A stretch of 64,000 bases of DNA, from assembly GCF_030145815.1 (NCBI RefSeq), contig NZ_JAIXHL010000006.1:124001-188000 (forward strand), in the 5' to 3' direction. Within the stretch, counting starts at the first letter, position 1. Every line of letters starts with the position of its first letter. Positions 1-64,000 of this stretch are shown here, in pieces. The translations under genes were made by a program, and so were the position numbers. The notes under the pieces are model-generated. The model was given only the letters and a program-made list of their open reading frames with translations, made no database searches and was not told where the DNA came from. This stretch comes from Sphingomonas sp. Its GTDB lineage: Bacteria; Pseudomonadota; Alphaproteobacteria; Sphingomonadales; Sphingomonadaceae.

Positions 1-225
1 AGCGTCGAGTTTTTCCTGACCCTGTCGGTGTCGATCACCTTCATTTTCCACTTGGGATTCTCAGCATTTACCGAGGCCGTCGTGGGCCTGCTGATTGGCG
101 GCGTGATTGCCGCTCCGTTCGGCGCGATCCTTGCCAAGCGGGTCCCGACCAAGACGCTGCTAATCTTGGTGGGAGTCGTTCTGACCCTGACCAGCAGCTA
201 CAGCGTCTATCGCGCGATCACCTGA
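1..225 (+). CDS. TauE/SafE-like membrane permease, C-terminal fragment
   Basis: The window opens inside this reading frame; only the last 74 codons are present. The piece has two hydrophobic segments separated by a short basic turn (GAILAKRVPTK), ending in a third hydrophobic stretch (TLLILVGVVLTLTSSY). The pattern GGxIAAPxGAxLAKRVPTKxLLxLVG is typical of the C-terminal half of the TauE/SafE (sulfite exporter-like) family, integral inner-membrane proteins that export sulfite, organosulfonates or related anions. The substrate cannot be judged from this fragment. No clear terminator follows before the ahpC promoter region. Confidence 0.65.
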   Translation, partial: SVEFFLTLSVSITFIFHLGFSAFTEAVVGLLIGGVIAAPFGAILAKRVPTKTLLILVGVVLTLTSSYSVYRAIT

Positions 226-253
226 AAAACCGATTAACTGCGCCCGGCTGATT

Positions 254-267
254 GATTTGATCGATCA
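254..267. promoter_or_regulatory. Candidate operator upstream of ahpC (GATTTGATCGATCA)
   Basis: This 14-mer lies about 95 bp before the ahpC start codon. It recurs with one change (GATTGGATCGATCA, 2696-2709) immediately before oxyR. A shared site in front of a classic OxyR target and oxyR itself suggests an OxyR or other redox-regulator operator. The assignment is inference: the motif does not match the enterobacterial ATAG-N7-CTAT OxyR pattern. Confidence 0.35.
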
Positions 268-360
268 GCCATAGCGACTCTTCCAATTTGGATGTGCTGC
301 GCCGCACCCTATATGCGGCATTGCACAAGCTGCACTGCACCATCCAAAGGAGAACAGAAA

Positions 361-924
361 ATGGCGCTCATCGGAAGCGAGCTCAAGCCGTTCACGGCAA
401 CCGCATTCAAGGAAGGCAAGTTCGTCGAGGTCACCGACGCCGACGTGCGCGGCAAGTGGGCTGTGTTCTTCTTCTACCCGGCCGACTTCACCTTCGTCTG
501 CCCGACCGAGCTGGAGGATCTGGCCGACATCTACCCGACCCTGCAGAAGATGGGCGTCGAGGTCTATTCGGTGTCGACCGACACGCATTTCAGCCACAAG
601 GCATGGCACGACACCTCGCCCGCGATCGGCAAGATCAACTATTACATGCTGGGCGACCAGAACCACACGCTGTCGAAGAATTTCGACGTGCTGCGTGAGG
701 GTCAGGGCCTCGCCGACCGCGGTACCTTCGTGATCGATCCCGAAGGCGTGATCCAGCTGGTCGAGATCACCAGCGAAGGCGTCGGCCGCAACGCGGCCGA
801 ACTGCTCCGCAAGATCAAGGCGGCACAGTATATTGCGGCGCATCCCGGCGAAGTGTGCCCGGCCAAGTGGGAAGAGGGCGAAACCACCCTCGCCCCGTCG
901 CTCGACCTCGTCGGCAAGATCTAA
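361..924 (+). CDS. ahpC: Alkyl hydroperoxide reductase subunit C (peroxiredoxin)
   Basis: AhpC is a cytoplasmic 2-Cys peroxiredoxin that reduces H2O2, organic hydroperoxides and peroxynitrite and is recycled by AhpF. The 187-residue product has the family's usual length. The peroxidatic cysteine is Cys47 in FTFVCPTEL and the resolving cysteine is Cys166 in EVCPAKW, matching Cys46/Cys165 of the E. coli protein. The ATG at 361 is chosen because a good AAAGGAGA ribosome site ends 7 nt upstream; the frame stays open further upstream without a better start. ahpF follows after 115 bp containing two hairpins, and oxyR comes next, so this is a compact peroxide-defence module. Regulation by OxyR is likely from the context. 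Confidence 0.97.
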
Positions 925-975
925 GCCGGACGCTTAATCGCACCCGCCCCTCCCCCAGTTTGGCGGGTGCGAACG

Positions 976-1014
976 CGGCCCAGGGCTCTCCTCACCGATG
1001 CCCCGGGCCGTTTT
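976..1014 (+). terminator. Terminator-like hairpin between ahpC and ahpF
   Basis: CGGCCCAGGG (976-985) pairs with CCCCGGGCCG (1001-1010) with one mismatch and is followed by TTTT. A second hairpin, CGCACCCGCC/GGCGGGTGCG (939-948/962-971), lies just before it. Together they probably terminate part of the ahpC transcripts, so that the peroxidase is made in excess over its reductase. Confidence 0.6.
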
Positions 1015-1039
1015 GATTTCAGTTCAAGGAGTTTCCCCG

Positions 1040-2620
1040 ATGCTCGACGCGCACCTCAAGCAACAGCTCGAAGGCTATCTCGTCCATATCCGTGAGGCGA
1101 TCGAACTCGTCGCGAGCCTTGGCGACGATGCGAAGTCGCGGGAGCTCGAAGGCCTCCTCACCGAAATCGCGAGCCTGTCGGGTAAGATCGCGCTGATCCG
1201 CAAGGATGACGACAAGCGTACGCCCAGCTTCATGATCCGCCGCGCCGGCACCGATATCGGCGTGCGCTTCGCCGGCATCCCGATGGGGCATGAATTCACC
1301 AGCCTCGTGCTCGCCTTGCTCCAGGTCGGCGGCCACCCGTCCAAGGCGGCGCAGGACGTGATCGAAGCGGTCAAGGGCCTCGACGGCGATCTCCACTTCG
1401 AAACCTATTTCTCGCTCAGCTGCCAGAACTGCCCCGACGTGGTGCAGGCGCTCAACCTGATGGCGGTGCTGAACCCGAAGATTAGCCACGTCGCGATCGA
1501 CGGCGCGTTGTTCAAGGATGAGGTCGATGCACGCCAGGTGCTCGCCGTTCCCACCGTATATCTGAACGGTGAGCTGTTTGGCTCGGGTCGGATGGAGCTG
1601 GAGCAGATCGTCGCCAAGCTCGACAGCGGTGCCGAGGCCAAGGCAGCCGAGAAGCTTGCCGCCAAGGAGCCGTTCGACGTGCTCATCGTCGGTGGCGGCC
1701 CCGCGGGCGCGGCCTCGGCGATCTATACCGCGCGCAAGGGCCTGCGCGTCGGTATCGCGGCCGAGCGCTTCGGTGGCCAGGTGCTCGACACCATGGGCAT
1801 CGAGAATTTCATCTCGGTCCCTTACACTGAAGGCCCCAAGCTTGCCGCCCAGCTCGAAGGTCACGTCAAGGAAAACGGCGTCGACATCATGAACCTGCAA
1901 CGCGCGGAAAAACTCATCCCGGCTGCGCGTGAAGGCGGATTGCATGAGGTCGTGCTGGCCAACGGAGCGAGCCTCAAGGCTAAGACGATCATCCTCTCGA
2001 CCGGCGCGCGCTGGCGCCAGATGGGCGTGCCCGGCGAGGACGAATATCGCAACAAGGGCGTAGCCTATTGCCCGCACTGCGACGGCCCGCTGTTCAAGGG
2101 CAAGCGCGTGGCGGTGATCGGCGGCGGCAATTCGGGTGTCGAGGCAGCGATCGACCTTGCCGGCATCGTCGGTCACGTCACGCTGATCGAATATGATAGC
2201 CAGCTGCGCGCCGACGCGGTGCTTCAGCGCAAGCTTGGCAGCCTGCCGAATGTTCAGGTCATCACCTCGGCCCTGACGACCCGCGTGAATGGTGCGGAAA
2301 AGGTGACCGGCCTGACTTACAAGGACCGCAATACCGGCGCCGAGCATGACATCGCGCTAGAAGGCATCTTCGTGCAGATCGGCCTCGTCCCCAACACCGA
2401 ATGGCTCAAGGATAGCGTCGCGCTCACCCCGCGCGGCGAGATCGAGATCGATGCGCGCGGTGAGACCAGCCAGCCGGGCATCTTCGCCGCCGGTGACGCC
2501 ACCACCGTTCCGTACAAGCAGATCGTGATCGCGATGGGCGCAGGCTCGACCGCCGCACTTTCGGCCTTCGATTACCTCATCCGGCTCCCCGCCGAAGAGA
2601 TCGAGGCCGCGGCTGCCTAA
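1040..2620 (+). CDS. ahpF: Alkyl hydroperoxide reductase subunit F (NADH:AhpC disulfide reductase)
   Basis: AhpF is the flavoprotein that passes electrons from NADH to oxidised AhpC. The 526-residue protein shows the full family layout. An N-terminal double thioredoxin fold carries the Cys128-Cys131 pair (SCQNCPDVV). A Rossmann FAD motif GGGPAGAA lies near residue 218, followed by a thioredoxin-reductase-like core with the redox pair Cys344-Cys347 (YCPHCDG) and an NAD site ([10 protein letters not shown]). These positions correspond to Cys129/132 and Cys345/348 in E. coli. The ATG at 1040 follows AAGGAG (1026-1031) at good spacing, so an in-frame upstream extension to 998 is discarded. Confidence 0.97.
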
Positions 2621-2629
2621 ACCCCGATG

Positions 2630-2660
2630 ACGCCGCCCCCGTGGAATGCGGGGGTGGCGT
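2630..2660 (+). terminator. Hairpin after ahpF
   Basis: ACGCCGCCCCCG (2630-2641) pairs over 12 bp with CGGGGGTGGCGT (2649-2660), with one G-T pair and a 7-nt loop. It is followed by TTATCG rather than a long T-run. It sits 10 bp after the ahpF stop and before oxyR, so it likely ends the ahp transcript. Confidence 0.6.
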
Positions 2661-2695
2661 TATCGTAAACACCACTTATATCCGCGCCATCAATC

Positions 2696-2709
2696 GATTG
2701 GATCGATCA
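2696..2709. promoter_or_regulatory. Candidate operator at the oxyR start (GATTGGATCGATCA)
   Basis: This 14-mer matches the ahpC upstream site at 254-267 at 13 of 14 positions. It ends on the first base of the oxyR ATG, so a bound regulator here would block transcription or translation start. Autorepression by OxyR would be the simplest reading, but that is inference. Confidence 0.3.
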
Positions 2710-3623
2710 TGGCGCAGACTTACCTTCCGACGCTCAAGCAGCTGCAATATCTCGTCGCGCTGAAAGACCACGGCCATTTTGGACGCGCCGCCGAGGCATG
2801 CTTCGTCACCCAGTCTACCCTGTCGGCGGGCCTGCGCGAACTCGAAACACTGATCGGCGTCGTGCTGGTAGAGCGCACCCGGCGTGTCGTCCGCTTCACG
2901 CCATTGGGCGAGCGCATCGTCGACAAGGCGCGCCGCGTGTTGCGCGAGGCGGATGAACTTGCCGACCTCGCCCGCGCCGCCGGGCGGCCGCTTTCAGGCG
3001 AAATGCGGATGAGTGTGATCCCGACCATCGCCCCATTTCTGCTGCCGCGCATCCTGCCCCGGCTCCGCCGCGACTATCCCGACCTCAAGCTGTTCCTGCG
3101 CGAAGAGCCGAGCGGTGCTGCGTGCGAAAGTCTGCACACCGGTCGCACCGATTGCGTCCTGCTCGCCCTCCCCTATGCCTGTGGCGATGTCGAAACCGCG
3201 CCACTGTTCGATGATCGGCTGTTCGTCGCCTTCCCGGAAGGTGAATATGAACCCGTTCATGCGAGCGTGACCGCCAGCGAAATCGACGAGACGCGCCTGC
3301 TGCTGCTGGAGGACGGGCATTGCCTCAAGGACCACGCGCTTGCCGCGTGCAACCGCCCGGAGCTGCGCGCCGAAGCGACGATGCTGGGTACGTCGTTGCA
3401 TACGATGGTCCAGATGGTGGACAACGGCTTGGGCGTGACAATGCTGCCCGAAATGGCGATCGCCGCCGGTATCCTCGACCACACCCATATCACGGCACGC
3501 CCACTTCAGGCCGACAATCCGTCGCGCCGCATCGCCTTGGTTTGGCGCAAGGCAAGCCCGCGGGAACGGGACTTCAGGCTGCTGGCGGAGGTGCTCGCTC
3601 AATCCGGGGCGAGTAGTGCCTAA
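2709..3623 (+). CDS. oxyR: LysR-type peroxide sensor OxyR
   Basis: OxyR is a LysR-family activator of peroxide-defence genes, switched on by a disulfide. The 304-residue product has an N-terminal winged helix (LKQLQYLVAL...TQSTLSAGLREL, about residues 8-45) and a periplasmic-binding-like effector domain. The two redox cysteines are present as Cys205 and Cys214 in EDGHCLKDHALAAC, nine residues apart as in E. coli Cys199/Cys208. The ATG at 2709 gives the normal OxyR N-terminus; an upstream in-frame start at 2646 would add 21 unrelated residues. Its position directly behind ahpCF supports the role. Its stop overlaps the convergent moaE stop by 4 nt. Confidence 0.93.
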   Translation: MAQTYLPTLKQLQYLVALKDHGHFGRAAEACFVTQSTLSAGLRELETLIGVVLVERTRRVVRFTPLGERIVDKARRVLREADELADLARAAGRPLSGEMRMSVIPTIAPFLLPRILPRLRRDYPDLKLFLREEPSGAACESLHTGRTDCVLLALPYACGDVETAPLFDDRLFVAFPEGEYEPVHASVTASEIDETRLLLLEDGHCLKDHALAACNRPELRAEATMLGTSLHTMVQMVDNGLGVTMLPEMAIAAGILDHTHITARPLQADNPSRRIALVWRKASPRERDFRLLAEVLAQSGASSA

Positions 3624-4060
3624 ACGGCCCAGCGCGCCGCCGCCTGCCCGTCGCTCTCCCGCGCGTCGACCCAGCTGACCGCCCTCCCGCGATGCTCCCG
3701 CTTCCAGAAGGGCGCGTCGGTCTTCAGCCGATCGATCAGGAACGCACACGCTTCCAGCGCTGCCCCGCGATGCGCGGCTGCGGTCGCGACCAGCACGATC
3801 CGCTCGCCCGGGTCCATCGGCCCCACGCGATGCACGACGACGGCGGAGACCAGCCCCCAGCGCGCCATCGCCTGCTCGGCAAGGTCGCACAGCACCGCCT
3901 CGGTCATGCCGGGATAATGTTCAAGCTCCAGGCAGGTCACCCCGTCATCGCCGCGCACCACGCCGATAAAGCTGGCGATGCCACCCGCGCCGCTTTCCGC
4001 GATCCCGGCCAACTCGATCCCGACATCGATCGGCGCGGTGTCGACCGAAACGCGGATCAT
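3620..4060 (-). CDS. moaE: Molybdopterin synthase catalytic subunit MoaE
   Basis: MoaE, with thiocarboxylated MoaD, inserts two sulfurs into precursor Z (cPMP) to make molybdopterin. The 146-residue product carries family motifs: GGIASFIGVVR near the start, LELEHYPGM, HRVGPMDPGE, AAHRGAALEAC and the active-site lysine segment PFWKREH. It is the last gene of a pgsA-moaD-moaE operon and its start overlaps the moaD stop by 4 nt, so the two synthase subunits are translationally coupled. Confidence 0.95.
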   Translation of the reverse strand: MIRVSVDTAPIDVGIELAGIAESGAGGIASFIGVVRGDDGVTCLELEHYPGMTEAVLCDLAEQAMARWGLVSAVVVHRVGPMDPGERIVLVATAAAHRGAALEACAFLIDRLKTDAPFWKREHRGRAVSWVDARESDGQAAARWAV

Positions 4061-4308
4061 CCGCCGGTCACCGGGGGAAAGATCGCGACCTCGCGCGCTG
4101 CGCCCAGCTGCGTGTCGAGCGCGACGAACTTCTGATCAACCGCCGCGCGCAGCCGCGTCATATCGGCCAGCGCCGCCGCATGCGCATCGCTACACCCGCG
4201 CAGCCAGTCGATCAGGTCAGCAACCGTCCGCACCGCCTCGGGCGGCTGAACATCCTCCTCGCCCACACCGATCGTCTCGCGGACCCAGGCGAAATAGAGT
4301 AGCCGCAT
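4057..4308 (-). CDS. moaD: Molybdopterin synthase sulfur carrier subunit MoaD
   Basis: MoaD is a small ubiquitin-fold protein whose C-terminal glycine is adenylated and thiocarboxylated to donate sulfur in molybdopterin synthesis. The 83-residue product starts MRLLYFAWVRE and ends FPPVTGG, the diagnostic C-terminal Gly-Gly. The ATG at 4308 overlaps the pgsA stop (TGATG) and yields the normal family length; an upstream in-frame start would add 25 unrelated residues. It is flanked by pgsA upstream and moaE downstream. Confidence 0.95.
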   Translation of the reverse strand: MRLLYFAWVRETIGVGEEDVQPPEAVRTVADLIDWLRGCSDAHAAALADMTRLRAAVDQKFVALDTQLGAAREVAIFPPVTGG

Positions 4309-4865
4309 CAGCTGTCCATGTGCCGCAAGCCGACGCGCAGATAGTCCCATCCGGTGATCAGCGTCAGCGCCGCAGCAGCCCACAACATTGCCAGGCTGGT
4401 GTCATGGATCCAGCCCCATGCCGGCAATGCTCCCGCCAGAATCAATCCGCCCAGCGATGTCAGCTGCAGCGCAGTCTTCCACTTGGCCAGCGCCGATACT
4501 GGCACCGAAACCTGGATCCCACCGAGAAACTCGCGCAACCCGGAAACGGCGATCTCCCGCAACAGAATCACCAGCGCGGCGATCATGTGGATGCCGGGAA
4601 TCAGCTCCTTTGCGCAGAGGATCAGAATCACCGCCGCGACCATGATCTTGTCCGCGATCGGATCGAGAAACACGCCCAGCTTCGACACCGTCCCCCGCGA
4701 CCGCGCGAGATAGCCGTCGAAATAGTCGGTGATGCCCATCAGGCAGTAAGTCGCAAAGCCAAGGGCGTAGCCTGCCTCCCAGCGCGGCCACCACAGGAAG
4801 AACACCAGCAGCGGGACGGTGACGATTCGCGACAGCGTCAGGACGTTAGGCAGCGTCAGCATCAT
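4308..4865 (-). CDS. pgsA: CDP-diacylglycerol-glycerol-3-phosphate 3-phosphatidyltransferase
   Basis: PgsA makes phosphatidylglycerophosphate from CDP-diacylglycerol and glycerol-3-phosphate, the committed step to phosphatidylglycerol and cardiolipin. The 185-residue inner-membrane protein has the CDP-alcohol phosphotransferase signature DYFDGYLAR...G...D...D with metal-binding Asp47, Asp50, Asp68 and Asp72. Several hydrophobic helices surround it. The first two codons are both ATG; either could be the start. It heads the pgsA-moaD-moaE operon and is divergent from the MFS gene across about 120 bp. Confidence 0.95.
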   Translation of the reverse strand: MMLTLPNVLTLSRIVTVPLLVFFLWWPRWEAGYALGFATYCLMGITDYFDGYLARSRGTVSKLGVFLDPIADKIMVAAVILILCAKELIPGIHMIAALVILLREIAVSGLREFLGGIQVSVPVSALAKWKTALQLTSLGGLILAGALPAWGWIHDTSLAMLWAAAALTLITGWDYLRVGLRHMDS

Positions 4866-4988
4866 CTGCCTCTAGCACCGCATGCCGCCGCGATCATCCC
4901 CTGTTGGCAAAACGATATCCGGTTGCCGCACCCCGTGCCCCCCGGCTATGCGTGCGCCAGTTTCGACGGACGAAGGCCCGCCACGCAT

Positions 4989-6278
4989 ATGAACAACGCG
5001 CTCGGACTGCTCAAAGAGCGCCGGTTTCTCCCCCTGTTCGTCACGCAATTCCTGGGGGCGTTCAACGACAATCTGTTCAAGACTGCGATGGTCCTGTTCG
5101 CCACCTATCAGGTGCTGAACGATCCAGAGACGGAATTCATGTTCAACGCGCTCGCCACCGGCGCCGCGCTGCTCCCGTTCGTCTTGCTCTCGGCACTGTC
5201 CGGCCAGCTCGCCGACACCTATGACAAGGCGCAGATCATCCGGTGGGTAAAGACCGCCGAGATCGGGATCATGCTCTTCGGCGGCGGCGGGATCATCGTC
5301 GCGCATTTCGGTTATCCGATGATCGGGGTCGGCATGATGCTGGGCGCGGTGCTGATGCTTGGAACCCACTCCACCTTCTTCGGCCCGATCAAATATGCGA
5401 TTCTGCCGCAGCATCTGAAGGAGGACGAAGTCCTCGGCGGCACCGGTATGGTCGAGGCCGCGACCTATCTTTCGATCCTGCTCGGCACCGTGGTGGCGGG
5501 TTGGGTATCGATCGAGACCGCTGGCTGGCTGACGCTGATCGTCGCGGTGATCGGCTGGTTCACCGGGCGCATGGTCCCCGCCGCACCGCGTCAGGGCGCA
5601 AAGCTCAAGCTTAACTTCAACCCGTTCACCGCATCTTGGCGGCTCATTGCCAACACGATGCACATCCCGCGCCTGTTCTGGGCGATCTGCGCGATCAGCT
5701 TCTTCTGGACGATGGGCGCGGTGCTGATTGTGATCTTCACGCCGCTTGCCAAGAATGTGCTGACGTCCACCAAGGAAGTCGCCAGCCTGATGATCGCGAC
5801 CTTCTCGGTCGGTGTCGCGATCGGCTCGGTGATCATCAACGCAATGCTCAAGGGTGAGATTTCGGCGAAATACTCGCCTATCTCGGTGATCGCGATGGCG
5901 GTCTTCATCGTCGCCTTCTCGTTTGAATCGCGCTTCTGGATCCCCGCTGCGCCTGGCGAGCTCTACGACATGATCGGCTTCATCGTGATGCCACAGGCCT
6001 GGCTGGTGCTCGCGACGTTGATGGCGATCGCGATCGCTGGTGGCATGTTCGTGGTCCCGCTCTACGCATTCCTCACAACCACCGTGACCAAGGATCAGAC
6101 TGCCCGCACAGTGGCGGCGAACAATATCGTCAACGCCTTCGGGATGGTGCTGGGCGCATTGCTGGTGATTGCGATCACCGCATTGAGCTTCGGGCCGGCG
6201 GATCAGTTGCTGTTCGTCGCGGGCATGGCGATCATCTCGGCGTGGATCGCCCAGCGGCTGCACCGCGCCTGCGACTAA
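4989..6278 (+). CDS. LplT-like MFS transporter
   Basis: This 429-residue inner-membrane protein has about twelve hydrophobic segments. Its start, FLPLFVTQFLGAFNDNLFKTA, is characteristic of the major facilitator branch that includes the lysophospholipid flippase LplT and the transporter half of LplT-acyltransferase fusions. In that family it returns lysophosphatidylethanolamine to the inner leaflet for reacylation. No acyltransferase domain is fused or adjacent here, so the substrate is inferred. The ATG at 4989 precedes the first helix; the very long open frame upstream (from 3978) is antisense to pgsA/moaD and is ignored. The neighbouring pgsA gives a loose phospholipid context. Confidence 0.8.
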   Translation: MNNALGLLKERRFLPLFVTQFLGAFNDNLFKTAMVLFATYQVLNDPETEFMFNALATGAALLPFVLLSALSGQLADTYDKAQIIRWVKTAEIGIMLFGGGGIIVAHFGYPMIGVGMMLGAVLMLGTHSTFFGPIKYAILPQHLKEDEVLGGTGMVEAATYLSILLGTVVAGWVSIETAGWLTLIVAVIGWFTGRMVPAAPRQGAKLKLNFNPFTASWRLIANTMHIPRLFWAICAISFFWTMGAVLIVIFTPLAKNVLTSTKEVASLMIATFSVGVAIGSVIINAMLKGEISAKYSPISVIAMAVFIVAFSFESRFWIPAAPGELYDMIGFIVMPQAWLVLATLMAIAIAGGMFVVPLYAFLTTTVTKDQTARTVAANNIVNAFGMVLGALLVIAITALSFGPADQLLFVAGMAIISAWIAQRLHRACD

Positions 6279-6293
6279 CGCAGCGCGGGCCGT

Positions 6294-6461
6294 TCAGAAA
6301 ATGAACGTGTAGATACAGACAAAGAACGCCGTGAAGCTCATGGCGAACAGCTTGAGGTCGCCATCATCCTCACGGCGACGCACCTGCGCGCGTACATGGG
6401 GGAGGTTGGCCCGAAAGGGGTGGCTCCGGCTGGCGCCGGTCAGGATGAGGTCGCGTCGCAT
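6294..6461 (-). CDS. Small single-span membrane protein (55 aa), unknown function
   Basis: Reading the minus strand from the ATG at 6461 gives a 55-residue protein ending in a TGA at 6294. The N-terminal half is basic and soluble (MRRDLILTGASRSH, then an RRREDDGD stretch). The C-terminal 20 residues form one hydrophobic helix (LFAMSFTAFFVCIYTFIF), so it should be a tail-anchored membrane peptide. I do not recognise a named family. It is supported by a clean hydrophilic/hydrophobic division, sensible codon use, and two near-consensus CtrA boxes within 55 bp upstream. A strong Shine-Dalgarno is lacking. It is convergent with the MFS gene, 15 bp away. Confidence 0.6.
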   Translation of the reverse strand: MRRDLILTGASRSHPFRANLPHVRAQVRRREDDGDLKLFAMSFTAFFVCIYTFIF

Positions 6462-6470
6462 GGCAGGAAG

Positions 6471-6485
6471 TTAACGCGCCGTTTA
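6471..6485. promoter_or_regulatory. CtrA-like box TTAA-N7-TTTA
   Basis: TTAACGCGCCGTTTA matches the alphaproteobacterial CtrA consensus TTAA-N7-TTAA at 7 of 8 fixed positions. It lies 9 bp before the start codon of the 55-residue membrane protein gene, close enough that binding there might repress rather than activate. Confidence 0.4.
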
Positions 6486-6500
6486 CACTTTCGGCCATCC

Positions 6501-6515
6501 CTAAAGGATCGTTAA
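6501..6515. promoter_or_regulatory. CtrA-like box CTAA-N7-TTAA
   Basis: CTAAAGGATCGTTAA matches TTAA-N7-TTAA at 7 of 8 fixed positions and is followed by C, extending the usual TTAAC half-site. It lies 39 bp before the 55-residue gene. It is nearly identical in form to the box before the PilZ gene at 14351 (CTAAAG-NNN-CGTTAACG in both). Confidence 0.45.
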
Positions 6516-6573
6516 CGCCTGTGCCGATGCGGGACGGGCAGGCCACCCTCCGGCTCCGTACGAGCCAAAGAAA

Positions 6574-6601
6574 AGGCCGGTAGCGCGATGCGCTCCGGCC
6601 T
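6574..6601 (-). terminator. Rho-independent terminator of tRNA-Ala
   Basis: On the minus strand AGGCCGG-AGCGC pairs with GCGCT-A-CCGGCCT around a 3-nt loop, followed by TTTCTTT. It begins 16 nt after the tRNA 3' end, so it terminates the tRNA transcript. Confidence 0.85.
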
Positions 6602-6616
6602 GTTTCTTCAAAGGGA

Positions 6617-6692
6617 TGGTGGAGCCGAGGGGGATCGAACCCCTGACCTCTGCAATGCCATTGCAGCGCTCTCCCAGCTGAGCTACGGCCCC
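6617..6692 (-). tRNA. tRNA-Ala (anticodon GGC)
   Basis: The minus strand folds into a complete 76-nt cloverleaf including the encoded CCA. The acceptor is GGGGCCG/CGGCTCC and contains the G3-U70 wobble pair that identifies alanine tRNAs. The D arm is GCTC...GAGC, the anticodon stem CTGCA/TGCAG encloses the loop ATGGCAT (anticodon GGC), and the T arm AGGGG-TTCGATC-CCCCT is standard. It reads GCC and GCU codons. Confidence 0.98.
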
Positions 6693-6761
6693 ATCCGTTC
6701 CGGGAAGGCGATGGCCTTTAGCAGCCACCGCGCGGTGTGCAACCGCTTTTTTCCCCGGGTT

Positions 6762-7082
6762 TCAGGTTTCTTCGTCGGTGTCGCCGGTATCGACGCCCAG
6801 ATCGTCGTCGCCGCCCAGATCGACGTCATCGTCGGGCGAACCCTCGGCGTCCTCGTCGATGTCCAGATCCTCGTCACCCAGATCAGTGTCGTCCTTCTTC
6901 ACCTTCTCGATGTCCGCCTTCACCGCCTCGAACGGCAGCGGCTGCTTCGACTTCAGGATTGGCTCGGGCTCCCAGGCATAGCCGCAGCTGATGCAGGTGA
7001 CCGGCTCATCCTTGGTCAGATCGTAAAAGCGCGTTGCGCATTTCGGGCAGGTCCGCTTCGTGCCCCATTCCGGCTTCACCAT
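6762..7082 (-). CDS. FYDLN-acid family protein (TIGR02300), zinc-ribbon with acidic tail
   Basis: A 106-residue protein with an N-terminal four-cysteine zinc ribbon (Cys12, Cys15, Cys30, Cys33) containing the signature TRFYDL. Its C-terminus, from about residue 62, is almost entirely Asp, Glu and Gly. This combination defines a conserved alphaproteobacterial family of unknown function named after the FYDLN motif; the acid tail suggests protein or metal binding. The ATG at 7082 places the ribbon at the expected position; an upstream in-frame start adds 27 unlikely residues. It is divergent from aroA and lies just downstream of the tRNA locus on the opposite side. Confidence 0.85.
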   Translation of the reverse strand: MVKPEWGTKRTCPKCATRFYDLTKDEPVTCISCGYAWEPEPILKSKQPLPFEAVKADIEKVKKDDTDLGDEDLDIDEDAEGSPDDDVDLGGDDDLGVDTGDTDEET

Positions 7083-7193
7083 GTGCCGCTCTATGCCTTT
7101 TCGTTCGAATTTACAGGGATGACGGGAAACTAGTCCCCGTTGAAGTGGCGCGCGCCTTGCCATAGCGCAAGCCCCCTGTCAAAGCCGCGGCCA

Positions 7194-8528
7194 ATGAGCG
7201 CACATTCTCCCCTCCCCCTTGCCATTTCCGCCCGCGGCCCGTTGCGCGGCACCGTCACCGTTCCCGGCGACAAGTCGATCAGCCACCGCTCGCTGATGTT
7301 TGCCGGACTCGCGGTCGGTGAAAGCCGGATCGAAGGGCTGTTGGAGGGAGAGGATGTGCTCGCCACCGCCGCGGCGATGCGTGCGATGGGGGCGACGATC
7401 GAGCGGGACATGGACGGCATCTGGCACGTGGCAGGCGTCGGCGTGGGCGGACTGCTCCAGCCGCAGACGGCGCTGGAGATGGGCAATTCCGGCACCTCGA
7501 CCCGTCTGCTGATGGGCCTGGTCGCCAGCCACCCGATTACGGCGACCTTTACCGGCGACGCATCGCTGTCGAAGCGCCCGATGGGCCGCGTGATCGACCC
7601 GCTGTCGGCGATGGGTGCGGAGTTCACCGCCAGCCCCGGTGGTCGCCTTCCGCTCACCATGCGCGGCCTCTGCCCCGCCGTGCCGATCGACTATACGCTC
7701 CCGGTCGCGTCGGCCCAGGTCAAGTCGGCGGTGCTGCTCGCCGGGCTCAACACGCCGGGCATTACCCGGGTGATCGAGCCCGTCCCGACCCGCGACCATA
7801 GCGAGCGCATGCTGCGCGGCTTTGGCGCAGATCTGACGGTCGAGGAGGCGCCAGAGGGCCGTGTGATTGCGATTCGCGGTGAGGCCGAGCTCAAGCCACA
7901 GCAGATCACCGTTCCCGGCGACCCGTCATCCGCCGCATTCTGGATGGTCGCCGCTTCGATCGTGCCGGGCTCCGATATCGTCATCGCCAATGTCGGCCTC
8001 AACCCGACGCGCACCGGGATCATCACGGCGCTTCGGATGATGGGCGCGGACATCACCGAACTGAACGCACGCGAGGTTGGCGGCGAGCCCGTCGCCGACC
8101 TCCAGGTCCGCCATGCCCCGCTGAGCGCGATCGAGGTGCCGCCCGATCTCGCCCCCAGCATGATTGACGAATACCCCGTGCTGTTCGTCGCCGCCGCCTT
8201 CGCCAGCGGGCGCACCGTCGCGCGCGGAGCGGAGGAGCTGCGGGTCAAGGAATCGGACCGAATCGCGGCGATGGTCGCGGCGCTCGCTCCCAACGGCGTG
8301 CAGCTCGAAGAGTTTGAGGACGGCCTCGCCATCCACGGCAATGGCGGCGACCTGCTCCCCGGTGGCGCACAGATCGCCTCGAAACTCGATCATCGTATCG
8401 CGATGAGCATGGCCGTGGCTGGACTTGGCGCGCGCAATGCCGTGTCGATCGACGATGCCAGCCCGGTCGCGACCAGCTATCCGGGTTTCTTCCCCACTCT
8501 CGACCGACTGACCGACCACCAGCCATGA
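7194..8528 (+). CDS. aroA: 3-phosphoshikimate 1-carboxyvinyltransferase (EPSP synthase)
   Basis: AroA joins phosphoenolpyruvate to shikimate-3-phosphate in the sixth step of chorismate synthesis. The 444-residue protein has the conserved [10 protein letters not shown] site near residue 23, [12 protein letters not shown] (phosphoenolpyruvate pocket), [35 protein letters not shown] and [10 protein letters not shown]. The SKRPMGRV and [14 protein letters not shown] forms resemble the class II enzymes (as in the Agrobacterium CP4 type) more than the E. coli class. The ATG at 7194 gives [16 protein letters not shown]; a longer frame from 7140 lacks support. cmk overlaps its stop by 4 nt. Confidence 0.96.
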
Positions 8529-9160
8529 TCATTGCCGTCGACGGACCTGCAGCTTCCGGCAAGGGCACCATCGCCCGCGCGCTTGCCCGCCATTATGCCC
8601 TCCCGCATCTCGACACCGGGCTGCTCTATCGCGCCGTCGCTGCCACCGTGTTGCGCGACGAGCTCGACCCCGCGCAGGAGGCGGATGCGGTCGCCGCGAC
8701 CAGCTTCGACGACCTGCTGCTCGCTGACGAATGGCTGCGCACCGACGAAGTGGGACAAGCCGCGTCGGTTGTGTCGGCGCATCCGCTGGTGCGTTCGGCG
8801 CTGCTGCAGCGACAGAAGCGCTTTGCCGCCCAACCCGCTGGCGCGATCCTCGACGGGCGCGATATCGGCACGGTGATCGCCCCCGACGCCGACGCCAAGC
8901 TGTTCGTCAAGGCAACCCCGATGATCCGCGCCCGTCGCCGCCATGCGGAACTGCGTAAAGGCGGCTCCTCGGTCAGCCTCGACCGCGTGCTCGCCGACAT
9001 CCGCGCGCGCGACGAGCGGGACAGCAAACGCAGCGAAGCCCCGCTGATGGCAGCACCTGACGCCGCAGTACTCGACACGAGCTTCCTCTCGATCGAAGCA
9101 GCGGTGCAAAAGGCGATCCAGCTGGTTGACGCGCAGCTTGCGCAGCGGGCTTCGCGCTAA
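8525..9160 (+). CDS. cmk: Cytidylate kinase
   Basis: Cmk phosphorylates CMP and dCMP to the diphosphates, salvaging nucleotides released by RNA and phospholipid turnover. The 211-residue product opens with the P-loop [11 protein letters not shown] and contains [11 protein letters not shown], the [13 protein letters not shown] motif and RARRRHAEL, all typical. It overlaps aroA (ATGA), a common bacterial pairing. Its stop overlaps the convergent ccmI stop by 4 nt. Confidence 0.96.
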
Positions 9161-9822
9161 TCCTGTCGCGCGCCGGGTGCCTGCACCGCCCGCGCCTGCA
9201 TCGCAGCAATCATCTGCACCTGGATCAGCGCGCCCCGAATGTCCTGGCGATAGCTCGCGCGCTCCGGCGTTAGTTGCAGCGCGCGCCCGAGCCACGGGAT
9301 CGCCGCTTGAGGCTGCCCGGCCCGCGCGAGCGCCATGCCGTAGAAAAAGGCTGGCCCAGGATGTTCAGGTGAAAGGGTCACGCCGCGGCGAAATGCGAGG
9401 CCCGCTGCGGGCGACATCGTCCCCTGATCCGCTTCCACCAATGCCATACCGAGCCACGTCCACAGGGCCGGAGATTGCGGCGACTGACGCACCGCCCCCA
9501 GCATCAGCTGTGCCGCCGTATCGGCCTTGCCCGACCGGATCAGCGCGTCTGCGGGATAAAAGGCATAATCGAGCGTGGTGAACTGTCCGAACATCGCAGA
9601 CCGCAGCTCCCGCATCCGCGCCACGCCCGCTTCGTCCACCGCCACGGCCTTGCGCGCTGCGGCAGGCGCCCCGGGAAGCGCAGGCCGTGCCTGCAGTGCA
9701 TAGCCAGTGGCACCGAGCATCAACGCGGCCGCCCCGAAACTCCACAAGTTCCGCGGCGCCCCGAACAGCGCGAGCAGGCCCAGCGCCACCACGCCGATCA
9801 ACGCCAGCATCACCCATCCCAT
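9157..9822 (-). CDS. ccmI: Cytochrome c maturation protein CcmI (TPR subunit)
   Basis: CcmI holds apocytochrome c and delivers it to the CcmFH haem ligation complex. This 221-residue protein starts with two hydrophobic segments ([19 protein letters not shown] and [17 protein letters not shown]). A periplasmic TPR-like region follows, including [34 protein letters not shown] and [20 protein letters not shown]. It is the last gene of the ccm operon and its ATG at 9822 overlaps the ccmH stop (TGATG). Sequence similarity among CcmI proteins is low, so the name leans on position and architecture. Confidence 0.85.
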
Positions 9823-10202
9823 CAGCCGCGCCTCCTGCGAAAACTGCCGCGCGCGATCCACAGCCCCAGCGTCAGCAGCGCCAGCGGTGCCAGCCACAGC
9901 GGCGCGGTGGCCAGCGTCAGCGGCGGGTCATAGCTCACATAGCTGCCATAGCGTTCGATCAACCACGCCCGCACGGCCTCGGGCTTCTCCCCCGCGGCGA
10001 TCTTCTGACGCACGATGCGGCGCATGTCCGCCGCCATCGACACATCGCTATCGGCAATCGACTGGCCCTGACAGACCAGACAACGCAGCTCGAACATCAA
10101 CTCGGTCGCCGCCGCCTCCTGCCGCGCATCGGGCAGCTGGTTATAGCCGAGATCGACAGGCGCCGCCGACGCAGCCAGCGCAATGGCAAGCAGCACGCTC
10201 AT
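9822..10202 (-). CDS. ccmH: Cytochrome c maturation protein CcmH
   Basis: CcmH is a membrane-anchored periplasmic thiol oxidoreductase that keeps the apocytochrome CXXCH motif reduced. The 126-residue protein has a short signal/anchor at the N-terminus, the diagnostic Cys41-Cys44 motif LRCLVCQGQSIADSD, and a C-terminal membrane helix (LWLAPLALLTLGLWIA) ending in a basic tail. It lies between ccmG and ccmI with 4-nt and 1-nt overlaps. Confidence 0.95.
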   Translation of the reverse strand: MSVLLAIALAASAAPVDLGYNQLPDARQEAAATELMFELRCLVCQGQSIADSDVSMAADMRRIVRQKIAAGEKPEAVRAWLIERYGSYVSYDPPLTLATAPLWLAPLALLTLGLWIARGSFRRRRG

Positions 10203-10726
10203 CGCGCCGCCTCCAGCGCGGCGAGCAGCTTGGGCACGTCATCCTCACGGATATCGCCAATATGCTGCATCGCGATGCGGCCCTGTCCGTCGATCACGAA
10301 CGTCTCAGGCACGCCCGACGACCCGATCCCAATCTGCACCGCGCGCTGGCGATCGTCGCCGATCCGCGCATAGGGGTCGCCATAGCGCGCCAGGAACCCG
10401 GCCACCGCCTCCGGCGTATCGGCAATCGCGATCGCGTCGATCTGCACCCCGGCGGCCTTGAGCTGCATCAGCTGCGGCGCTTCGGCGATGCACGGCACGC
10501 ACCAGCTGGCAAAGACATTGAGCAGACGGGGCTTGCCAGTGGCTAGGTCCGCACGGCTCAGGCCCTGTTTGCCCTGAACCATTGCAGGCAATGCGAATTC
10601 GGGCAGCGGCTTCCCGACCAGCGCCGACTTGACCACCGCCTCGCCGCTCCCGCGCAGTCCATATATCGCGACCGACACCAGCGCGGCAAAGCCGATCAAC
10701 GGCAACCACAATTTCCAGCGGCTCAT
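10199..10726 (-). CDS. ccmG: Thiol:disulfide interchange protein CcmG (DsbE)
   Basis: CcmG is a periplasmic thioredoxin-like protein, anchored by its N-terminus, that reduces the apocytochrome/CcmH disulfide during c-type cytochrome assembly. The 175-residue product has an N-terminal helix (LWLPLIGFAALVSVAIYGL), the redox motif WCVPC (Cys76, Cys79) and the DsbE-type GVPETFVIDGQG loop. The ATG at 10726 overlaps the ccmF stop (ATGA); the longer open frame upstream is shadow of ccmF. Confidence 0.95.
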   Translation of the reverse strand: MSRWKLWLPLIGFAALVSVAIYGLRGSGEAVVKSALVGKPLPEFALPAMVQGKQGLSRADLATGKPRLLNVFASWCVPCIAEAPQLMQLKAAGVQIDAIAIADTPEAVAGFLARYGDPYARIGDDRQRAVQIGIGSSGVPETFVIDGQGRIAMQHIGDIREDDVPKLLAALEAAR

Positions 10727-12660
10727 TCCGCCTCCTCCCGCCGCCGCGCATTGCGCCGCTCGCGGAACAGCCGTCCGAACAGTGACAGCGCCCCGCCCAG
10801 CGCGATCAGCCCGCCGCCGAACCAGATCAGCGTCACGAACGGCTTCCACCACAGCCGCAACTGCCAGCGCCCCTGCGCGTCCTGCTCGCCAAGCACGGCA
10901 TAGAGCTGTCCGTTCCAGCGCGTCTCGATCGCTGCCTCGGCGGTATCGGTCGGGGGCGAGGGATAGAAACGACGCTGCGGGCGCATCAGGATTGTGGAAC
11001 TGTCATCGCGCCGCGCGGTCAGCCGCCCCTCAACCGCCGTCCAGTTATCGCCGATCGCAGGTCCAACGCCATCCAGCACGACCCGCCACGGCCCAACCTG
11101 ATAAGGCTGACCATAGACCGCCGCGACCAATCGTTCCTTGGTAAAGGCACTGTCCGCCGCCATACCGGCCAGGCTTACGGCAACACCGAAATGCGCAACC
11201 ACCATACCCCAGGTGAAGAGCGGCGTGCGCAGCAGGTTGCGCTTCCACAGCGGCGCAAAGCTCGCAACCGCCAGCCCAGCGGCCAGGCCGAGCGCCACCA
11301 GTTCCATCCAGCCCGTGTCGCTCGCGAAAACGAACGTCGCCGCCATTGCGAGCATGGCCGCCGCGACCGGGGCCGTCAGCTTGCCCAGCACCGCATTGGC
11401 GTCGTCCCGCCGCCATTTGAGCAGCGGCCCGATCGCCATCGCCGCGACCAGGATCAGCGCGATCGGCCCCGTGGTCTTGTTGAAGAAGGGCGGCCCAACC
11501 GACAATTGCTCACCCATCGCCTGCGCCGCGATCGGATACAGCGTACCGATCAGCACGATGCCCAGGATCACGGTGAGCAGCAGATTGTTGAGCACCAGCC
11601 CGCCCTCACGGCTCAGCGGATCGAAGCCCTGCCCGGCCCGCACCGTCCCTGCGCGCAGCGCGAACAGCAGCAGCGCACCGCCGATATAGAGTGCCAGCAG
11701 GACGAGGATGAACGACCCACGCGTCGGATCGACCGCAAACGCATGCACGCTGGTCAGAATGCCCGAGCGCACCAAGAATGTGCCCAGCATCGACATCGAG
11801 AATGCGACGACCGCCAGCATCAGCGTCCAGGCACGCAGCCCGTCCCGCGCCGCCAGCACGTTAACCGAATGGAGCAGCGCCGTCGCGGCGAGCCACGGCA
11901 TGAGTGAGGCGTTTTCGACCGGGTCCCAGAACCACCAGCCGCCCCAGCCCAGCTCATAATAGGCCCAATAGCTGCCCGCCGTGATCCCGATCGTCAAAAA
12001 CACCCACGCGGCCAGCACCCAGGGCCGCATCGCGCGTGCAAAGGCCGGACCGACCACGCCGGTCACCATCGCACCGACCGCGAACGAGAACGCAACCGAC
12101 AGCCCGACATAGCCGAAGTAAAGCGTGGGGGGGTGGAAGGCGAGGCCAGGGTCCTGCAGCAACGGGTTGAGCCCCAGCCCATCCACCGCCGCCGGATCGA
12201 GCCGCGCGAACGGGTTCGATGCGATCAGCAGGAACGCATAGAAACCCAGCGCAATCGCCGCCTGCGCCGCGAGCGTGGCGGTCAGCGTCGCGCGATCAAG
12301 CTGCCGCTCCAGCAAGGCAATCGCGCCACCCGACAGCGCGAGCACAGTGACCCACAGCAGCATCGAGCCTTCATGGTTCCCCCATGTGCCCGCGATCTTG
12401 TACAGCATCGGCTTGGCCGAATGGCTGTTCTGCGCGACCAGCAGCACCGACATGTCCGACTGGACAAACAGGGTGATCAGCAGCGCGAACGAGAGGGCCG
12501 CAAGCAGCCCCTGCACGATCGCCACCGGGCGCACCGCTGCGATCAGGTCGCCGCCCGACGGGCTGGCCTGCATGCGCAGGCCCAGCCCCGCCGCAAGCAG
12601 CTGGAGCAGCGCCAATGCCGCCGCGAACCACAGCGCCGCCAGTCCGGCCTCGGCAATCAT
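10723..12660 (-). CDS. ccmF: Haem lyase CcmF
   Basis: CcmF is the large inner-membrane subunit that ligates haem to apocytochrome c. The 645-residue protein is strongly hydrophobic with about 14-15 membrane segments and contains the WWD haem-handling motif GGWWFWDPVENASLMPWL in its first half. The stretch THDSVHAFAVDPTRGSF-type region (here SVHAFAVDPTRG) and the C-terminal periplasmic domain are also family features. It overlaps ccmE upstream and ccmG downstream by 4 nt each. Confidence 0.97.
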   Translation of the reverse strand: MIAEAGLAALWFAAALALLQLLAAGLGLRMQASPSGGDLIAAVRPVAIVQGLLAALSFALLITLFVQSDMSVLLVAQNSHSAKPMLYKIAGTWGNHEGSMLLWVTVLALSGGAIALLERQLDRATLTATLAAQAAIALGFYAFLLIASNPFARLDPAAVDGLGLNPLLQDPGLAFHPPTLYFGYVGLSVAFSFAVGAMVTGVVGPAFARAMRPWVLAAWVFLTIGITAGSYWAYYELGWGGWWFWDPVENASLMPWLAATALLHSVNVLAARDGLRAWTLMLAVVAFSMSMLGTFLVRSGILTSVHAFAVDPTRGSFILVLLALYIGGALLLFALRAGTVRAGQGFDPLSREGGLVLNNLLLTVILGIVLIGTLYPIAAQAMGEQLSVGPPFFNKTTGPIALILVAAMAIGPLLKWRRDDANAVLGKLTAPVAAAMLAMAATFVFASDTGWMELVALGLAAGLAVASFAPLWKRNLLRTPLFTWGMVVAHFGVAVSLAGMAADSAFTKERLVAAVYGQPYQVGPWRVVLDGVGPAIGDNWTAVEGRLTARRDDSSTILMRPQRRFYPSPPTDTAEAAIETRWNGQLYAVLGEQDAQGRWQLRLWWKPFVTLIWFGGGLIALGGALSLFGRLFRERRNARRREEAE

Positions 12661-13091
12661 CGTGTCATGTTCTCCGGCGCGGGCATCTTGTCGGCGATCT
12701 CCGGCGGCATGTAGCGCTCGTCATGCTTGGCAAGCAGATTGTCGGCGGTGAAGCTGCCATCGGGCATGAACTTCCCTTCAGCCACGACGCCGGAATGTTC
12801 CTTGAACAGGTCCGGCGCAACACCGGTAAAGCGCACCGGGACGGTCCCGCCATTGTCCGCGACAATGAAGGTGATGGTGACGCCATCGGCCAGCTTCTTG
12901 ATGCTGCCCGCCTGCACCATGCCGCCCAACCGCACCGCGCGGCCGGGCTCGGGCGCCTTGGTCGCCAGATCGCTCGGCGTGTAGAAAAACGCCGCTTCGT
13001 CGCGCAGCGCCGACAACGCCAGGCCGCTCGCCCCGCCGATTGCGGCAAGCGCAAGCAAGCCGAGCGTCAGCCGTTGGTGCTTCGCCTTCAT
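12657..13091 (-). CDS. ccmE: Cytochrome c-type biogenesis haem chaperone CcmE
   Basis: CcmE binds haem covalently in the periplasm and passes it to CcmF. The 144-residue product has an N-terminal membrane anchor (LTLGLLALAAIGGASGLAL), a beta-barrel core (VRLGGMVQAGSI, VTITFIVADN, VPVRFTGVAPDLF) and the haem-binding segment AKHDERYMPPE with His123 and Tyr127. It lies between ccmD and ccmF with short overlaps. Confidence 0.96.
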   Translation of the reverse strand: MKAKHQRLTLGLLALAAIGGASGLALSALRDEAAFFYTPSDLATKAPEPGRAVRLGGMVQAGSIKKLADGVTITFIVADNGGTVPVRFTGVAPDLFKEHSGVVAEGKFMPDGSFTADNLLAKHDERYMPPEIADKMPAPENMTR

Positions 13092-13219
13092 CGCCGGTCC
13101 TTCATCGCGTCCGCAGCCGCCTCGGCCCGCCGCATCGCGCGCCAGCTGAACAACGACAGGCCGCCGATCCCGGCAACCACGACGACATAGGCGGCGATGA
13201 TGAACGGCCAGTGGTTCAT
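13088..13219 (-). CDS. ccmD: Haem exporter accessory protein CcmD
   Basis: CcmD is a tiny single-span protein that helps release holo-CcmE from the CcmABC complex. This 43-residue ORF starts MNHWPFIIAAYVVVV, has one membrane helix and a basic, charged C-terminus (RAMRRAEAAADAMKDRR), matching CcmD size and topology. Its ATG at 13219 overlaps the ccmC stop (ATGA) and its stop overlaps the ccmE start, so it is coupled on both sides. Confidence 0.85.
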   Translation of the reverse strand: MNHWPFIIAAYVVVVAGIGGLSLFSWRAMRRAEAAADAMKDRR

Positions 13220-13932
13220 GCCGCGAGCCTCCGCATCCGCGCCTCGACCCTCTGCTCCGCCAGCATGGCGCGCATCCGCATCAGCACGATCCCACCAAAT
13301 AGCAGCGAAAAGCCGGGCAGCGTCAGCAGCAGCGGCCACAGCATCGAATCGTCGATGGTCGATTTGGTCAGCGTCAGGCTCTGTCCCTGATGCAGCGTGT
13401 TCCACCACACCACCGAATAGCGGATGACCGGCAGCAACACGGTACCCGCGATCCCGAACAGCGCCGGAATCCGCCCGTCCCCGCCCCGCTCGCGATCGGC
13501 GCGTTCCAGCGCGATCCAGGCGATATAGATGAAGAACAGCAGCAGCATCGATGTCAGCCGCCCGTCCCACTCCCACCAGGTGCCCCAGGTCGGACGGCCC
13601 CAGATCGATCCGGTGATCAGGCACAAAGCGGCGAACACCGCGCCCACTGGCGCAGTCGCCCGCGCGGCCAGCGCCGCCAGCGGATGCCGCCACACCAGAT
13701 AGGCAAAACACGCGATCGCCAGTGCGCTCCACCCACCCATGCCCAGCCATGCGCTCGGCACATGGATGTACAGGATGCGGACGCTTTCCTTTTGCAGATA
13801 GTCGGGCGGCGTTTGCGTCAGGCCACCCCAGGCGCCGACAAGCGTCATCAGCAGCCCGCTCCAGAACAGGATGGGCGTCAGCGGGCGCGCGATCTTGAGG
13901 AAGCGCGTGGGGTTGGCGAGTGCGTGGATCAC
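13216..13932 (-). CDS. ccmC: Haem transport/handling protein CcmC
   Basis: CcmC loads haem onto CcmE. The 238-residue protein has six predicted membrane helices and the tryptophan-rich WWD motif GTWWEWDGRLTSM, with conserved YIHVPSAWLGMGG and the SVVWWNTLHQGQSL loop. It is the first ccm gene visible in the operon C-D-E-F-G-H-I. No ccmA or ccmB (the ABC transporter subunits) precedes it; the next gene upstream is a PilZ protein. Confidence 0.96.
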   Translation of the reverse strand: MIHALANPTRFLKIARPLTPILFWSGLLMTLVGAWGGLTQTPPDYLQKESVRILYIHVPSAWLGMGGWSALAIACFAYLVWRHPLAALAARATAPVGAVFAALCLITGSIWGRPTWGTWWEWDGRLTSMLLLFFIYIAWIALERADRERGGDGRIPALFGIAGTVLLPVIRYSVVWWNTLHQGQSLTLTKSTIDDSMLWPLLLTLPGFSLLFGGIVLMRMRAMLAEQRVEARMRRLAA

Positions 13933-14000
13933 GGCGTTTGGCCGCTCTTAGGCGGATTCGCCGGCAAGTCCAAATGCGATGTGCGGGATGACCCGCGCGA

Positions 14001-14327
14001 TCAGGCGATCAGCGCCTCGAACTCGTCCTCGCTCAGCGGGATCTGGAACTCCAGGCCGGCTTCGAAGTCGTTCGACCAGACCACACGGGCGGCCCAGTGG
14101 CCGACATGCGGCAGGGTCAGCCAGATGACCGAATCGCGGCGGACTTCGGAGTAGGTCTCGATCTTCGCACCATGGGTCGACAGATCGACCACCTTGCACA
14201 GCGCGCGGTCTAGCCCGCCGCGACCGACCTTGACATCGAGCGACACCGGCGCACGCGGCGCGCGGCGGCGGCCCAGCACGGCCGGTTCGAATTCTGCGGT
14301 GAAACTGCGCTTGCCGGTGAAAACCAT
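14001..14327 (-). CDS. PilZ domain protein, likely c-di-GMP receptor
   Basis: A 108-residue protein that is almost entirely one PilZ domain. It has both ligand motifs: the RxxxR type at Arg21-Arg25 (within GRRRAPRAPV) and DxSxxG at Asp48-Gly53 (DLSTHGAKIE), followed by the VIWLTLP and ARVVWSNDFEAGLEF strands. Binding of cyclic di-GMP is therefore predicted; the output (motility, adhesion or exopolysaccharide) is unknown. A CtrA-like box lies 23 bp before the ATG, which would fit cell-cycle or motility control. It is transcribed toward ccmC, 68 bp away. Confidence 0.88.
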   Translation of the reverse strand: MVFTGKRSFTAEFEPAVLGRRRAPRAPVSLDVKVGRGGLDRALCKVVDLSTHGAKIETYSEVRRDSVIWLTLPHVGHWAARVVWSNDFEAGLEFQIPLSEDEFEALIA

Positions 14328-14350
14328 GCGCAGAGCCTAGGTCACGATGG

Positions 14351-14365
14351 CTAAAGCCGCGTTAA
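14351..14365. promoter_or_regulatory. CtrA-like box upstream of the PilZ gene
   Basis: CTAAAGCCGCGTTAA, followed by CGG, matches TTAA-N7-TTAA at 7 of 8 fixed positions and has the same CTAAAG-NNN-CGTTAACG form as the box at 6501. It starts 23 bp upstream of the PilZ start codon, a plausible position for CtrA activation near -35. Confidence 0.45.
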
Positions 14366-14383
14366 CGGCTTGCCACAATGCAA

Positions 14384-14415
14384 ACGGCCCGCCCCGGGCG
14401 TCCGGGACGGGCCGT
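14384..14415 (-). terminator. Terminator of rpmE
   Basis: On the minus strand ACGGCCCGTCCCGG pairs with CCGGGGCGGGCCGT over 14 bp (one G-T pair) around an ACGC loop, followed by TTTG. It begins 35 nt after the rpmE stop. Confidence 0.75.
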
Positions 14416-14450
14416 GTATCGGGTTCAGCCGGGCATCACGCCCGCGCCGC

Positions 14451-14681
14451 TCACTTCTTGGAGAGCGAGAGACCACCAAAACGCTTGTTGAAGCGTGCAA
14501 CCTGGCCGCCGCTGTCGAGCATCTGGCCGCGACCGCCGGTCCATGCCGGGTGCGCGAGCGGATCGATTTCCAGCTGCATCAGATCGCCTTCCTTGCCCCA
14601 GGTCGAACGCGTCTCATAGACGGTACCGTCGGTCATCTGGACCTTGATCATGTGATAATCGGGGTGCGTATCGGGCTTCAC
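14451..14681 (-). CDS. rpmE: 50S ribosomal protein L31
   Basis: L31 bridges the large and small ribosomal subunits. The 76-residue product contains the family motifs [24 protein letters not shown] and RFNKRFGGL. It has no cysteine at all, so it is the zinc-independent (C-minus) form rather than the CXXC zinc-binding form. It is flanked by a good terminator downstream and an apparent own promoter region upstream, as usual for rpmE. Confidence 0.95.
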
Positions 14682-14729
14682 GTGTCTATTCCTTGAATTG
14701 AGCGCCGGTTTCCGACCGGCAATAAGAAG

Positions 14730-14753
14730 GCGCGGCCCCTAACAGAGCCGCGC
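14730..14753 (-). terminator. Hairpin downstream of fabZ
   Basis: On the minus strand GCGCGGC pairs with GCCGCGC around a 10-nt loop and is followed by CTTCTTATT. It lies about 50 nt after the fabZ stop and probably ends the long rseP/bamA/ompH/fabZ transcript. Confidence 0.5.
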
Positions 14754-14800
14754 GCTTCATGCAATGGAGTTCAGGGGCGTGGCGCTGCCGCCAACCAGAA

Positions 14801-15280
14801 TCAAGCGCTGGGCGGGTCCGCGATCATCGCTGTGAACTCGCACTCGGTCGCCAGATCGTCGCCGAGATATGCCTTACCCGCGAACTTGCAGATTCGCGCA
14901 CGCTTCTGCACGAACGCGACCTCAAGCCGCAGCAACACGCCCGGCTCGACCGGCTTCCGGAATTTCACGCCGTCGATCGACATGAAATAGACCAGCTTGC
15001 CAGTGCCGGCGAGGCCAAGGCTCTCGACCGCGAGCACACCCGCCGCCTGCGCCAGCGCCTCCACCTGGAGGACGCCGGGCATGATCGGCCTTCCCGGGAA
15101 ATGCCCCTGGAAGAACTCTTCGTTGATCGACACCGCCTTGATCGCGACGATTCGCTCGTCAGGGATCAGCTGCTCGACCCGATCGACGAGCAGCATCGGA
15201 TAACGATGCGGCAGCGCCGCCATCACCCGCGTCACGTCGAGCGGGCCAATAGCGGCCCTTCCTTCGGCGGCTTCGCTCAC
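14801..15280 (-). CDS. fabZ: 3-hydroxyacyl-ACP dehydratase FabZ
   Basis: FabZ dehydrates 3-hydroxyacyl-ACP in fatty-acid elongation. The 159-residue hot-dog-fold protein contains the catalytic histidine His60 and glutamate Glu74 within [11 protein letters not shown] and QVEALAQ, plus [13 protein letters not shown]. Its ATG overlaps the stop of the ompH-like gene by 4 nt. In most Gram-negatives lpxD sits between these two genes and lpxA follows fabZ; both are absent here, which fits a glycosphingolipid-bearing sphingomonad. Confidence 0.97.
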
Positions 15281-15897
15281 CGGCCGGTGGGCGCCGGCTG
15301 AGTCGGCTGCGCTGCGGGAGCCTGCTGCTGCTGCGGCGGGGGCGCAACGGTCTGCACGCTCGGCAGCTGCTGGTTGAGCGCCGCCAGCACCGCATCGGTA
15401 ATGTCGATGTTGGTCGCCGAGTAGAGGGTCGCATCCTTGGCCAGCGCGATATGCGCGCCGCGCTGCTGCGAAATCTGCTCGATGACCGGCATCATGCGCT
15501 GCGCAACCTGCTGGTTCACATACTGCACGTTGCGCTGGAAGGTCTGCTGGCGCTCGGCGAACTGCTGCTGCGCGGTTTGCTGGCGCTGCTGGAACGCCTG
15601 AATGCGCGCGGTAAGTGCGGCATCGGGCTTGCCATTGGCTGCCTTGAGCGCCGCCTGAAGCGCGGTTTCTTCGGTCTGCAGCGGGGTCGCCTGCTGCTGT
15701 GCGAACTGCTGCAGCTGCGTGCGCTGTGCCTGCAGCTGCTGCGCCGCGGCGGTGCAGGCGGTGCAGCTGCTCATCACACGGTCGGTATCGACGATCGCGA
15801 TCTTGGTGTCGACCAGCGCCTGCGCTGCCGCCGCACCGGCGCCAAGCGTGACGCCCGCGACCGCAACCGCGGCGAGAATGGTTTTGGTGTTACGCAT
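15277..15897 (-). CDS. OmpH/Skp-family periplasmic chaperone
   Basis: A 206-residue exported protein. It has a typical signal peptide ([22 protein letters not shown]), the OmpH start ([13 protein letters not shown]), a long Gln/Ala-rich coiled-coil (roughly residues 45-150) and a low-complexity Pro/Gln/Ala tail. Skp-like proteins hold unfolded outer-membrane proteins and hand them to the Bam complex, in keeping with its place directly behind bamA (start/stop overlap TGATG). The tail from about residue 180 is unusual in composition. The pair SSCTACTAA gives two cysteines not typical of Skp. Confidence 0.85.
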
Positions 15898-18656
15898 CAG
15901 AAGGAAGTCCCTACGTTGAATGTGAAGAGCTTGGTGTCGTCACCCTTCTGGGTGAGGAAAGCATGGGCAAGGTCGAGCCGCAGCGGCCCGAACGGCGAGT
16001 TCCAGTTGACGCCGATGCCGACCGACAAACGCGGCTTGGGCGAATTGCCCAGGAAGTTCTCGATGAACGGATCGGTCGTGATGTTGTAGACCGAGTTCAC
16101 CGACGTGCCCGAGCACGCCCCGCCAAGAGTGGCCGAATAGCCGATCGAACAGGTCGTGAGCTGCCCCGGCGCCACCGAATCGGTCAGCGGCACCGCAAAC
16201 AGGGCGCGCCCTTCCGAATCGAACTGCGGCGTCTGGATCGGCAGCAGCGATGGCGAACCGTCCGCGTTGAACAGCAGATTGCCGGACCCATCGGTCGCCT
16301 GGGTAAAGTTCGCGGTCTTGTTCGGCTCGCGCACGCCCCAATTGGCGCCGGCCATGAAGAAGATCGACGGGCGAATGCCCATTTCACGCGCGCCCGCGCC
16401 CAGCGGGATCTCGAGCTCCAGCTTGCCGAGATAATAGGCCCGACCGCCGATCGCGTCGTCGAAGATCTGTTCTTCGTTGGTGATCAGCGCCTGGTTCCCC
16501 CCTGCGACGCTGCCGGTATAGCTGACGCGCTGGATGCGCGGGCCGACGCCGCGGATGTCGAACCCACGGAACTGCGGCTCGCCAAGGAAGAAGCGATCGG
16601 TGATGCGGACCGGATCGACGCCCGGAGCGGCGTCTTCAAGGCTGTGGATATAGCCACCCTCAAGCCCGGCGGAGAAGATGAACCCGCTGCCGATGTTCCA
16701 ATATTTGTCGGCGTCGAAACGACCGCGCAGATACTTTACGTCACCACCAAGACCCGCAAAATCGGTGCCCAGCACCAGCCGCTGGCCGCGCGTCGGGCGC
16801 AGACGGCTGTTCAGGCTGTCATAGATCAGCGACAGGCCGACGCTCGAAGTCCAGCGCTTACCCAGCGCCTCGCACAGATAGCGACCGGCCTTGAGCGGAT
16901 CGCACGCACCGTTGGTGAAGAACGTGCTCTCGTCCAGCGTCACCGAATCATGCGTCAGCGAATAACGGCCCGACAAGGTCCAATATTCGGTCAACGGCAC
17001 GCCCAGCACGACCTGACCGCCGGTTGACACCTGCTGATAGGTGGTGCGGCGGTCGGTGCCGAGATAGTTGAACGAGTTATAGTCGCGGCGGAAGATCGTA
17101 CCGCCCAGCGCAACGTTCTGATCGAACAGATAGGGCTCGGTGAAGCCCAGCTCGACCGACTTCGAATAGCTCGAATAATCGGCCGACAGGCGCAGATCCT
17201 GGCCCTTGCCGCGGAAGTTGCGCTGGCGGATCGAGCCCTGGAAGATGAACCGCTCAAGGCTCGAAAAGCCCGCCGACAGCGTCAGTTCGCCGGTCGATTT
17301 TTCCTCGACATTGGCGGTCAGGATGACGCGGTCGGGTGCCGATCCTTCCTTCTGCTCGATCTCGAACTTCTCGTTGAAATAGCCGAGCGAGTTGATGCGG
17401 TCCTGCGACCGCTTGACGAGGAAGGTGTTGAACGCGTCGCCCTCGGCCAGACGCATTTCGCGACGGATCACCTTGTCCTGCGTCTGGGTGTTGCCGGTGA
17501 TGTCGATCCGCTCGACATAGGTGCGGCGCGCTTCGGCGATGTTGAAGTTGATCGACATCGTCAACTTCTCGCGATCACGCTGGAAGTCGGGGCTGACATT
17601 GGCAAAGGCGTAACCGAATGCGCCGGCCGTTTCCGACAGCTGGTCGATCGTATCCTCGACCAGCTTGGCGTTGTACCAGTCGCCTTCCTTCATCGCGAGG
17701 CCCTTGGCGAGCGCCTCGTCGTCGAAGTCACGGATGTTGCTGTCGACCGAAACCTTGCCGAATTTGTAGCGCGGGCCTTCCTCGACCACATAGGTGATGA
17801 TGAAATCGCGCTTGTCCGGGGTCAGTTCCGCCACTGCCGAAACGACGCGGAAATCGGCATAGCCTTCGGTCAGATAGAATTGGCGCAGCTTCTGCTGGTC
17901 ATAGGCCAGACGGTCCTGATCATAGCTCGTGTTCGAGCTCATGATCGTGGTCAGGCGCGCCTGCTTGGTCGCCATCTCGCCGCGCAGCTTGCCGTCGCTG
18001 AACTGCTCGTTGCCGATGATGTTGATCTGGCGGACCTTCGATTTCGGCCCTTCGCGCACCTCGAACACGATATCGACGCGATTCTGGTCGAGGCTGACCA
18101 TCTTCGGCTCGACCGTCGCGGCAAAGCGGCCCTGACGGCGATACAGCTCGACGATCCGGGCGACGTCGGCGCGCACCGCCGTGCGGGTGAACATCTGGCG
18201 CGGGGCGAGCTTGATTTCCTTGACGATCTTGTCGTCCTTCAGGCGCTTGTTGCCCTCCAGGATGACGCGGTTGATCACCGGATTTTCACGCACGCGCAGC
18301 ACGATGTCGCCGCTCTCGACGCCCTCGATCGTGACGTCGGCGAGCAGCTCGCTCGCCAGCACGTCGCGGATCGCCTGATCGAGGCTCTCGGTCGTGTAGG
18401 TCTGCCCGACCCGCAGGCGGGTGTAGGACAGCACCGTCTCCGGCTCGAGCCGCTGCGTGCCCTCCACCCGCAGCGTGCGGATGGTGCGCGTCTCCGCCGC
18501 AACCGCCGGAGCGGGCTGCTGCGCTGCAGGTGCGGGCGCCGGGGCCGGAGCCTGCTGGGCCTGAGCGGCGGTGGCGAGCGCGAACCAGGTCGTGCCAGTC
18601 AGCAGGACCGCGGAGGCGCGCACGCCGAATTTCGTAACCTTGAGTGCCGTCACCAT
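15897..18656 (-). CDS. bamA: Outer membrane protein assembly factor BamA
   Basis: BamA is the essential outer-membrane insertase for beta-barrel proteins. The 919-residue product has a signal peptide ending at the Ala-rich TAAQAQQ site, then a Pro/Ala/Gln linker of about 25 residues and five POTRA repeats (recognisable starts such as IRTLRVEGTQRL, VNRVILEGNKRL, VRQINIIGNEQF, VERIDITGNTQ). A C-terminal 16-strand barrel ends in the terminal aromatic F. The conserved VRGF-type loop appears as QFRGFDIRGVGPR. The ATG at 18656 is chosen because it starts the signal peptide; ATGs further upstream lie in the rseP gap. It sits 71 bp after rseP, the usual order. Confidence 0.95.
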   Translation of the reverse strand: MVTALKVTKFGVRASAVLLTGTTWFALATAAQAQQAPAPAPAPAAQQPAPAVAAETRTIRTLRVEGTQRLEPETVLSYTRLRVGQTYTTESLDQAIRDVLASELLADVTIEGVESGDIVLRVRENPVINRVILEGNKRLKDDKIVKEIKLAPRQMFTRTAVRADVARIVELYRRQGRFAATVEPKMVSLDQNRVDIVFEVREGPKSKVRQINIIGNEQFSDGKLRGEMATKQARLTTIMSSNTSYDQDRLAYDQQKLRQFYLTEGYADFRVVSAVAELTPDKRDFIITYVVEEGPRYKFGKVSVDSNIRDFDDEALAKGLAMKEGDWYNAKLVEDTIDQLSETAGAFGYAFANVSPDFQRDREKLTMSINFNIAEARRTYVERIDITGNTQTQDKVIRREMRLAEGDAFNTFLVKRSQDRINSLGYFNEKFEIEQKEGSAPDRVILTANVEEKSTGELTLSAGFSSLERFIFQGSIRQRNFRGKGQDLRLSADYSSYSKSVELGFTEPYLFDQNVALGGTIFRRDYNSFNYLGTDRRTTYQQVSTGGQVVLGVPLTEYWTLSGRYSLTHDSVTLDESTFFTNGACDPLKAGRYLCEALGKRWTSSVGLSLIYDSLNSRLRPTRGQRLVLGTDFAGLGGDVKYLRGRFDADKYWNIGSGFIFSAGLEGGYIHSLEDAAPGVDPVRITDRFFLGEPQFRGFDIRGVGPRIQRVSYTGSVAGGNQALITNEEQIFDDAIGGRAYYLGKLELEIPLGAGAREMGIRPSIFFMAGANWGVREPNKTANFTQATDGSGNLLFNADGSPSLLPIQTPQFDSEGRALFAVPLTDSVAPGQLTTCSIGYSATLGGACSGTSVNSVYNITTDPFIENFLGNSPKPRLSVGIGVNWNSPFGPLRLDLAHAFLTQKGDDTKLFTFNVGTSF

Positions 18657-18727
18657 CCCACCCCAGTCGGATCCAAGAAATATTGGTCGGAAGCCTGCGT
18701 CCATTTGCACGCCCTGCCCCAACCGGT

Positions 18728-19864
18728 TCAGCCGATCAACCCGGCCAGGCTTTTCCACACGCCAAATGCGCCCAGATCGTTGAATGTCACCAGCAGCATC
18801 AATGCCAGTATCGCCATCATCCCGCCGCGAAACGCCCATTCCATCACCTCAGGCTCGACGGGCTTCCGGCGCACCGCTTCGACGGCATAGAACAGAAGAT
18901 GGCCGCCATCCAGCACCGGGACTGGCAACAGGTTGATGAATCCGAGATTAATCGAGATGAGCGCGGCCATGATGATGAACTGCTCGAAGCCGAGCGAGAG
19001 CATCTCCCCGGAAACCTTGGCGATTCGCAGCGGCCCGCCCAGTTCGCTGACCGGCACCCGGCCCATGATCAACTGACCCAGGCCATCGATCATCGTCCCG
19101 ACGAGAGACACGGTTCGGTTGAACCCGACGATCGGTGCCTGCCACAGCGAAACCGGCGTGCGCACGATCTCGTCGCTCGGCGCGATGCCCAGAACGCCGC
19201 GGCTCGTTTCGTTGCCGAAGCGGTCCTTTTCGACCCGCCGACCGATCACCGCCTCGGTGCTCGCCGGCTGTCCGTCGCGCACATAGTCGATCTGGACCTT
19301 CATCCCCGCACGCAGCGAGGTGAAGCGCATCATGTCCTCAAAGGTTTCGACCTCACGCCCGCCAATTGCGACGAACCGATCGCCGGGCTTCAGGCCAGCT
19401 GCCGCCGCGGGGGTGCCGGGCTGGATCGGCCCGGCCACCGCCGGCATCTTCGCCTCGCCATAGGCAAAGGCAAACGCGCCAAGAATCGCAATCGCCACGA
19501 TGAAATTCGTGATCGGCCCTGCCGCGACGACAATCGCGCGCTGCCACAGCGGCTTGGCCTGAAAGGTCTGCGCCCGCTCCGCCGCCGGCAACGCCAGCCA
19601 TTCGGGGCTGGGCTGCCCCGCCGGGTTCATGTCGCCGGCGAACTTGACATAGCCACCCAGTGGCAGCCACCCGAACTTCCACCGTGTCCCGCGCTTGTCG
19701 GCAAAGCCCGCGACCTCGCGTCCGAACCCGATCGAGAATGCCTCGGCCTTGATCCCGAAATAGCGACCGGCAGCGTAATGACCTAGCTCGTGCACGAACA
19801 CGAGCGGCCCGATGATCAGGATGAAGGCGATCAGGTAGAGGAAGAAACCGGGATTTTCGGTCAA
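18728..19864 (-). CDS. rseP: Site-2 intramembrane metalloprotease RseP
   Basis: RseP cleaves anti-sigma factors and signal-peptide remnants within the inner membrane. The 378-residue protein has the zinc site HELGH (His25, Glu26, His29) in the first helix, GFGREVAG, a central PDZ domain (GTPAAAAGLKPGDRFVAIGG), and the second zinc motif with the conserved LPVPVLDGGH in the C-terminal membrane part. It follows dxr with a 4-nt overlap and precedes bamA, the standard order. Confidence 0.95.
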   Translation of the reverse strand: MTENPGFFLYLIAFILIIGPLVFVHELGHYAAGRYFGIKAEAFSIGFGREVAGFADKRGTRWKFGWLPLGGYVKFAGDMNPAGQPSPEWLALPAAERAQTFQAKPLWQRAIVVAAGPITNFIVAIAILGAFAFAYGEAKMPAVAGPIQPGTPAAAAGLKPGDRFVAIGGREVETFEDMMRFTSLRAGMKVQIDYVRDGQPASTEAVIGRRVEKDRFGNETSRGVLGIAPSDEIVRTPVSLWQAPIVGFNRTVSLVGTMIDGLGQLIMGRVPVSELGGPLRIAKVSGEMLSLGFEQFIIMAALISINLGFINLLPVPVLDGGHLLFYAVEAVRRKPVEPEVMEWAFRGGMMAILALMLLVTFNDLGAFGVWKSLAGLIG

Positions 19865-21018
19865 GCGACGCAGTCCTTCACACGCTCACCCGCCAGTGTC
19901 CGCGCCTCCGCGTCGATCGCCAATACCTGATCGAGCGTGTCCGGCGCGGCCGGGTCGTAGCGATCGAGGGTATCCGAGACGATTGCGGCAATTTCAAGAA
20001 AGCCGATCCGCCGCGCGAGGAAAGCCGCGACCGCTACCTCGTTCGCCGCGTTCAGGATCGCCGGGCGCGCCCCGCCCGCCGCCAGCGCCTCCCGCGCCAG
20101 CTTCAGGCACGGGAAACGCTCATAATCCGGCGCCTCGAAATCCAGCCGCCCGATGGTGGCAAGATCAAGGCGCTGGCACGGAGTCTCCATCCGCCGCGGC
20201 CATGCCAGCGCATGCGCGATCGGCACCCGCATGTCGGGCGAGCCGAGTTGCGCCAGCACCGACCCGTCGACATATTCGACCATCGAATGGATCACCGACT
20301 GGCGATGGACGATCACGTCGAGCTGGTCGGGCGTCACCGGGAACAGGTGGAACGCTTCGATCAGTTCCAGCCCCTTGTTCATCATCGTCGCCGAATCGAC
20401 GCTGATCTTAGCACCCATCGACCAATTGGGGTGCGCGACGGCCTGTTCAGGCGTGATCGCACGCATTTCGTCCAGCGTGCGCTCGCGGAACGGCCCGCCA
20501 CTCGCGGTCAGGATGATGCGTGCGATGCGATCGGCATTCTGCGTCTCAAGACACTGAAACACCGCATTATGTTCGGAATCGACCGGCAGCAGCGTCGCGC
20601 CGGTCGCGGCGGCCGCCTGCATCATCACGTCGCCCGCCGACACCAGCGACTCCTTGTTCGCCAGCGCCACCGCTTGCCCGCCTTCCAGCGCCGCCAGCAC
20701 CGGTTTCAGCCCGGCCGTCCCGACGATCGCCGCCATCGTCCAGTCCGCACCCATCCGCGCCGCATCGCACACCGCATCGGGACCGGAGGCGACCGCGATC
20801 CCCGTTCCCGCCAGCGCCTCGGCCAGCGCCTGGTGACAGGTCGGATCGGCGACGACGGCCAGCTTCGCCGACACGCGTTTCGCCACCCCCGCCAGCTTGG
20901 CGACGTCGCAATTGGCGGTCAGCGCGACGACCTCGAACGCGGCGGGATCGCGCTCGATCAGGTCGAGCGTCGACGTGCCCACCGATCCGGTCGCACCCAA
21001 TATCGTTACGCGTTTCAT
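19861..21018 (-). CDS. dxr: 1-deoxy-D-xylulose 5-phosphate reductoisomerase
   Basis: Dxr converts DXP to methylerythritol phosphate with NADPH, the first committed step of the MEP isoprenoid pathway. The 385-residue protein begins MKRVTILGATGSVGTSTLDL (NADPH site) and contains LANKESLVSAG, PVDSEHNAVFQCL, LTASGGPFRE, NWSMGAKISVDSATMMNK (substrate and metal site) and HRQSVIHSMVEY. The start overlaps the cdsA stop by 1 nt; longer open frames upstream are shadow. It feeds uppS, encoded two genes upstream. Confidence 0.97.
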   Translation of the reverse strand: MKRVTILGATGSVGTSTLDLIERDPAAFEVVALTANCDVAKLAGVAKRVSAKLAVVADPTCHQALAEALAGTGIAVASGPDAVCDAARMGADWTMAAIVGTAGLKPVLAALEGGQAVALANKESLVSAGDVMMQAAAATGATLLPVDSEHNAVFQCLETQNADRIARIILTASGGPFRERTLDEMRAITPEQAVAHPNWSMGAKISVDSATMMNKGLELIEAFHLFPVTPDQLDVIVHRQSVIHSMVEYVDGSVLAQLGSPDMRVPIAHALAWPRRMETPCQRLDLATIGRLDFEAPDYERFPCLKLAREALAAGGARPAILNAANEVAVAAFLARRIGFLEIAAIVSDTLDRYDPAAPDTLDQVLAIDAEARTLAGERVKDCVA

Positions 21019-21800
21019 CAATATCCCTGAATCACGACCAGCAGCGCGGCGATCGGAGCGACCGGCACCAGCCCGTCGAGCCGGTCGAGCACACCGCCAT
21101 GCCCGGGCAAGACGGTCCCCGAATCCTTCACCCCCGCGCGCCGCTTGAGGTGACTTTCGTACAAATCCCCCGCCTGTGCCAGCACCGCCAGCACCGGCGT
21201 CGCCAGCACGAGCGTCAGCGGCAGGCCCCATAGCGTCAGCAGCAGCGCAAAGCCCGTCGCCGCGATCACCCCGCCGACCAACCCGGCCCAGGTCTTGTTC
21301 GGGCTCACTGTGGGCATCAGCTTCGGTCCGCCGATCGCGCGCCCGGCGAAATAGGCCCCGATATCGCACGCCCACACCAGGGCCATGGCCCAGAACGCCA
21401 GCAACAGCCCGCCGTCATGCCCGCGCAGATAGAGCAAGGCGAGAACCGGCAGCCCGACATAAATCGCCCCGGCTCCCAGCGGCCCGCTGCGCGTCACGAT
21501 CGCGAGGAAGAAGAACGCGGCAAAGATCAGCCCCAACGCCAGAAAGCTCGGTCCCGCCGCCCAGGGCGACATGATCGCCAGCGGCACCATCAGCGCATAT
21601 TGCGCCAGCTTGCGCTGCCCGGCATCCGCGCCGTGCAGCCCGCCCCATTCATGGATCATTGCCAGCGCGCCCAGCGTCACCAGCAGCCAGAATGCAAAGT
21701 CGCCGAACCACAAGGCCGCCGCCGCCACCGCGATCAGCGCGACCCCGACCACGGCACGCGTGCCCAGGTCGGCGTTCTTGCGGGGCGGAACCGGCGTCAC
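21018..21800 (-). CDS. cdsA: Phosphatidate cytidylyltransferase (CDP-diglyceride synthase)
   Basis: CdsA makes CDP-diacylglycerol from phosphatidic acid and CTP, the substrate of PgsA and PssA encoded elsewhere in the window. The 260-residue, multi-span protein has the C-terminal CdsA signature: CDIGAYFAGRAIGGPKLMP, SPNKTWAG, and GDLYESHLKRRAGVKDSG...PGHGGVLDRLD. The GTG at 21800 overlaps the uppS stop (GTGA), which fixes the start; the frame upstream of it runs antiparallel through uppS. Confidence 0.95.
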   Translation of the reverse strand: MTPVPPRKNADLGTRAVVGVALIAVAAAALWFGDFAFWLLVTLGALAMIHEWGGLHGADAGQRKLAQYALMVPLAIMSPWAAGPSFLALGLIFAAFFFLAIVTRSGPLGAGAIYVGLPVLALLYLRGHDGGLLLAFWAMALVWACDIGAYFAGRAIGGPKLMPTVSPNKTWAGLVGGVIAATGFALLLTLWGLPLTLVLATPVLAVLAQAGDLYESHLKRRAGVKDSGTVLPGHGGVLDRLDGLVPVAPIAALLVVIQGY

Positions 21801-22537
21801 AGCCCCCCGAACCGGCGCTGCCGCCGCCCGAACTGCGCAATCGCATCGGCCAGCGCAGCGCCATCGAAATCCGGCCACAAGGTTTCGACGAACAGCAGCT
21901 CGGCATAGGCCGCCTGCCACAGCAGGAAGTTGGACAGCCGTTGCTCGCCCGATGTGCGGATCAACAGGTCGAGCGGGGGCAGGTCATGCGTGGCCAGCGC
22001 GTCGCTGAACATCGCCTCGTCGATCGCCTCGGGAGCGACCTCGCCGGCCTTGGCCGCGCTGGCCAGCCGCCGCGCCGCCGCAACAATCTCGGCCTGCGCG
22101 CCGTAATTCAGCGCGATCACCAGCGTCGCCCCGGTGTTGACCGAGGTCCGCGCAATCGCCTCGTCGATCATCGCCACCAGATCGCCCGACAGCGCGTGAT
22201 AGTCGCCAATCACGCGCAACCGCACATTCTCGGCCACCAGATCCTTCAGTTCATTCTTCAGGAAATGGCGCAGCAACCCCATCAGGTCGCGTACTTCCTC
22301 CTCGGGACGCCGCCAATTTTCGGACGAAAAGGCGTAGAGGGTCAGCACCTCGACGCCCTGCTCGCGCGCCGCCTTCGACACGCGACGCACCGCCTCCACG
22401 CCCTGCTTGTGCCCGGCGATGCGCGGCAGCCGCCGGGACTTCGCCCAGCGACCATTGCCGTCCATGATGATGGCGACGTGGCGGGGGACGGCCCCGCCTT
22501 CCGGTCCAGCCGGAAGAGGCGCGGAGGCCGCGGTCAC
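21797..22537 (-). CDS. uppS: Isoprenyl transferase / undecaprenyl diphosphate synthase
   Basis: UppS builds the C55 lipid carrier used for peptidoglycan and polysaccharide export. The 246-residue product has the cis-prenyltransferase signature [14 protein letters not shown] with the catalytic Asp26, then [23 protein letters not shown], and the C-terminal [23 protein letters not shown]. It is between frr and cdsA with 4-nt overlaps at both ends. Confidence 0.97.
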
Positions 22538-23091
22538 TTGCCGAGAATTTCCTTTTCCTTGGCACTCGCCGCCGCGTCGATCTCCGCGATCGTCGCGTCG
22601 GTCAGCTTCTGGACGTCGGCCTCATGCCGCTTGCGATCGTCCTCGCCAAACTCGCCCTTCTTCTCGTCGGTCTTCAGGCTGTCCATCCCGTCGCGGCGGA
22701 CATTGCGCACCGCGACGCGCGCGGCTTCGGCATATTTGCTGGCAAGCTTGGCCAGCTCCTTGCGGCGCTCTTCGGTCAAATCGGGGATCGGCAGGCGCAG
22801 ATTCTGCCCGTCGACGATCGGGTTTAGGCCCAGGCCGGCTGAGCGGATCGCCTTGTCGACCGGGCCGACATTCGACTTGTCCCACACCTGCACGCTCAGC
22901 ATGCGCGGTTCGGGCGCCGACACCGTCGCAACCTGATTGAGCGGCATGTGCGACCCGTAAACCTCGACCGTCACCGGCTCGAGCAAGGTGGTGCTGGCAC
23001 GCCCGGTGCGCAGCCCGCCCAGGTCATGCTTCAGCGATTCGACCGCGCCGTGCATCCGGCGCTCCAGATCGGCCTTGTCATATGCGGCCAT
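22534..23091 (-). CDS. frr: Ribosome recycling factor
   Basis: RRF splits post-termination ribosomes together with EF-G. The 185-residue length is exact for the family, with the motifs [47 protein letters not shown] and RRDGMDSLK. It lies 29 bp after pyrH and overlaps uppS by 4 nt. Confidence 0.97.
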
Positions 23092-23120
23092 AGCTCAGGT
23101 TCCTCTTATTCTGTCTTAAC

Positions 23121-23852
23121 TTAAGCGGATACGGGCGGGTTGCGGACGATGGTCGACGTACCTTCGCCGCGCAAGACCGCTTCCAAAGTGCCCTCGTCGC
23201 GGATGTTGAACACCACGATCGGAATGTCGTTGTCGCGGCACAATGCCACCGCAGTCGCGTCCATCACCTTGAGGTTGTCGACCAGCACGCGGTCGAAGGT
23301 CAGTTCCTCATAGCGGGTCGCGTCGGCGACCTTTTTCGGGTCGGCATTATACACGCCATCGACGCTGGTGCCCTTGAACAGCGCATCGCAATTCATCTCG
23401 GCGGCGCGCAGAGCGGCGGTGGTGTCCGTGGTGAAGAACGGCAGACCCGTGCCCGCGGCAAAGATCACCACACGGCCCTTCTCCATATGCCGCATCGCCT
23501 TGCGCCGGATATAGGGTTCGCTGACCGACGCCATCGGGATCGCCGACTGCACGCGGGTATCGACGCCCAGCCGCTCGAGCGTATTCTGCATCGCCAGCGC
23601 GTTCATGACCGTAGCGAGCATGCCCATATAATCGGCGCTCGCCCGCTCGAACCCCTGCGCGGCACCCGCAAGCCCGCGGAAGATATTCCCGCCCCCCACG
23701 ACCATGCAGATCTCATACCCCGCCTCGGTCGCCGCCTTCACCTCGCGCGCGACGCGCTCACAGGTGGCGGGATCGATGCCGAACTGCCCCTGCCCCATCA
23801 GCACTTCGCCGGAGAGTTTGAGGAGGATGCGTTTGAAGCGTGGCGCGGTCAT
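23121..23852 (-). CDS. pyrH: UMP kinase
   Basis: PyrH phosphorylates UMP to UDP and is the allosteric control point of pyrimidine nucleotide supply. The 243-residue amino-acid-kinase-fold protein has [39 protein letters not shown], and the C-terminal NGTDP-equivalent region [15 protein letters not shown]. It normally follows tsf directly; here a small lower-GC segment (about 24.0-24.86 kb) lies between them and pyrH has its own likely promoter at 23891-23919. Confidence 0.97.
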
Positions 23853-23890
23853 CTGGCCCTATTGTGTGTCGGGGGTTGGGAGCGGCGCGG

Positions 23891-23919
23891 ACCTTAGGCG
23901 CGGGCGCGTGCGAAGCCAA
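23891..23919 (-). promoter_or_regulatory. Candidate housekeeping promoter of pyrH
   Basis: On the minus strand TTGGCT (-35) and TAAGGT (-10) are separated by exactly 17 bp. The -10 box ends 38 bp before the pyrH ATG. Such TTG...TAAGGT promoters are common in alphaproteobacteria. Confidence 0.5.
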
Positions 23920-24028
23920 GCGGGGAAACCGGGGATGCGCGACTTGGCCGGGTAGGCGTACCTCGCAAGGTAGCGGCCCCATTCAAGGATCACGCAATGT
24001 CTGCAGTCTTAAGACTAACCGAGCCGCT

Positions 24029-24373
24029 CTATGTGGCGCCGAACCAATGTGAAGCCGCCTTCTTAACATCTTCTGGAATAGCTTGCCTTGAGCCATGGTC
24101 AGGCGAAGGCCCGATAATTCTGGAGTAAGTTAGATCATCGAAATCAAAATCGAACGTGTAGCATAAACCGTCTCTTGTGACGAACGTGCCTGTGACCGTA
24201 TCGTCACCGTCTGGAGTGACATCGACGAACATCACGTCGCCACGATCAAATCCAAAATGCTCCACATTTTTAAAGAGATACTTCGAATCGTTTTTGCCCG
24301 GATGATTCCAGAATATCGTTCCACCGCGAATCCGCTCGTTGAAGTCGATCAAGGTGGATATCGCGTCTCTCAT
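24029..24373 (-). CDS. Hypothetical protein in a lower-GC patch
   Basis: A 114-residue soluble protein rich in Asp, Phe and Gly. It includes IFWNHPGKNDSKYLFKNVE, GDVMFVDVTPDGDDTVTG and YTFDFDFDDLTYSRI, followed by a helical end KKAASHWFGAT. I do not recognise the family, see no signal peptide or membrane helix, and cannot assign a function. The codon use is visibly less GC-biased than in pyrH and tsf. It is divergent from the adjacent antitoxin gene (about 45 bp between the starts), so the two could share a control region. Its position beside a toxin-antitoxin pair and its composition suggest horizontal origin. Confidence 0.6.
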   Translation of the reverse strand: MRDAISTLIDFNERIRGGTIFWNHPGKNDSKYLFKNVEHFGFDRGDVMFVDVTPDGDDTVTGTFVTRDGLCYTFDFDFDDLTYSRIIGPSPDHGSRQAIPEDVKKAASHWFGAT

Positions 24374-24417
24374 TCCGGCCCCTCGCGTCGCCTTCGATGA
24401 GATGGTATATGGCGCGC

Positions 24418-24600
24418 ATGAACGCCGAACGCGAAATCTTCGAACGCCCCGATGAGGCGGAAGCCGATAGGCTTTCCGACGCAGAAGCTGACGCGGATAT
24501 CGCGGCAGGGCGCGTCGTGGATCATGAGGAAGTGGCCGCGTGGCTGGCGACGTGGGGAAAACCCGATGAGAAGCCAGCGCCGGAAGAATGGTTCAAATAG
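24418..24600 (+). CDS. ParD/CopG-like antitoxin
   Basis: A 60-residue acidic protein (MNAEREIFERPDEAEADRL) followed by ADIAAGRVVDHEEVAAWL and WGKPDEKPAPEEW. This pattern of an Asp/Glu-rich helix, GRVVxHEEVxxWLxxWG and a Pro/Glu tail is seen in small antitoxins paired with RelE/ParE toxins. In-frame ATGs at 24397 and 24409 are alternative starts. The downstream toxin ORF begins inside it (ATG at 24588, 13-nt overlap), the usual coupled arrangement. It should neutralise the toxin and autorepress the operon, but the toxin is frameshifted here. Confidence 0.7.
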   Translation: MNAEREIFERPDEAEADRLSDAEADADIAAGRVVDHEEVAAWLATWGKPDEKPAPEEWFK

Positions 24601-24859
24601 TCTGGACACAGCGCGCGCTTGTTCGCCTGCGCTTGATCCGGTCTATGTAGAGCAGTTTGATCCCACAGCCGCAGAGCTATTGGCCAGCCGACTAGTGGAC
24701 GCCGCGAACAGTCTCCGCGATTTTCCACATCGCGGACGGCCTGCCGAGCGAGGACGGCGCGAGCTGGCGACCGTTCCACCTTACGTCATTCGCTATCTGG
24801 TGAAGGGGCAGCGCGTCTTTATCAACGACATCAAGCACGGCCGCCAACGCCACGACTGA
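24588..24859 (+). pseudogene. RelE/ParE-family toxin, frameshifted
   Basis: The ATG at 24588 opens MVQIVWTQRALVRLRLIRS, a normal ParE start, then meets TAG at 24648. The rest of the toxin continues in the next frame from TAT at 24644 (YVEQFDPTAAELLASRL, then LRDFPHRGRP, LATVPPYVIRYLVKG, VFINDIKHGRQRHD), ending at 24859. Only two bases (24642-24643) stand where a codon is expected, so a single base has been lost. The repaired protein would be about 91 residues, normal for the family, with all typical motifs. A sequencing error is the main alternative; no slippery heptamer for programmed frameshifting is evident. Confidence 0.75.
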
Positions 24860-24864
24860 CCAGC

Positions 24865-24897
24865 AAAAAAGGGCGCGGCCATCGCTGCCCGCGCCCT
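24865..24897 (-). terminator. Terminator of tsf
   Basis: On the minus strand AGGGCGCGG pairs perfectly with CCGCGCCCT around a 10-nt loop, followed by TTTTT. It begins 25 nt after the tsf stop and effectively separates rpsB-tsf from pyrH transcription. Confidence 0.9.
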
Positions 24898-24921
24898 CCT
24901 TGTTCCGTAAGGATCGAACGA

Positions 24922-25857
24922 TCAGCCGGCCGCAGCTGCCGTCGCCGCCACTTCCGCTGCGAAGTCGCTCTCTTCCTTCTCGATACCCTCGCCGAGCTGG
25001 AAGCGGACATAGTCGACCAGCTTGATCGACGCGCCGGCGTCCTTGCCCGCCTGTGCGATCACGTCGCCGACCGGGGTCTTGCCGTCCATGACGAACGCCT
25101 GGGTGAGCAGCGCGTTCTCCTTCTTGAACTTCTCGACCGGGCCGTTGAGGATCTTGGCTGCGACCTCTTCCGACTTGCCGACGATCTTGTCGGCGTTCTT
25201 TTCGCGCAGGATCGCGGCTTCACGCTCGACGACCTCGGGGTCGAGGTCTTCGATCGACAGCGCCAGCGGGAAGGCAGCGGCGATGTGCATCGCGATCTGC
25301 TTGCCCAGCGGCTCGAGCACGTCGACGCCCGCGTCCGATTCGAGCGCGACCAGCACGCCGATCTTGCCCAGGCCCGGGGCCGCAGCGTTGTGGACGTACG
25401 GGATCACCGCGCCGTTGGTCACTTCGACCTTCTTCGCGCGACGCAGCACCTGATTCTCGCCGATCGTGGCGATGTTGGCCACCAGCACCTCGTCGATGGT
25501 GCCACCGGCGATCGCCTGCGCCTTCAGCGCCTCGACGTCATCGATGCCCTTGTCGAGCGCCACACCGGTCACTTCGCGAACGAAGCCCTGGAAAATCTCG
25601 TTCTTCGCGACGAAGTCGGTCTGCGAGTTGACCTCGACGGCCACGCCCTTGGTGCCCGCGACGGCAACGCCGACCAGGCCTTCAGCAGCGGTGCGGCTGG
25701 ACTTCTTGGCGGCCGCGGCCAGGCCCTTCGAACGCAGCCAGTCGCTGGCCGCTTCGATGTCACCATTGGTCTCGGTCAGCGCCTTCTTGCAGTCCATCAT
25801 GCCGGCGCCGCTCTTCTCGCGCAGTTCCTTGATGGCTGCTGCAGTGATCTCGGCCAT
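24922..25857 (-). CDS. tsf: Elongation factor Ts
   Basis: EF-Ts regenerates EF-Tu-GTP. The 311-residue product has the N-terminal UBA-like part ([21 protein letters not shown]), the diagnostic [10 protein letters not shown] and a dimerisation region containing [17 protein letters not shown]. It follows rpsB by about 100 bp. That gap contains a GGGCGGG/CCCGCCC hairpin (25901-25934) without a T-run, which might attenuate read-through from rpsB. A strong terminator follows tsf. Confidence 0.97.
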
Positions 25858-25960
25858 GTTCTTGTTCCTCAGTTTAAGCGGTTAGCTTCAAATATGGTGC
25901 GGGCGGGACAAAGCTCAAACGCCCTGCCCCGCCCCCATTACGGTTCGATGACCAGAGCGC

Positions 25961-26803
25961 TTACGCGTCGATCTGGCGCTCGCCCTCGGCTGCGGTTTCC
26001 GGGTCGGTCGCTGCGGCCGGCGCTTCCGGCTCGGCTTCGACGGCCGGAGCCGGCTCGGCCAGCGCGGCTTCGACCGGCGGCACTTCGGCTGCACCGAAAT
26101 CGCCGCTGCTCATCTGCGCCTGGTTGTTGCCGCGGGTTGCCGCGATCGCGACGGCTTCGCAGTACAGGCGGATCGCGCGGCTGGCGTCGTCATTCGCCGG
26201 AACCGGGAATGCGATGCCGTCGGGCGAGACGTTCGAATCGAGGATCGCGACGACGGGGATGCCCAGCGTGTTGGCCTCCTTGATCGCCAGCTCTTCCTTG
26301 TTCGCGTCGATCACGAACATGATATCGGGAACGCCGCCCATGTCGCGGATGCCGCCGAGCGACAGCTCGAGCTTGTCCTTCTCGCGGGTCAGGTTCAGCA
26401 CTTCCTTCTTGGTCAGGCCGTGCGTGTCGCCCGACAGCTGCTCTTCCAGCGTCTTGAGGCGCTTGATCGAGTTGCTGATGGTCTTCCAGTTGGTGAGCAT
26501 GCCGCCCAGCCAGCGATGGTTGACGAAATGCTGGTTCGACTTGCGCGCTGCCTCGGCAATCGCTTCCTGCGCCTGGCGCTTGGTGCCGACGAACAGCACC
26601 TTGCCACCGCCGGCGACGGTCGAGCTGATGAAGTCCAGCGCGCGCGCGAACAGCGGCACGGTCTGCGACAGGTCGATGATGTGAACGCCGTTGCGGTCGC
26701 CGAAGATGTACGGCTTCATCTTCGGGTTCCAGCGATGGGTCTGGTGACCGAAGTGTGCGCCCGATTCGAGCAACTGCTGCATGGAGACGACAGGTGCCGC
26801 CAT
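25961..26803 (-). CDS. rpsB: 30S ribosomal protein S2
   Basis: S2 assembles late into the small subunit and binds S1. The 280-residue product carries [75 protein letters not shown] and [11 protein letters not shown] Pro/Glu/Ala-rich C-terminal tail of about 40 residues extends beyond the conserved core, as in several alphaproteobacteria. The ATG at 26803 follows GGAAGGAT; an upstream in-frame start at 26869 would run through the structured leader and is rejected. Confidence 0.97.
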
Positions 26804-26830
26804 AGGGATAGATCCTTCCGGTTGAGCCTC

Positions 26831-26888
26831 TGGGAAGCGAGTGACCGTGAGCCGAAAGGCCCGCAGCACCGGGTTATGTTGCTTCCCA
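26831..26888 (-). promoter_or_regulatory. Structured rpsB leader, candidate S2 autoregulatory element
   Basis: On the minus strand TGGGAAGC (26888-26881) pairs perfectly with GCTTCCCA (26838-26831). It encloses two small hairpins: CCCG/CGGG, and GCC-TTTC-GGC at 26860-26851. The closed three-way structure ends 27 nt before the rpsB ATG. Ribosomal protein S2 autoregulates rpsB-tsf through a leader in other bacteria; this leader is a candidate for the same role, by inference only. Confidence 0.4.
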
Positions 26889-26960
26889 TGCGGGGTTGAA
26901 GGTGGCGCGCTTAGTCGAGTTCACGCGATAGCGCAAGAGAACAAAAGCGGATTACGGTGC

Positions 26961-26990
26961 TTGACGGGTGGAACGTTAATGGAACATAAA
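26961..26990 (+). promoter_or_regulatory. Candidate promoter of the 72-residue membrane protein gene
   Basis: TTGACG (26961-26966) and CATAAA (26985-26990), spaced 18 bp, form a sigma-70-like promoter 90 bp before the small membrane protein gene. Confidence 0.4.
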
Positions 26991-27080
26991 GGGTTCACAC
27001 AGCGGACAGGGAACCTTGGCCGCGCCTGAGCGTCGCGAATCGTCAGGATTCCAGTCGCTTAGGAAGAATCCGGGAGGCTT

Positions 27081-27299
27081 ATGATGGTCGCTGTTCTTGC
27101 CACGTTGTTGTTCACCGCCGCGTTTGCCGCGTCGCTGTGGGCGATGTTTGTCACGATTGCGCCGCGCATCGATTATATGCGCGCTCTGCTGCGCGGTGAC
27201 ACCGTCCCGGCACTGGCACCGGTTCAGGCACCGCGCGTGCGGGTCACGCCGCGGGCGGCACCCCGCCGGATTTCGGCCCCGCTGCAGGCCGCGGCATAG
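27081..27299 (+). CDS. Small membrane protein, unknown function
   Basis: A 72-residue ORF. It has one N-terminal membrane helix (VAVLATLLFTAAFAASLWAMFVTI), a short RIDYMRALLRGD segment and a Pro/Arg/Ala-rich basic tail. A strong GGGAGG site (27072-27077) precedes two consecutive ATGs; the second, at 27084, has better spacing and may be the true start. A promoter-like pair lies upstream. Its last 56 nt overlap the end of the convergent pssA gene. I cannot assign a function; this kind of short membrane peptide is common in sphingomonads. Confidence 0.65.
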   Translation: MMVAVLATLLFTAAFAASLWAMFVTIAPRIDYMRALLRGDTVPALAPVQAPRVRVTPRAAPRRISAPLQAAA

Positions 27300-28035
27300 T
27301 GCGCGCATAGGATCGCGCGCTGAACGGCAGCGTTGCGAGATAGGCAAGGCAGATGACAGTCAGCGTCTGCCATGGCGCAGTCACCAGCGCGGCAGCGAGA
27401 ATGACGACGACCACGAGTGCCTCGAACCGCACATTGCGGCGCAGGCGCAGGGATTTCCACGAATAGGTGGCGATACTCGACACCATCAACAGGCCGACGA
27501 ACGCGACCCATGGCGCGACGATCCAGGGCGATCGCGCGAGCGGCTCCTCGCTCCACAACCAGACATAGATCGGCAGCATCGCCAGCGCAGCCCCTGCCGG
27601 TGCCGGAATTCCGGTCAGGAACCCAGCCAGCTTGCGCGGCTGCACATCGTTATCGAGCTGAGAGTTGAACCGCGCCAGCCGCAGCGCGCAGAATACGGCG
27701 TAAAGCAGCGCGACGATCCAGCCGAGCTTGGGCACGGTCATCAATGACCAGAGGTAGAGGATCAAGGCCGGGGCGACCCCGAATGAAATCGCGTCGGACA
27801 GGCTGTCCAGCTCTGCCCCGAAGCGACTTTCGGCGCGCACCATCCGCGCCACCTGGCCATCGATGCCGTCCAGCGCACCGGCCAGCATCACCATCAGCAC
27901 CGCGCGCTCCCATTCCTCGCCAATGGCGAAGCGGATGCCGGTCAAACCCGCGCACAACGCCAGCGCCGTCACCGCGTTCGGCGCCACCGCGCGCAGCGGA
28001 AGGCCGCGCATCTGGCGACGCGGGCGCAGACTCAT
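27244..28035 (-). CDS. pssA: CDP-diacylglycerol-serine O-phosphatidyltransferase
   Basis: PssA makes phosphatidylserine, the precursor that Psd decarboxylates to phosphatidylethanolamine. The 263-residue inner-membrane protein has the CDP-alcohol phosphotransferase motif DGIDGQVAR...G...D...D with Asp56, Asp59, Asp77 and Asp81, and about eight hydrophobic segments, which is the membrane-type (Bacillus-like) PssA. It follows psd with a 4-nt overlap, the normal alphaproteobacterial pair. Its C-terminal 18 codons overlap a convergent small gene. Confidence 0.95.
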
Positions 28036-28763
28036 TGCGCCACGCCCTGAGCCGGCGCGCCACCCTTCAGGCCGACGATGGTCTCACCCGCCAGGCAGCG
28101 CTGCCCCAGCGCCACTTGCGGCGCGTAATCATCGGGCAGAAACACGTCGAGGCGGCTGCCGAACCGGATCAGGCCGAACCGCTGCCCTGCAGCAACGATG
28201 TCGCCCGGCTTGACGAAGGTCACGATCCGCCGCGCGACAAGGCCCGCAATCTGCGTGAAACCGACGCGCGTGCCGTCATGGGTTTCCATTACGAAATGCT
28301 GCCGCTCATTTTCCTCGCTCGCCTTGTCGAGGTCGGCGTTGAGGAACTTGCCTGCAATATAGACGACCTGACGGATCGTTCCGGCCATCGGGGTGCGATT
28401 GATATGGACGTCGAACACGGACATGAAGATCGAAACGCGCACCCGCGTCGCTTCGTTCAATCCCTCCGGTCCCGCAATCTCGCGCGGCACCGGCACGCGC
28501 TCGATCATCGTGACCAGGCCATCGGCGGGCGAGATGATCATCCCCTCCCCCTGCGGCGTTACGCGGATCGGATCGCGGAAGAAGGCGGCGACCCAGATCG
28601 TCAGGCCGATCAGCGCAAAGCCGAGCTCATCCCAGATCGCGAAGAGGAACAGGATCGTGATCGCCGCAGAGATCAGCACATATTTGCGACCCTCGGGATG
28701 GACCGAGGGGAAGCGCCACTTGACGGTATTGGTGACGACGGGCGGGGTATCGAGTGAGGACAT
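28032..28763 (-). CDS. psd: Phosphatidylserine decarboxylase proenzyme
   Basis: Psd converts phosphatidylserine to phosphatidylethanolamine and matures by serinolysis to a pyruvoyl enzyme. The 243-residue product is the short proenzyme type. It has an N-terminal hydrophobic segment, [47 protein letters not shown] and the self-cleavage motif [11 protein letters not shown] (cleavage between Gly and Ser). The ATG at 28763 gives MSSLDTPPV; the very long open frame upstream is antisense to icd and is discarded. It is divergent from icd. Confidence 0.95.
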
Positions 28764-28770
28764 GGGCTGG

Positions 28771-28799
28771 GGTCTAGCTGTGCCATCCCCGCAACACAA
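28771..28799 (-). promoter_or_regulatory. Candidate psd promoter
   Basis: On the minus strand TTGTGT and TAGACC are spaced 17 bp, with the -10 box 7 bp before the psd ATG. The spacing is good, but the short distance implies a nearly leaderless transcript. Confidence 0.35.
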
Positions 28800-28838
28800 T
28801 CCTGTGTGGCACGTGGCAATACCGGTGTCTGCCATAGC

Positions 28839-28867
28839 TTGATCGCGCGCGCGCTTGCTCCTAGACG
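28839..28867 (+). promoter_or_regulatory. Candidate icd promoter
   Basis: TTGATC (28839-28844) and TAGACG (28862-28867) are spaced 17 bp, about 45 bp before the icd ATG. Confidence 0.4.
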
Positions 28868-28910
28868 CACCGCCAAACCCTTCCTCCCGGATATGAACAG
28901 GAAAGCAAGC

Positions 28911-30134
28911 ATGGCGAAGATCAAGGTCAAAAACCCGGTCGTCGAAATCGACGGCGACGAAATGACGCGGATCATCTGGGAGTGGATCCGTGAACGCCTG
29001 ATCAAGCCGTACCTCGACATCGACCTGAAATATTACGACCTCAGCGTCGAGAAGCGCGACGAGACCAACGATCAGATCACGGTCGATGCCGCCAACGCGA
29101 TCAAGGAATATGGCGTCGGCGTGAAGTGCGCGACGATCACCCCGGACGAGCAGCGCGTCGAGGAATTCAACCTCAAGGAAATGTGGAAGTCGCCCAACGG
29201 CACCATCCGCAACATCCTGGGCGGCGTGGTGTTCCGTGAGCCGATCGTCATCAGCAACGTGCCGCGCCTGATCCCGGGCTGGACCAAGCCGATCGTCGTC
29301 GGCCGTCACGCATTCGGCGACCAGTATCGCGCGACCGACTTCAAGGTCCCCGGCGCCGGCAAGCTGCGTCTGGTGTTCGAGGGCGCGGATGGCCAGGTCA
29401 TCGACCGCGAAGTGTTCAACTTCCCCGGTTCGGGCGTCGCGATGGCGATGTACAATCTCGACGATTCGATCCGCGATTTCGCGCGCGCATCGTTCAACTA
29501 CGGCCTCAACCTCGGCTGGCCGGTTTACCTGTCGACCAAGAACACCATCCTCAAGGCTTATGACGGCCGCTTCAAGGATCTGTTCCAGGAAGTGTTCGAG
29601 ACCGAAGGCTTCGACGCGAAGTTCAAGGACGCCGGCATCGTCTATGAGCACCGCCTGATCGACGACATGGTCGCCAGCGCGCTCAAGTGGAGCGGCGAGT
29701 TCGTGTGGGCGTGCAAGAATTATGACGGCGACGTCCAGTCGGATCAGGTCGCACAGGGCTTCGGTTCGCTGGGTCTCATGACCTCGGTCCTGCTCTCGCC
29801 CGACGGCAAGACGGTCGAAGCAGAAGCGGCGCACGGCACCGTCACCCGCCATTATCGCCAGCATCAGCAGGGCAAGGCGACGTCGACCAACCCGATCGCG
29901 TCGATCTTCGCCTGGACCGGCGGCCTCAAGTTCCGCGGCAAGTTCGACGACACGCCAGAGGTGACCAAGTTCGCCGAAACGCTGGAGCGCGTCTGCATCC
30001 AGACCGTCGAGAGCGGCAAGATGACCAAGGATCTCGCGCTGCTGATCGGCCCGGATCAGCCTTGGATGACCACCGAGCAGTTCTTCGAGGCGATCCGCCA
30101 GAACCTCGAAACCGAAATGGCCAGCTGGGCGTAA
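28911..30134 (+). CDS. icd: NADP-dependent isocitrate dehydrogenase
   Basis: This enzyme oxidises isocitrate to 2-oxoglutarate in the TCA cycle and supplies NADPH. The 407-residue length and the sequence [20 protein letters not shown] place it in the dimeric, eukaryote-like NADP-IDH group rather than the E. coli Icd group. Further motifs are [50 protein letters not shown] and [17 protein letters not shown]. The ATG at 28911 follows AGGAAAG at normal spacing; upstream in-frame ATGs have weaker sites. A clear terminator follows. Confidence 0.97.
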
Positions 30135-30159
30135 GCCCGCTGCCACCGGCGACCGAAAG

Positions 30160-30191
30160 GGCCGCGTTCCGACACGGGACGCGGCCTTTTT
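30160..30191 (+). terminator. Terminator of icd
   Basis: GGCCGCGTTCC (30160-30170) pairs over 11 bp with GGGACGCGGCC (30176-30186), loop GACAC, followed by TTTTTC. It starts 25 nt after the icd stop. Confidence 0.9.
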
Positions 30192-30276
30192 CATTGCCGG
30201 CGAGGCGGGTGGGCCAGTTGTGCCGCGTCGCACAACGGCGGTGACAAATGGTTTCGCACCCAGCTAGGGTGGGCAT

Positions 30277-32055
30277 ATGGCCCTCGACCTCTCCAATAGC
30301 GGATTCAGCGACGCACTCGTGATCCTTGGCGCGGCCGGGATCGTGATTCCCGCATTCACACGCTTCCGGATCAGCCCCGTGATTGGGTTCATCCTGGTCG
30401 GTGCGCTGGTTGGCCCGGCGGGGCTTGGCCAGCTCGTCGATGCTTTCCCGTGGCTGTTCTACTTCACCATCTCCGACCCGGAATCGATCGAGCCCTTTGC
30501 CGAACTGGGCATCATCCTGTTGCTCTTTTCGATCGGCCTGGAGCTTTCGTTCAAGCGCTTGTGGACGATGCGCGGCCTGGTCTTTGGGGTCGGCGCGGCG
30601 GAGTTGCTCGGCGCAGGTGCTCTGATCGCGACCGGCCTGTATGTCATGGGCCAGCCCTGGACCGGGGCAATGGGGCTTGGTTTAGCGCTCGCCATGTCAT
30701 CGACCGCGCTGGTGCTCCCGATTGCCGGAACGACCAGTGCGGTCGGCAAATCGGCGCTGGCCATGCTGCTGTTCGAGGATCTCGCGCTGGTGCCGATCGT
30801 GTTCCTGCTCGCGGCGCTTGCGCCCGCCGCAGCCGATGCAGGCGTCGGCGACTTCATGATGACGCTGCTGCGCGGCGGCGTGGTCGTCGCGCTGCTATTC
30901 CTGGGTGGCCGCTTCTTCCTGCCCCGGCTGTTCGCACAGGCCGCACGGACCAAGTCGCCCGAACTGTTCCTCGCCGCCAGCCTGCTGGTGGTGATCGTCG
31001 CCAGCCTCGCCACCACGGTGGTCGGCCTGTCGCCGATCGTCGGCGCGCTCCTAGCCGGGCTGCTGATCGCGGAGACCGATTATCACAGCGAGGTCGAGGT
31101 GATCACCGCACCGTTCAAGGGGCTGGCGCTCGGCGTGTTCCTGATTACCGTCGGCATGCGGCTCGACCTGCGCATGATCATGCAGGATTGGGCGCTGTTG
31201 CTGGCCGCGATCCTCGGCGTGATGGCGATCAAGGTCGGCGTGACCATGGCGCTGCTCAAGCTGTCGGGCGCGCGCACCGGTACCGCGGCGGAGGCCGGGG
31301 TGCTGATGGCGAGCCCGTCGGAGACCACGCTGATCGTGCTCGGCGTCGCGGCGGCGGCAGGCCTGATCCAGCCGTCGACGGCAGCCTTCTGGACCACCGT
31401 CACCGCGATCGGCCTGACCATCACCCCCCTTCTCGCCCAGGCGGGTCGCTTTGCATCGCGCAAGATCGAGGAACGCGACGGCGTGCGCGGCGATGCAACG
31501 GCCGAAGAAGTGGTGCCCGGCGGCACGGTGATCATCGGCTTCGGCCGCGTCGGTCGCACCGTCGCCGACATGCTGCGCGCGCATGACAAGCCCTATGTCG
31601 CGGTCGATGCCGATATCGACGGCGTCGCTGCTGCGCGGCGCGAGGGTTACAGCGTCGTATTCGGCGACGTCGCCCGCGCCGAATTGGTCGACCGCTTGCG
31701 CCTCGGCCACGCCAAGGCGCTGATCCTGACGATGGACGACCCCGTTTTGACGGTGCGCCTGACCCGTCGCGTGCGTAGCTGGGTTCCCAATATCCCGATC
31801 ATCGCCCGCGCCCGCGACGCCGCGCACGCCGCCGAACTATACAAGGCCGGTGCGACCGACGCCGTGCCCGAAACCCTTGAAAGCTCGCTACAGCTGTCCG
31901 AAGCCGCCCTTGTTGACCTCGGCGTCGCGGTCGGCCCGGTAATCGCATCGATCCACGAAAAGCGCGACGAAATGCGCAAGGCGATCAAGGAAGCCGCCGG
32001 CCTCGAACGCGAGCCGCGCATCCGCCGGGTGCGACAGGGCGAAGCCGAGGCCTGA
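30277..32055 (+). CDS. KefB/KefC-like monovalent cation:proton antiporter (CPA2)
   Basis: A 592-residue protein with about 12-13 membrane segments over residues 10-395. These include the CPA2 motifs FRISPVIGFILVGALVGP, ELGIILLLFSIGLELSF and a SSTALVLPI helix, followed by a cytosolic regulatory nucleotide-binding (RCK/TrkA-N) domain from about residue 415 (TVIIGFGRVGRTVADML...VVFGDVARAELVDRL). This is the layout of glutathione-gated potassium efflux and related K+/H+ antiporters. No KefF/KefG partner is next to it, so glutathione gating is uncertain. A GTGACA-N18-TAGGGT promoter-like pair precedes it. It is convergent with the DUF885 gene. Confidence 0.88.
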   Translation: MALDLSNSGFSDALVILGAAGIVIPAFTRFRISPVIGFILVGALVGPAGLGQLVDAFPWLFYFTISDPESIEPFAELGIILLLFSIGLELSFKRLWTMRGLVFGVGAAELLGAGALIATGLYVMGQPWTGAMGLGLALAMSSTALVLPIAGTTSAVGKSALAMLLFEDLALVPIVFLLAALAPAAADAGVGDFMMTLLRGGVVVALLFLGGRFFLPRLFAQAARTKSPELFLAASLLVVIVASLATTVVGLSPIVGALLAGLLIAETDYHSEVEVITAPFKGLALGVFLITVGMRLDLRMIMQDWALLLAAILGVMAIKVGVTMALLKLSGARTGTAAEAGVLMASPSETTLIVLGVAAAAGLIQPSTAAFWTTVTAIGLTITPLLAQAGRFASRKIEERDGVRGDATAEEVVPGGTVIIGFGRVGRTVADMLRAHDKPYVAVDADIDGVAAARREGYSVVFGDVARAELVDRLRLGHAKALILTMDDPVLTVRLTRRVRSWVPNIPIIARARDAAHAAELYKAGATDAVPETLESSLQLSEAALVDLGVAVGPVIASIHEKRDEMRKAIKEAAGLEREPRIRRVRQGEAEA

Positions 32056-32061
32056 GCGCCC

Positions 32062-33888
32062 CTACCCCATCCGCGCCCGCACCACGCGCTTCAGCACGTC
32101 GAGCGGCATCGCACCCTTGCGCAGCACATCGTGGAATTGGCGCGGGTCCCAATTCGCACCGGCCTTGGCCTTCGCCTCATCGCGCAGCTCGACCCAGACG
32201 GTGTGACCGATCTTGTAGCTGCACGCCTGGCCCGGCCAGACCGTGTAGCGATCGATCTCACCCTGGCTGCGGCCGCGCGCGATGCCCGTGGTGGCAATAA
32301 AGTAGTCGGTCGCCTGCTCCCGGCTCCAACGCTTGGCGTGCATGCCACTATCGACCACTAGCCGCGTCGCGCGGAACAGCAATGACTGGAGATAGCCGAC
32401 CTGCCCGAGCGGGTCGCCATCATACATGCCCATCTCGTCCGCCAGCTGCTCGGTATACAGCGCCCAGCCCTCGCTATACCCGCTGAAGCCGCCACGCCGG
32501 CGGATCAGTGGAATATCCTGCGATTCTAGCGCCAGCATCACCTGAAGGTGATGCCCCGGCACCGCCTCATGATAGCTCAGCGTCGCAAGGCCGAATTTCG
32601 GCCGGTCGAACGTGTCGCGCAGGTTGATGTAGTAAATGCCCGGCCGCGAGCCATCGAGCGTCGCGGCCTGATAATAGCCGCCCGGCGCACCGGCCTGAAT
32701 CGCCGGAGGCACGCGGCGCACCTCGACCGGCGCCTTGGGCAGGGTCGCAAACTGTTCGGGGAGGCGCTTCTCCATCGCCCGCACTTGGGCACGCAGCGCC
32801 TCCAGCAACGCCTCACGGCCGGGATCGGTATTGGGAAACAGCTGGTCGGGCCGCTCGTTCAGCGCGACCAGCCGCGCGCCGACGGTGCCATCGCGCATCC
32901 CCTGTGCTTTCAGGATCGCGTCGATCCGTCCGCTGATCTCGGCCACTTGTTCCAGCCCGATGCGGTGGATCGCGTCGCCCGACAGCCGCGTGGTCGTCGC
33001 GGCTTCCGCCGCTGCGGCGTAATAGGCCTCGCCATCGGGCAGCCGCCACACGCCCGCATCATGCGTCGCTCTGCTCCGCAATTCGGTGACCAGCGCACGC
33101 TGGCGATCGAGTGCCGGGAAAACCTTGTCGGCGACGATCTTCTCCGCCTGCGCGCCACGCTCGGGCGGCAGTTTCGCCGCCTCCAGCTTCGACTTGAAGC
33201 CGACGACCAAGCCGAATTCGCCCGGCGCCTTGTTGCGCAGCGAAGCAAACTGCCTCAGCGTGGTGTCGAGCACATAGTCCGGTGCAAACACCCCCCGCGC
33301 CGCGTCGGCGCGCTGGCGCTCGCTCTCCTGATCGAGCACCACGGCAAATGCCTCGAGCCGGGCGAGATAGGCGTCGGCATCGACCGCGTCGCGCACCCGG
33401 TGCTGATTGTCGAGAAAGTCCGGCACATCCTGATAGGCACCGGTCAGCTGGCTCAGCCGGTACGGGGCATAACGCCCGCCGGCCGAACCATAGGTAAAGC
33501 GCTCGCGCCCCGCGATGCTGCGTTCGAGCTGATAGGTGACGATGTCGTAATCGAGTCGGGCATTCTCACCCAGCGTGGCTGGGTCGATCGCGCGAATGGC
33601 GGCCAGTTCGCGCTTCGCCCGGGTCAGGTCGCGCGCTTCATCCGCTGCACTCCGCCCCGACAGCTGAGATTTCAGCGCCGCATTCGCGCCGGTATCCAGA
33701 CCAAGCGCCGTCGCCCCTTCCGGACTTTCGGTCAGGCGGTCGTTGAAAATCCGGTCGAGCAACGCGCGCAGCGCTGCGTCGCCCGACCCGGTGGCCGCCT
33801 CACCCGGACCGCGCGCAGCGGCGGGGATGCTGGTGGCCAGCGCCGCAGCGCCGATGGATTGAACGAACGAGCGGCGGCGCAGGGTCAT
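32062..33888 (-). CDS. DUF885 family exported protein (metallopeptidase-like)
   Basis: A 608-residue protein starting MTLRRRSFVQSIGAAALATS, a twin-arginine type signal, so it should be exported folded. The body is alpha-helical and contains the zinc-site-like HEAVPGHH motif beginning at His440, YEGWALYTEQL-type residues (here YSEGWALYTEQLADE), and a C-terminal PGQACSYKIG. These are marks of the DUF885 family, thought to be zinc metallopeptidases related to M3/M32-like folds but without a well-defined substrate. It stands alone, divergent neighbours being absent; the small exported gene and alaS lie upstream on the same strand. Confidence 0.85.
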   Translation of the reverse strand: MTLRRRSFVQSIGAAALATSIPAAARGPGEAATGSGDAALRALLDRIFNDRLTESPEGATALGLDTGANAALKSQLSGRSAADEARDLTRAKRELAAIRAIDPATLGENARLDYDIVTYQLERSIAGRERFTYGSAGGRYAPYRLSQLTGAYQDVPDFLDNQHRVRDAVDADAYLARLEAFAVVLDQESERQRADAARGVFAPDYVLDTTLRQFASLRNKAPGEFGLVVGFKSKLEAAKLPPERGAQAEKIVADKVFPALDRQRALVTELRSRATHDAGVWRLPDGEAYYAAAAEAATTTRLSGDAIHRIGLEQVAEISGRIDAILKAQGMRDGTVGARLVALNERPDQLFPNTDPGREALLEALRAQVRAMEKRLPEQFATLPKAPVEVRRVPPAIQAGAPGGYYQAATLDGSRPGIYYINLRDTFDRPKFGLATLSYHEAVPGHHLQVMLALESQDIPLIRRRGGFSGYSEGWALYTEQLADEMGMYDGDPLGQVGYLQSLLFRATRLVVDSGMHAKRWSREQATDYFIATTGIARGRSQGEIDRYTVWPGQACSYKIGHTVWVELRDEAKAKAGANWDPRQFHDVLRKGAMPLDVLKRVVRARMG

Positions 33889-33906
33889 CAGCGAACGGTG
33901 TCCGGA

Positions 33907-34302
33907 TTATTTGTCGAGGGCAGGCACACGCGCCACACAAGCCGCCAGTGCCGACACGGTCGCACTGTCCTGACTGCGCAGCTTCGGTTCCAGCTGTGCC
34001 GACAGCGCGGGCACCTCGGCATCCACCGTCTTGCTATTCTTGCCCGCCGCGCGTCCAGAATCGGCTGCTGCCATGCCCCAGTAGATGAGGTGGTCGAACA
34101 ACTGCGATTCCTGCGGCGTGCCCTTGCCGATCTTCAGCGCGGCATGGGTCAGCGCGGCGCAGTTCAGCGCCTCGGGATAGGGGACAGTCTTGCCCTGCGC
34201 CGTGGCGGCGGGGGCGGCGATGAGGGCCGCTGCGATTGCAGCGGCCGTCCAAACATGATCACGCAGTTGCTTTCTCCTCGGCAAGCGCCGTCTTGACTGC
34301 AT
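33907..34302 (-). CDS. Small exported protein, unknown function
   Basis: A protein of up to 131 residues. A basic start ([13 protein letters not shown]) leads into a clear signal peptide ([21 protein letters not shown]), then a mature part of about 95 residues including [30 protein letters not shown] and a terminal cysteine region ([13 protein letters not shown]). The mature part holds two cysteines that could form a disulfide. The start is uncertain: the ATG at 34302 lies 44 nt inside alaS. A CTG 6 nt after AGGAGAAAG at the alaS end would give a neater signal peptide. No family recognised. Confidence 0.6.
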
Positions 34303-36916
34303 CGATCGCGGCCTGGGCGTTGCCGCCCTCGGGACCGCCACCCTGCGCCATGTCCGGCCGCCCGCCGCCGCCCTGCCCGCCCAGCGCGGCGACGCCACGC
34401 TTGACCAGCTCGACGGCACTGAAGGTGCCGGTCAGGTCGTCGGTGACACCCACCGCGATCGCTGCACGCCCTTCATTTACCGCGACAAAAGCTACCACAG
34501 CTGAACCGATGCGGCCTTTCGCCTCATCGACCGCACCGCGCAGTGCCTTGGGGTCGAGCCCGTCGAGGATCTGGCCGACGAAGTTCACGCCGCCGACCTG
34601 CTCGGGACCCGCCGGTGCCGCAGCCCCGCCGCCACCCATGGCCAGAGCCTTCTTCGCCTCGGCCAGTTCCCGCTCCAGCTTGCGCCGTTCCTCGACCAGC
34701 GCCGCGACGCGGGCACCGACTTCATCGGGTGACGTCTTGAGCGTTGCCGCCACCTCGCGCAGCTTCGCGTCGCGCTCGCCCAGCCAGACGCGCGCCGCTT
34801 CGCCGGTCAGCGCCTCGATCCGGCGCACACCGCTCGACACCGCGCTTTCGCTGACGATCTTGAACACCGCGATATCGCCGGTCGCCTTGACGTGCGTCCC
34901 GCCGCACAGCTCGACCGAATAATGTTTCTCGGTCAGGCGGCCCATCGACAGGACGCGGACCTCGTCACCATATTTCTCGCCGAACAGCGCCAGCGCACCT
35001 GCGGCAACCGCGTCGTCCGGGGTCATCAGCCGCGTGCCGACGGTATCGTTGGCGCGAATCTCCGCATTCACCTCGGCCTCGATATCCGCAATCTCCGCCG
35101 CGCTCAGCGCCGAGGGGTGCGAGAAGTCGAAGCGCAGGCGATCTGGCGCAACCAGCGATCCCTTTTGCGTGACATGCCCGCCAAGCCGGTTGCGGAGCGC
35201 GGCGTGCAGCAGGTGCGTGGCCGAGTGATTGGCACGAATCGCATCGCGGCGCGTGACATCGATCGCCAGCTTGACGGTGTCGCCGACCTTGATCTCGCCG
35301 CGCGCCAGCGTCGCCTGATGCGCGTGCAGCCGGCCGAGCGGCTTGGATGTATCGCTGACGATCGCCTCGGCCACGTCATTGCCGATCGTGCCCGCGTCGC
35401 CCATCTGGCCGCCGCTCTCGCCATAGAAGGGCGTCTGGTTGGTGAGGATCGTGACCTCGTCCCCCGCGCCGACGCGGTCGACGCGCACGCCGTCCTTGAC
35501 CAGCGCCACCACCTGGCCCTCGCCCTCGGTCGCGCTATAGCCGGTGAATTCGGTGCTCCCCAGTTCTTCGGCGATGTCGAACCATACTTCGTCGCTGGCC
35601 TTGGCGCCCGAGCCCTTCCACGCGGCGCGCGCGGCATCCTTCTGACGCTTCATCGCCGCGTCGAACCCGTCCCGGTCGACCTTCATCCCCTGCGGACGCA
35701 GCGCATCCTCGGTCAAGTCATAGGGGAAGCCATAGGTGTCGTAGAGCTTGAACGCGGTCTCGCCGGGCAGGGTATCGCCCTCGCCCATCGACCCCGTCGC
35801 CTCGTCCAGCAGCTTGAGGCCGTTCGCCAAGGTCTGGCGGAAGCGGGTTTCCTCCTGCAACAACGTTGCCTCGATCAGCGGCTGCGCGCGGACCAGTTCG
35901 GGATAGGCGCCGCCCATTTCCGCGACCAACGCCGGCACCATGCGGTGCATCAACGGCTCCTTCGCGCCAAGGATATGCGCGTGGCGCATCGCGCGGCGCA
36001 TGATCCGGCGCAGCACATAGCCGCGCCCTTCATTGGCCGGCAGCACGCCATCGGCGACCAGGAAGCCGGACGTGCGGATATGGTCGGCGATCACGCGATG
36101 GCTCGCCTGATTGTCGCCGGTCGTCGCCGACCCCGTCAGCGCGCCGCTCTCGGCGATCAGTGCCTTGAACGTGTCGGTGTCGTAATTGTCGTGCACGCCC
36201 TGAAGCACCGCCGCGATCCGCTCCAGCCCCATGCCGGTGTCGATGCTCGGCTTGGGCAGGTCGCCGACAATCTGGTCCGCCTCCTGCACATGCTGCATGA
36301 AGACGAGGTTCCAGATCTCGACAAAGCGGTCGCCATCCTCTTCCGGGCTGCCCGGGGGGCCGCCCCAGATATGGTCTCCATGGTCGTAGAAGATCTCCGA
36401 GCACGGCCCGCACGGACCATCCGACCCCATCGCCCAGAAATTATCCTTGGTCGCGATGCGGATGATGCGCTCTTCGGGGAGCCCAGCGATCTTCTTCCAC
36501 AGCTCGAACGCCTGATCATCGGTGTGATAGACCGTCGCGGTCAGCTTGTGCGCCGGCAGACCCCATTCCTTGGTCAGCAGCGTCCAGGCATGCAGGATCG
36601 CCTGCTCCTTGAAATAGTCTCCGAACGAGAAATTCCCGAGCATTTCGAAGAAGGTATGATGCCGCGCGGTATAGCCAACATTGTCGAGATCGTTATGCTT
36701 GCCGCCCGCGCGCACGCACTTCTGGCTCGACGCCGCAGTGGTGTAGGGCCGCGTCTCCAGCCCGGTGAACACGTTCTTGAACGGCACCATGCCAGCATTG
36801 ACGAACATCAGCGTCGGATCGTTGTGCGGCACCAGCGGCGCGGACGGAACGCGGGCATGGCCCTGGCCCTCGAAATAGTCGAGGAAGCTGCGGCGGATAT
36901 CGTTGGTCGAGGTCAT
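34259..36916 (-). CDS. alaS: Alanine-tRNA ligase
   Basis: AlaRS charges tRNA-Ala (one such tRNA is encoded at 6.6 kb) and hydrolyses mischarged Ser/Gly-tRNA. The 885-residue product contains the class II core ([51 protein letters not shown]), the editing domain with [13 protein letters not shown] and [12 protein letters not shown], and a C-terminal DHHA1 domain ending [13 protein letters not shown]. All zinc and editing residues visible are intact. A promoter-like TTGAGC-N17-TAAGTC pair lies just upstream (36923-36951). Confidence 0.97.
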
Positions 36917-36922
36917 TTGCGC

Positions 36923-36951
36923 GACTTAAGCGCGCGCGCGCGTTCGCTCAA
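36923..36951 (-). promoter_or_regulatory. Candidate alaS promoter
   Basis: On the minus strand TTGAGC and TAAGTC are spaced 17 bp by an almost pure GC-alternating run. The -10 box ends 6 bp before the alaS ATG. Confidence 0.35.
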
Positions 36952-36982
36952 GCGAAACGGTTCGATCAGGGTGATTGGTAGG

Positions 36983-37420
36983 CTAGCGGCCGTTGCAACG
37001 GGCTTCAATTCGCCACCGCCGATGGCGGTCTTTGACGACGTTGGCCGGGATGGAAAACTCGATGACCGAGCATCCTCCATCAGCGATGCTCGGAAGTTCA
37101 TCGCTGTTCTTCAGCCAGATTCGCTCACCAGCTTTCAGGGCTGACCGAAATGCCGCCGACTCTTCACAAGGAACGGTGCCTTTACCCATTTCCTCGCATT
37201 CGGCATCGGACGGCGTGTCAGGGAAGTGGTAGGTAAAAACCGCACGAACCGATCCGTCTCGCTCCTGCAAATAGTATCTCGCGTATTGATCAAGTGAACG
37301 GGCTTCGCCAGGCATGACGACGCTCGTTTCGATCTTATCCATGAGCAAAGCATTTGGATCGGCCGGTTCAGCGTCGCAGCCAAACAACAAGATGCTTGGG
37401 ATGACGGCGAGAACTTTCAC
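36983..37420 (-). CDS. Putative lipoprotein, unknown function
   Basis: A 145-residue protein with a short lipoprotein signal (MKVLAVIPSILLFGC, lipobox LFGC at residues 12-15). The mature part has conserved-looking cysteines (AECEEMG, TVPCEES, GGCSVIE, EARCNGR) that could form two disulfides. I recognise no family. Codon use is less GC-rich than in its neighbours. Its ATG overlaps the stop of the M24 peptidase gene by 4 nt, so it is the third gene of the symporter-peptidase operon. Because of its composition it may be a recent addition. Confidence 0.65.
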   Translation of the reverse strand: MKVLAVIPSILLFGCDAEPADPNALLMDKIETSVVMPGEARSLDQYARYYLQERDGSVRAVFTYHFPDTPSDAECEEMGKGTVPCEESAAFRSALKAGERIWLKNSDELPSIADGGCSVIEFSIPANVVKDRHRRWRIEARCNGR

Positions 37421-38667
37421 CCAATCGGCTCCTCAATCGACACCGGCGGCACGCTGAACCATTTCGGCCCTGCCTCGGTCATGTGGAAGCAATCTTCCAG
37501 CCGCACCCCGAATTTGCCCGGCAGATACAGGCCGGGTTCGTTCGAGAAGCACATGCCCGGCGCCAGCTTTGTCGCCTCGCCGCGCACCAGGTTGATCGGC
37601 TCGTGCCCGTCCATGCCGATGCCATGGCCGGTGCGGTGCGACAGGCCGGGAAGCTTATAGTCGGGGCCATAGCCCAGCGTCGCATACCATCCGCGCACAG
37701 CATCATCGACGCGACCCGCCGAAACGCCAAGCTGCGCGGCAGCGAACGCGCGCTGCTGCCCGGCGCGGACATGTTCCCACACCTTCCGTTGCTCCGCATT
37801 CGCCGCGCCATGAACAAAGGTGCGGCTGATATCGCTTTCATAGCCATGGACCCGCGCGCCGCAGTCCATCAGCACGACTTCGCCCTTCACGACCCGTTGC
37901 GGCTTGCCCGTGCCGTGCGGATAGGCCGATGCCTCGCCCAGCAGGATCAGGTTGAACGCCACCTGCCCGCCCAGCTTGACGGTCGCCGCAGTCATCAGCG
38001 CGGCGATATCAGCGGGGGTCATGCCCGCCTCGATCCGGGGGTAGGTCCAGCGATAGGCGGCAAGCGTCACGTCCGCGGCCTTCTGCATCAGCGCGATCTC
38101 GGCCGGCGTCTTGAACATCCGGCACCCGCGCACGACCGGGTTGGCCGACACGATCTTCACGCCTGCCAGCGCCCGCCACATGCCGTCGACCGCAAAGAAG
38201 CGCGCGGTTTCCTCGATCCCCAGCGGGCGACCGAGCAGCTTTTTCTCGCGCAGGAACCCGGCGACCACCGCGAACGGGTCCTCATGCTCCTGCCACACCC
38301 GGATTTCCGCCGGGATGCCGAGCGATTCGCGGACCGACGGCTCCTCGAAAAACGGGGTGACGATGATCGGATCGCCCTCGACCGGGATCACCGCCGCGGT
38401 CAGCCGCTCGCTCCGCCCCCAGCGCACCCCGGTGAAATAGAGCAGGCTCGCCCCCGGCTCGATCAGCACCGCGCCGATGCCGTTCGCCTTCATCAGCGCC
38501 TGCGCGCGGGCGAGCCGAGCGGCGCGCTCCTCCCGACCGATCGGCGCCGCGTCGCCGGTGATCGGCTGGAGCGCCGACAGGTCGCTTTCTGCCGCCCGCG
38601 CGACGGCGGAAAATCCGATCGGCGCCAGAGCTCCCGCCGCGAGCAGTCCGCGTCGGGAGAGCCTCAT
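37417..38667 (-). CDS. Tat-exported M24 peptidase (Xaa-Pro aminopeptidase-like)
   Basis: A 416-residue protein. It has a twin-arginine signal (MRLSRRGLLAAGALAPIGFSA), an N-terminal creatinase-like domain (about residues 40-180) and the pita-bread M24 catalytic domain. The metal-ligand regions are visible: MDCGARVHGYESDISRTF (two Asp), GHGIGMDGHEP (His) and FSNEPGLYLPGKFGVRLEDC (two Glu). Such enzymes remove N-terminal residues next to proline. Periplasmic location plus coupling to a dicarboxylate/amino-acid symporter suggests a peptide-scavenging operon. Confidence 0.88.
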   Translation of the reverse strand: MRLSRRGLLAAGALAPIGFSAVARAAESDLSALQPITGDAAPIGREERAARLARAQALMKANGIGAVLIEPGASLLYFTGVRWGRSERLTAAVIPVEGDPIIVTPFFEEPSVRESLGIPAEIRVWQEHEDPFAVVAGFLREKKLLGRPLGIEETARFFAVDGMWRALAGVKIVSANPVVRGCRMFKTPAEIALMQKAADVTLAAYRWTYPRIEAGMTPADIAALMTAATVKLGGQVAFNLILLGEASAYPHGTGKPQRVVKGEVVLMDCGARVHGYESDISRTFVHGAANAEQRKVWEHVRAGQQRAFAAAQLGVSAGRVDDAVRGWYATLGYGPDYKLPGLSHRTGHGIGMDGHEPINLVRGEATKLAPGMCFSNEPGLYLPGKFGVRLEDCFHMTEAGPKWFSVPPVSIEEPIG

Positions 38668-39974
38668 GCGGATGCCTCGGCTGGCTCCTTCTCACCCGCC
38701 GACACGATCGTCGCGAGCACCAGATCGCCGATCACGTTGAGCACGGTGCGGCACATGTCGAGGAAGCGATCAACGCCCAGCACCAGCCCGATCCCCGCCG
38801 GCGGGACGCCGACCATGCCCAGGATCAGCGCGATCACCGGCAGCGACCCTGCGGGAACACCCGCCGTGCCGATACCGCCAAGGATGCACACCAGCATCAC
38901 CGTGATCTGCTGTCCCAGCGTCAGATCGACGCCAAAGAACTGCGCGAGGAAGATCACCGTCACCCCCTCGAACATCGCGGTGCCGTTCTGGTTGGCAGTC
39001 GCACCGATGGTCAGCACGAAGCGCGACACCTTGGGCGGCAGCTTGAGCTTGGTTTCGGCGACCCGCAGTGCGGTCGGCAGCGTTGCGTTGGACGACGCGG
39101 TGGAGAAGGCCATCACCGCCGCCTCTTGCGTCTGGCGGAAGAAGGCGAGCGGGTTCTTGCGCGCGAGCAGGAGCAGCAGGATCGGAAAGATGATGAACAT
39201 CTGCGTCCCGAGCGCCGCCAGCACCACGCCGACAAAGGCGAGCAGCCGCACCAGCAGTTCCCAGCCGAACAAAGCGGCGAGGTTGAACATGAAGCAGAAG
39301 ACCGCGATCGGCGCGAGGCGAATGACGAGGCCGATCAGCCGCATCGACACCTCGAATACGCCCTCGATCCCGCGCTTGAGCGTCTGGACGTGCGGCTTGT
39401 CGAGGGTCAGCAGGATGCCGATGCCAAAGAATAGCGCGAAGAACATGATCGCGAGGATGTCGTTCGCGGTCATGGCCGCGACGACATTGGTGGGAACAAT
39501 GTTGAGGATCGCATCCACCCCGGTCGGCGTGGTGGCGGTGCGGTCGAGGATAGCGCCCGCGCTATCGCCCGACGCGGCAAGCAGCGCCTGTGCCTCGACG
39601 CGATCCACCCCGGCGCCGGGCTGAAGCAGGTTGACCAGCACCAGGCTTACGATCACCGCAATCGTCGAAACACAGATGGTCAGCACCAATGTGCGCAGCC
39701 CGACGCGTTTCAGTGCCGCGATCTCACCCATTTCGGCGATGCCGACGACGAGTGCCGAGAACAGCAGCGGGATCACCAGCATGAACAACAGGCGCAGGAA
39801 CACCTGACCGATCGGGCCGGTGACATAGGTCGTTACCGTCTTGACCCATGCCGCGTCGGCCGAGGTGAAATGCACGAACAGGCCGAGGGCCAGGCCGAGC
39901 ACGAACCCGCCCAGCATCTGCCATTGCAGCGTCGATTCGCGCCGCTGCTCAATTACCGCCTCTGCGCCCGACAT
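38664..39974 (-). CDS. Dicarboxylate/amino acid:cation symporter (DAACS family)
   Basis: A 436-residue inner-membrane protein of the glutamate/aspartate/C4-dicarboxylate symporter family. Visible signatures are LFLRLLFMLVIPLLFSALVVGI, the serine-rich reentrant loop with AFSTASSNATLPTAL, TIGATANQNGTAMFEGV and the C-terminal GGIGTAGVPAGSLPV. Glutamate, aspartate or dicarboxylates are probable substrates, co-transported with Na+ or H+. It is the first gene of a three-gene operon with an M24 peptidase and a lipoprotein (4-nt overlaps). Confidence 0.92.
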   Translation of the reverse strand: MSGAEAVIEQRRESTLQWQMLGGFVLGLALGLFVHFTSADAAWVKTVTTYVTGPIGQVFLRLLFMLVIPLLFSALVVGIAEMGEIAALKRVGLRTLVLTICVSTIAVIVSLVLVNLLQPGAGVDRVEAQALLAASGDSAGAILDRTATTPTGVDAILNIVPTNVVAAMTANDILAIMFFALFFGIGILLTLDKPHVQTLKRGIEGVFEVSMRLIGLVIRLAPIAVFCFMFNLAALFGWELLVRLLAFVGVVLAALGTQMFIIFPILLLLLARKNPLAFFRQTQEAAVMAFSTASSNATLPTALRVAETKLKLPPKVSRFVLTIGATANQNGTAMFEGVTVIFLAQFFGVDLTLGQQITVMLVCILGGIGTAGVPAGSLPVIALILGMVGVPPAGIGLVLGVDRFLDMCRTVLNVIGDLVLATIVSAGEKEPAEASA

Positions 39975-39999
39975 GCGTCCCCCTCAAATTGTTGCGGCG

Positions 40000-40641
40000 T
40001 CACGCATAGGCATAGGGGCCGCCCTTGGCGAGAGCCGTCTGATAGGCCGGGCGGGAGTGAACCTTGTCGAGCCACGCGATCGTCGCCGGACGCGACGCGT
40101 CGAGCCCGCCGCGCGACCGCGCCGCTTCCAGCGGAAAACTCATCATCACATCGGCGGCGGTCATCGCATCGCCAGCGAACCAAGGGCGGCTGGCGAGTTC
40201 GGCTTCGACGAAATCGAGATGGACGTCGATCATCGGCTGGATCTTCTTCTGCGCCGCCTTGCCGAAGATCGGCACGCGCATCAGCACCAGCTTGACCAGC
40301 AGCGGCGGCATCATCGAGCCCTCGGCATAATGCATGAAGTGGCGATAGCGCAGCGCCGACTCGCGATGCGCAGGCGCGCCCAGCTTGCCGTCCGCCTTTT
40401 CGACCAGATACTCGATGATCGCGCCGGTTTCGGCAACGGTGCGCGGCGAATCGTTGGTGGGATCGGCATCGACGATCACCGGCGACTTGCCCAACGGGTG
40501 GACCGCGCGCAGCTCGGGCGGGGCCAGCATCGTCTTGGGGTTCCGCGCGTACCGCTTGATATCGTACGGGAGCCCGAGCTCCTCAAGCAGCCACAGCACC
40601 CGCTGCGACCGCGAGTTTTCGAGATGGTGGACGGTGATCAT
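40000..40641 (-). CDS. Glutathione S-transferase
   Basis: A 213-residue GST. The N-terminal thioredoxin-like domain contains ENSRSQRVLWLLEELGLPY with a Ser in the catalytic position, HPLGKSPVIVDAD and the glutathione-binding ETGAIIEYL; the all-helical C-terminal domain has the N-capping ...MTAADVMMSF segment. The substrate is unknown. The ATG at 40641 is preferred because GGAG lies 9 nt upstream; an ATG 15 nt earlier lacks a good site. It lies 25 bp upstream of the symporter gene on the same strand and could be cotranscribed with it. Confidence 0.9.
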   Translation of the reverse strand: MITVHHLENSRSQRVLWLLEELGLPYDIKRYARNPKTMLAPPELRAVHPLGKSPVIVDADPTNDSPRTVAETGAIIEYLVEKADGKLGAPAHRESALRYRHFMHYAEGSMMPPLLVKLVLMRVPIFGKAAQKKIQPMIDVHLDFVEAELASRPWFAGDAMTAADVMMSFPLEAARSRGGLDASRPATIAWLDKVHSRPAYQTALAKGGPYAYA

Positions 40642-40908
40642 CGCTACGTGCTCCATTGCCGGTCCCGTGCGGGTTTGCGCGGTTGTGCGCGGATGCCGCG
40701 AAAATGGAAAGAGGCTCCAACGCCCTGAACCCGCCGCGCTCCACGATCAATGCGCGCCACACGAAGTTTGCGCGACGAGGGTCTAGCCTCGCGCACCTCG
40801 CTGCGCTATTTTCAAGCCGTCGCGTGACTGGCGAAGCAGGTGGCACCACCGTGGAGCGCGACCTCGCAATGCCGCTCGCCTGGGCATCCTCTGATTGACG
40901 GAGCCCGT

Positions 40909-41394
40909 ATGTCCGACCCGACGCATATCCCAAACTGGAAACGCCTCGACGCGCAGATCACGACGTCGGGCCAGCCGAGCGAGGCTGAACTCTCGGAGCT
41001 TGCGGCGATGGGCGTGCGCCATGTCATCAATCTCGCGCTACACACGCATGAACGCGCGCTACCCGACGAGGCGGCGAGCGTTGCTGCGGCGGGCATGACC
41101 TACACCCATATCCCGGTCGCGTTCGATGCGCCGAGCGAGGCGGATTTCGCGCGCTTCTGCAGTGCGCTGGCTGCGCTGGGAGATGCGCCTGTCCACGTCC
41201 ACTGCATCCTCAATCTGCGCGTGTCGGCGTTCTTCTATCGGTATCGCCGCGATGTGCTCGGGTGGGAAGCGGCGGCAGCGCGTGCGTCGATGGAGGCGCT
41301 GTGGCAGCCGGGAGGCGTGTGGGCGGCCTTCATCGGGGATACCGACAGCGTCGCACTGGCGCACCGCCCGCCACGCGAAGCCAACCCGCTCTGA
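40909..41394 (+). CDS. Tyrosine/dual-specificity phosphatase-like protein with CX4R loop
   Basis: A 161-residue protein of the bacterial PTP-like group related to DUF442. The start IPNWKRLDAQITTSGQPSEAEL and GVRHVINLALHTHE give the fold, and the active-site loop is VHVHCILNLRVSAF with Cys99 and Arg104. Only four residues separate Cys and Arg, one fewer than the standard CX5R of PTPs; relatives with HCxxNxRVSAF share this spacing, so it may be a subfamily trait rather than damage. Substrate unknown. The 267 bp before it hold no gene I can support. Confidence 0.75.
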   Translation: MSDPTHIPNWKRLDAQITTSGQPSEAELSELAAMGVRHVINLALHTHERALPDEAASVAAAGMTYTHIPVAFDAPSEADFARFCSALAALGDAPVHVHCILNLRVSAFFYRYRRDVLGWEAAAARASMEALWQPGGVWAAFIGDTDSVALAHRPPREANPL

Positions 41395-41468
41395 CATAAC
41401 ATGGGCCTGTGCGTTACCGCTGGAAACAAGGCGTTCTGGACCGTTCTTGACCTCCCCCGAAAACAGGA

Positions 41469-41497
41469 AAGGCCCGGCGCACGCCACGCCGAGCCTT
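41469..41497 (-). terminator. Hairpin with T-rich tail on the minus strand
   Basis: On the minus strand AAGGCTCGGCG pairs with CGCCGGGCCTT (one mismatch) around a 7-nt loop, followed by TCCTGTTTTC. It lies about 140 nt after the recA stop and probably terminates recA, or else a short transcript starting in the intergenic region. Confidence 0.5.
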
Positions 41498-41577
41498 CCA
41501 ATGGGAGACTGGTCCCTTGACCGCCACCGACCTGTCGATCCGGCACGGCCCGCACGGACATTGCTGCCCGAAACTGG

Positions 41578-41592
41578 TTAATGGCGGCTTTA
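41578..41592. promoter_or_regulatory. CtrA-like box in the recA 3' intergenic region
   Basis: TTAATGGCGGCTTTA matches TTAA-N7-TTAA at 7 of 8 fixed positions; read on the minus strand it is CTAAAG-N5-TTAAC, like the boxes at 6501 and 14351. It lies between convergent genes, so no protein gene is obviously controlled. Confidence 0.3.
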
Positions 41593-41638
41593 GCCCGGGC
41601 TCCGCATCAATCCGGAGCGGTGCACAGCCGCCAGATAC

Positions 41639-42709
41639 TCAGACGTCGTCCTCGGCGTCCGGGCCGGTCATCATCTCTTCGGCAACCTGTTCGGTGCGGT
41701 TGCGGATTGCCGCTTCCAGACGCGAGCACACCTCAGGGTTTTCCTTGAGGAACGTCTTGGCGTTCTCACGGCCCTGGCCGATACGGATGCTGTCATAGCT
41801 GAACCAGGCGCCGGCCTTCTCGACCAGCCCGGCCTTGACGCCGATGTCGAGGATCTCGCCGATCTTGGAGATACCCTGCCCGTACATGATGTCGAACTCG
41901 ACCTGCTTGAACGGCGGGGCGACCTTGTTCTTCACCACCTTCACGCGGGTGGTGTTGCCGATGATATCGTCGCGATCCTTGATCTGGCCGGTGCGGCGGA
42001 TGTCGAGCCGGACCGAGGCGTAAAATTTGAGCGCATTGCCGCCGGTCGTGGTTTCCGGATTGCCGTACATCACGCCGATCTTCATGCGCAGCTGGTTGAT
42101 GAAGATCACCATGCAGCGCGAGCGGCTGATCGAACCGGTCAGCTTGCGCAGCGATTGCGACATCAGGCGCGCCTGCAGGCCGACATGGCTGTCGCCCATC
42201 TCGCCCTCGATTTCCGCGCGCGGCACCAGCGCGGCGACCGAGTCAACCACCAGGACATCGATCGCGTTCGAGCGCACCAGCGTATCGACGATCTCCAGCG
42301 CCTGCTCGCCCGTATCGGGCTGCGACACGATCAACTCATCGATATTGACGCCCAGCTTCCGGGCATAAACCGGATCGAGCGCATGTTCGGCGTCGACGAA
42401 GGCCGCGACTCCGCCGCTCTTCTGCGCCTCGGCAATCACGTGCAGCGCCAGCGTGGTCTTGCCCGAGCTTTCCGGCCCATAGACCTCGATCACACGACCA
42501 CGCGGCAGACCGCCAACGCCCAGCGCAATGTCGAGCCCGAGCGATCCGGTCGAGATCGCCTCGACCTGCATCGTCTCCTTCGAGCCGAGCTTCATCGCGC
42601 TGCCCTTGCCGAAGGCGCGGTCGATCTGTGCGAGCGCTGCGTCGAGCGCCTTCTGCTTGTCCGGAGAAATGCCCATCTTTCCTTCGATCACCTTGAGGGA
42701 AGCTGCCAT
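41639..42709 (-). CDS. recA: Recombinase RecA
   Basis: RecA drives strand exchange and triggers LexA self-cleavage. The 356-residue protein has the Walker A site GPESSGKTT, the MAW-type region [21 protein letters not shown], the Walker B segment [12 protein letters not shown], loop L1/L2 regions, and [15 protein letters not shown], all intact. It ends with an acidic tail (GPDAEDDV) that modulates DNA binding. A perfect alphaproteobacterial LexA box overlaps its promoter. Confidence 0.98.
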
Positions 42710-42766
42710 GAGAAGTCTCCGTCGCTAAAGGCTTTGCGGCCCACGTTCAACCATTGCCTGAAGCGC

Positions 42767-42804
42767 CTCGTACAAGCTTTGTTCCACAAGAACAAGTGCG
42801 GAAC
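42767..42804 (-). promoter_or_regulatory. recA promoter with LexA (SOS) box
   Basis: On the minus strand GTTC-CGCACTT-GTTC (42804-42790) is an exact match to the alphaproteobacterial LexA consensus GTTC-N7-GTTC. Its second half forms part of a -35 box TTGTTC (42795-42790), spaced 17 bp from a -10 TACGAG (42772-42767). LexA binding here would block RNA polymerase, giving DNA-damage induction of recA. Confidence 0.9.
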
Positions 42805-42881
42805 GATCTTTTTTTGTTCTCATATTGCCGCGTCTGTTCGCAGCTCTTGCCCTCGGTGCGGGATCGCGCGATCCTTGGGCG

Positions 42882-43895
42882 ATGACCAACCCGACCGATT
42901 TCATCGCCGGCCTGCCCAAGGCCGAACTCCACCTGCACATCGAAGGCAGCCTCGAGCCCGAGCTGATGTTCGAACTCGCCCGGCGCAATCGCGTCGCGAT
43001 CCCGTTCGACAGTGTCGATGCGGTGCGCGCAGCGTACAGCTTTTCCAACCTGCAGGATTTCCTCGACATTTATTATGCCGGCGCGGACGTGCTGCGGGTT
43101 GAGCAGGATTTCTACGACCTCGCCGACGCCTATTTCGCGCGCGCCGCTGCCGATGGGGTGGTGCATTCCGAGATTTTCTTCGATCCTCAGACGCACACCG
43201 ATCGCGGCATTCCGTTTCAGGTCGTCGCCGACGGGCTGCTGACGGCGATGCGCGACGCCGAACGCCGCCATGGCGTGACGTCCAAGCTGATCCTGTGTTT
43301 CCTCCGCCATCTCGACGAGGAGGCGGCGTTCGCCACGCTCGACGCCGCCACCCCCTGGCTCGACCGGATCGCCGGGGTCGGGCTCGATTCGTCGGAGCTG
43401 GGTCACCCTCCCGAGAAATTCGCGCGCGTGTTCGCCGAGGCGGGAAATCTCGGCCTCAAGCGCGTCGCCCATGCCGGCGAGGAAGGGCCGCCGGACTATG
43501 TCTGGCAGGCACTCGACCTGCTCAATGTCGACCGGCTCGACCATGGCAATCGCAGCCTGGAGGATCCCAAGCTGGTCCGCTATCTCGCCGAACGCGAGAT
43601 GACGCTGACTGTCTGCCCGCTGTCGAACCTCAAGCTGTGCGTCGTCGACAGCCTGAAGGACCACCCCATCGATCAGATGCTCGACTGCGATCTCTATGCG
43701 ACGATCAATTCCGACGACCCCGCCTATTTCGGCGGCTATGTCGCGGACAATTACCGCGCAGTCGCCGCCGCGCGCGGGCTGACGCGCGATCAGATCGTGC
43801 AGCTGGCGCGGAACAGCTTCACCGGCTCCTTCCTCGACGATGCAACCGTCGCCGCACACCTTGCGCGGCTCGATGCCTATGTGGCGGCGCAGTAA
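42882..43895 (+). CDS. Adenine deaminase (adenosine deaminase family)
   Basis: A 337-residue metal-dependent hydrolase. The zinc ligands HLHIEG (His17, His19) are at the start, GVVHSEIFFDPQTHTDRG and HAGEEGP (catalytic His/Glu) in the middle, and the final NSDDPAYFG gives the Asp ligands. The motif GLDSSELGHPPEKF is the form seen in the adenine deaminase branch (yeast Aah1 and some pseudomonads) rather than in true adenosine deaminases, so hydrolysis of adenine to hypoxanthine is preferred. The phosphoribosyltransferase gene that follows (TAATG overlap) would convert hypoxanthine to IMP. Confidence 0.85.
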   Translation: MTNPTDFIAGLPKAELHLHIEGSLEPELMFELARRNRVAIPFDSVDAVRAAYSFSNLQDFLDIYYAGADVLRVEQDFYDLADAYFARAAADGVVHSEIFFDPQTHTDRGIPFQVVADGLLTAMRDAERRHGVTSKLILCFLRHLDEEAAFATLDAATPWLDRIAGVGLDSSELGHPPEKFARVFAEAGNLGLKRVAHAGEEGPPDYVWQALDLLNVDRLDHGNRSLEDPKLVRYLAEREMTLTVCPLSNLKLCVVDSLKDHPIDQMLDCDLYATINSDDPAYFGGYVADNYRAVAAARGLTRDQIVQLARNSFTGSFLDDATVAAHLARLDAYVAAQ

Positions 43896-44413
43896 TGCCG
43901 GTCTTTACCCCGATCCCGCATGAACAGTTCGTAGCCGACGTGCTCGCGCTCGCCGATGCGCTGCGGGCCGACCCCGACTGGCGGCCCGACTATCTGATTG
44001 GCATCGGGCGCGGCGGGCTGATCCCGGCGGTGTATCTCAGCCATGCGATCGTGGGGCCGATGCTGTCGGTCGATTACAGCGCACGGAACGAGGACCTTGC
44101 CGCCCCTGCCCTCGCCCGGCTGGCGGAGCGGACGCGGGAGGGCGCGCGATTGCTGTTCATCGACGACATCAACGACAGCGGCGCGACGATCGGCCGGCTA
44201 CGCGCCGGGCTGAGCAGCGCCGGGGCCGAGGCGGCGCACATTCGCTTTGCGACCTTGCTCGACAACATCACATCGCAGCAGCGCGTCGATTACGCGGCGC
44301 GCACGATCGACCGGTCGGTGACGAAGGACTGGTTCATCTTCCCATGGGAAGCCGTCGCGCCGGATGCAGCAATCGAAGCTGACGCGGCGGAGCTACCTGA
44401 CCGCATAGCCTAG
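43895..44413 (+). CDS. Purine phosphoribosyltransferase
   Basis: A 172-residue type I phosphoribosyltransferase. The PRPP-binding signature LLFIDDINDSGATI is at residues 86-99, and the N-terminal part has YLIGIGRGGLIPAVYLSHAI with the PPi loop, followed by the hood-type C-terminus KDWFIFPWE. This form resembles hypoxanthine/xanthine-guanine PRTases (Gpt/Hpt-like). The exact base is not certain. Coupling to the adenine deaminase-like gene supports hypoxanthine as substrate. The ATG at 43895 shares one base with the deaminase stop. It is convergent with the response regulator, 1 bp away. Confidence 0.85.
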   Translation: MPVFTPIPHEQFVADVLALADALRADPDWRPDYLIGIGRGGLIPAVYLSHAIVGPMLSVDYSARNEDLAAPALARLAERTREGARLLFIDDINDSGATIGRLRAGLSSAGAEAAHIRFATLLDNITSQQRVDYAARTIDRSVTKDWFIFPWEAVAPDAAIEADAAELPDRIA

Positions 44414-44414
44414 C

Positions 44415-44765
44415 TCAAAGCGCCGCGAGCGCCTGTTCGACCGAATCCATCGTGAACGGCTTGGCGAGCACCGGGCGGTCGCGATGCGCGTCGACCACCA
44501 TGTCCCCGCTGCCCCCGGTCGCGAGGATGAAGGGCACGCCCTGCGCCGCCAGCGCGTCGGCAATCGGCCAGCTCTGCTCGCCGCCCGACAGGTTGACGTC
44601 CAAGATCGCCGCATCGACGCCGCCCGCCCCGACAATCTCCATCGCCGAAGCGACGCTGTCGGCAGTGCCGGCATGGTCCTTGCCCAGCATGTCGAGGAAA
44701 TCCTCGATCATCATGGCAATCAGGGGTTCGTCCTCGACCACGAGGATGCGTTGCGGAGCGCTCAT
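44415..44765 (-). CDS. Single-domain response regulator, FATGUY type
   Basis: A 116-residue stand-alone receiver domain with no output domain. The acidic pocket VVEDEP (Glu11, Asp12), phospho-acceptor Asp56 (ILDVNLSGG) and Lys102 (LAKPFT) are intact. The segment PFILATGG (78-85) has the FATGUY pattern (PF-x-[FI]-ATG) that marks receivers feeding the alphaproteobacterial general stress response in sphingomonads. It lies 39 bp downstream of cckA on the same strand and may be cotranscribed. The ATG at 44765 gives MSAPQRILVVEDE; seven more residues are possible upstream. Confidence 0.88.
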   Translation of the reverse strand: MSAPQRILVVEDEPLIAMMIEDFLDMLGKDHAGTADSVASAMEIVGAGGVDAAILDVNLSGGEQSWPIADALAAQGVPFILATGGSGDMVVDAHRDRPVLAKPFTMDSVEQALAAL

Positions 44766-44804
44766 TGGCCAGCATGTGCCTGACAATCGTTCCGCGGTCG
44801 AGCG

Positions 44805-47192
44805 CTATTTCGCGGTCATTACCGACCGGGCAAGCTCCGCAAGTTGCTGAACGGAAAAGGGTTTCGGCAAGAATGCGACCTTGTCGATGTCGATCGACTT
44901 GCGCAGCTGCTCCTCGGCATAGCCCGACATGAAGATGATCTTGAGGTCCGGATATTTCTTGCGCGCGTGGCGAACCATGGTCGGGCCGTCCATCGTCGGC
45001 ATCACCACGTCGCTGATCAGCAGGTCGGGCTTGTCGCTCTTCTCCAGCAATTCCAGCGCCGCTTCGCCATTTTCGGCGGTCAGGACGGTATAGCCCTGCC
45101 GCGCCAGCGCGCGTTCGGCGACGGCGCGGACCATCGCCTCGTCCTCGACCAGCAGGATCGTGCCACTACCCCACAGATCGCCCTGCACTGCCTTGGCGGT
45201 CGGTAGCGGCGCCGTCTGTTCGGGCGCAGTGTGGACGGGGAGATAGATGGTGAAGACCGCCCCCTTGCCCGGCTCACTCTCGGCAAAGATGAACCCGCCG
45301 GATTGCTTGATGATGCCATAGACGGTCGACAGGCCCAGCCCCGTCCCCTTCCCCACTTCCTTGGTGGTGAAGAACGGCTCCCAGATATGCGCCAGCACAT
45401 CCGCCGGGATGCCCGACCCGGTGTCGGACACGCGCAGCGCGGTATAGTCCCCGACCGGCAGCACATCCTCGTCCATCGCGCGCACTTCATGCGCGGGGAC
45501 GCTCAGCGTCTCGATCGTCAGCGTGCCGCCACCATTGGGGTTCTTCGCCAGCATCGCGTCGCGCGCATTGACCGCCAGATTGACGACGACCTGTTCCAAC
45601 TGCCCCGGATCGGCGCGCACCGGCCCCAGGTTGCGGCCGTGATTGACCACCAGCTCGACCGTCTCGCCCAGCAGGCGCTTGAGCAGGTTCGACACCTCAG
45701 AAATGATGTCGGGCAGCTGCAGCAACTGCGGCCGCAGCGTCTGTTGCCGCGAAAAGGCGAGCAGCTGGCGGGTCAGCGCGGCGGCGCGGTTGGAGTTGAG
45801 CAGGATCTGCTGGATGTCGTCATAATCGCTGTCGCCGGGCGCATGGCGCATCAGCATCAGGTCGCAATGGCCGATGATCGCGGTAAGGATGTTGTTAAAG
45901 TCGTGGGCGACGCCGCCGGCAAGCTGGCCGACCGCCTGCATCTTGGTGGCCTGTGCCACCTGGCGCTTGAGCTGCCCCTCCTCGCCCGCATCGCGCAGAC
46001 TGAGCAGTACTGCCGCATCGCCCAGCCCCCGCGCAGAGGCGATCGACAGCGACACCGCCTCGTCGGGTGCCTGGGCAAAACGCACCGTCAGGTCCATCGG
46101 ATGCACCGCACCCGCCGCGAACCGCCGCACCGCATCGGCGAGCGTGCTCTTGTCCTCGCGCACCACCAGATCGCCCGGATAGAGCGGCGGGGCGTCGGTG
46201 TTGACATGTGCCGCGCGCACAAAGGCGTCGTTCATGAACGCAAAGCGCCCGTCCGCGCCCACCAGCGCGATGCCGGTGGGAAGCAGCGCGATCAGCGAGC
46301 GGACATGCGCACTCGATTCCGCGCCCATTTCCTGCGCCGGGGCATATTCCTCATCGAGCAATGCGACCAGCATCGGGGTCGCATCGCCGTCGAGAAACGG
46401 GATTTCCAGAACGCGGATCGGTGGGCCCGACAGGCCCTCGCGTTCAAACCGCACCGTGCCGCGATTGTCGGTGATCAGGAAACGGGTGATGTCCCGCCCC
46501 TCGATCATCGCCAGCTCGTCGCCAGCCGCGCGCAGCCGCAGCACGCGATTGGCGGCGCGCACCCGGCCATCGGCGCCGATCAGCGCCATCATGATCCCGG
46601 CCTGCCCCAGCCGGTCGCCCGATTTGCCCGCGACCAGCGCCTGTGCCTGTTTGGTCAGGTCCACCGCATCGGCACCGGCGAAGCGCCACACCAGCAGCGA
46701 ATCGCCGACGCGTGCGACATGCGCCGTCAGCTTGGTCCCGGCGGCATCGAACGACCCGCTCGATGCCTGCCCGTCGCGCCATGCGGCGCGCCCCGCGCTG
46801 CCCAGCTGCGACGCCGCCCAGTCACCGATCACCACTGCGGGGGGAGCGGGATAGCCGGGAAACAGCGTCCCGAACCGCTCATTGGCGCAGACCAGCCGCC
46901 CGGCGCGGTCGGTCACCGCGATCGCGTCATTGCTCATCGACGCGAGCATGTTCGCCAGCGACCAGTCGATCTCACTCGCGGCGGCAGGCGTGTCTGTGGC
47001 TGTTGCGGGTCGCCGCACCAGCGTTACCGCCAGCGCGATCAGAACCGCCGCCGCGAAAAACCCGGCAGCAACTGCTAGCGAGTCGATCGCCCACAGCACC
47101 GCTCCACCAGCCGCCGCTCCGGCGACGATCGCCGCGATCAGCGGGCCGGTGATGCCGGAGGTCTCGTCAGTCGGGGCGGAAATGCTGGGCAT
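44805..47192 (-). CDS. cckA: Cell-cycle hybrid histidine kinase CckA
   Basis: CckA phosphorylates CtrA and CpdR through the phosphotransferase ChpT and reverses the flow in response to c-di-GMP. The 795-residue protein has two N-terminal membrane helices (residues about 15-60) and PAS-like sensor regions (about 75-395). The HisKA domain has His430 (GGVAHDFNNILTAIIGH), the HATPase has DTGSGIPADVLAHIWEPFFTT and GTGLGLSTVYGIIKQSGG, and the C-terminal receiver has Asp728 (LLISDVVMPTMDG). The ending FMSGYAEEQLRKSI plus FLPKPFSVQQLAE is typical of CckA orthologues. Possible CtrA boxes elsewhere in this window would be its indirect targets. Confidence 0.92.
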   Translation of the reverse strand: MPSISAPTDETSGITGPLIAAIVAGAAAGGAVLWAIDSLAVAAGFFAAAVLIALAVTLVRRPATATDTPAAASEIDWSLANMLASMSNDAIAVTDRAGRLVCANERFGTLFPGYPAPPAVVIGDWAASQLGSAGRAAWRDGQASSGSFDAAGTKLTAHVARVGDSLLVWRFAGADAVDLTKQAQALVAGKSGDRLGQAGIMMALIGADGRVRAANRVLRLRAAGDELAMIEGRDITRFLITDNRGTVRFEREGLSGPPIRVLEIPFLDGDATPMLVALLDEEYAPAQEMGAESSAHVRSLIALLPTGIALVGADGRFAFMNDAFVRAAHVNTDAPPLYPGDLVVREDKSTLADAVRRFAAGAVHPMDLTVRFAQAPDEAVSLSIASARGLGDAAVLLSLRDAGEEGQLKRQVAQATKMQAVGQLAGGVAHDFNNILTAIIGHCDLMLMRHAPGDSDYDDIQQILLNSNRAAALTRQLLAFSRQQTLRPQLLQLPDIISEVSNLLKRLLGETVELVVNHGRNLGPVRADPGQLEQVVVNLAVNARDAMLAKNPNGGGTLTIETLSVPAHEVRAMDEDVLPVGDYTALRVSDTGSGIPADVLAHIWEPFFTTKEVGKGTGLGLSTVYGIIKQSGGFIFAESEPGKGAVFTIYLPVHTAPEQTAPLPTAKAVQGDLWGSGTILLVEDEAMVRAVAERALARQGYTVLTAENGEAALELLEKSDKPDLLISDVVMPTMDGPTMVRHARKKYPDLKIIFMSGYAEEQLRKSIDIDKVAFLPKPFSVQQLAELARSVMTAK

Positions 47193-47230
47193 AGCCCCCT
47201 TTCCCGCCCCGCTGCCATAGCGTCAAGCGC

Positions 47231-49294
47231 TCACCAGACGCGGACGCGTTTTGCCGGATCGAGATACAGGCTTTCGCCCGGCTTCGCGCCGAACGCGCCG
47301 TACCAGGGGTCGAGGTTGCGGACGACCCAGGCGCGCTGGATCGACGGGCTGTGCGGATCGGTCAGCAGGCGCTGGCGCAGATTCGCCTCACGATAATTGC
47401 GCCGCCACACCTGCGCCCAGCCGAGGTAGAAGCGCTGGTCGCCGGTAAAGCCATCGATCACCGGCGCTTCCTTGCCGCCCAGCGCATGCTTGTAGGCATC
47501 ATAAGCGATGGTGAGGCCGGCCAGGTCGCCGATATTCTCGCCCAGCGTAAACTCGCCCTTCACATGCTCACCCGGCAGCGGCTCATAGGCGTCATACTGC
47601 GCGATCAGCGCCTTGCCCGCCGCCTCGAATGCCTTGACGTCTTCCGGCGTCCACCAGTCGGCCAGCTCGCCCTTTTCGTTATACTTGGCGCCCTGATCGT
47701 CGAAATGGTGGCTGATCTCGTGCCCGATCACCGCGCCGATGCCGCCATAGTTGATCGCCGGATCGGCCTTGGGGTCGAAGAAGGGCGGCTGCAGGATCGC
47801 GGCGGGGAAGACGACTTCCATCATGCCGAAATTGGCATAGGCGTTCACCGTCTGGGGCAGCATGCCCCATTCCCAGCGGCGCACCGGGCCGCCCAGCTTG
47901 TCGAGCATATACGCATAGTCGAAACGGTTGGAGCGGACGGCATTGCCGAACAGATCGTCGGCCTTGACCTCAAGACCCGCATAGCTGCGCCACTGGTCGG
48001 GGTAGCCGACCTTGACGGTGAAGTTCTTGAGCTTCGCCTTGGCGCGCGCCTTGGTCTGCGGCTGCATCCAGTCGAGCGCATCGATCCGCCGGCCCATCGC
48101 GTCAAGGACATTGGCAACGAGCTTGTTCATCTCCGCCTTGTACTCGGCCGGGAAATAGCGCGCGGCGTATTCCTTGCCCAATTCCTCGCCCAGGGCGCCT
48201 TCGGTGAAGCTCACGCCCCGCTTCCAGCGCGGCTCGCGCTGCGGCGTGCCCTGCAGCGTGGTGCCGTAGAAGGCGAAGTTGGTGTCGGCCACTGCATCGG
48301 GCAGATAATCGGCCATCGCGCCCAGGCTGCGCACCAGCATTTGGTCCTTCACCACCGCCAGCGGCGCGTCGTCGAGGATCTTCGCGATACCGGTGACTGC
48401 GCTCGGCTGGTTCACCAGCACTTCGGTGATCTTCGGGCTCAACGCCTTCAGCATGGCCGGCATGTCGAGCGTCTTCGACGACAGCTTGGCGGTCTCGGCC
48501 AGGGTGAACTTGTTATAGGTCTTGGCGGCGTCGCCCGAATCCTCGCGCGTCCACTGCACCTTGGCGATGCTGGTCTCGAAGTCGAGGATCCCCTTGGCAC
48601 GCGCATCGGCATCCGCTTCGCCCGCCAGCGTCAGCATCTTGGCGAGATAACCGAGATAGGCGGTGCGGATCGCCGCCATCTTCGGATTGTCGAGCAGATA
48701 CATGTCGCGGTCGGGCAGGCCCGTGCCACCCTGATAGATCGAGAAGATATACTGAGTCGGGATCTTGTCGTCCTGGCCGACATAGCCGCCGAACGGCCCG
48801 GGGATTCCCATTTTTGCGCCTTCAACCACCAACGCGGCGTAACCCGCCTTGCTGTCGAGCGCCTTGATCTTGCCCAGCCAGGGCTGGATCGGCGCAAGCC
48901 CGCGCGCCTCGACGGTCGCGGTGTCGAGATAGCTGGTATAAGCGCGACCGACCATGCTGGCCTTGTCGTCCTTCACCTCATCCAGAATACCACGCACGCG
49001 CTCCTTCGACAGATCGTCGAGCGCGGTGAACATGCCATAGTTGGACTTGTCCGCCGGGATCGGCGTGTTTTTCGCCCAAACGCCGTTGGAGAAGGCATAG
49101 AAATCCTCGCCCGGCGCAACGCTGCGATCCATGCCCGCGACGTCGAAGCCAAAGCTGCCCAGCTGCGGCTTGGCGGCTGCGGTCGGTGCCGGAGTCGGCG
49201 CGGCCGCTGCCGGCCCCTCACCGCTGGCCGAACTGGCGCAGCCGCTCGCCAATGCGGTTCCGGCGAGAAGAATGGGGATCAGGAGAAGACGCAT
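47231..49294 (-). CDS. M13 family metallopeptidase (PepO/neprilysin-like lipoprotein)
   Basis: A 687-residue zinc endopeptidase of the neprilysin family. The start is a lipoprotein signal (LLLIPILLAGTALASGC) followed by a Pro/Ala-rich spacer, then the M13 N-terminal domain (MDRSVAPGEDFYAFSNGVW). The catalytic site is VIGHEISHHFDDQGAKY (HEXXH), with ENIGDLAGLTIAYDAY giving the third zinc ligand, and the C-terminus ends in a Trp after FGAKPGESLYLDPAKRVRVW. It should degrade peptides of limited size in the periplasm. It stands alone, 38 bp downstream of cckA's start on the same strand. Confidence 0.93.
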   Translation of the reverse strand: MRLLLIPILLAGTALASGCASSASGEGPAAAAPTPAPTAAAKPQLGSFGFDVAGMDRSVAPGEDFYAFSNGVWAKNTPIPADKSNYGMFTALDDLSKERVRGILDEVKDDKASMVGRAYTSYLDTATVEARGLAPIQPWLGKIKALDSKAGYAALVVEGAKMGIPGPFGGYVGQDDKIPTQYIFSIYQGGTGLPDRDMYLLDNPKMAAIRTAYLGYLAKMLTLAGEADADARAKGILDFETSIAKVQWTREDSGDAAKTYNKFTLAETAKLSSKTLDMPAMLKALSPKITEVLVNQPSAVTGIAKILDDAPLAVVKDQMLVRSLGAMADYLPDAVADTNFAFYGTTLQGTPQREPRWKRGVSFTEGALGEELGKEYAARYFPAEYKAEMNKLVANVLDAMGRRIDALDWMQPQTKARAKAKLKNFTVKVGYPDQWRSYAGLEVKADDLFGNAVRSNRFDYAYMLDKLGGPVRRWEWGMLPQTVNAYANFGMMEVVFPAAILQPPFFDPKADPAINYGGIGAVIGHEISHHFDDQGAKYNEKGELADWWTPEDVKAFEAAGKALIAQYDAYEPLPGEHVKGEFTLGENIGDLAGLTIAYDAYKHALGGKEAPVIDGFTGDQRFYLGWAQVWRRNYREANLRQRLLTDPHSPSIQRAWVVRNLDPWYGAFGAKPGESLYLDPAKRVRVW

Positions 49295-49351
49295 CGGGCA
49301 CCCTTCGGAACGTTGGAAAACGCCCGTGTCTTACGCCGATGATACGCCCGA

Positions 49352-49924
49352 TCAAGTCTCCGAAGAAACTTTATTGCGGAGTGCGACCCGCTTGCGCCAC
49401 TTGCGCGCGACCCAACCACGCCAGATCAGAATGGAAAGACCATAGCCGGCGGCCGCGCACACAACCGAAATGACGAGCAGCCCGATCAACAGCGCGGGTG
49501 CGGCTTGCGACAACAGCCAGCTCGTCCACTCGCCGACCCCGGCATGATGTTCGACCAGCGCCATGAAGCCCGAAAGATCGGCGTTCCGACCCAGCATCAG
49601 ATTGCCGGTATAGACCGACCCATAGAGGATGAACGGGGTCGTCGCCGGGTTGCTCAGGAACGTCATCGCGGCAGCGATCGGTACATTGGCGCGAAACGGC
49701 AACGCCAGCATCGCGGCGCCCGCGATCTGAAGTCCCGGGATCAGCAGAAAGATACCGACCAGCAGGCCCAGCGCCACGCCGCGCGGCACCGAACGACGCG
49801 TGAAGCGCCATAATTCAGGGGCGAGCACGCGGTGCGCGACAGGGCGCAGCCAGCGGATCTGCTCAATCGACTCGCGCGTGGGCATGTTGCGCTGCCACCA
49901 AGCGCTGAGACGGCTCGGCTTCAT
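49352..49924 (-). CDS. DUF2062 membrane protein
   Basis: A 190-residue inner-membrane protein with the DUF2062 pattern: an amphipathic N-terminus (RWLRPVAHRVLAPELW), RRSVPRGVALGLLVGIFLLIPGLQI, FRANVPIAAAMTFLSNPATTPFILYG and a C-terminal helix pair with a basic end. Function unknown; proteins of this family are predicted to form small helical bundles. It follows smpB with 1 bp between them, so it is probably cotranscribed. Confidence 0.88.
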   Translation of the reverse strand: MKPSRLSAWWQRNMPTRESIEQIRWLRPVAHRVLAPELWRFTRRSVPRGVALGLLVGIFLLIPGLQIAGAAMLALPFRANVPIAAAMTFLSNPATTPFILYGSVYTGNLMLGRNADLSGFMALVEHHAGVGEWTSWLLSQAAPALLIGLLVISVVCAAAGYGLSILIWRGWVARKWRKRVALRNKVSSET

Positions 49925-49925
49925 G

Positions 49926-50408
49926 TCACCCGCGATCGCGGAGGATCCGCCCCTGTTCACGCTTCCAGTCCCGTTCCTTGATCGACTCGCGCTTGTCGTG
50001 AGTCTTCTTGCCCTTCGCCAGCGCCAGCTCGACCTTCGCCCGGCCGCGACCGTTGAAGTAGATCGACATCGGGATCAGCGTCATGCCCTCCCGCGCGACC
50101 GCGCCCTGCAGCTTTTCTACCTGGCGTTGATGAAGGAGCAATTTACGGGGGCGCTTGGGTTCGTGATTAAAGCGGTTTCCGTGCGAAAATTCGGGGATGT
50201 TGGCGTTGACCAGCCACGCCTGCCCGTCGCGCACCTCGGCGTAGCTCTCCGCGATCGACCCTTCGCCGAATCGCAGCGACTTCACCTCGGTCCCCTGCAG
50301 CGCGATCCCCGCCTCAAAGAACTCTTCAAGGAAATACTCGAAGCGCGCCTTGCGGTTCTCCGCGACGATCTTCTTCTTGTCGAATTCAAGGGGACGAGGG
50401 CGTGCCAT
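49926..50408 (-). CDS. smpB: SsrA-binding protein SmpB
   Basis: SmpB binds tmRNA and delivers it to stalled ribosomes for trans-translation. The 160-residue product has [32 protein letters not shown], the OB-fold strands, [15 protein letters not shown] and the basic C-terminal tail [20 protein letters not shown], all canonical. The ATG at 50408 is chosen; an upstream extension would read through the inverted repeat at 50454-50531. dapA lies upstream on the same strand. Confidence 0.97.
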
Positions 50409-50453
50409 GGGACGCGCGATGTAGGGGGGCTGGGGGAGAAAGGGAAGGCATCT

Positions 50454-50531
50454 CGTCGCCCCGGCGCAGGCCGGGGCCGCCATAGGGTTCGCAGCGCGCT
50501 CGAGGCGGCCCCGGCCTGCGCCGGGGCGACG
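50454..50531. repeat. 28-bp perfect inverted repeat (REP-like), family A
   Basis: The arms 50454-50481 and 50504-50531 are exact reverse complements over 28 bp, starting CGTCGCCCCGGCGCAGGC, with a 22-bp loop. The element sits in the gap between dapA and smpB. Its core (CCCCGGCGCAGGCCGGGG) is itself palindromic. It looks like a dispersed extragenic palindrome of sphingomonads and may act as a transcript-end or mRNA-stabilising structure. Confidence 0.85.
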
Positions 50532-50533
50532 GC

Positions 50534-51415
50534 TTAAATCAACCCCGCCGCCGCCATCGCCGCATCGACCGCCGCCTTGCTGGCGTCACTTGGCTGCACC
50601 ATAGGCAGGCGCAGTTCTGCGGAAATCTCGGGCCGCAGCTTGTTGACCGCATATTTCACTGGCCCCGGCGAGGCATCGGTGAACAGTGCCAGATGCAGCG
50701 CGAACAGCCGGTCGTGCAGCGCCAGCGCGATCGCCGTATTCCCTTCGGCCCATGCCGCCTGGAACTGCGCGCACAGCTTGGGCGCGACATTGGCGGCGAC
50801 CGAGATGCACCCCACCCCGCCCATCGCGTTGAACGCAAGCGCAGTCTCGTCATTTCCCGAAAGCTGCGCGAAGCCGGCGCGCAGCGCGGCGCGATGCTTC
50901 GACACGCGGGCGAGGTCGCCGGTCGCGTCCTTGATCGCGACGAACTTGTCGGGAAATGCCTCAACGATGCGGATCACCGTCTCGGGCTGGATATCGGTCA
51001 CGGTGCGGCCGGGAACATTGTAGAGGATGATCGGCAGCTCGCACTCGGCCGCCACTGCCGCGAAATGCTGGAAGATGCCTTCCTGGCTCGGGCGGTTGTA
51101 ATAAGGCGGGACCATCAGCACCGCGTCGGCACCCGACTCCTTCGCCGCCTGAACGTTGCCGATGGCGACGCGGGTGTCGTTCGACCCCGCCCCCGCGATC
51201 ACCGGCACGCGCCCGCGTACCTGATCGGCGCAGACGCGCACCACCTCGAAATGCTCATCCTTGGACAGCGTCGCCGCCTCGCCGGTGGTGCCTACGGGGA
51301 CCAGCGCCGACGATCCTTCGGCGATCTGCCACTCGACGAAATCGCGGAACACATCCTCGGCAAAGCTGCCGTTACGGAATGGCGTGATCAGGGCGGGGAT
51401 GGAACCAGCGAACAT
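50534..51415 (-). CDS. dapA: 4-hydroxy-tetrahydrodipicolinate synthase
   Basis: DapA condenses pyruvate with aspartate semialdehyde, the first step of diaminopimelate/lysine synthesis. The 293-residue TIM-barrel protein has [48 protein letters not shown] (catalytic Tyr), YNVPGRT and [11 protein letters not shown] (Schiff-base Lys). The ATG at 51415 is preferred over a TTG three codons earlier. It is divergent from the lytic transglycosylase across 62 bp. Confidence 0.96.
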
Positions 51416-51477
51416 ATGCGTCAAAATGCCCCAATCATCGGAAATTCGGGGTGGCCAATAGGGTGCGTTCGCGTAGT

Positions 51478-53502
51478 ATGTCCAGCATGCTTGGCTCTAT
51501 GTTCAGGAGCGGGCTTCTGCTCGCCGGCGTATCGGGTGTCGCGGTCTCATCGCAGGTCGTGCAGGATGGGGCCCAATGGTATCGCGCGCAGTTCGCTGCG
51601 ATCGCGGCGCAGGTGCTGCCCCCTGCCCCGCCGCCGTCAGCTTCCAGCATCCAGTACACGATCGACCAATGGAAGCGGCTGCAACAGTCCGATCGCTGGC
51701 CGTTCAGCGACTATGCCAATTTCATGCTCGCGCATCCCGGTTGGCCGGGCGAAACCAGTCGCCGCGCCGCTGCCGAGGCATCGCTGGGTGCGGGCACGGA
51801 CGCGCCGTCGCTCGTCATCCGCTTCTTTGAGCGCTTTCCGCCCCTGACCGCTGCGGGCCGCATCCGCTTCGCCGAAGCGCTGGCGATCACCGGCCGCCGC
51901 GCCGAGGCAGACGAGCAGGCACGCCGCGCCTGGCGCAGCGGCATCCTGCGTCCGACCGATGAAACCGCGGTACTGGGCGGCTTTTCCGCGGCCTTGTCCC
52001 CCGCCGACCATGACGCCCGGATGGACGCGCTGTTGTGGCAGGACGCGCGAACCGTCGCCGCCCGCCAGATCGGCTACACCTCGCCGCAGAAGCGCGCGCT
52101 GTTCGAGGCGCGGCTCGCGCTCCATTCCGACGCCCCCGATGCGCAGGACCGCGCCGCCGCCGTCGAGGCGATCGGCGCGCGCGACCCCGGCTTCATCGCC
52201 GACCGCGCCAGCTGGTTCCGCAACAATGGCGCCAGCGGCTCGGCCCGCTCGCTCCTCGCCCGCCCACGCGTCCTCGACAGCCGCCCCGGCAATGTCGAGG
52301 AATGGTATGAGGTGCTGCTGACCAACGCCCGCGCCGCCGAATCCGACCGGCAATATGCGCTGGCCTATGCCATCGCCAGCCAAGTCGACGACGCGGTGGC
52401 ACCGGGCACCGACATCTCCGACCTCGGCCTCGGCATCCGCGACGATTACACCAGCCTGGTGTGGCTCGCCGGCACGGTCGCGATGCAGAAGCTCGGTCGT
52501 CCGGCCGACGCGGTCGGCATGTTCGACCGCTATTCGCGCGGATCGCGCACCCCGACCACCCAGTCCAAGGGCATTTACTGGGCCGGCCGCGCCGCCGAAG
52601 CAGCGGGGCAGCAGGCCGCCGCCCGCGCCTATTATGAGCGCGCCGCCGCCTATTCGGACCTGTTCTATGGCCAGCTCGCCGCCGAACGGCTCGGGCGCGA
52701 GCTCAAGGCACCGCCGCCGGTCGATTTCCGCAGCGTCAGCCCCGCTGCGCGCACCGCATTCTACAATCGCGAAGTGGTGCGCGCCGCGCAGATGCTCGGC
52801 ACGCTCGGCCGCGCCGAGGATCAGGGCTATTTCCTGCGCCAGATCGCCGCGGATGCGACGAGTGCCGAGGATCATGTGCTGGCGACCGAACTGTCGCGGA
52901 CGCTCAACCGCCCCGACCTGGGGGTGATGGTCGGACGCAGTGCGCTGCTCAACGGCCTGACCGACTATACCGTCGCGGGCTATCCGTCAGTCCCGGTCCC
53001 CGCGGGGCAGGAAGCCCATTTCACGATGATCCACGCCATCGCGCGCCAGGAAAGCCAGTTCGACAAAGCGGCCGTCAGCCATGCCGGCGCGCGGGGGCTT
53101 ATGCAGCTGATGCCCGGCACCGCACGTGAGGTCGCCGGAAAGCTGGGGATGAGCTACGACCGCGCGGCGCTGACCGTGGATACGGATTACAATATCCGCC
53201 TCGGGTCGAGCTACATCCAGCGCATGCTCGATTATTATGGCGGCAGCTACCCGCTCGCCGTCGCCGCCTACAATGCTGGTCCCGGCAATGTGAACAAGTG
53301 GATCCGCGCCAATGGCGACCCGCGCATGCCCGGCGTCGACATGCTCGAATGGATCGAGAATATCCCGATCTTCGAGACCAAGAACTATGTCCACCGCGTG
53401 CTGGAAAATGCCGTCGTCTACGACATGCTCCATCCGCAGCGGTCACGCTCACGCGGGCCGCATCGCATGAGTTGGTATCTGGGCAAGAACCGCCCGGGGT
53501 GA
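51478..53502 (+). CDS. Soluble lytic murein transglycosylase (SLT family)
   Basis: A 674-residue periplasmic enzyme that cleaves peptidoglycan to 1,6-anhydro-muropeptides. It has an N-terminal hydrophobic signal/anchor (MFRSGLLLAGVSGVAVSS), a long alpha-superhelical region (about 60-480) and a C-terminal lysozyme-like domain. The catalytic Glu525 lies in ARQESQFDKAAVSHAGARGL, with LMQLMPGTA and AVAAYNAGPGNVNKW following. The layout and length match Slt70-type enzymes. ATGs at 51478 and 51487 are both possible starts. The downstream GNAT gene overlaps its stop (GTGA). Confidence 0.93.
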   Translation: MSSMLGSMFRSGLLLAGVSGVAVSSQVVQDGAQWYRAQFAAIAAQVLPPAPPPSASSIQYTIDQWKRLQQSDRWPFSDYANFMLAHPGWPGETSRRAAAEASLGAGTDAPSLVIRFFERFPPLTAAGRIRFAEALAITGRRAEADEQARRAWRSGILRPTDETAVLGGFSAALSPADHDARMDALLWQDARTVAARQIGYTSPQKRALFEARLALHSDAPDAQDRAAAVEAIGARDPGFIADRASWFRNNGASGSARSLLARPRVLDSRPGNVEEWYEVLLTNARAAESDRQYALAYAIASQVDDAVAPGTDISDLGLGIRDDYTSLVWLAGTVAMQKLGRPADAVGMFDRYSRGSRTPTTQSKGIYWAGRAAEAAGQQAAARAYYERAAAYSDLFYGQLAAERLGRELKAPPPVDFRSVSPAARTAFYNREVVRAAQMLGTLGRAEDQGYFLRQIAADATSAEDHVLATELSRTLNRPDLGVMVGRSALLNGLTDYTVAGYPSVPVPAGQEAHFTMIHAIARQESQFDKAAVSHAGARGLMQLMPGTAREVAGKLGMSYDRAALTVDTDYNIRLGSSYIQRMLDYYGGSYPLAVAAYNAGPGNVNKWIRANGDPRMPGVDMLEWIENIPIFETKNYVHRVLENAVVYDMLHPQRSRSRGPHRMSWYLGKNRPG

Positions 53503-53912
53503 TCGCGATCCAGCCTTATCAAGAGGCGCAGTTTGCGGAGTTGGACGCGCTATGGCGCACCGTCTTTCCCGATGATCCGCCGCACAGCCATGCCACCGTC
53601 GCGATCCCGCAAAAACTGGCTGTGCAGCGCGACCTGCCGCTCGTCGCGCAAGAGGGCGATCATGTCCTCGGCACGATCATGGCGGGCTATGACGGGCATC
53701 GCGGCTGGCTTTACAAGCTGGCGGTGCATCCCCGCGCGCGCGGCTGCGGCATCGCCCGCGCGCTGATCCGCACCGCCGAAACCGCGCTGGCCGATCTCGG
53801 CTGCGCCAAGGTCAATCTGCAGGTACGCGACACCAACCACGACGCCGCCGCCTTCTGGGCGCATATGGGCTATGCGGTCGAGCCGCGAATCAGCATGGGC
53901 CGCCAGCTTTGA
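53499..53912 (+). CDS. GNAT family N-acetyltransferase
   Basis: A 137-residue acetyltransferase with the GNAT core: the acetyl-CoA loop LAVHPRARGCGIARALI (Q/RxxGxG/A form), LGCAKVNLQVRDTN and the C-terminal FWAHMGYAVEPRISMGRQ. Substrate unknown. It starts with GTG at 53499 within the transglycosylase stop (GTGA); an ATG-initiated frame further upstream would run inside the transglycosylase gene. Its stop overlaps the greB start (TTGA). Confidence 0.88.
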   Translation: MIAIQPYQEAQFAELDALWRTVFPDDPPHSHATVAIPQKLAVQRDLPLVAQEGDHVLGTIMAGYDGHRGWLYKLAVHPRARGCGIARALIRTAETALADLGCAKVNLQVRDTNHDAAAFWAHMGYAVEPRISMGRQL

Positions 53913-54391
53913 TCGATCGTCCGAACTACATCACTCCGGCCGGCTATTCGGCGCTCAAGGCCGAATATGACGCGCTGTTTGCCACCGAGCGCCCGGCGCT
54001 GGTCGAAACCATTGCCTGGGCCGCAGGAAATGGCGATCGCTCGGAAAACGGCGATTACATTTACGGCCGCAAGCGGCTGCGAGAAATCGACCGGCGACTC
54101 GGCTGGCTGGCGAAACGGATGAAGGCGGCAAAGGTCGTCGATCCTGCCCGGCAAGAGGATCGCTCGAAAATATGGTTCGGCGCCACAGTCACCATCGCGG
54201 ACGAGGATGACAACCACCGCACCCTAACCCTGGTCGGCGACGACGAGGCGGACGCAGGCGCAGGCCGGATCGGCTGGAACTCGCCGCTCGCCCGTGCACT
54301 GCGCGGCGCCGCCGTGGGCGACCTGCGCCGCGTCATGCTCCCGGCGGGGGAGAAGGAGTATGAGGTGATGGAGATCGGCTACCCGGGGTGA
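53909..54391 (+). CDS. greB: Transcription elongation factor GreB
   Basis: GreB rescues backtracked RNA polymerase by stimulating transcript cleavage. The 160-residue protein has the N-terminal coiled-coil with the acidic tip (YITPAGYSALKAEYDALFATERP...NGDRSENGDYIYGRKRLREIDRRL) and the C-terminal FKBP-like domain (WFGATVTIAD...EYEVMEIGYPG). The catalytic Asp/Glu pair is present in GDRSENGDYIYG. It starts with TTG at 53909, overlapping the GNAT stop by 4 nt (TTGA). Confidence 0.93.
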   Translation: MIDRPNYITPAGYSALKAEYDALFATERPALVETIAWAAGNGDRSENGDYIYGRKRLREIDRRLGWLAKRMKAAKVVDPARQEDRSKIWFGATVTIADEDDNHRTLTLVGDDEADAGAGRIGWNSPLARALRGAAVGDLRRVMLPAGEKEYEVMEIGYPG

Positions 54392-54410
54392 GGTGACATC
54401 CCACTGCCGC

Positions 54411-54482
54411 TTGCCCTGAGCTTGTCGAAGGGCGATCTCCAACAGGCGTTTCGCTGGCGGCCCGTCGACAAGCTCAGGGTAA
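54411..54482. repeat. Inverted repeat, family B (imperfect copy)
   Basis: TTGCCCTGAGCTTGTCGAAG... (54411-54433) and its reverse complement with two mismatches (54460-54482) flank a 26-bp loop in the gap after greB and before sdaA. The same CCCTGAG-CNTGTCGAAGGGC core forms the perfect element at 60115-60198. Confidence 0.85.
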
Positions 54483-54499
54483 ACGGGGGTTGAGGTGCC

Positions 54500-55894
54500 T
54501 CAACACGCCACCACATTCACCGCCAGCCCGCCCTGTGCGGTTTCCTTGTATTTCGACCGCATGTCTTCACCCGTCTGGCGCATCGTTTCGATCACCGCAT
54601 CGAGGCTGACGATGTGGCTGCCATCGCCATGCATCGCCAGATAGGCGGCGTTGATCGCCTTGATCGCACCCATCGTATTGCGTTCGATGCACGGGATCTG
54701 GACCAGCCCGCCGATCGGGTCGCAGGTTAGGCCCAGATTATGCTCCATCCCGATCTCGGCGGCATTTTCGATCTGCGCATTGGTCGCACCCAAAGCCGCC
54801 GCCAGCCCCGCCGCCGCCATCGAACAGGCGACCCCGACCTCCCCCTGACACCCCATCTCAGCGGCCGAGATCGACGCGCGCTTCTTATAGAGGAACCCGA
54901 TTGCCGCCGCGGTCAGAAGGAACGTCCGCGACCCCGCCGGCGTGGGTGAGGCGCAGAAGGTCTCGTAATAGCGCAGCACCGCCGGGATGACCCCCGCCGC
55001 GCCATTGGTCGGCGCGGTGACGACGCGGCCACCCGCCGCATTCTCCTCATTGACCGCCAGCGCCCACAGGCTGACCCAGTCGAACACCAGCGACGGGTCC
55101 GAACGCGGCCCCCGCGCCATGAGCCGTTGGTGCAGATCGCGCGCGCGGCGTTTGACCTTCAATCCACCGGGCAGTTCGCCCTCGCCCCGCATCCCGCGCT
55201 CGATGCACGCCGACATCGCGCCGCGCAGACTGTCGAGGAACGCGTCGGTCTCCGCATCGTCGCGCCATGCGGCTTCATTGGCGCGGACGATCTCCGCGAT
55301 GCTCTTGCCCTCCGCCTCGCCCACAGCCAGCAGTTCCGCCCCGGACGAAAAGGCGAAGGGCAGCTTCACATTGGTCTGGGGCAGCTCGCACCCGCCCTCG
55401 ACCACCGCGCCGCCGCCGATCGAATACCAGAAGGTCTCATAGGGCTCGCCATCGGCATAATGCGCGACGAAGCGCATGCCGTTGGGATGAGCGGGCAGGA
55501 AGCGGTCACCGCGAAAGACGAGGTGCGTGCCCTCAATAAACGGCACCGGCACATGTCCGCCGAGCTTGAGCTGTGCCTCGGCGCGGATCGTCTCGATGAT
55601 GGTCGGCACCGCATCGGGATCGACCCGCTCGGGCTGATGCCCCGCCAGTCCCAGCATCACCGCGACATCGGTCGCGTGTCCCTTGCCGGTGAGCGCCAGC
55701 GATCCGAACAGCTCGCACGACACCGACACGGGCGTTCCGCGATCCAGCGCCGCCTCCGCAAAGGCATGACCCGCACGCATCGGCCCGACGGTATGCGAAC
55801 TCGACGGGCCAATCCCGATGGTGAACAGGTCGGCCAGACCGATGGTCGCTTGAGCACGGTCGCGCGCAGGCGCGGCGTTTGGGTCCAGCATCAC
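54500..55894 (-). CDS. sdaA: L-serine ammonia-lyase (serine dehydratase)
   Basis: This [4Fe-4S] enzyme deaminates L-serine to pyruvate. The 464-residue single-chain form has the N-terminal beta domain ([36 protein letters not shown]) and the C-terminal alpha domain with cluster-ligand cysteines in [35 protein letters not shown], and a C-terminal Cys (VNVVAC), all intact. It stands alone between a repeat element and ppk2. Confidence 0.95.
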
Positions 55895-55956
55895 TCTCTC
55901 AACCTGTCATATCAATTGATACGGCTTAGACTCCCGGTGCCGCGCGGTCCATTGCG

Positions 55957-56736
55957 TCAGTTGATGACGCCAGCCGACCGCGCCGCCGCCTCGACCTCTG
56001 GATCGAGCGCGGGCGGGTCCATCGGCACCCGCGCCTCCAGCGCATCGGCAATCGCGGTCAGTGCGGCGATGCGAGCGGCCTTCTTGTCATTGCCGTCTAT
56101 GACCACCCATGGCGCGATTTCGGTATTGGTCCGCGCGAACATGTCGTGCATCGCGTCGAGATAATCGGCCCGACGTGCGCGGTTGCGATAATCGTCCAGC
56201 CCGGTCTTCCACCGCTTCCACGGCGTCTCGATCCGCTCGCGCAGGCGCTTGTCCTGCGTCTTCTGCGTCACATGGACAAAGATCTTGATCAGCGTCGCGC
56301 CGGTCTCGGCCTGCTGCGCCTCGAACCCGTTGATCTCGTCATAACCGCGCTGCCACTCGGCCTCGCTCGCGAAACCCTCGACCCGCTCGACCAGCACCCG
56401 GCCATACCAACTGCGGTCGAACACCGCGATATTGTGCTGCGCCGGCAGCCGCCGCCAGAAGCGCCACAGGAAATGGTGCGACAGCTCCTCCGGCGTCGGC
56501 GCGGCGATCGGCCACACCTCGAAATAGCGCGGGTCCCAGTCGGCGGTCAGCCGCCGGATGATCCCGCCCTTCCCCGCCGCGTCCCAGCCTTCGAACACGA
56601 TGATCGCGCGGCGCTTATGGATGATGTGCGCGGTCTGAATGTGGCCCAGCCGGTCCTGAAGCCCGGTCAGACGGTCGTGATAGTCGTCGACCTTTCCACC
56701 CGATTCATAGTCGGAAAGGTCGATCGACGTGCTCAT
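55957..56736 (-). CDS. ppk2: Polyphosphate kinase 2
   Basis: PPK2 moves phosphate between polyphosphate and nucleoside mono- or diphosphates, mostly making nucleotides from polyphosphate. The 259-residue single-domain protein has Walker A FEGWDAAGKGG (residues 49-58), RPTAD-like LTADWDPRYFEVWPI, the Walker B segment IAVFDRSWYGRVLVERVEGF, and a lid region with HVTQKTQDKRLRER. The length points to the class I type, but the acceptor (AMP, ADP or GDP) cannot be told. It follows aspS by 3 bp, and ppx/ppk1 are 3.5 kb away, giving the window a polyphosphate theme. Confidence 0.9.
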   Translation of the reverse strand: MSTSIDLSDYESGGKVDDYHDRLTGLQDRLGHIQTAHIIHKRRAIIVFEGWDAAGKGGIIRRLTADWDPRYFEVWPIAAPTPEELSHHFLWRFWRRLPAQHNIAVFDRSWYGRVLVERVEGFASEAEWQRGYDEINGFEAQQAETGATLIKIFVHVTQKTQDKRLRERIETPWKRWKTGLDDYRNRARRADYLDAMHDMFARTNTEIAPWVVIDGNDKKAARIAALTAIADALEARVPMDPPALDPEVEAAARSAGVIN

Positions 56737-56739
56737 GGA

Positions 56740-58539
56740 TCAGCCCTTGTTGTCCAGCGCCTGCGGAGCCAGCCGGATATGCAGCTCCTTCAACTGCTTC
56801 TCGCTGACCGGCGACGGCGCTTGCATCATCAGATCCTCCGCCTTCTGGTTCATCGGGAAGACGATGACCTCGCGGATGTTCGGCTGGTCGGCGAGCAGCA
56901 TGACGATGCGGTCGACGCCCGGGGCCGAACCACCGTGCGGCGGCGCGCCATATTTGAACGCGTTGATCATGCCCGCAAAGTTCGAGTCCACATCCTGCTG
57001 GCTGTAGCCGGCAATCTCGAACGCCTTGTACATGATCTCCGGACGATGGTTCCGGATCGCGCCCGAGCTCAGCTCGATGCCGTTGCACACGATGTCATAT
57101 TGCCACGCCAGGATGTCGAGCGGATCCTTGGTCTCCAGTGCCTCCAGCTCGCCCTGCGGCATGCTGAACGGGTTGTGGCTGAAGTCGATCTTCTTCGCGT
57201 CCTCGTCATATTCGAACATCGGGAAATCGACGATCCAGCAGAATTCGAACCGGCTCTTGTCGATCAGCTCAAGGCTCTCGCCGACGCGGGTGCGCGCGAG
57301 ACCCGCCAGCTTGGCGGCCTGAGCCTCCTTGCCAGCGGCGAAGAAGATGCCGTCGTTCGGACCCAAGCCGAGTGCGTCGGCGATTGCCTTCATGCCCTCC
57401 TGCCCATGGTTGTTCGCGATCGGCCCGCCGAACACGCCGTCCTTCTGCGTCGCATAGCCAAGGCCGGGGAAGCCCTCGCCCTGCGCCCATGCGTTCATGT
57501 CGTCGAAGAACTTCCGGCTCTTCTCCGCAGTGTTCGGCGCGGGGATCGCGCGGACGACATCACCCGCCGCGACCATCGAGGCAAAACGCCCGAAACCAGA
57601 GCCTTCGAAATGGCTGCTGACATCGGTAATGAGGATCGGGTTGCGCAGATCGGGCTTGTCGTTGCCATATTTCAGCATCGATTCGCGGTACGGGATGCGC
57701 TTGAACGGCAGCGGCGACACAGTGCGGCCCTTGCCCTGCCAGTTGGCGAATTCCTCGAACACGCCGTGCAGCACCGGCTCGATCGCCGCGAACACATCGT
57801 CCTGCGTGACATAGCTCATCTCGAAATCGAGCTGATAGAACTCGCCCGGCGAACGGTCGGCGCGCGCATCCTCGTCGCGGAAGCACGGTGCGATCTGGAA
57901 ATAGCGGTCGAAACCCGCGACCATCAGCAGCTGCTTGAACATCTGCGGCGCCTGCGGGAGCGCGTAGAATTTGCCCGGATGCACGCGGCTCGGCACCAGA
58001 TAGTCGCGCGCGCCTTCCGGCGACGACGCGGTCAGGATCGGCGTCTGGAACTCGGTAAAGCCCTGGTCGATCATCCGGCGGCGCAGCGACGCGATGACAT
58101 GGCTGCGCAGCATGATGTTGGCGTGCAGCCCCTCGCGGCGCAGGTCGAGGAAGCGGTTCCGCAGGCGGATTTCCTCGGGATATTCGGCATCGCCGAACAC
58201 CGGCATCGGCAGCTCCTGCGCCGCCGACTGCACCGTCACGCCCTTGGCAAACACCTCGATCGCGCCGGTGGCCAGGTTGGCGTTCACCGTCGCCTCGCTG
58301 CGCGCCTTGACCACGCCGTCGATCGTCACGACCGATTCGACGCGCAGTCCTTCCAGCACGGGCAGCGCGGGCGAGTCGCTGTCGCACACGATCTGGGTCA
58401 CGCCATAATGGTCGCGCAGATCGACGAACAACACGCCGCCATGGTCGCGCTTGCGATGGATCCAGCCCGACAGGCGGACGGTTTCGCCGACCTGATCGGC
58501 GGTCAGCTGGCCGCAAGTGTGGGTGCGATAGGCGTGCAT
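56740..58539 (-). CDS. aspS: Aspartate-tRNA ligase
   Basis: The 599-residue length and layout match bacterial-type AspRS: an N-terminal OB anticodon domain ([26 protein letters not shown]), class II motif 1 ([25 protein letters not shown]), motif 2 ([24 protein letters not shown]), the GAD insertion domain (residues about 285-410) and motif 3 ([19 protein letters not shown]). It is divergent from rnd by about 100 bp. Confidence 0.97.
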
Positions 58540-58637
58540 GAGCGGTTTCCAACGGTTTCAGGTGAAAATAACAGGCCGCGCGCATCCTTCTCACGCGCCC
58601 CTTTGTCAACCCGCCCGGGCTTGGCTATGGGCCTGCG

Positions 58638-59816
58638 ATGCACATTCACGGCCTGATTCAAGACTCGGCGACGCTCGCCAACCTCTGCACCCGCCTCGCG
58701 CAGCAACCGTTCATCACGGTGGACACCGAGTTCATGCGAGAGAACACCTTCTACCCCGAGCTGTGCCTGATCCAGATCGCCGACACGAACGAAGCGGCAG
58801 CGATCGATCCGATGGCGCCGGGCCTCGACCTCACCCCGCTGCTCGACCTGCTGGTGAACAATGAGGATGTGCTGAAGGTCTTCCACGCCGGCGGACAGGA
58901 TCTTGAGATCGTCTTCAACCTCACCGGCAAGACCCCGCACCCGCTGTTCGACACCCAGATCGCGGCGATGGCGCTGGGTCAGGGTGAGCAGATCGGCTAC
59001 TCCAACCTCGTCGAAACCTATCTCGGCATCACGGTGGACAAGGGCGCGCGCTTTACCGACTGGTCGCGCCGTCCGCTCGACAAGCGCCAGATCGATTACG
59101 CGATCTGCGACGTCACCTATCTCTCCGAAATCTTCCCCAAGATGCTGGCCAAGCTCAAGAAAACCGGGCGCGGCGACTGGCTGGACGAGGAGATGGAGCG
59201 GATCGGCGATCCCGAAAACTATCGCAGCGACCCCGACAAGGCGTGGCAGCGCATCCGCATCTCCAGCCGAAAGCCCGAAGTGCTCGGTCGCCTCAAGGCG
59301 CTCGCCGCGTGGCGCGAGCGTGAGGCGCAGGGCAAGGACCTGCCCCGCGGCCGCATCGTCAAGGACGAGACGATCGCCGATCTCGCCGGCAACCCGCCGC
59401 GCAAACAGGCCGATCTGGCCAAGGTGCGCGGCCTGTCCGCCACCTGGGCCGGCAACGATATCGGCGGGCGCCTGATGGCCGCGCTGGAAAATGCCGTCCC
59501 GATGCCCGCCGACGAGCTCCCCCCGCGCGACGATCGCAAGCTCCCGCTGGGTAAGGAGGGCGCTTTGGTCGCCGACCTGCTAAAGCTGCTGCTCAAGATT
59601 CGCGCGCGCGACATCAACGTCGCCGCCCGCCTGCTCGCCCGCTCCGACGACCTCGAAGCGCTCGCTGCGGGCCAGCGTGAAGGGCTGTCGATCCTGCGCG
59701 GCTGGCGGTTCGAACAATTCGGCCGCGACGCGCTCGCGCTCGTCGAGGGTCAGCTTGGGTTCACCGTGCGTAACGGAAAGCTCAAGATGACGCGTACCGA
59801 GGAGCCGAATCCATGA
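58638..59816 (+). CDS. rnd: Ribonuclease D
   Basis: RNase D trims 3' ends of tRNA precursors and other stable RNAs. The 392-residue protein has the DEDD exonuclease core: ExoI VDTEFMRENTFYPELCLIQI (Asp, Glu), ExoII VFHAGGQDLEIVFNLTG, and ExoIII ...RQIDYAICDVTYL with the catalytic Tyr/Asp. One or two HRDC-like domains follow (KPEVLGRLKALAAWREREAQ). The ATG at 58638 is well placed. The I78 gene overlaps its stop by 4 nt. Confidence 0.95.
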   Translation: MHIHGLIQDSATLANLCTRLAQQPFITVDTEFMRENTFYPELCLIQIADTNEAAAIDPMAPGLDLTPLLDLLVNNEDVLKVFHAGGQDLEIVFNLTGKTPHPLFDTQIAAMALGQGEQIGYSNLVETYLGITVDKGARFTDWSRRPLDKRQIDYAICDVTYLSEIFPKMLAKLKKTGRGDWLDEEMERIGDPENYRSDPDKAWQRIRISSRKPEVLGRLKALAAWREREAQGKDLPRGRIVKDETIADLAGNPPRKQADLAKVRGLSATWAGNDIGGRLMAALENAVPMPADELPPRDDRKLPLGKEGALVADLLKLLLKIRARDINVAARLLARSDDLEALAAGQREGLSILRGWRFEQFGRDALALVEGQLGFTVRNGKLKMTRTEEPNP

Positions 59817-60097
59817 AAGCTATCGCCCTGATCGCCCTGCCGCTGACCCTCGCCGCGTGCAGCTATGAGCGCCCCGCGCCCGGCACCGGTATCCGTGAAT
59901 GCAACGCTGACCGCGTTCAGCCGCTGGTCGGACGCGAAGCCAAGCCACAGGTGATCGACCGCGCCAAGCAGCGTTCAGGCGCACGCACCGTTCGCGTGAT
60001 CAAGCCCGGCATGGCGGTGACGATGGATTATCGCTCCGACCGGCTGAACGTCGAGCTGGATGACGTGAACACGATCAAGGCGCTGCGCTGCGGGTGA
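59813..60097 (+). CDS. I78-family peptidase inhibitor-like lipoprotein
   Basis: A 94-residue lipoprotein (MKAIALIALPLTLAACS, lipobox LAAC) whose mature part ECNADRVQPLVGREA...ARTVRVIKPGMAVTMDYRSDRLNVELDD...IKALRCG matches the I78 family, small inhibitors related to the Aspergillus elastase inhibitor and to chymotrypsin-inhibitor folds. Two cysteines at the ends of the domain likely form a disulfide. It is anchored to a periplasmic membrane face. It overlaps rnd by 4 nt, so it is cotranscribed, though the functional link is not evident. The target protease is unknown. Confidence 0.8.
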   Translation: MKAIALIALPLTLAACSYERPAPGTGIRECNADRVQPLVGREAKPQVIDRAKQRSGARTVRVIKPGMAVTMDYRSDRLNVELDDVNTIKALRCG

Positions 60098-60114
60098 CGC
60101 GAGCCATCCAACAA

Positions 60115-60198
60115 CCCCGTTTGCCCTGAGCCTGTCGAAGGGCCGCAAGCCACACAGAAATTGGAAACCGCCCTTCGACAGGCTCAGGGCAAACGGGG
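60115..60198. repeat. 29-bp perfect inverted repeat, family B
   Basis: The arms 60115-60143 and 60170-60198 are exact reverse complements (core CCCTGAGCCTGTCGAAGGGC) around a 26-bp loop, located between the I78 gene and ppx, which are convergent. This is the same family as the imperfect copy at 54411-54482. It probably serves as a transcript terminator or boundary structure for both convergent genes. Confidence 0.9.
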
Positions 60199-60207
60199 TC
60201 TGGGGTG

Positions 60208-61719
60208 CTAACTCCCTAATGCCACGCCCGCCGTCAGCCCCAGCGCGCCGGCCAGCGCGCGGTGGCGCTTCTCCACCGCTTCGCCGTACAGCGCGGCGTC
60301 GTCCTCACCCAGATGAAGCTGAAGCATCTCGCCCTCGATCGCGACGCGGGACCGGCGCAGCGGTCCGGCAACGCCGCCTGACAGCCGCTGGCCGAGGCGC
60401 ATCGCCAAACCCCATAGCCGCGCGCGCTCCAATTCCTCGGGCGATGCCAGCTGCCCGACCGGTGCAGGCGATTCCAGCCCCCCGCCCAGCGAGGTAAACA
60501 GCGCCTGGGCGAGCGCCGCGCGCCCACGCGCGTCGATCCCGACCCAATTACCGTGCAGCGCAATCTCCATGCCGCGCTCGGCACGAAATTCGGGATTTGC
60601 GCGCCATCCGACATCGGCCAGCAGGCATGCGGCATGGCGCAACCGGGTCAGCGATACATCCTCGTCGCCGAACAGCGGCGCAATCCATGCATCGAGCAAG
60701 TCGCCATGCTCCGGGAACCGACCCGACCGCCGCGCCTCATCGCGGGCCGCAACGATCAGCGGATCGGCGCGCCGCTCTTCCGGCGTCAGTTCGCCATAGA
60801 GCAGCCCTTCGCGCAGGCCAAAAGCCGACGCGACAGTCTCGCTGCTCCCCAGATGCTTGATCAACGCACCAAGCAGTGCCGCGGCGTGGTCCAGCGTGCC
60901 GACGCGGCCGGAGGACAGGTTCGGCACCGACCGGATGCGGCTCTTGCCCATCTGCGCGATCGTCCGTTGCAACCGGGTGATGGTCGATGCGGGCATTGCA
61001 TATTCGTGGATGACGGGCAGCGGATAGCCGGTCAGATGCATGTCGAGCCGCGCCAGCGCGCGCCACGATCCACCGACAAGGTAGAAGGGCAGCCCCTCCC
61101 CGCGCTTGCTCCACCCGGCTTCGTCGAGCATCCGCGCGACCGTCTTGTCGAGCGTCCCCTTGCCCTGCGACCGAATGGCCTCCAGCCGCAGCACGCCAAG
61201 CGGGAAGGACACGCGATCGGTCACCGTTCCAGCAACGACGCGGACCAGTTCCAGCGACCCGCCACCGAGATCGCCGACAATCCCGTCTGCATCAGGAATG
61301 CCCGACAACACGCCATAACCGGCAGCCAACGCCTCGGCCTCCCCGGACAGCAATTCGACCTTCAGCCCCAGTGCCTGCGCGATGTCGAGCAAGCGCTGTC
61401 CATTGCTGGCATCGCGCACCGCTGCCGTCGCGACCGTGCGCAACGAATCGACCTCCATCTCGCGCGCCAGGCTGGAAAAGCGTGCCAGAGCCGTGGTGGC
61501 GAGCACCAGCGCATCTTCCGCGATCGCTCCAGTCGCTGCCAGCGAACGACCCAGGCCAGCCATCACCTTTTCGTTGAACAGGATCGCGGGCAAACGCGCC
61601 GCCCCGTCATAGACGACCAGACGGATCGAATTGGACCCGATGTCGATGATCGCGGTGCGCTGCGACTGCGGGACACTCACGGCACGCGGCTTGCGCTGCG
61701 ACAGCTGCGTAACGCTCAC
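60208..61719 (-). CDS. ppx: Exopolyphosphatase / Ppx-GppA phosphatase
   Basis: Ppx hydrolyses terminal phosphates of polyphosphate and in some family members pppGpp. The 503-residue product has the ASKHA ATPase-like domain (TAIIDIGSNSIRLVVYD, ATTALARFSSLAREMEV, VATAAVRDASNG, IVGDLGGGSLELVRV) and a C-terminal HD-like region. The catalytic Glu and the phosphate loops are intact. The ATG at 61719 overlaps the ppk1 stop by 4 nt, so synthesis and degradation enzymes are coupled. Confidence 0.93.
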   Translation of the reverse strand: MSVTQLSQRKPRAVSVPQSQRTAIIDIGSNSIRLVVYDGAARLPAILFNEKVMAGLGRSLAATGAIAEDALVLATTALARFSSLAREMEVDSLRTVATAAVRDASNGQRLLDIAQALGLKVELLSGEAEALAAGYGVLSGIPDADGIVGDLGGGSLELVRVVAGTVTDRVSFPLGVLRLEAIRSQGKGTLDKTVARMLDEAGWSKRGEGLPFYLVGGSWRALARLDMHLTGYPLPVIHEYAMPASTITRLQRTIAQMGKSRIRSVPNLSSGRVGTLDHAAALLGALIKHLGSSETVASAFGLREGLLYGELTPEERRADPLIVAARDEARRSGRFPEHGDLLDAWIAPLFGDEDVSLTRLRHAACLLADVGWRANPEFRAERGMEIALHGNWVGIDARGRAALAQALFTSLGGGLESPAPVGQLASPEELERARLWGLAMRLGQRLSGGVAGPLRRSRVAIEGEMLQLHLGEDDAALYGEAVEKRHRALAGALGLTAGVALGS

Positions 61720-63905
61720 GCGCCGCGCTCGGCGCGCCAGCGGCGCAGCGACAGCTTCGGCACGGCGCCACTCGATTCCAGCGCCGCACCGCGCCCCGAC
61801 AGCGACGGATTGGTCATGAAATAACGGTGCAGGTTGAACGGCTTGGCGCCGGGCTCATCGCGGACATAATGGCCATCGGACTGCAGCTCCCAGCTTTGTT
61901 CGGTATCGATCAGGTTCGCCACCATCACCTGATCCAGCACCTGATCGTGCACCGTGGGGTTGATGATCGGAAGCATGAACTCCACCCGCCGGTCGAAGTT
62001 GCGCGGCATCCAGTCCGCCGAAGAGATATAGACCAGAGCGCCGTCATTCGGCAGCGCCTTGCCATTGCCGAACGCCCAGATGCGGCTGTGCTCCAGAAAG
62101 CGCCCGACGACCGACTTGACCCGGATATTCTCCGACATGCCGGGCATACCGGGGCGCAGGCAGCAAATGCCCCGGATGATCAGGTCGATCACCACCCCGG
62201 CATTGCTCGCCTCGTACAGCTTCTCGATCATCACCGGATCGACCAGGCTGTTCATCTTCGCCCAGATCGCCGCGGGCTTGCCCGCCAGCGCATTGGCGAT
62301 TTCCTGATCGGTCAGCTCAATCAACCGCTCGCGCAGATGCCGCGGCGACACCGACAGCAGCTCCAGCCCCTCAGGTTCGACATAGCCGGTGACATAGTTG
62401 AAGATCTTGGCGGCATCGCGCCCGACCCGCGGATCGGCGGTGAAGAAGCTGAGATCGGTGTAGATGCGCGCCGTGACCGGGTGATAATTGCCGGTCCCGA
62501 AATGGCAGTAGGTGCGGAACTCGTCGCCCTCGCGCCGCACCACCATCGACACCTTGGCGTGGGTCTTCCAGTTGGTGAAGCCATAGATGACCTGCACGCC
62601 GGCACGTTCGAGCGCGCTCGCCCAGAGCAGATTCTGCTCCTCGTCGAACCGCGCCTTGATCTCGACCACCGCCGTCACCGACTTGCCGGCTTCGGCGGCA
62701 GCGATCAGCGCCTGGATCACCGCCGACTGTTTTCCCGCGCGGTACAGCGTCTGCTTGATCGCGATCACATCGGGATCGCTCGCGGCCTGCTTGAGGAAGG
62801 CGAGCACCACGTCGAAGGATTCATACGGGTGGTGGACGACAATGTCCTTGGCCTTGATCGCCGCGAAGCAATCGCCGTCATATTCGCGGATTCGCTCGGG
62901 AAAGCGCGCGACGAAGGGCGGGAACTTAAGGTCGGGGCGATCCTCGTCCACGATCAGCGCGAGATCGCCATTGCCCAGAAACCCGCCAGTCTCGGTCAGC
63001 AACGCCTCGCTGCCGCCGAGCTCTTCCTTGAGCACGGCTTCGAGGCCGGGATCGATCCCCTGCTCCATCTCAAGCCGGATCACGCGACCACGGCGGCGGC
63101 GTTTGATCGCGGTGCGGAAGTAGAGGACCAGATCCTCGGCCTCTTCCTCCAGCTCGATATCGCTGTCGCGCAGCACGCGGAACGTGGCCGATTTGCGGAT
63201 CTCGAACCCCGGGAACAGCACCGGCGCGAACTGTTTCACCAGCGTCTCGACCGCGATGTAGCGTGCGGTGTCTCCCGGCACACGCACGAAGCGCGGGGTC
63301 GCGGCGGGCAGCAGCACCAGCTCGCGCACGGCTTCGCCATCGCTGATCCGGACCAGGTCGAAAATGACGCTCAGCCCCTTGTTGGGGATGAACGGGAACG
63401 GGTGCGACGGATCGAGCGCCTGCGGCGTCAGGATCGGGAAAATCTGCAGGCGAAAATGCTCTTCCAGCCATTTGGCCGTGTCGCCGGTGATGCCATCGGC
63501 ATCGAGCACTTCGATCCCGCGCTCGGCCAGTTCGGCGCGGATGTCCTGCCACACCGTCTGCTGGCTATCGACCAGGTCGGCGGCGTCGGCAACGATCGCG
63601 GCGAGCTGCTGCGCCGGGGTGAGGCCGTCGGTCGAGTGCGCCTCGACCTCCTGCATCTGCTGCCCCTTGAGCCCCGCCACGCGGACCATGAAGAATTCGT
63701 CGAGGTTCGAGCCCGATATCGACAGGAAGCGCAGCCGTTCGAGCAGGGGATGCGCAGTATTGCACGCCTCCTCCATCACCCGCCGGTTGAACGCCAGCCA
63801 CGACAGCTCGCGGTTGAAATAGCGCGCATCCGCCGATGTGACGGTGGTCGGTGTCTCACCACCCTCGACTCGGGGCAAATCGGCGTTGGCGTGCGCGCGG
63901 GTCAT
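61716..63905 (-). CDS. ppk1: Polyphosphate kinase 1
   Basis: PPK1 polymerises the gamma-phosphate of ATP into polyphosphate. The 729-residue protein has the N domain (YFNRELSWLAFNRRVMEEA), the head domain (residues about 120-330) and the C1/C2 catalytic domains. The autophosphorylated histidine is His468 in YCHFGTGNYHPVTARIYTD, and AVIQALIAAAEAGKSVTAVVEIKARFDEEQN and DLIIRGICCLRPG are also conserved. The upstream gene's TGA overlaps its ATG, and ppx follows. The operon order HdaA-like/ppk1/ppx is common in alphaproteobacteria. Confidence 0.97.
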   Translation of the reverse strand: MTRAHANADLPRVEGGETPTTVTSADARYFNRELSWLAFNRRVMEEACNTAHPLLERLRFLSISGSNLDEFFMVRVAGLKGQQMQEVEAHSTDGLTPAQQLAAIVADAADLVDSQQTVWQDIRAELAERGIEVLDADGITGDTAKWLEEHFRLQIFPILTPQALDPSHPFPFIPNKGLSVIFDLVRISDGEAVRELVLLPAATPRFVRVPGDTARYIAVETLVKQFAPVLFPGFEIRKSATFRVLRDSDIELEEEAEDLVLYFRTAIKRRRRGRVIRLEMEQGIDPGLEAVLKEELGGSEALLTETGGFLGNGDLALIVDEDRPDLKFPPFVARFPERIREYDGDCFAAIKAKDIVVHHPYESFDVVLAFLKQAASDPDVIAIKQTLYRAGKQSAVIQALIAAAEAGKSVTAVVEIKARFDEEQNLLWASALERAGVQVIYGFTNWKTHAKVSMVVRREGDEFRTYCHFGTGNYHPVTARIYTDLSFFTADPRVGRDAAKIFNYVTGYVEPEGLELLSVSPRHLRERLIELTDQEIANALAGKPAAIWAKMNSLVDPVMIEKLYEASNAGVVIDLIIRGICCLRPGMPGMSENIRVKSVVGRFLEHSRIWAFGNGKALPNDGALVYISSADWMPRNFDRRVEFMLPIINPTVHDQVLDQVMVANLIDTEQSWELQSDGHYVRDEPGAKPFNLHRYFMTNPSLSGRGAALESSGAVPKLSLRRWRAERGA

Positions 63906-64000
63906 GGGTCCTCGTCTCGGATTTGAGCGTCGGGTTCGCGAAGCAGCCCCGCCGCGGTCAGTGTGGCCCGCGCCGTCGCAATCGACAAGCGTCGGTTCCC
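63902..64000 (-). CDS. C-terminal end of an HdaA-like (DnaA-regulatory) protein, partial
   Basis: Only 32 codons are present, ending ...RLSIATARATLTAAGLLREPDAQ and stopping in a TGA (63902-63904) that overlaps the ppk1 ATG. The Arg/Leu/Ala-rich C-terminus resembles the tail of HdaA, the DnaA-like factor that promotes DnaA-ATP hydrolysis, and hdaA precedes ppk in related alphaproteobacteria. The identification depends mainly on position, as the domain is outside the window. Confidence 0.4.
   Translation of the reverse strand, partial: GNRRLSIATARATLTAAGLLREPDAQIRDEDP

Follow-up and report, generated by a model that had tools for sequence, protein, structure and literature searches.

Caulobacter CtrA acts as an activator from sites near -35 and as a repressor from sites over -10 (PMC6180460; PMC4287350). 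At hemE Ps, CtrA sites at -35 and -10 repress cooperatively (PMC11264516). Other Caulobacter promoters are controlled jointly by CtrA and SciP, whose full motif, GCGNC-N5-GNCGC, lies between -60 and -90 relative to the start site (PMC4287350). Sphingomonad CtrA has been tied to motility, exopolysaccharide and c-di-GMP signalling (PMC8921679); our literature search found no mapped CtrA regulon for Sphingomonadaceae. A genome-wide map of start sites exists for Novosphingobium aromaticivorans (cited in PMC8407463).

The window (the whole stretch of Sphingomonas DNA analyzed, 64,000 nucleotides) carries a small gene that, on balance, probably encodes a family-specific tail-anchored protein whose expression would be timed in the cell cycle by CtrA~P at CtrA-like sites before the gene. 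On the minus strand the order is GTCCC-N5-GGCAC (6535-6521), a distal CtrA-like box TTAACGATCCTTTAG (6515-6501), a proximal CtrA-like box GTAAACGGCGCGTTAAC (6486-6470), eight bases and the ATG at 6461 of the 55-codon gene (6294-6461, stop included). Both boxes had been reported in a first-pass annotation and were recovered where it had put them: TTAACGCGCCGTTTA (6471-6485) and CTAAAGGATCGTTAA (6501-6515) on the plus strand, each matching TTAA-N7-TTAA at 7 of 8 positions. Its distance of 9 bp to the start codon is also correct for the 15-bp box on the gene strand, TAAACGGCGCGTTAA, and becomes 8 for the 17-bp box, which reads GTAAAC-N5-GTTAAC and contains TAAA-N7-TTAA. Two adjacent near-sites had been judged unlikely by chance; the window holds 7 near-sites where 0.96 are expected, a number that none of 100 shuffles reached.

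Like hemE Ps, the locus has two near-consensus CtrA sites, at what would be the -35 and -10/start positions; these positions are predicted here from sequence. Unlike hemE Ps, which has a consensus site at -35 (PMC11264516), the locus has an unrelated, family-restricted gene and two sites of 7/8 each. Further differences are that the GTCCC-N5-GGGAC element is extra here and that the distal site of relatives is half or absent. The combination of a CtrA-like box, a GC-rich dyad upstream and an encoded SciP also recalls the Caulobacter promoters co-controlled by CtrA and SciP. In several other genera the right arm of the dyad is GCGAC, which equals the published SciP half motif GCGNC. The window dyad, GTCCC-N5-GGCAC, does not match the full SciP motif and, in our placement, would lie closer to the start site. 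A direct repeat TGA-N8-TGA is given for CenR in PMC9275681, and reading the minus strand from 6540 to 6462 revealed neither TGA nor TCA. SciP and CenR were rejected as binders on these grounds, since the published motifs do not match.

The 55-codon ORF is a genuine gene. Loss of the ORF and boxes from close relatives had been named as evidence that would count against the annotation, and the locus withstood this test strongly: a single 55-residue query found homologues in 70 of 72 other genomes of the genus (71 of 120 genomes matched, including its own). The two genus genomes without the gene have completeness of 85% and 83%. The same query gave no match in the 47 genomes that lie farther away within the order, and near-identical small proteins are encoded in two named Sphingomonas records. 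In pairwise codon comparisons of 70 genus sequences, pN was below pS in 2391 of 2415 pairs; the mean pN/pS was 0.11 in the 24 closest pairs and rose to 0.74 among the most distant pairs, for which pS approaches saturation. For these and the identity comparisons below, L034 (a copy of L005) and L005 itself (protein identical to L001) were removed; L034 was dropped throughout, and a partial match in G018 was left out. A 31-row profile matched 148 of 296 genomes of the order, all in the same family except for one weak, stop-containing match. With a 33-row profile, 152 of 249 family genomes and 60 of 96 genera were matched. Because the first look of the profile search scores a limited number of candidates per genome, the 97 genomes without a match may include both overlooked genes and true absences. 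Of 385 genomes sampled across the class, 5 matched, all 5 in the same family. By sequence matching, then, the gene appears so far only in its own family, which is Sphingomonadaceae judging by the named records.

Downstream, an MFS transporter gene (4971-6278, plus strand; PF07690) converges tail-to-tail on the small gene, and this arrangement recurs in 17 of 20 hand-picked loci, the neighbor not being found in the stretch in the other 3. Upstream lies tRNA-Ala (GGC) (6617-6692, minus strand; Rfam RF00005), followed by a strong hairpin with a T-rich 3' arm (6567-6609, minus strand; fold z-score -4.44 for 6540-6612). The hairpin probably separates the tRNA transcript from the small gene and suggests that the latter has its own promoter, with the reservation that it is missing from the list of a simple terminator scan. 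A link between the small gene and tRNA-Ala was considered and dropped, since ARAGORN found tRNA-Ala upstream in just 7 of 71 genus loci (up to 700 bases examined per locus, some stretches being shorter, down to 211). The names we use for other neighbors without a Pfam match, which are pgsA, moaD, moaE, LysR and a gcrA-like ORF, are presumed assignments, some of them read by eye.

Among the 71 genus homologues, the small proteins are 53-62 residues long with a net positive N-terminal part, and follow the pattern M-x-R-x-L-x-L...RHPFRR...D-x-KLF-x-LSFTAFF-x-CFYTFI. The annotation had described a tail-anchored membrane peptide of 55 residues, and the prediction holds across the genus: the last 17 residues are uncharged in 71 of 71 homologues, and the best 17-residue hydrophobic window ends 0-1 residues from the C-terminus in all of them. 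A single-sequence AlphaFold2 model consists of one helix (19-54), with pLDDT of 91-94 over the tail and a mean of only 72.4. On the strength of its C-terminal hydrophobic segment, the product is classed as a predicted tail-anchored membrane protein. Nine residues do not vary in the 31-row genus alignment (M1, H14, R17, D35, L38, F39, S42, F46 and F47); H14 is the sole invariant residue in the 33-row family alignment. Across the family, the products are predicted inner-membrane proteins of ∼50-80 residues; the basic N-terminal part carries a conserved motif of the HPFR type, and the C-terminus forms the predicted transmembrane anchor. Diverged homologues without the HPFR motif are encoded at three loci of genus g33 (L140, L141 and L142); L141 and L142 have several TTAA-type half-sites upstream, and their start codon is uncertain.

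The protein had been suspected of being undescribed, and it has no Pfam or NCBIfam family match. When 33 members were scanned at E values up to 0.1, NCBIfam gave 0 matches and Pfam gave only UBM, in 2 members with a best E of 0.047. A profile search of solved structures returned only weak Reticulon-4 matches (E 0.29 or worse), and a literature search, mostly aimed at CtrA, found no account of the protein and no binding or expression results. SidA and DidA, damage-induced division inhibitors of Caulobacter, are small single-pass inner-membrane proteins from another order. The protein here resembles them in being tiny, in having one (predicted) transmembrane helix and in its putatively regulated expression. 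Its N-terminal part is probably cytosolic, and we infer a membrane or cell-envelope role. The most economical guess at function, from the shape of the protein, is a membrane-anchored adaptor.

Conservation of both boxes in relatives had been proposed as a check. The proximal box is nearly universal, and all that is kept of the distal box is a TTAAC(C) half, in 51 of 71 genus loci. We examined 131 loci, of which 75 are from the genus and 56 are from 27 other genera, the latter hand-picked among 118 family matches outside the genus so as to spread over those 27. A box of at least 7/8 lies within 45 bases of the ATG in 118 of the 131 loci (72 of 75 in the genus, 46 of 56 outside it), as compared with means of 0.92 and 0.70, respectively, and a maximum of 3 each in 50 dinucleotide shuffles. 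Such a box ends 6-12 bases before the ATG in 116 of 131 loci but before only 1 of 171 control ORFs (≥200 aa; mechanical ORFs, spurious ones included), and 26 of the 27 other genera have at least one locus with a box so placed. Ten of the 56 other-genus loci have no 7/8 box, and for some of these the wrong start codon was perhaps chosen. Full 8/8 boxes are rare (1/75 genus and 4/56 other-genus loci).

Within the box, conservation is concentrated at the CtrA positions. Mean pairwise identity at these eight positions is 0.955 (70 sequences), as compared with 0.57 for the N7, 0.61 for the 11 bases ahead of the box, 0.32 for the spacer between box and ATG, 0.28-0.32 for three nearby spacer stretches and 0.51 for fourfold sites within the ORF. 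In its second half the box is almost fixed (T 71, T 71, A 68 and A 71 of 71 genus loci). The first half reads TAAA in most genus members, and TTAC or TTAG are frequent in other genera. In three genus loci (L026, L031 and L032) the box has become a perfect palindrome, GTAAAC-N5-GTTTAC, at 6/8. Additional letters are conserved in the 71 genus loci, namely G before each half, C after each and TGG-N-C-N-AAA ahead. ATGG directly precedes 26 of 44 other-genus boxes, so that many of these read ATGGTTA, the reverse of TAACCAT; an ungapped CtrA variant, TTAACCAT, is described in PMC6180460. With no more than one mismatch to TTAA-N7-TTAA and conservation beyond background, the upstream region has the sequence features of a putative CtrA-regulated promoter.

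In the mechanism that we propose, CtrA~P would bind both CtrA-like sites and so time expression in the cell cycle. CtrA at the proximal box would cover the -10/start region and repress, and the upstream half-site, at the expected -35 position, would either stabilize repression or activate. Repression is the likelier effect of the proximal box because, with the start codon fixed by protein conservation, an activating site only 9 bases from the ATG would put the transcription start within the gene. We infer CtrA as the binder, the promoter positions and the sign of control. Note that a sigma-70 consensus scan of 6260-6780 found no promoter, which makes the -10/-35 placement weak in this species.

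Of the other ways in which the locus could work, one that we regard as possible though unlikely is that CtrA activates from the distal half-site at -35 and that the proximal box merely modulates. Half-sites at -35 are used by Caulobacter CtrA for activation (PMC4287350), and the distal half-site, where there is one, mostly begins 28-30 bp above the 15-bp proximal box, a plausible -35 position. It is missing from many loci, whereas the proximal box is nearly universal. In relatives, TTTAG (the second half of the distal box) is not kept, and a TTAACC-type half-site, 27-29 bp above the beginning of the proximal box, is present in 51 and absent in 20 of 71 genus loci. In a spacing analysis that kept 113 of 131 loci (box ≥6/8, dyad ≥8/10 with N5), 51 of 69 genus loci have TTAAC or TAACC in the interval from dyad to box; 16 of 44 other-genus loci do as well, and the remaining 28 lack it.

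The dyad in that analysis is a third conserved element, upstream of the boxes, that the first-pass annotation missed. In the window it is an imperfect inverted repeat (6521-6535, minus strand; GTCCC-N5-GGCAC), and the family consensus is GTCCC-N5-GGGAC. Matches of at least 8/10 occur in 120 of 131 loci, as compared with a letter-shuffle mean of 9.7 (largest 15) and with 15, 5 and 7 for three control dyads of similar composition in the same loci. When spacings of 3-7 were allowed, the spacing was 5 in 115 of the 120 best dyads. This looser search weakens the margin over shuffles: the observed 73 of 75 genus and 47 of 56 other-genus loci compare with means of 17.1 and 10.8, respectively, in dinucleotide shuffles at ≥8/10. 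The usual distance of the dyad above the distal half-site is 4-5 or 8-10 bp. In 23 of the 28 other-genus loci without a half-site it is 27-28 bp above the proximal box, and its right arm (GNGACA) stands ∼18 bp away from an AT-rich hexamer that precedes the box, a pair that in our own reading could be a promoter. On visual inspection the right arm varies more than the left and often disrupts pairing, so that the dyad looks like a putative binding site rather than an RNA stem. A genome scan for the N6 form gave 18+29 matches versus 30+22 for the control; the window dyad, being N5, falls outside that scan, and a second genome scan, with a minimum gap of 6, likewise excludes the gap-5 site of the window.

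It is rather unlikely, in our judgment, that in place of CtrA the proximal box binds another regulator dedicated to the small gene, such as an OmpR-family protein recognizing an 11-bp direct repeat (GTAAAC / GTTAAC). The genome encodes one clear CtrA, with 79% identity over 224 residues to a Caulobacter sequence (next best 37%) and with an identical DNA-reading helix (ELKIIDVFICKLRKKL) by the same comparison, and one SciP (PF06627). The rarity of the site speaks for a dedicated regulator. The extended 17-bp box GTAAAC-N5-GTTAAC has a single perfect match in the genome, the locus itself, and with up to 2 mismatches it is found 31 times per strand versus 65 and 50 for controls. Exact TTAA-N7-TTAA occurs at one (palindromic) place versus 10 for the reversed control, so the consensus alone lists no regulon here. 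With both the consensus and the extended box rarer than controls, there is no enrichment and no sign of many sites, which is odd for a global regulator. The letters conserved around the two halves, beyond what the CtrA consensus demands, would also suit another protein. Against this, CtrA is favored by the TTAA-N7-TTAA spacing, by the ATGG ahead of boxes in other genera (26 of 44) and by the separate TTAACC half-site; the motif of CenR is absent from 6462-6540, and similar degenerate boxes occur in the ctrA promoter and beside the gcrA-like gene. The ctrA promoter box, TTAGGGCAAAATTAA (7/8; own genome C4, L245, upstream of 71470), is at -103 from the ATG with GANTC sites near, an arrangement that suggests possible autoregulation and CcrM input. 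The 300 bases before sciP contain no box better than 6/8.

Two other sites were noted in this genome. A one-mismatch extended box, TAAACGGTCGTTTAA (7/8; own genome C5:85312-85328, L078), lies ∼40 bases after the ORF that we take to be gcrA-like and ahead of a small membrane-type ORF, and is another candidate CtrA site. In the window, a further 7/8 near-site, CTAAAGCCGCGTTAA, is found at 14351-14365. It follows a mechanical ORF at a distance of ∼200 bases, and no further ORF of more than 120 aa is listed within 400 bases.

A poorer explanation, and in our estimate an improbable one, is that the conserved block serves as a core promoter, 5' leader or translation element rather than as a binding site. 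The block is within 30 bases of the ATG and partly overlaps the expected -10 and leader, no Shine-Dalgarno sequence is visible by eye, and the stretch ahead of the box (-11 to -1) is itself conserved at an identity of 0.61. Identity is nevertheless highest in two half-sites spaced by 11 bp, between which the sequence varies more (0.57); this pattern and the empty sigma-70 scan speak against that explanation. A structured RNA was rejected because, in an Rfam search of 6280-6780, only the tRNA reached the gathering score. Chance boxes before a spurious ORF, an idea to which the shortness of the ORF and its lack of a known family lend some color, have almost no prospect of being correct and are ruled out by purifying selection, synteny, the conserved box and matches in 60 of the 96 family genera sampled.

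The preferred reading remains that of a small gene controlled by CtrA~P through the sites in front of it. A fuller version of it is tentative, and we would not expect all of its parts to hold. The product would be a core protein of the family under cell-cycle control, a tail-anchored adaptor with a cytosolic RHPFR segment serving as the docking site for a factor of division, polarity or the envelope. A three-element promoter, composed of a CtrA box over the start, a half-site at -35 and GTCCC-N5-GGGAC for a second regulator, would confine its expression to the low-CtrA window of the cycle.

For experiments, the locus offers a precise target of 17 bp and 55 codons, and its third element may lead to a new partner of CtrA. 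As far as sequence can indicate, the small gene is a promising candidate cell-cycle target in Sphingomonadaceae. A site so strongly kept before a family-restricted gene makes that gene a likely candidate for core membership of the sphingomonad CtrA regulon.
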